This document shows positions 1 to 64,000 of a stretch of DNA of 64,000 nucleotides, one piece after another. This DNA comes from Datnioides undecimradiatus. Its lineage: Eukaryota; Chordata; Actinopteri; Lobotiformes; Datnioididae. The notes under the pieces are model-generated. The model made no database searches. It was not told the DNA's origin and saw nothing but the letters and a program-made list of their open reading frames with translations. Made by a program: the position numbers and the translations under genes. Position 1 is the stretch's first letter. The number at the start of each line of letters is the position of its first letter. The DNA lies in NCBI GenBank assembly GCA_008933995.1, contig WARS01000015.1, positions 7,150,861-7,214,860 of the forward strand. The letters are read 5' to 3'.

Positions 1-41717
<41,717 letters not shown>

Positions 41718-41734
<17 letters not shown>

Positions 41735-41903
41735 GTTGCGGGGACTGCGAGATCGTTTCCCACTTTATAGTATTTCCCCGAAAGCGTGTAGCGATATCCC
41801 AAGGCAACAAAGTTTCACTCTCGGAGATCTCACACCCGTGAAGTAGGACTTCATACTCCTGTTGGAGACGGCGAGTCAAAGTCTGCGCCTTCCATCCCAA
41901 CAT
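41718..41903 (-). other. Upstream ORF overlapping the canonical ptch1 start
   Basis: A 61-codon reading frame starts with ATG at 41903 (G at -3, moderate context) and stops with TAA at 41718-41720, 17 bp inside the Patched coding region in another frame. If the 5' UTR reaches 41903, ribosomes using it would bypass the main start. The peptide resembles nothing I know. The transcription start is not determined. Confidence 0.5.
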
Positions 41904-42330
41904 TTCGTGATCCGGAGGTCTCCACCGCTTTCACCGCATTCACCGTGTCTCTTAAAAAAGTAAAGTTTCTCTCAAAAAGCGAGGTGCGCGAAGTGATTCC
42001 CATACACAAGTCGTCGGGTAAGAAACCTCGATGGTCGTAGCATTCTGGTGAGATCTATGTGGTCTTCCCCTGGGCCGCGCGTCACGGCCAACTCTGAGAT
42101 TCAATAGAAGAGGAGAAAAAGACCTCTCTCCATTTGGAGGCAGAGAAGGAGGAGGGGTGAAAATTAAAAAAAAGAGTCGAGATCCCGCCTCTGGGGCTGT
42201 CAGATTGCAGGACTTTCTTGCATCTGATTGGTTCCAGAAGGGCAAAAATTACTCAGCAAACACGACTATTATTAGCTGCTTAGCAACAGCTCACTAAAGT
42301 AGAGAGACCACCCAGGCAGAGAGACCTCAT
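41735..42330 (-). promoter_or_regulatory. ptch1: Canonical ptch1 5' UTR and promoter region
   Basis: Directly upstream of exon 1. CpG is clearly denser from about 41640 to 42110 than in the surrounding DNA. On the coding strand the region carries a GLI 9-mer (42306-42314), a CCAAT box (GGAACCAATCAG, about 42224-42235) and a GC-box-like GAGGCGGGAT (about 42182-42191). No convincing TATA box was seen, which fits a CpG-type promoter. The start site is unknown. Confidence 0.65.
42306..42314 (+). promoter_or_regulatory. Perfect GLI-binding 9-mer in the canonical promoter
   Basis: Exact GACCACCCA, 572 bp upstream of the canonical ATG. PTCH1 is a known direct GLI target, and its promoters carry this motif in other vertebrates (established knowledge). 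Context plus exact match make this the best-supported regulatory site in the window. Confidence 0.75.
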
Positions 42331-43790
42331 GTGTGCATCTCCAACTTCAGGGGAGGCTCGCTTAGAGCCAAAGCCGCTCGGTGCGTTTGGTGTTTTGGGT
42401 TTTCACATCGCAGCCTGTCGCTTGCAAGAAGGATTGCCCAGAGAGGACCTGAAGTCCAGGGCAAGGTACACCGTCTATGCGTCGGAAAAGGGGGCAGAGG
42501 AATGTCAAAGCTGCAGTTTAAGCTTTGATTTTTTTTTTTCTTCCACTGCCATGATGGTGGTAGGTGAGCCTCAAATTACAGTGGTTGAAGGGGAGGTCCT
42601 ATAGTGTAATGTTGTCACAATGTCAGCCTCACCTCAGTAACACGGTCGTCCTTATATACTGCAAAACATACCCTGCTTCTGTCCCATGTTACTCATTCAT
42701 TCATTGAGCTGATTTTCAAAAAAAAAAAAAACGGGAATCGTCCCAAAACTTTTGGGATTTTAGTAATTCCAGTTATGGACTCACACACACAAAACGCATG
42801 GAATAGACAGCTTCAACAGCTTGCAGTTGTGTGTTGTCCACCCCCAATCACATCTCATTGAAATCCACCAACATATAAGATGCACAATAATCCTAATGAA
42901 TCAAAAAATTATTATTCACAAATAACTAAATTCTGATTAACTTTAAAATCACAGTGTATTCAAGATTTTTGATTCACGCGCTAAACCTGGAAAACGTTTT
43001 TCATCCTCTTTATTGATTACCTTCTTGATTGATGGTTTCTACTATTATTCGGCATTACAATATCGCAATAGTAGGTTTATGTAGATTTCCTTCAAAATAA
43101 ACAGCCTTCAATTTCATATACATCAGCTGCGTAAGTCAAATAGCCAAGATGCATTTTCTTCTCACTGCGCATCCAAAGTTCTCTTTAACACCTTAAACCC
43201 TTCTAATACACACATTATGGATTACGTAAATACCTTTACCTTTGATCGCTTATATTTTCGGACAGTTTTTCCCCACGCACATTTTGTCACAACAGCGTAA
43301 TGCAACGGGCAAGCTGCTCCTATTAAATGATGTTCTGCAGGCATAAATCCATTTTATCGGTGCATTCTTCCAGACGTCTTTGTTAACTTTGCCAGAGGAT
43401 AAGCACAGTTTTGCATCAAAATATGCAATGCATAGCTAAAGATTTAAAGGTTTGCATGGATAATGACATAGAAATCGACATAGTGTCATGTTCAAAACAT
43501 CAGTTTCGCTAAATGTCAGTTATCTTTGAAATTAAAAGCTTTATGACCAAGGGAGAAATGGGAGACAATTCGCTAAAACCTCATATAGCTTTGAAATATA
43601 TTTGCGTCCGCTTAAGCATTACATCTTATCAATTCTTAGCCTAAACTAAGTTTTACTTACTGTGGACAATAAAACAGGCATGTTAAAGCTAAAGAATCAG
43701 CCCGTGCAGCCACCTGATGGAGTCTCACACTTCACACCTGAGCCGTCCGAGCTCTGCAGCGGCTCGTCTGGCTGCCAGCCGCGCACTTAC
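42331..43790. other. Between the two putative promoters
   Basis: AT-rich non-coding DNA, with poly-A at about 42718-42731 and several TAATTA-like stretches. No exon or repeat family was recognised. In transcripts from the alternative start it would be intron. Confidence 0.65.
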
Positions 43791-43970
43791 CATCTTCAGT
43801 CCAGGTGGGGAGAGCTTTCAGTACAAATCCGTAATATCCGCCCCCCGTGGAGCCCGAAACGTGTCAGTAATTTATGACGAAGATATAAAGAACTGCTTTA
43901 TTGTTGCGAGGAGAAAAAAAGATGCATCGTAATCCGTCTTGGTCGCAGGCATCCTGCTCCACGTCCGACA
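43791..43970 (-). other. ptch1: Putative alternative first exon (short-N-terminus ptch1 isoform)
   Basis: On the minus strand CTGAAGATG is followed at once by GTAAGTGCGC, a full-consensus donor, so ATG (43793-43791) would be the last codon of an exon. Joining it to exon 2 gives Met-Gly-Lys-Ala-Thr-Gly in frame, since exon 2 starts in phase 0. The resulting start context AAG-ATG-G is strong. Human PTCH1 has an isoform that starts just like this (as I recall, isoform M). A GC box (CCGCCCCCC, 43838-43846), a TATA-like CATAAAGG (43998-44005) and a GLI site (44012) lie upstream. The exon's 5' end near 43970 is a guess. Confidence 0.7.
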
Positions 43971-44011
43971 AGGTTCACTCACAATTACAAGGCTCTTCCT
44001 TTATGCCCACG

Positions 44012-44020
44012 TGGGTGGTC
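44012..44020 (-). promoter_or_regulatory. Perfect GLI-binding 9-mer at the alternative first exon
   Basis: TGGGTGGTC on the plus strand reads GACCACCCA on the coding strand. It lies 219 bp upstream of the alternative ATG and 2 bp into a CACGTG E-box (44008-44013). It is well placed to drive a Hedgehog-responsive second promoter. Confidence 0.7.
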
Positions 44021-47000
44021 CGGATCGCTCCACAGGCAGGACGGTTTGACTGTCACGTGATTAACCCCAAATTGTAAACAGTACCAACTCATCCACAACA
44101 TTCACATCCCGTGTCTCTGCCAGCCAAAGACACACACGCACACAACACACAGTTACATGCTGTACGATGATACATTTGTTATGAAATTCACACCTGTACA
44201 TGCACAGGTGCAAACACACGCGCGCGCAGATGAATCTATGCATGCGTTTACATACATAGAGATATGCAAACATAAAAACGTGTTTATATGGTTTGGAACA
44301 TATAGATACATTGATACTTGTTAATACTGTATGCATTATGTGCACACAAACTAAATTACAAATATGATGCATCCACACATACACACAGACAAATCAAGCA
44401 AATCTATTTTTATTGGTCAGGAGCCCAAAGATACCAGAGTCTATTTGTGGAATAAGTCTGTTTGTGGACGGAGCCCACCCTGTGTAAAACCTGTTTTACA
44501 CATGTTTTACAAAGCTAAGATTTTGTCTAGCAAACACAAATGTTTTCCTCTAAACAAAGCTATCTATGAAGTCTTATCATGATTTAGATTTTTCTTCGGA
44601 ATCAGTTGGAAGGCTTGGCAGGGTGGCAGCCAACACACACCAGCGTCAACAATAGTATCATTTCACCAGCATCATATATCCTTGGTGTGGTGTCTGAGTG
44701 GGAAAAGCATTGAAGGGGCAACAAAGTTAGGTTGTGATGCCCCCTAATGCCCCTGAATAGAACCGGGCCTGTCCCAGTGGAACATGGAAGTCTTATGACT
44801 TATGTTCCTGCTGCACCATATCTGTGCTAGACATGTTCAGGTTGTTGTCGTGACGGTAACGCTGTAGGACTCCATCAAAGTGCCGCAGGTCATTGTGCAA
44901 AACTGTCCACCCCTTTGAATACTGTAGTGTAGAGGCTGTAAAAATATGCCAGTAAAATGCTCTGGGAGATTATATTGCAAGCATCTGTGTGAACTAATGA
45001 AATACGTATGCACATAAGATGCCAAAACACCCTTGACCAAACATGAGCATATTTCCTTTTTTTTCATTTAACATCATGTGCTAATATGGATCAGATGGAC
45101 TAATTGCTCACTTTAGGAATTATACCAAGTAGGGAGAAATGTATTCCAAATCAGCTTCTTTTAATTTAGTTAGTTGCAGGCAACATTTTGGATTTCAGAC
45201 TTTTGCGAGCAAAGAGGGCAATGAGTCTATCCAGGCCTGTGGGTTATTGTCTGTTATATAAAAGCAGCAAGGTACAAACAATACAATAGCTGAACAATAC
45301 AGATCAACATTTTTTTGTAGGAATTTATTGTAACATCTCCTGGTTTTATTTGTCTGGTGTGATAGTAAACAGAATATATTTGAGTTTTGCATTGTTGGTC
45401 AAACAAAGCAAGGACCTCACCTTGGGCTTTAAAAGAGCATGATGGTCACTTTTATTGATATTTTATTTACCAGATTAGTTGATTATTAAGAAAAACATTG
45501 TCAGCTGAATCCCAAGTGAAACTAAGAGTTAGTTGCAGGCCTTTCACACTGCTCCACTGCATATGTGCCATATCACAGTCACGGTTTCACCTTGCATTAA
45601 TGCTATGCCATAGTGCTGATACTGCAATGCATTCCAACCTTTCTTGATTGCCACCATCAGACCAAACCAACAACCTTTTTAAATCTCAGAACTGGCAGGT
45701 TTTTAATGAAAACTTGAGTGCATTAAAGATTCCCATTAAAACATTAGACTTAATGAACTTTTCTGTGGCAGCACTCAGTGTTTCAACATTGCTGCTTGTG
45801 AATCTCTTTAAAATGAGAAGCCAGTCCCATTTAAAGCCACACCCAGTGAAGTGCATTGAAAAAAAGCAAAAAGGAAAAAAAAAAAACCCCAAAACAACCA
45901 CACATCAGAGACAGAGAATGAGAATGCAAACAAGGCACACCTCTTTATTGAAAACAAATGCACTCAAGATCCCAATTAAGTAAGAATGCTCTCGCTCTCC
46001 CACTTTCTCTCTCTCCTTTTCATTACAAAATAAAAAAAGAGTGAAACAAAAACAAAAGAAAAAAGAAAAACAATATGGGTGCCTTGGAGTGGGCAGTTCA
46101 TGGGGTTTAAAAGATCATGTGATGTGTTTCATTCATTGATAGATGCAGACCACCTATAGAGCCCATGTGGCTTTAGCTGCGTAGTACTGATAGGAAAACA
46201 CACACTGCACTACATTTTAGTGTACTGTATCTGTAGTTCAGGTGTATTTGTTAAGATGACTGATTATTTGCATGTGTGTTTGTAAATGTGCCATAACATC
46301 TGAAAGGATAGTTCTGGTTTATCAACTGTTTTCTCAACTGTTCCTAGTATTTCTGTGTTGATATCGACTGTGTACTGACCCATGTGAGTGGTTAGATCTG
46401 TAAACATAGCAACATTGCTAAAAAGATGTCCAGTAGGGAAAGAACTATGAGCATTCAGACAATCAAAGTGGTTTTATTCAAAAATTTCAGTAAGCCACAT
46501 GTAAATGACAAAACATGGGACGGGTAAAATTATTCTCTGTAAACATCCATAAATATCAACTTTCTGGTTCAATTTTGACCAAATTAATTAATATTCATGT
46601 CAAGATTTTTTTCCACTTATCTGTCATTCAAAACGGATTTTGCCACAACCTATGTGAGACAGTCATTGCTGTCAAACTTTAAAACTGTTTTCTGCTGCAG
46701 TCAGCTGTTGTTTCAGTGACACACATTTCATTGACCTCCAGTTTTCGTCACGTCCATCTAGATCTTCATCTCAGCTGCTCTTCCCTCCTTCACCACTGCC
46801 AGTGTCTGGACTCCATTGAGGGAATATTTCCTAACTGTTTATGGCATGACTAACCCTGTAAAATGATTACGTCATGATGAGGTCATAATGCCAAAAGCTC
46901 ACATACCTCCTCAGTTTCTCCTGTTTAGCGCAAAATGTCAAATTCAATCATTGATAACTGCAAAAGTCCTTCTTTCTATTAGTGTCTCCTGACTGAAATG

Positions 47001-47270
47001 TAGTTTTTGTGCAATCAGAGATAATTAATGAGATTTTTGTTTCTACTTCATGATCAAATGGTTTAGGGAATCTGGTTTAAGCTGTTGGCCTGATTACAAC
47101 TTGCTTGACTGTCTGACCACTTGTGTTTGCCGCACTGATCGACGATGTTGCAGCAATATGGCCGCGATCCCAGATGTCAGCAATTACTTAAATTATCATA
47201 AGTAAAAGAAGGGATTTAACAAATCTATGAAAATAGGACAAATGTTGGAAACTGGAATTATTTTCTAGGG
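44021..47270. other. Upstream non-coding DNA
   Basis: No gene is supported. A CA-rich, AT-rich stretch (44120-44390) is followed by unique-looking sequence, a possible repeat at 45428-45541 and an A-rich stretch at 45860-46075. Confidence 0.65.
45428..45541 (+). repeat. Possible decayed teleost dispersed repeat
   Basis: The stretch runs from GGGCTTTAAAAGAGCATGATG through TTAGTTGATTATTAAG to GAGTTAGTTGCAGGCC. It resembles a common fish repeat that ends ...ATCGTTAGTTGCAGCC. The 15-mer TAGTTGCAGGCAACA also occurs at about 11942 and 45171, hinting at more copies. The assignment is from memory and weak. Confidence 0.35.
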
Positions 47271-47503
47271 CAGTAGTTCGCAATGTGCAGTCCAGTGACA
47301 CTCTCATTAAGGGGGTCCTCAGCAAAAAGGGGATCATTTATTTTCATTGTAATTCCATCCATAAGATAGACAATGACAGAATGTGGGGCAATTCTGGTCA
47401 TAGACTTAAAACACTGAAAGACAAAAATCTTATCAGATGGTGGTCCATGGTCTAATTTGAGTTGGTTTAGGGGTCCTTGACATAAAAAGTTTGAGATCCA
47501 CTG
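47271..47503. mobile_element. Decayed hAT-type non-autonomous DNA transposon
   Basis: The left end CAGTAGTTCGCAATGTGCAG and the right end (complement CAGTGGATCTCAAACTTTTT) resemble the CAGTGGTTCTCAAAC-type terminal repeats of hAT elements. The 233-bp interior has no transposase. The flanking 8-mers TTCTAGGG and CTTCAAGG agree only partly, as expected for an old target-site duplication. The minus-strand ORF across it is not a gene. Confidence 0.6.
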
Positions 47504-50500
47504 CTTCAAGGTTTGTGTTCCTATCTGCAAGGCTGCACTTTTACATTCACTAAACAATCTTCCTCTCAGTGCACCTCCAATGCATCCCCCTTTGGAAGCC
47601 CCATACAGGTACCATTTCCAATATTTCTGCCAAGTCATAAAACTACCTCCATCTTGACCCAGCTGCTGGCTCCCCCTGGTCCATCATGACTGCCTGTGAA
47701 GCAGTAGGGGCTGAGTGCATGGCGAGAGCCTGCTGGGATGTTTATGTTCCAGCTCAAGGTTGTCTTCAATCATACACCGAGCTGTTTGACAGCTTGCAGC
47801 ACCGCCTGGCCTCTGTTTACCTCTCCCAATTTCCGACTGGCTTTGTATGCACAATCAGAGCAGCTCAGAGCGAATCCAAGAGGGCAGTTCCGCCATAGAC
47901 GTTCAACTAGCAGCAACACAGAGAAGTGGACCAAAGGCAGCATAACGTTAGACAGAAAATGCTTATGTTTGACTGGCTTAATCAGAATAGGTAAACTCTC
48001 CACTGAAAGAAAGCAGCCCCAGTTCATTTAAAATACGTGTTTGAAATGATTCAAACTGATTTTGTGTTTCTTCTGGTCCTTAAGATAGCAAGCATTGTTC
48101 ACTCCAACACTGGGGACATTGGAATATTCTAACCACTTTTCCAAAAGTTTCATCAAGTGAGGAGTGTGTGTTTCACACTATATATTGTTACATATTTTAA
48201 TGTTGACACCTTATGGTTAAGTTTCACAGACAAGAGAGTTGTCAGGATTGTGTGCAAAAGGAGAAATGAGAAGAAAACTATGACTGATACAGTCTAAATC
48301 ATATTGGTTCAGATTTAAGGATATATAAGCACACTGACATCTTATTAGTCTAATTTGGACTCCCTGTAGTGGTCCACCTTGCTGTTTGGCTGACATTTAC
48401 TCAGAGATCCGGGATAGACAATGTTGGAACTGGCTGATATTTAGACAAGGCAGTGGTCTGTTCTGCAGAACTGGCCTGAGAAGCTGTAATTTTTGGAAGT
48501 GAGTTCAGCCCCCAATGTTAACAGGAAACGTGTGCTGCTCTGAATGCATACACATGGCCTTAACAAATAAGCAGTATAATACAATATCAACCCTGTGGCT
48601 CCACGGAAAGACGGGGAGAGAGAAGGACAGAGAGTGAGACAACTGGAAATAGGCAGACAGAGCAGTTAAACAGATGGAGCTGACTTTTCAACAAATTCAT
48701 TTTTATAAATTGTGTAAAGAAAGAAAGGAAATTTTGACTCACAGACACAGATGCACATACACAAACAAATATATTTGGTATAAATTCTAACATCTGCACA
48801 CATTCACCTTGGTAGAAGGTTTGCTTACTTCCATTTAAACTGAGGTGGGTCTCTGTGGGAGGCCGACTGGAAAAAGTGACACACTTAAAGGTAAGAACCC
48901 CATAAGCTGTCCAGACCTCCTGTTCAGTTCAGTCTTAACAACAGCAGGAACTGTTACCTCCCTCAATGGAATTCAAGCTCATAAACAAGCAGCATCAGCC
49001 ATCATTAAGAGAAATTATTCCAACAGCACAGGGCATAAATACACACTTTTTGTTCCTTAATGCGTCTACAAAATAACTATTCATAATATGAATGTCCCAT
49101 ATTAAATTGATCATTTGTTCTTACGCATTCAAAGTTATAGCCTGTGGTCTATCAGTGACTCCTTCTTTTGCTTTTAAGTTTTGTTTTTCTAAGAATGTAT
49201 TAAAGATGATTAAATGGTATTAAGTGCTGTTTGGAATATCAAAGCTATTCTTGAGGTGTGCTTAATAGCATAATTAACCTGTAATTACAAGTTTTTTGCG
49301 CCAATTTAATAGTTTGTCTCACAAACATGAGGCTCACTTTCCACCCTTGTGTAATACTTTGAATCACTCAATACAGGGAAAGTGTAATTAAATTAACATT
49401 GGTTAAAAATCTAAAGAGTAAAAAGAATGCAGTTATATTTGAGTGAATATTAGTTTTTATTTGACCATGTTTGTTTGACAACGACCTTAGAAACCAGCTG
49501 CAAAGACTGAAAGAGTGACAAATAAAAAGTTTTTCACTCAGAGACAAGGCAATACACAGTGGACTAAATGAGACAGCATGTGATTGAGAGCCCCTCTGAC
49601 ATAAACACTCTGTCATTACAGAGATTGGGATGTTTCCTTAAAACTTTTAATTATGATGCTATTTGCATCCATTGGAATTTGGGCATCCTGACAGAATTAT
49701 AATATTTCTGCTGGAAAATGCACTTTTGTGCAGCCACAGTGGATTTCTGGATTGTTTGACCAAGACGTCAAAAAATAATAAAATTCTCATGAGGACACAT
49801 AAGCCTTGAAATGTTGGGACTTGGATCAATTTTTGTAAATTGTTGCTCCCTGGTTGAAATAAGTAGATGCAACACGGGAACATTAATTTTCACAGTCACA
49901 ACTCTTCTCCAAGTCGTTTTTGAGCCTCATTTTCATAAGATAATTTATAAATACATTAATTCATAATTAGTGCCTTAATTACATATATGTATGTGAGGTA
50001 TGAAAAAATCTTACTGCTTTAAGTACAGACCTGTATGTGTTGACGGCACCTGAAGCCAAACCACTAAGTCTTGGCTCTTCTGGCTCATCAATGCTCCGTT
50101 GCAGGCCTCATCTGCTTGTTTTCCCCACAGTACCATGAGGTCATAGCTTAAGTGGCCAATTAGCCCAAACACAGTTAAGTCCGGGGCATCTCCAGAGATA
50201 GTGGGAGTAGGATGAGGAAGGGTATTTATGTATGCTTTGCAGGACATCTGTGAATGGAGGAATTATAAAACCCGCCTTCCTTATCCCTGTCATTCTTCTA
50301 TCACACCTGGATTTCTGTGTGTGAAACGGTGCGCATGTCTGTCTCATCTGTTTTGGTTAAATGTCTGGTGGGCTTACTGTGAGGTCTGACTTGAGCAGGG
50401 GAAAATAGCTGTCATAATCACCCACGCCTGTATCTTTCGGCTTAAAGCCCTGTTTCCTAATTACCGCCTGCTAACAATCTTCTCGCATAATTTATGCGTA

Positions 50501-53500
50501 TTGGTCAAGATGTGGGCACTCTCGCCTCTGACTCTCTCACAGTCCAGCCAAAATTGTTAGTGGTGAATATTCAACCATAATGTCTGCTGAAAACTTCACA
50601 CAGCTATGCATGAAGCCACTGGATGATGTGCAACAGCGTTTTCAGCAGGAGAATGAGGCGAAAGTTTCCAAGCCAGGTGTGCATGAACGTATAAAGATGT
50701 GATAGCAATAAAATAGGATTAAAGGGGGATTGATGTGGTGACAGCGAGAAAGTCAGTGTATGGAGAAAGAGCGAGACTGACTTGACATTTCCAAATGGAA
50801 TGGTTGAATGTAAACACAGCTGGATGTGATAGAAGAGCATTTATTGGCTGCGTTTTAATTATTGCTTTGACTTTCCATAGACTGCCAAGGACTGTTGTGT
50901 ATACACAGAATGTGCCGCTGACAGCTTATCTGAATCCAGCCTAGTCTTTTTCGCAGGGAAGGTGCTAGTTCAGAAGCCTTGGAGGGACTGAGAAATACAT
51001 CTGCTCAATTCAAAAGCAGCATTGTTTGGGATTTTTGTGGCAAAGTCAAGTGTGATTCAATTGGTGCTCTGCGGGTGTCTGTTGCAACCTTCTGAGCAGA
51101 GACTGGGTTGAAGGGGGAAAGATTGGATCTCTAAGAATTAAGTGGTTTATTGAAATAAAAAGTGAGTTAAAGTCTGTGGCTGAGCTGATATAACACAGTT
51201 ATCCTTACGTAGTGTTTGCAGGGTTGGATCTGCGGACATCAGATAAACATGCATTCATCACCACCATGCCTGTGTGTAGCACAGAAATGTCAAACAATCG
51301 CAAACGAAGTCAGCATGTGCTTGTATACAGACTGACTCTTTTCAATAAAATTACCTCGCTTTGGGGAGAATGGCACAACAAAAGCAGTTCTTGGTTTTAT
51401 CAGTAGTGAGGGACCTGATGACAGAGAACGCAGACATAGAACATTTTAGAAATATTGTTACTTCATCCAAATTACAGATGTTGTATTGTTCATCTCCGTC
51501 CTCACATCATAACATTTTAATGGGAACCTCAGCACAATGTAGAGCTCGGATCCTGACATACACTGTGCAGCTGTATGTGTAAACAGGCTTTAAAGAGACA
51601 AAAACCCAGCAAAATTTTGTAAGACATTTGTTCAAATTCAACCAAGACAACCTTAACCATCTGGACATATAATACAATTGTCAACGATGAGCTGAACTCG
51701 TCTGCAATCATGAAGTCATTTGGAAAAAACAGAAATCTGCTGATGTACTGGCTCACCAAAACAAGAAAACAGATGGGGATGCTGCATGGTTGTTATCGGC
51801 GTCTGGACTGAGCTGCAAACTAAACAGAAATATGTGTGTGCATAATAGATTCCTGCATACTATTTATGCACATATGTGTGTTTGAATGTTACTATGGTAA
51901 TGTAACTATACAGTTGTTTTTTTTTTGACTGAAAATACTGCAGTAAAAATATCTGTATCTCTAACCCAACAGACATTTGTTCAAGGATTTAAAACACATC
52001 AGTCACGAACCTGGAATGATTAAAACAACTTGAAGACAAGGATGATTTACCTGTTCTCAAATTTTCAGTCACATCACATGATTTTCATGAACAGATGGAC
52101 GAGTTTGCCCTTACAACAACTTCTTGCCATTTTTGACCCATGAAACAGCGACAGTGCATGAAACAGTATATGCATTAAAGCATTATAGTTGTTTAATGAT
52201 GCAGATGATGTACTTTTAGAGAGAAGATCTATTAATAAAAACTGTAAAGCTGGTCAATAAACCTTGGAAATGCTCCAGCGGCTATTCTTTGCACAATGCT
52301 AACGTAATTATAATGAAAAAGAAACATTTCCCTCATTATTTTCCCAAATCCCAGCAAGTCCTCACTGGCAGTCAGTTACACAAAGTTACGCAACTCTTCA
52401 CAGACACACAAAGATGATTGGGGCCACATCCGCTCTAAAGAAGAGGTCTTTCAGTAACTTTTGTGGCATCCGAATGAAGCAAGTGGCCTCACTCCATCAC
52501 TTTTTTCAGTGGTCATTCCATAAGAGGTAGTGCATGACTTTAAAAGGAACCAAGGTCTAATGACACATACAAAACCCACATACACCTCTGGTCACGCACA
52601 AGATTGACAGATGATCAAAAGTGTATTTATGTCTCTACCTGTCCAAGTGGATACACATATGCACACACACACTTACACATACACAGAAAAACAAAACATA
52701 GTCACACATGCCTGACATACCACAGAATCACTCGCACAAATACATGAGTTACTCAAACTGTCCAACACTGACAATTGATCAGAGACTGCCCTCACACACA
52801 TTTCAAACACACACCCTCTGACTCCCCCGTGACTCTGCTGACCTTTGACCTTAGGTGAAGGGGGTTGTTGTCTGATGGTGTGGGTTCATTCTCTGTGTGT
52901 GAAGTCATTTCCTGCCAGAGTGATTGTGAGGGCTAAAGAAGGCTATATTGGTTGACCTCAAATGTGGGCACAGTGGGGGGCTTCATGATATGGGATGTAA
53001 CCTAGCTGGGCAACACAATATTGTGTAAGAAATAAATATGATTTAATGATAAAACATTTATCATTATATTATATTTTTCCTAATGTAGCCAGACCAAAAT
53101 CAAACAACCTTTAGGATTTTACTTTATTTCACATAAAATACCAACACATAGGGACAAAAGAGAAATACTACATAGAAAATAGATATTAACATGAGCTTAT
53201 TTAAATTCCTATGTCTGTGAATGACTTTAATAGTGTCATCTCTAAATTTTTAACTGTCACTCAGAGATTTCTGTAGTAGTTTTTCTCCTGAGAATACAGG
53301 CAATATGAGCACACTCGCACAAGCATCGCCTGCTGCACTGATGCCATAAACCGTGGCCCCTGAGCGACATTTTCTAACAAACAGAGCCTTTTACACGACA
53401 GAACCAAAATGCTCTTTGTTTGCAGTATATGTCAGAATGAGAGTTTGTGTATATAGATCCGAGGGGATGGAAAAAAAGGCCAGAAAATGAGGAATCTGTT

Positions 53501-55477
53501 CTGAGCTGCATTTGTAAACAAGACAAACATAATCAGCATCTCAAGAGCCACATCTGGCTCTGGTCGAGCTGAGCCTGGACTCTGATTGAGGGGCCCGGCA
53601 GGCTCCATTGTTTCCTACGAGTTGTTTTGCAGCATGTCACAGGAGAAAAACAAAATGGATGGTATGTAAAACATCGTCATTGTGTGGAACAAATGCTTAA
53701 CTACAAAAGCATAATCATGCGTCAAAATGCCACGTTTAAACATTATTATTACATTCATATTCCAGACCATATGTGATCTGTAAGTGCCTGTGGCTGTTGG
53801 CAAACGAGCTAATTGTAATTTTTAATTTCCTCCAGTTTCAAATATTTGTATCAGGTTTATACCTTCCTCCTGTGGTTCAACCTGTAGATCATTATTGTTA
53901 TATCAGAGATGTAAGCAGTTATACAGATTCTGAAAGCAACAGAGGAGAATAGATTATTTATAGTGCATTTTTTGTGACATTGCATATTTGTGCTTAGCAA
54001 TCACATCTGTTGGCTTGATTTGCAAAAAATGGTTAATATGATGGTTGCTGATGATGTGGATACAAAAAAACAAAACGTCACTGTTGCTCCGTCAGACCAA
54101 TCATACAAACCCATAATACAAGAAATATATAGACTTGTACAATAGAGCTTTTTGATTTGATTTACTTGTGTGCAAAACTAAAGAATAGGCAATTTCGCTA
54201 AAGCACATAAACAGTCCAGCATTTTAATTTTTTCATCCATTTTCTGGTTTACATCTGGTTTTGTCAAAAAGACATGGGGTAGCGCAAGATGTTGGCAAAA
54301 CTCAGAGTTCCCTTGAAAACCTTAACACTAAACAAGTCATTCAAAAGGCAGATGAAAATATCAATGACCTCACAAATGTCCTTCATGTCTACTTTAAAAC
54401 TAATACTATTGACCAGTGGGAATTCCTTTTTGATTGCCTGTAATGTACATCAAACATACAGAAGAAAGCCTTGGTTTTATACCACAAGCCATACGACTTG
54501 AGAACACTCAAGCTAAAATGGATGATCAGTTTATATTGTATTGAACTAACTCTGCCTTTGCAGAGTTGCATTTAACTTAACACCTGCAGAATTCTTGATG
54601 TTCCCATCTGCCATAGCTGTACCTTGTGTTAAGTGCTAATCAGGAAATATTGGCATACTAACATACTAAACTAACACAGTAACCATTATAACTGCTAAAC
54701 TTCAACATGCTAACATTATCACTGTTGTGGCATGGCTGTAGCACTGGTATTCATGTCTTTTAAAAATGAGCAATATCATTTTTTGTATTTTTTTAAATTG
54801 TCTTGTATGTGTATGTATGTATGCGAATGAAATGTTTCCATGTTGTTATGTTCATTGGTTGTTTTTTCCTCAGATTGAAGGAATTATTCACATTTCATTT
54901 AATTTCATTATGGGGGATTATGACCGTGGGAGTGATAATGACATGATGATCACAATAAATTGAGTTTTATACATCTGGTGAAAAACATGCATACTCCATA
55001 GTGACATGTTTGTACCATTACTCACCGTACGACAGTAGTAACATTTGGGGTTTTATTGTCTTCTGTTATTTTCAGAGGTATGGTTACACAAAAACCTGCC
55101 GCAACTCCTTTTAAAGAGAAATGAAATGGAACAGAACTTCTATTTAAGCGTCTCACAATAAAAACCCAGCAAATGTCAGAAAGGGTTTCTGGCTTGTATT
55201 TAGTAGACAGCGTGAAGTCACAGTGTATATACAGAGCACAGTTATAGCTCTCCAGAACTGTGTGTAAAAACTATTGTGCTGCAAGGAGAGAGCCCCAAAC
55301 TTGCCGCAGGGGAACCCTCCTTTTCTTCTTTTTATAGGAAAGGCCTTAATTCATGGAGACAAACCGAGCCATCATTATATTTAACAGAGTATCATAAACA
55401 TTCCTGCATGCTGAATGTTAATGGTAAATGTCTCTGGTTAGATGGACGAGTGAGTAAACACAGAGACGTGACCTTGC

Positions 55478-55478
<1 letters not shown>
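47504..55478. other. Upstream non-coding DNA
   Basis: No gene, RNA or intact mobile element was recognised over 8 kb. The stretch 50040-50600 differs from its surroundings in even base composition and homeodomain-like cores (TAATTA, ATTTATG). It is a candidate conserved non-coding element. Intervals 51800-52400 and 53000-55200 are AT-rich and featureless to me. Confidence 0.6.

Positions 55479-55523
<45 letters not shown>
55479..55523. repeat. (CA)n microsatellite
   Basis: A pure AC run of about 45 bp. Confidence 0.95.
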
Positions 55524-55526
<3 letters not shown>

Positions 55527-58500
55527 GTCCCCGATGCAGGCACACCTGTATGAATCAGCATAGGTGGGAATGCACCTTGGGCTACAACATGGCCTTGTAA
55601 AGTAATACTCCCTGTCTCTCTATGTTATGATAATCTGTCCCAAAATCAACCATAATGGCTTTTAGCACAGTATGAATCTAATTTTCTGTTTTTCTTTCAG
55701 TGCCTTTTTTACAACCACTGCAGTCGAATCTAGGACAATTTCAAGGTTGATCAAGTCACAGGCTTAAGAATAAGTCTGAGACCCTCAAAAATCATAAATG
55801 TCATCCAGCTTTAACAAGGACTTAACCAATACCCATTCCATATTTTTATACCAACTATGATATTGCCTCAATAATCACTCAGACTAATGTGCAAGTTAGC
55901 ATTTGAGCACAGGTTCAGTAAAACAGCAGTTTAATCCATAGGCACATTCTGAATTACATTACATCAATTAAACTGAATCACACACATAAGACCTAGATTT
56001 CACAGTAAGATTAAATGCAGACTTGGAGGTTTTAAAATAATAGTACATCACACACTGCACTGTTATACAAGACATCAGTGGTTCTGGACATATTTCCACG
56101 AGTCATTCCTTTATTCTGACAGTCCATGAAACCCGCAGACTACGCCAGTTCAGTGGTCGGCAATTTACAGTAAAAATGTGCTCCTCCTATAATGCAAAGT
56201 CACCACAAACAAAAGACCTGATAATTTACTGTAGAATTTAATCAAAATCTGTTTCAACAGATCTAAAAATCATAGAATTCAATGCAACGCTATTGAACAA
56301 GATTACATTGTTTTTTTCACTGGTTCTTAAGGAACTGGTATTTCTCAACTTAATGTGAGATGATTTTGCAAATTTGAGGGCTACATAAGTGAACAACAGC
56401 ACCCGTGCAGATATGTCATTGACCTGTCAGCGACCTGCACATCTCCATGGGTTACCGCAGTTAAGATGAGGCCCTGAGGGAAGATCAAATGCCTGTGTGC
56501 GCGTGACTGTAGCTGTGTCTTAAAAAAGTACGTTTGCATGTGAATGTGTGTGTCACAGAATGAGCATGAATGGAACATTTAACATTGAAGATACCCATTT
56601 AGTACTTTCACTGTCCTTCTACTAATTCGGCTCATCTCTTTTTGGTAATTGTAAAGAAACGTAACAACATTCCTGTCCAAAACTTTCTAAGAACAGTTCC
56701 AGTTAACAAACGTCATCATTAGGTCTGTATGTTTGCAGGAACTGAGAGAGGATTGAAAGGCTGAAAGGTTGGTTCTGGATTTAAAAATAAAAGGTGTGGT
56801 GTAGAAGGTAGGCTTTGTCAGAGGGGGAGAGCTAATGAAAGGGTATTCGCCCATGCTATTGGTACAAGTGTATGTCTGTTTCTCTATCCGTGTCTGTGCA
56901 TTCATATGTATGTTTATGTGTGTGCAGCCATACTTGGATCTACTGTCTTTCCCTTTGGTTTATGTGTGCCTTTTTGTATCTTTGCAGATGTGTGTGTCAC
57001 CAAGGCAAAGTGACTAATGAAGCTGATTATTTCTAGCTGTCAGACAGGACATCCTGCTTGTGTTGAGGGCCATGCGGGGCTGTGGCTGATGACCTCAACA
57101 CATGCTGCAAATCTGAAAACAAATCCTGACACTTTGTGCATACATCAGTGTTTGGCTGCAGATGTCCTCATCCCAACAGATTTTGCATGCATGTCAGATT
57201 AATGTGTTTCAATCCACCCAGAGAAGTACAGAAGGTTTACATCTGCCAAATGCTGAACTCCATTTCAAGTGCTACGAGTATTTTGCTCTAATCACAAAGC
57301 TGACCCATGAGAAATACCCTAACTCTGCTAACTACACCAGATGAAATTAGTTAAGTCTTAAACCAAATGCCAGATAACAAATCACCCAGCTCTGATGTTA
57401 AATCATCTTAAATCATAATGTGACATGTTTTAGCTGAAACAATTAAACAGGTTTCTGATAATGTTTATGACAATTTAATCTTTAAAAGCTGACAAAAACT
57501 ACAATATCACACAACTGAATAGAAAAATGTGAATTACAGTTAGTTTAACCTTTCATTTAATTGAATTTAGTTTTCTGCTTTCTGTTAAGTATTGGGTAAG
57601 TATCTTTGACTGGATAGGGGTAAGACAAAATTAACATTTACATCTTTCTGCACCCACCATTCTGTCACCAACTGGCAAAACACAATAAATCCATGTTTTA
57701 CAAGTGGGCAATTTTGAACTTTTGAAATGAAAGTCTATAAAATGGAGTAATAACACACAAACACAGCAGCACACTGTGCAAACACAGACACACTAATGCT
57801 AAACAACAACAAACAACTTTTGATAGGCTACCCTTATACGTTCTTTATTTACACTTCGTTTTCCATGTATCTTTTTCCAAAGTCTGTCAAAAAGACCTTA
57901 TCAAAAAATCCACTAAAGGCTCAGCTGAGCAACAGTTGATATACAATTCCCACATCTATCCCATATGTGGTTTGTGAGTGAGGGTGTGGGTGTGTATTGT
58001 GTATATATGCTGACATCTGTTCCCCTCCAGGTCAAAGGTGGAAAATCTTCTGGTTCAACCCCAACAGATGACTGATGGAGTGCAATCAGAGTCTTTATTT
58101 GAAGAAGGGTATATGGGTCCCTGTATTTGGGGCACACAACAGTGGACTCATGTGTAACCCTGTCTGGTTAGGACCAGACCCTCTCATTCCAAGTCTATGC
58201 AGTCCTCTGGACCCACATTTAGCTTGGGGGGGCAGGGGCACAAAATGGTTTCAGGGTTTGAGGCCTCACTGAGTGTTGATTTTAATTTAGCATAAGTCTG
58301 TGTGCGTTTGATGTATGTGTGTGTGTGTGCACTCTGTTTGTGTTTGTGAACATTTATGTGTTCAAGTGTATGAATTTCTATAAACGTGCTCATACTTGCA
58401 AATCATTATGTTTTGTATTTTGAGTGTATGCATGTGCAGTATTTTTATGACTATACACACAGCAGATACAAACAAATAGACACATTTGCAATGTTTATGT

Positions 58501-59362
58501 GCATACACATTTGTGTTTGTGATTTCATGTGCGAGTACATGTTCATCTGAATGTGTGTCTGTGCTTGCAGGGAGTTGCATTGTGCGACTGAAAGAAAGGC
58601 CTAATCCACACAGATGATCTTATTGCTTTTTACAATATCTAAAATCTATCACGCAATTCTGCTTTTCATACAACTTCGCTGTTGCCAAGAACACACAATA
58701 GCATACACACAGGTGCACGAATGTTTTGAAAATCCTCTGACAATATGTGTCAGAGACAAAAAACTTCATTCTTGCTGTGTGATGGCCTGGTGAAAGGCAC
58801 AGTGTTGGGCGGACTGGTTGATATATTTGCAAATAACACGGTAATCTCCCCCCAGCGGGCCTAACATGCCCTGTGTTTGCTTGCTTATTCCACATAAAAG
58901 AACAGCTCACTCATTCGCTCTCATACACAAGCAAGGGCAAACATTCCCTTTATTGTGCAGACTTCTCTCTTTCTCCTTATTTTATTTTCCCCCTTCCGCT
59001 CTGAGCCCAGGAAGGGTGCACTCATACACTCACCCCGGAACAAGCCTGGAGGTCTTGAGACCACACACAAAGCAGTGGAAGGATCACTCCCTGACTCTCC
59101 TCTCCTCTCCTGCCTTTCCTCTCTCATTCCCTCTGTTTTATATGGTCACTCTTCCACTATCATTCCCTGTTCTTCCCCTCTCTTTCTGTCCACATCTCAC
59201 TTGCTCTCAGGCCAAGATGATAGACACAAAGTAGGGTTGTGTGCCCAATGTTGCATGTCCCTGTCTCCTCTGTAGCAGCATGTGCTGCCTCTCTGTTTGT
59301 TTGAACGTGCTGATGTGAACTGTAGAGAGGATGGTCACTTAGTATGATATTTATGCCTGTGA
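55524..59362. other. Upstream non-coding DNA
   Basis: No gene was recognised. GT-rich DNA is at 56850-56940 and 58300-58560, and a C/T-rich tract is at 58960-59200. The remainder is AT-rich unique-looking sequence. Confidence 0.6.
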
Positions 59363-59371
59363 GACCACCCA
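59363..59371 (+). promoter_or_regulatory. Perfect GLI-binding 9-mer, distal upstream
   Basis: Exact GACCACCCA about 17.6 kb upstream of the canonical ATG. It opens a roughly 120-bp stretch of even composition (to about 59480) with AGGCCAAGG, AACGCCTCCAAT and GATTAATCC cores. Downstream it shares GTCAGRCCAA with the intron-2 GLI site. It is a candidate enhancer by motif and context only. Confidence 0.5.
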
Positions 59372-60141
59372 GCCAGTCAGGCCAAGGCAGGGGGAGTTAA
59401 AGCTTTATTTTTCAACGCCTCCAATGTTCCCAGGGCCTCAGAGCTGAATGAGATTAATCCTTCTCTGTCACCAGTATGTGGGATTATGACACAGCTTGGA
59501 TAGTAGTCAGTTGAGTAACATCCAGGTGAAAGACAGGATGTGCAAGCACAGTGTGTTTTTTGAATTAATTAAAGCAGGAAGAAAGAAAGAAAAGTGTGAG
59601 TCACATGAGATAAGATTTGTCAAAGCCATTCCCTCAAGAGGCTGTGATTGAAAAGTCAATGTAAAAACAAGAAACAACATCTAAACTACTACAGTAAGCA
59701 GCTAATGCACAGCCATCACAATCCAAACAAAGCCACCACATTGTATGGATTATCACTATGTGCCATGATTGAGAGCTGTGAAACTAGCTAGCAAGCCAGT
59801 AAAATATTGAAACAGTTAGCCTTAAGTAATATATATAAGTATATATACAAGTATGATTGAAGTGCATATCAATGGAAAGGCAAATTACAGTTGCAAGAGT
59901 GAGTCAAAAGAAATGTATGAATTAGACTTAGCTAACTGTTGAAATGTCTAACCACCACATGTAATAACTCCAATTTGCAACAAAGCAATTCAAATGTCTG
60001 AAAAAAGAAATGATTGTAACAAAGTCCAGTCTTATAATGGATTTCTGGATAAATTAAACCAATTTTAACATATCTGTAACACGATGCATGGTTTTGACAG
60101 GTTACTTGAGCTTGTATCTGCCAGGGACTAAGGGTAAAACA

Positions 60142-60165
60142 GAAAATAAAAGTTGGGAACCACTA
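60142..60165 (-). mobile_element. Possible hAT-like terminal fragment
   Basis: TAAAAGTTGGGAACCACTAGT reads on the other strand as AC-TAGTGGTTCCCAACTTTTA, similar to hAT-type ends. No matching opposite end was found, so this may be a fragment or chance. Confidence 0.3.
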
Positions 60166-63130
60166 GTATATGGGATTCGCTAATATCAACAGTATCTTTA
60201 TTACAATCCACTGTCAGTTCCCACACAAGGACAGCCACAGACCACTTGAAGGCAGAGAACCACTTTCACAATCGGTGGGAAAACACAAGTTAACAGTTAA
60301 TGCATATCAAAGTGGTTAGATGTTGTTTTTTGTGTGGATGTAGTGAGCTCATTTAGGCCTCGGTGAGGAAGTATAAAGGCATAAATGGCCTTGACCCAGT
60401 TGGCCTGACGTGGTAGCTGATACTGTGGATAAGGAGGCCTGAGCATCGCGTTGGGTGGCACCGTGTGCAAGCTGGGGATTTATAGTGTCTCCAGACCACA
60501 CACAGACAGACAGAGAGAGGGAAAGATGAATGAAGGGAGGGAGGAAGTGGAAAAAAAGGAGGAGAGGCAGAGGGAGATAGATGGAGAGAGAGAGATGAGG
60601 GGACGCTCTGGGCTACTCCTGATATGTAGTCACTGGGCATTATAACTGATGACTGCATGTGTGTCTAGGCTATATGTGTAAAGGCCACCATGCCAGTGCA
60701 ATTTGATAGAAAGGCCCACATTTTCAAATCAAAACATATTATTTGTTTCATATATTTCAAACACAACCCAACCTTGACCAAAACCTAAACTAGGTAGTAG
60801 AATTTATGTTCTTTTGTGGTTCTCCCTGTGCCTTAGCTATGGTTTTTCCATCCAGGGTGAGAAATCCTGAAGTTTTCCTGAATTTACTTCTCAGAAGGTT
60901 TGGTTTGTTAGGATTGTCTGTGTGTAGCTCACTAGTTTTCTATCAGTTTGTGCTAGTGAAGAGAAGAACAGTACCCCATGCATTATGGCATGCAGTGGGT
61001 CAGATTGGCAGAACATTTTAGAAACCCACTCAGATCGACTGTAAGGTACAACAGTGTTGTATGTGGGGTTCATTGTGAGTCAGCTCTAAGAAGACACATC
61101 ATCTCTGACAGGTGAAGATGGACATTTTTGTAAAGTTTTTTCCATCATCCAGCATAATCAGTTGTTAAGCTTTGGGAGGATAATTGGCACATAAAGGTGA
61201 CCAAAAAAACAAGGAGACTTTGAAGGAAGTATAGCAAGTGTAGAATAACATTAGCGCACATTATCCAGCAAGAAAGTTAAATGAAATGACTGCACTACTA
61301 CATACTACCGTTTAGCAGCCATTTTTCCCTGAACAGGGTGGATGGTTATAATTCACAACAATGTGCTTTGACAGGCCACGCTACACACTAGTGCAGTATA
61401 CTGACAGATTTAAATAGACAATATCCTTTAGTATCAAAGAAATAATATAAATGAAAATGGAAAAATTGACAAACATGCCAATAAATACAGATTTGTTAGA
61501 TCCTCTGTTCCTTGTGGGGCCTTTTTCTGTGATTCACTGTAAAGTTTTCCAGCTCTGACTCGTGTTTTAAGGGGAGTGCAGTGCAGCCATGAAGGAGAAA
61601 GCAATGTGTGCTAAATGGTCCATAAGCATGGCTTGGCCTGGCTCTGCAAACCCCTCTGGACCCCATATGGTGAATGTGTGTGCGCTACATGCATGGATGC
61701 ATGGCCTAGCCCTCAGCAGGACTGCTCCCCACCGGATAACATCCCATAAAACACTGACACACATATGCAAACACACCCAGACAGAGGTATTTAAAGTAAA
61801 AAGAATAGCTACATACACATTTTGGTATCATATTGATCAGGCTTAAGCTGTTTTCTGAAGGTTTTCATGGTTTTCAGATTAGATACAAATACACACACAC
61901 CTATGCATAAACTTGTTGTGTCACATACCTATATAATCCCTCCACCACCCAAGCAGATAGGTGTCTCATGCACATATGCTGTACATTTGCCCGTGCACAC
62001 AATTGCCCCATTCAACTTTTATCTCTCCTCACACACAACAACTCCTGCAAACAAAATCCTTCTAATCAAGACAGCAATGTACCCTTGTCTCCACATCTCC
62101 CCTGTAGGAACTGAACTACTACAGACAACACGTTGTACTCCCCTGATCCTGATTGTGAAGTGGGGAGTGGAGGGGAACATAATTGCATGCTTAAACGCCT
62201 GAGAAACGGACGTCCAGTTCTGCTGAGTTGGTGGTTTTTGTGTGGCCTCATTGTTGGGACGTGCAGTCATGCAGCTCTTTGAGTCCCTGTTGGTGTTCAT
62301 GTTGGGTTTGGGGTGGTTCAGAAGAGTGGAAGAGGGGGAAATATTGTCTAGCAGCCAGATATTTCATTCCAAGACCAAGCACTTTGTGCCTGTCCAGCAT
62401 GCCTGGCAGGAGGAGGATGACTGTGACCAGAATTGAGTAAAACAGAGAATTAGAGTCTCACCTTTCTTTCTGTTGCATTTCTGTCCTGTGGTCTATTGCT
62501 GCAGTTGTCATCCATTTAATCAGGTGTTTTAAAGAGCCTGTGGAGCCTCTGATAGCAAGATATAAATGACACAAACACAAGCATGCACACATTGTATACA
62601 CATGCACAGACACCACAGTCAGTTATACTTTCTGGTTTCTGGTTCTAGTGTGGACGAGGCAGACAAACAAAAGGCTCCTCAACAGGGCTGCGGTGTAATG
62701 AGGGCCGGTTTGATCGTAAATACGTTGCGCTACAGAGTTTTCCATCTCACTGCAGGACAAAAGAGACAAGCCATCAAATTCGGGTCATCAGAGGCTTCTA
62801 CGTTGTAAATCAACTCACTGAGCAGAATCACTTGTGTCATCGTGGCTGTCTGTGGCCCCAAAGTGGTCAACAGAGGTAGCAGGATACCCCGGTTACAGTA
62901 ACAAGTGACAGAAAAGTGTCTTAAATTTCCAGTCTCTCATCTTATTGCTTGTATAATTGCTTGTGCATCACAGAATTCTGTGGTGTGAGAAAAAGACAGA
63001 GAGAGTGTGTAATAGCAAGATATGTGGGGGATGAAACACACTGGAAAATGTTCAAAGCTACTTGGAAGGGAGTCAAGGTTTGTACAACTTGATTAAAAAG
63101 CATTGCAGTGCTTTTATTGTTTCCAGCCTT

Positions 63131-63164
63131 GCTGAATAGATACTGTATACAGTGTCTATTCAGC
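63131..63164. repeat. 34-bp near-perfect palindrome
   Basis: GCTGAATAGATACTGTA followed by TACAGTGTCTATTCAGC: 16 of 17 base pairs match with no loop. It could extrude as a cruciform or be a dyad binding site. Confidence 0.85.
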
Positions 63165-64000
63165 CTTTGCTTTTAGAATCCCTGGAATTGCTGAGGATGA
63201 TGAATACAACAAAGACAACATGACAGTCTTCCAGCACATGTCAATGGGACCCTGTGAATTATGTGGATATTTGTCTTATTTAACTGCGCCTGGGACTTGG
63301 ATTGGTTCATGTCAACATGTCAGGGGCACAAACAATGTTATTAACTCAAATGATCATTGGCTTGTTACAAAAAAGGGAGGGAATCGACATAATAATTCAA
63401 AATTAGTGTCATGCTACCACAAATCCTCAAATACAGTAGAAATAGCATTACACAAAAGTTGAGTCTGAATAGAATGAACAAACTTACCACAAAATAAACA
63501 AACCCATAAAATTAAAACCATTGTGTGCAATAACTTAGGGGTCATGGATACATTAATGTAAATCAAACCATATTATGCCCTTTGTAACTCACTTTAAAAT
63601 CATCACATTTAATCAAATGTAACTGTATTTAGTATAATGATGTTCAAACTACTGTAGTCAAGTTAAATGGCAAGGGATTAGAGGAAGCAAGAGTCACCAA
63701 AACTTTATGACTGATATGATTCAGCCATTTTGATTATAAACCGTGTGTGATATGTTGATTTTAGACATGTTACGTCATATTAATCCAACTGTTTTCATTT
63801 TCCTTAAGCGAAGACACACTCACACCATGAATGAATTATGAAGAAACTAATGAAGTGGATAGGAAAGCAAGTGAAGACAACTGAAAAAAAGCACGAATTA
63901 TCAACCCAATTTTCCACCTCTGTAATCAATGCTTATGAAGTTGAAACTGTCATTTTTGGCATGGTAGTAATTGCTTTTGGCCTGTGGCGGACCCTATGAC

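Follow-up and report, generated by a model that had tools for sequence, protein, structure and literature searches.

Mammalian PTCH1 is transcribed from several alternative first exons. According to the account given in PMC3449132, the most upstream of these is exon 1C of Shimokawa et al., named 1A by Nagao et al.; more than 9 kb separates it from exon 2, and its splice partner is either exon 2 or exon 3. PTCH1-1B and PTCH1-1C have been described as HH-regulated transcript variants (PMC3362617), and variants with different first exons are reported to be unequally stable and to inhibit the pathway to different degrees (PMC10167241). In the discussion of PMC12501224, truncated Ptch1a is described as binding SHH without inhibiting the pathway, and Smo as being repressed effectively by Ptch1b and more weakly by Ptch1c. 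Exon names vary between authors, so it is not certain which of Ptch1a, Ptch1b and Ptch1c is the equivalent of the fish isoform considered here. Mouse exons 1a-1e are figured in PMC4496206, with no statement at that place in the paper of which GLI site adjoins which exon.

The coding part of the human alternative first exon can be derived from variant nomenclature. One human variant is named c.1228_1229del (Ser410) on NM_000264 and c.1030_1031del (Ser344) on NM_001083602 in the variant description of PMC13141527, which gives an offset between the two transcripts of 198 nt, or 66 residues. Human exon 2 begins at c.202, because the intron-1 splice variant listed in PMC6014442 is c.202-2A>G, and this agrees with residue 68 in the alignment reported below. 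With an offset of 198 nt and exon 2 starting at c.202, the human alternative first exon contributes three coding bases, the ATG only. We take NM_001083602 to be the 1C/1A transcript and its protein to be isoform M.

GLI input to the gene has been described in several vertebrates. The human exon 1B promoter carries the GLI site of Agren (BS2) near a CpG-rich first exon, and its sequence context is available from published primers (PMC2830928). Mouse ptch1 is said in PMC3828767 to hold 14 GLI-bound regions, and a region of chick PTCH1 at -2549 is described in PMC5065992 only as a GLI-binding region. Gli2a ChIP-seq on whole zebrafish embryos of 5 and 15 somites placed four peaks at ptch1 (-600 bp, intron 2, exon 23 and intron 12), the first of which is conserved and was equated by the authors with the human site; the same authors regard ptch2 as more Hedgehog-responsive than ptch1 in fish (PMC3828767). 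In our literature search on ptch1 first exons in fish, ptch1 was absent from the 10 matches listed out of 30. First exons that code for ATG alone and have a GLI site of their own are, to our knowledge, known only from mammals.

Results

The ptch1 locus and its shared exon 2

The window analysed here is a 64,000-nt stretch of DNA from Datnioides undecimradiatus, and its minus strand carries the ptch1 gene. All 11 PDB sequences listed for the peptide of exons 1 and 2, and all 12 listed for the open reading frame at 11363-11809, were named Patched-1 or Protein patched homolog 1, in a library that may hold no PTCH2 chain. Exon 2 (39897..40089, minus strand) opens with CATCATAG|GGA AAG GCG ACA at 40089 and serves as the common acceptor of both first exons discussed below. 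Its length of 193 nt equals that of human PTCH1 exon 2 (c.202 to c.394, limits from entries in PMC6014442), and when the exon 1+2 peptide was aligned with Patched-1 sequences, fish Gly58 fell on human residue 68.

The coding part of canonical exon 1 occupies 41564..41734 on the minus strand. With the ATG at 41734 and the last exon base at 41564, it comprises 57 codons (MASAANAP...FALEQISE), and it ends at the donor GAG|GTGCTT. Donors were scored with a hand-entered matrix and ranked against the 4235 GTs on the sense strand of the window. The canonical donor scored 0.50 (rank 351 of 4235), in keeping with its description as weak in the earlier sequence-only reading of this DNA.

An upstream ATG placed directly before a splice donor

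Further upstream, the minus strand reads ...GGACTGAAG ATG GTAAGT..., and the ATG at 43793-43791 lies immediately 5' of the donor GTAAGT (43785..43790, minus strand), as first noticed in the sequence-only reading. Joined to exon 2 at 40089, this ATG is in phase 0 and would give Met-Gly-Lys-Ala, in agreement with the reading frame stated there. Exactly one codon of the putative exon is coding. An N-terminal extension upstream of this ATG was considered and is ruled out by an in-frame TGA, so the exon can add a methionine only. The start codon (43791..43793, minus strand) has an A at -3 and, once spliced, a G at +4. The canonical ATG follows 2059 bp further downstream, which makes the exon the 5'-most candidate first exon of the gene.

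The donor at ATG|GTAAGT scored 6.02 with the same matrix, ranking 17 of 4235, and is the top-scoring ATG-GT on the sense strand of the window. It had been suggested that this donor may splice better than the canonical one. Its score is indeed higher; the argument is nevertheless a weak one, because each donor would belong to a transcript with a promoter of its own, and the two would not have to compete.

The putative alternative first exon spans 43791..43975 on the minus strand, a 5' UTR of about 180 nt ending in the ATG, with a start placed from a TATA-like box. Of the upstream motifs named in the sequence-only reading, the perfect GLI 9-mer GACCACCCA (44012..44020, minus strand) is present, 227 bp upstream of the alternative start codon. 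The other two are present as well: the TATA-like CATAAAGG (43998..44005, minus strand), 6 bp downstream of the GLI site, is a weak motif match notable for its position only, and the GC-box-like GGGGGGCGG (43838..43846, minus strand), about 45 bp upstream of the ATG, is a plain motif match. No direct repeats were found around the alternative exon; one inverted pair lies at 45.7-46.0 kb. A text search of the literature with the peptide MGKATGRK and with the opening peptide of exon 2 returned no match.

Chance expectation and CpG retention

The ATG-donor by itself is unremarkable, as ATGGTRAGT occurs 2 times on both strands of the window against 1.78 expected. Perfect GLI 9-mers are enriched, with 6 in the window against 0.53 expected and a maximum of 5 in 1500 simulations. 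Of 1500 simulated 64-kb windows, 2 had on their sense strand a perfect GLI site followed within 230 bp by ATGGTRAGT; this figure is somewhat flattering, because the 230-bp limit was chosen after the feature had been seen.

CpG retention is usually a mark of promoters that are unmethylated in the germline. Using 500-bp windows and an observed/expected ratio of at least 0.75 (a threshold of our own choice; the median of the whole window is 0.31), we found only three CpG-retaining runs in the 64 kb. One covers canonical exon 1 (40851..42400). Another includes the alternative exon (42801..44400), its portion below about 43.5 kb being AT-rich with few CpGs, and the interval 43700-44100 within it holds 24 CpGs at a ratio of 0.88. 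The third, weaker run lies inside the ptch1 gene (34601-35200). The pairing of GLI site and ATG-donor is non-chance, and the CpG evidence is independent of the motifs.

Two GLI sites upstream of canonical exon 1

The 27-bp context of the human exon 1B GLI site, taken from the primers published in PMC2830928, matches the window best at 42289-42315 (26/27 bp), and the next best place reaches 17/27. The perfect GLI site within this block (42306..42314, plus strand) lies 572-580 bp above the canonical ATG, and on the strength of the 26/27 match we place the known promoter GLI site there, as the counterpart of human BS2. In the flanks, the 42306 site shares 16/17 and 7/20 bases with human BS2, against 4/17 and 7/20 for the site at 44012. 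The identification of 44012-44020 with the known human promoter site was therefore rejected; its flanks fail where 42306 fits 26/27. The GLI site of the alternative exon is thus its own, as had been claimed, and distinct from that of the canonical promoter. The conserved 27-mer had 0 matches in viral contigs and in genome contigs.

The zebrafish data fit this assignment. Peak I at -600 bp likewise marks a GLI site of fish ptch1 that is conserved to human, and both its distance and the authors' link to the Agren site in PMC3828767 indicate that it should match 42306 rather than 44012. At about 2 kb above canonical exon 1, the 44012 site corresponds to none of the four ptch1 peaks listed in PMC3828767 for 5- and 15-somite embryos, which we count against GLI use there.

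The site at 44012 may have a partial counterpart in chick. The chick PTCH1 element at -2549 shares 14/14 bp with GACCACCCACGTGG (44020-44007), and no other 14-mer of the window matches it at more than 12 positions. The fish GLI site lies 2278 bp from the canonical ATG, a similar distance above the canonical start. Beyond these 14 bp, the fish flanks are unlike the chick ones (6/20 and 8/20), and the part of PMC5065992 that describes the region does not report it as a separate promoter. The other five perfect GLI sites of the window have no core-adjacent base in common with the chick element. GLI proteins prefer certain bases after the core (data in PMC2830928), and the 14-bp match may be partly due to this preference. 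Given the base preference and the unlike outer flanks, we regard the chick match as only suggestive.

Two CACGTG E-boxes lie on the minus strand within 44005-44060. The one at 44008 overlaps the extended GLI site, and the one at 44054 is the only TCACGTGA in the window. We take them to be a possible input of the USF/TFE/MITF type.

Four further perfect GLI 9-mers occur at 11730, 14706, 27872 and 59363 (positions given without strand), the first inside the Patched 1-matching open frame. Five of the six perfect GLI sites in the window lie away from any ATG-donor, which suits an explanation in which the GLI site at 44012 and its CpG-rich block act from upstream as an enhancer on the canonical exon-1 promoter, with the ATG-donor as an unused chance match. 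The many GLI-bound regions ascribed to mouse ptch1, the bare description of the chick element as GLI-binding and the chance-level count of ATGGTRAGT point the same way. Such an enhancer would leave unexplained that the donor is the best ATG-GT on the sense strand, stands in the right phase and lies within 230 bp of a GLI site, and that the human alternative exon has the same anatomy as far as the variant naming reveals it. We consider this explanation unlikely, though it deserves to be taken seriously.

Comparison with mammalian first exons

The sequence-only reading had already named the alternative first exons of human PTCH1 and its isoform without the exon-1 residues. Both points hold; what it missed is that the human exon is itself ATG-only in its coding part. 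As far as can be judged from the sources cited above, NM_001083602 resembles the fish arrangement in having an ATG as the entire coding part of its first exon and in the phase of its junction with exon 2, and exon 1C is the most upstream mammalian first exon, just as the alternative exon is here. The net number of residues removed is 66 in NM_001083602 and 56 in the fish isoform. The two differ in the distance to exon 2 (more than 9 kb for mammalian exon 1C versus 3.7 kb). When two bisulfite primers used for methylation-PCR upstream of human exon 1a were compared with the in-silico converted window, there was no clear match in the region of the alternative exon and several other places outscored it; 0.7% of sense-strand windows scored at least as high as its best with the forward primer and 7.9% with the reverse primer, in a comparison that covered these two primers.

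The alternative exon contains two upstream open reading frames, starting at 43952 (26 aa) and 43927 (9 aa), both of which end before the ATG. They may burden translation from the alternative ATG. With these two upstream ATGs, and with the splicing of mammalian exon 1C also to exon 3 noted in PMC3449132, the exon could be thought to act as 5' UTR only, its upstream frames diverting ribosomes so that translation begins further downstream or yields little protein. We hold this to be improbable: both frames are short and closed before the ATG, and the bases at -3 and +4 of the spliced start codon are A and G. That the whole arrangement is coincidence, with no promoter at the alternative exon, is very improbable in view of the joint motif statistics and the CpG retention.

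Discussion

A second ptch1 promoter with an ATG-only first exon, as originally proposed from the sequence, is the best reading of the region, drawing on the CpG run, the joint motif statistics and the architecture of NM_001083602. On the basis of the compared exon structures, we judge it reasonably likely that the alternative exon corresponds in fish to the upstream first exon of mammalian PTCH1, known as 1C or 1A and giving isoform M. Because the first exon of the human isoform likewise codes for ATG alone, the arrangement is not new, and the fish exon is probably an old shared feature. What would be new about it is its age.

We propose the following mechanism. The upstream promoter would drive a first exon of about 180 nt that ends in the ATG, with transcription starting near 43975 if the weak TATA-like box is used. 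The strong donor is predicted to join this exon to exon 2 across 3.7 kb of intron. Initiation at the ATG would then yield a Ptch1 that begins Met-Gly-Lys-Ala and is without the 57 residues of exon 1. Because they are encoded from exon 2 on, the membrane domains and the stretch preceding TM1 would be kept. The GLI site at 44012-44020, if used, may add a Hedgehog-induced feedback output separate from that of the 42306 site.

More broadly, and at somewhat less than even confidence, we suggest that ptch1 has two GLI-driven promoters, both accompanied by a separate CpG block and GLI site, and that one of them, through its ATG-only exon, produces a receptor with a shortened N-terminus. This pair would date back to the common ancestor of bony fish and mammals and have been retained since, so that Hedgehog feedback would alter both the amount and the form of Patched across vertebrates. 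If this is true, a first exon of this kind, coupled to a GLI site, would be ancient among vertebrates, and the role of the Ptch1 N-terminal tail would become directly testable in fish embryos by removing either promoter. Two GLI sites that are easily confused are now separated, with 42306 as the match of the human promoter site.

Other features of the window are recorded here as observations. A 141-codon open frame lies upstream of ptch1 at 47258-47683 on the minus strand. Open frames on opposite strands (7562-8020, plus, and 8915-9355, minus) share a near-identical stretch and are perhaps inverted copies of a dispersed repeat.
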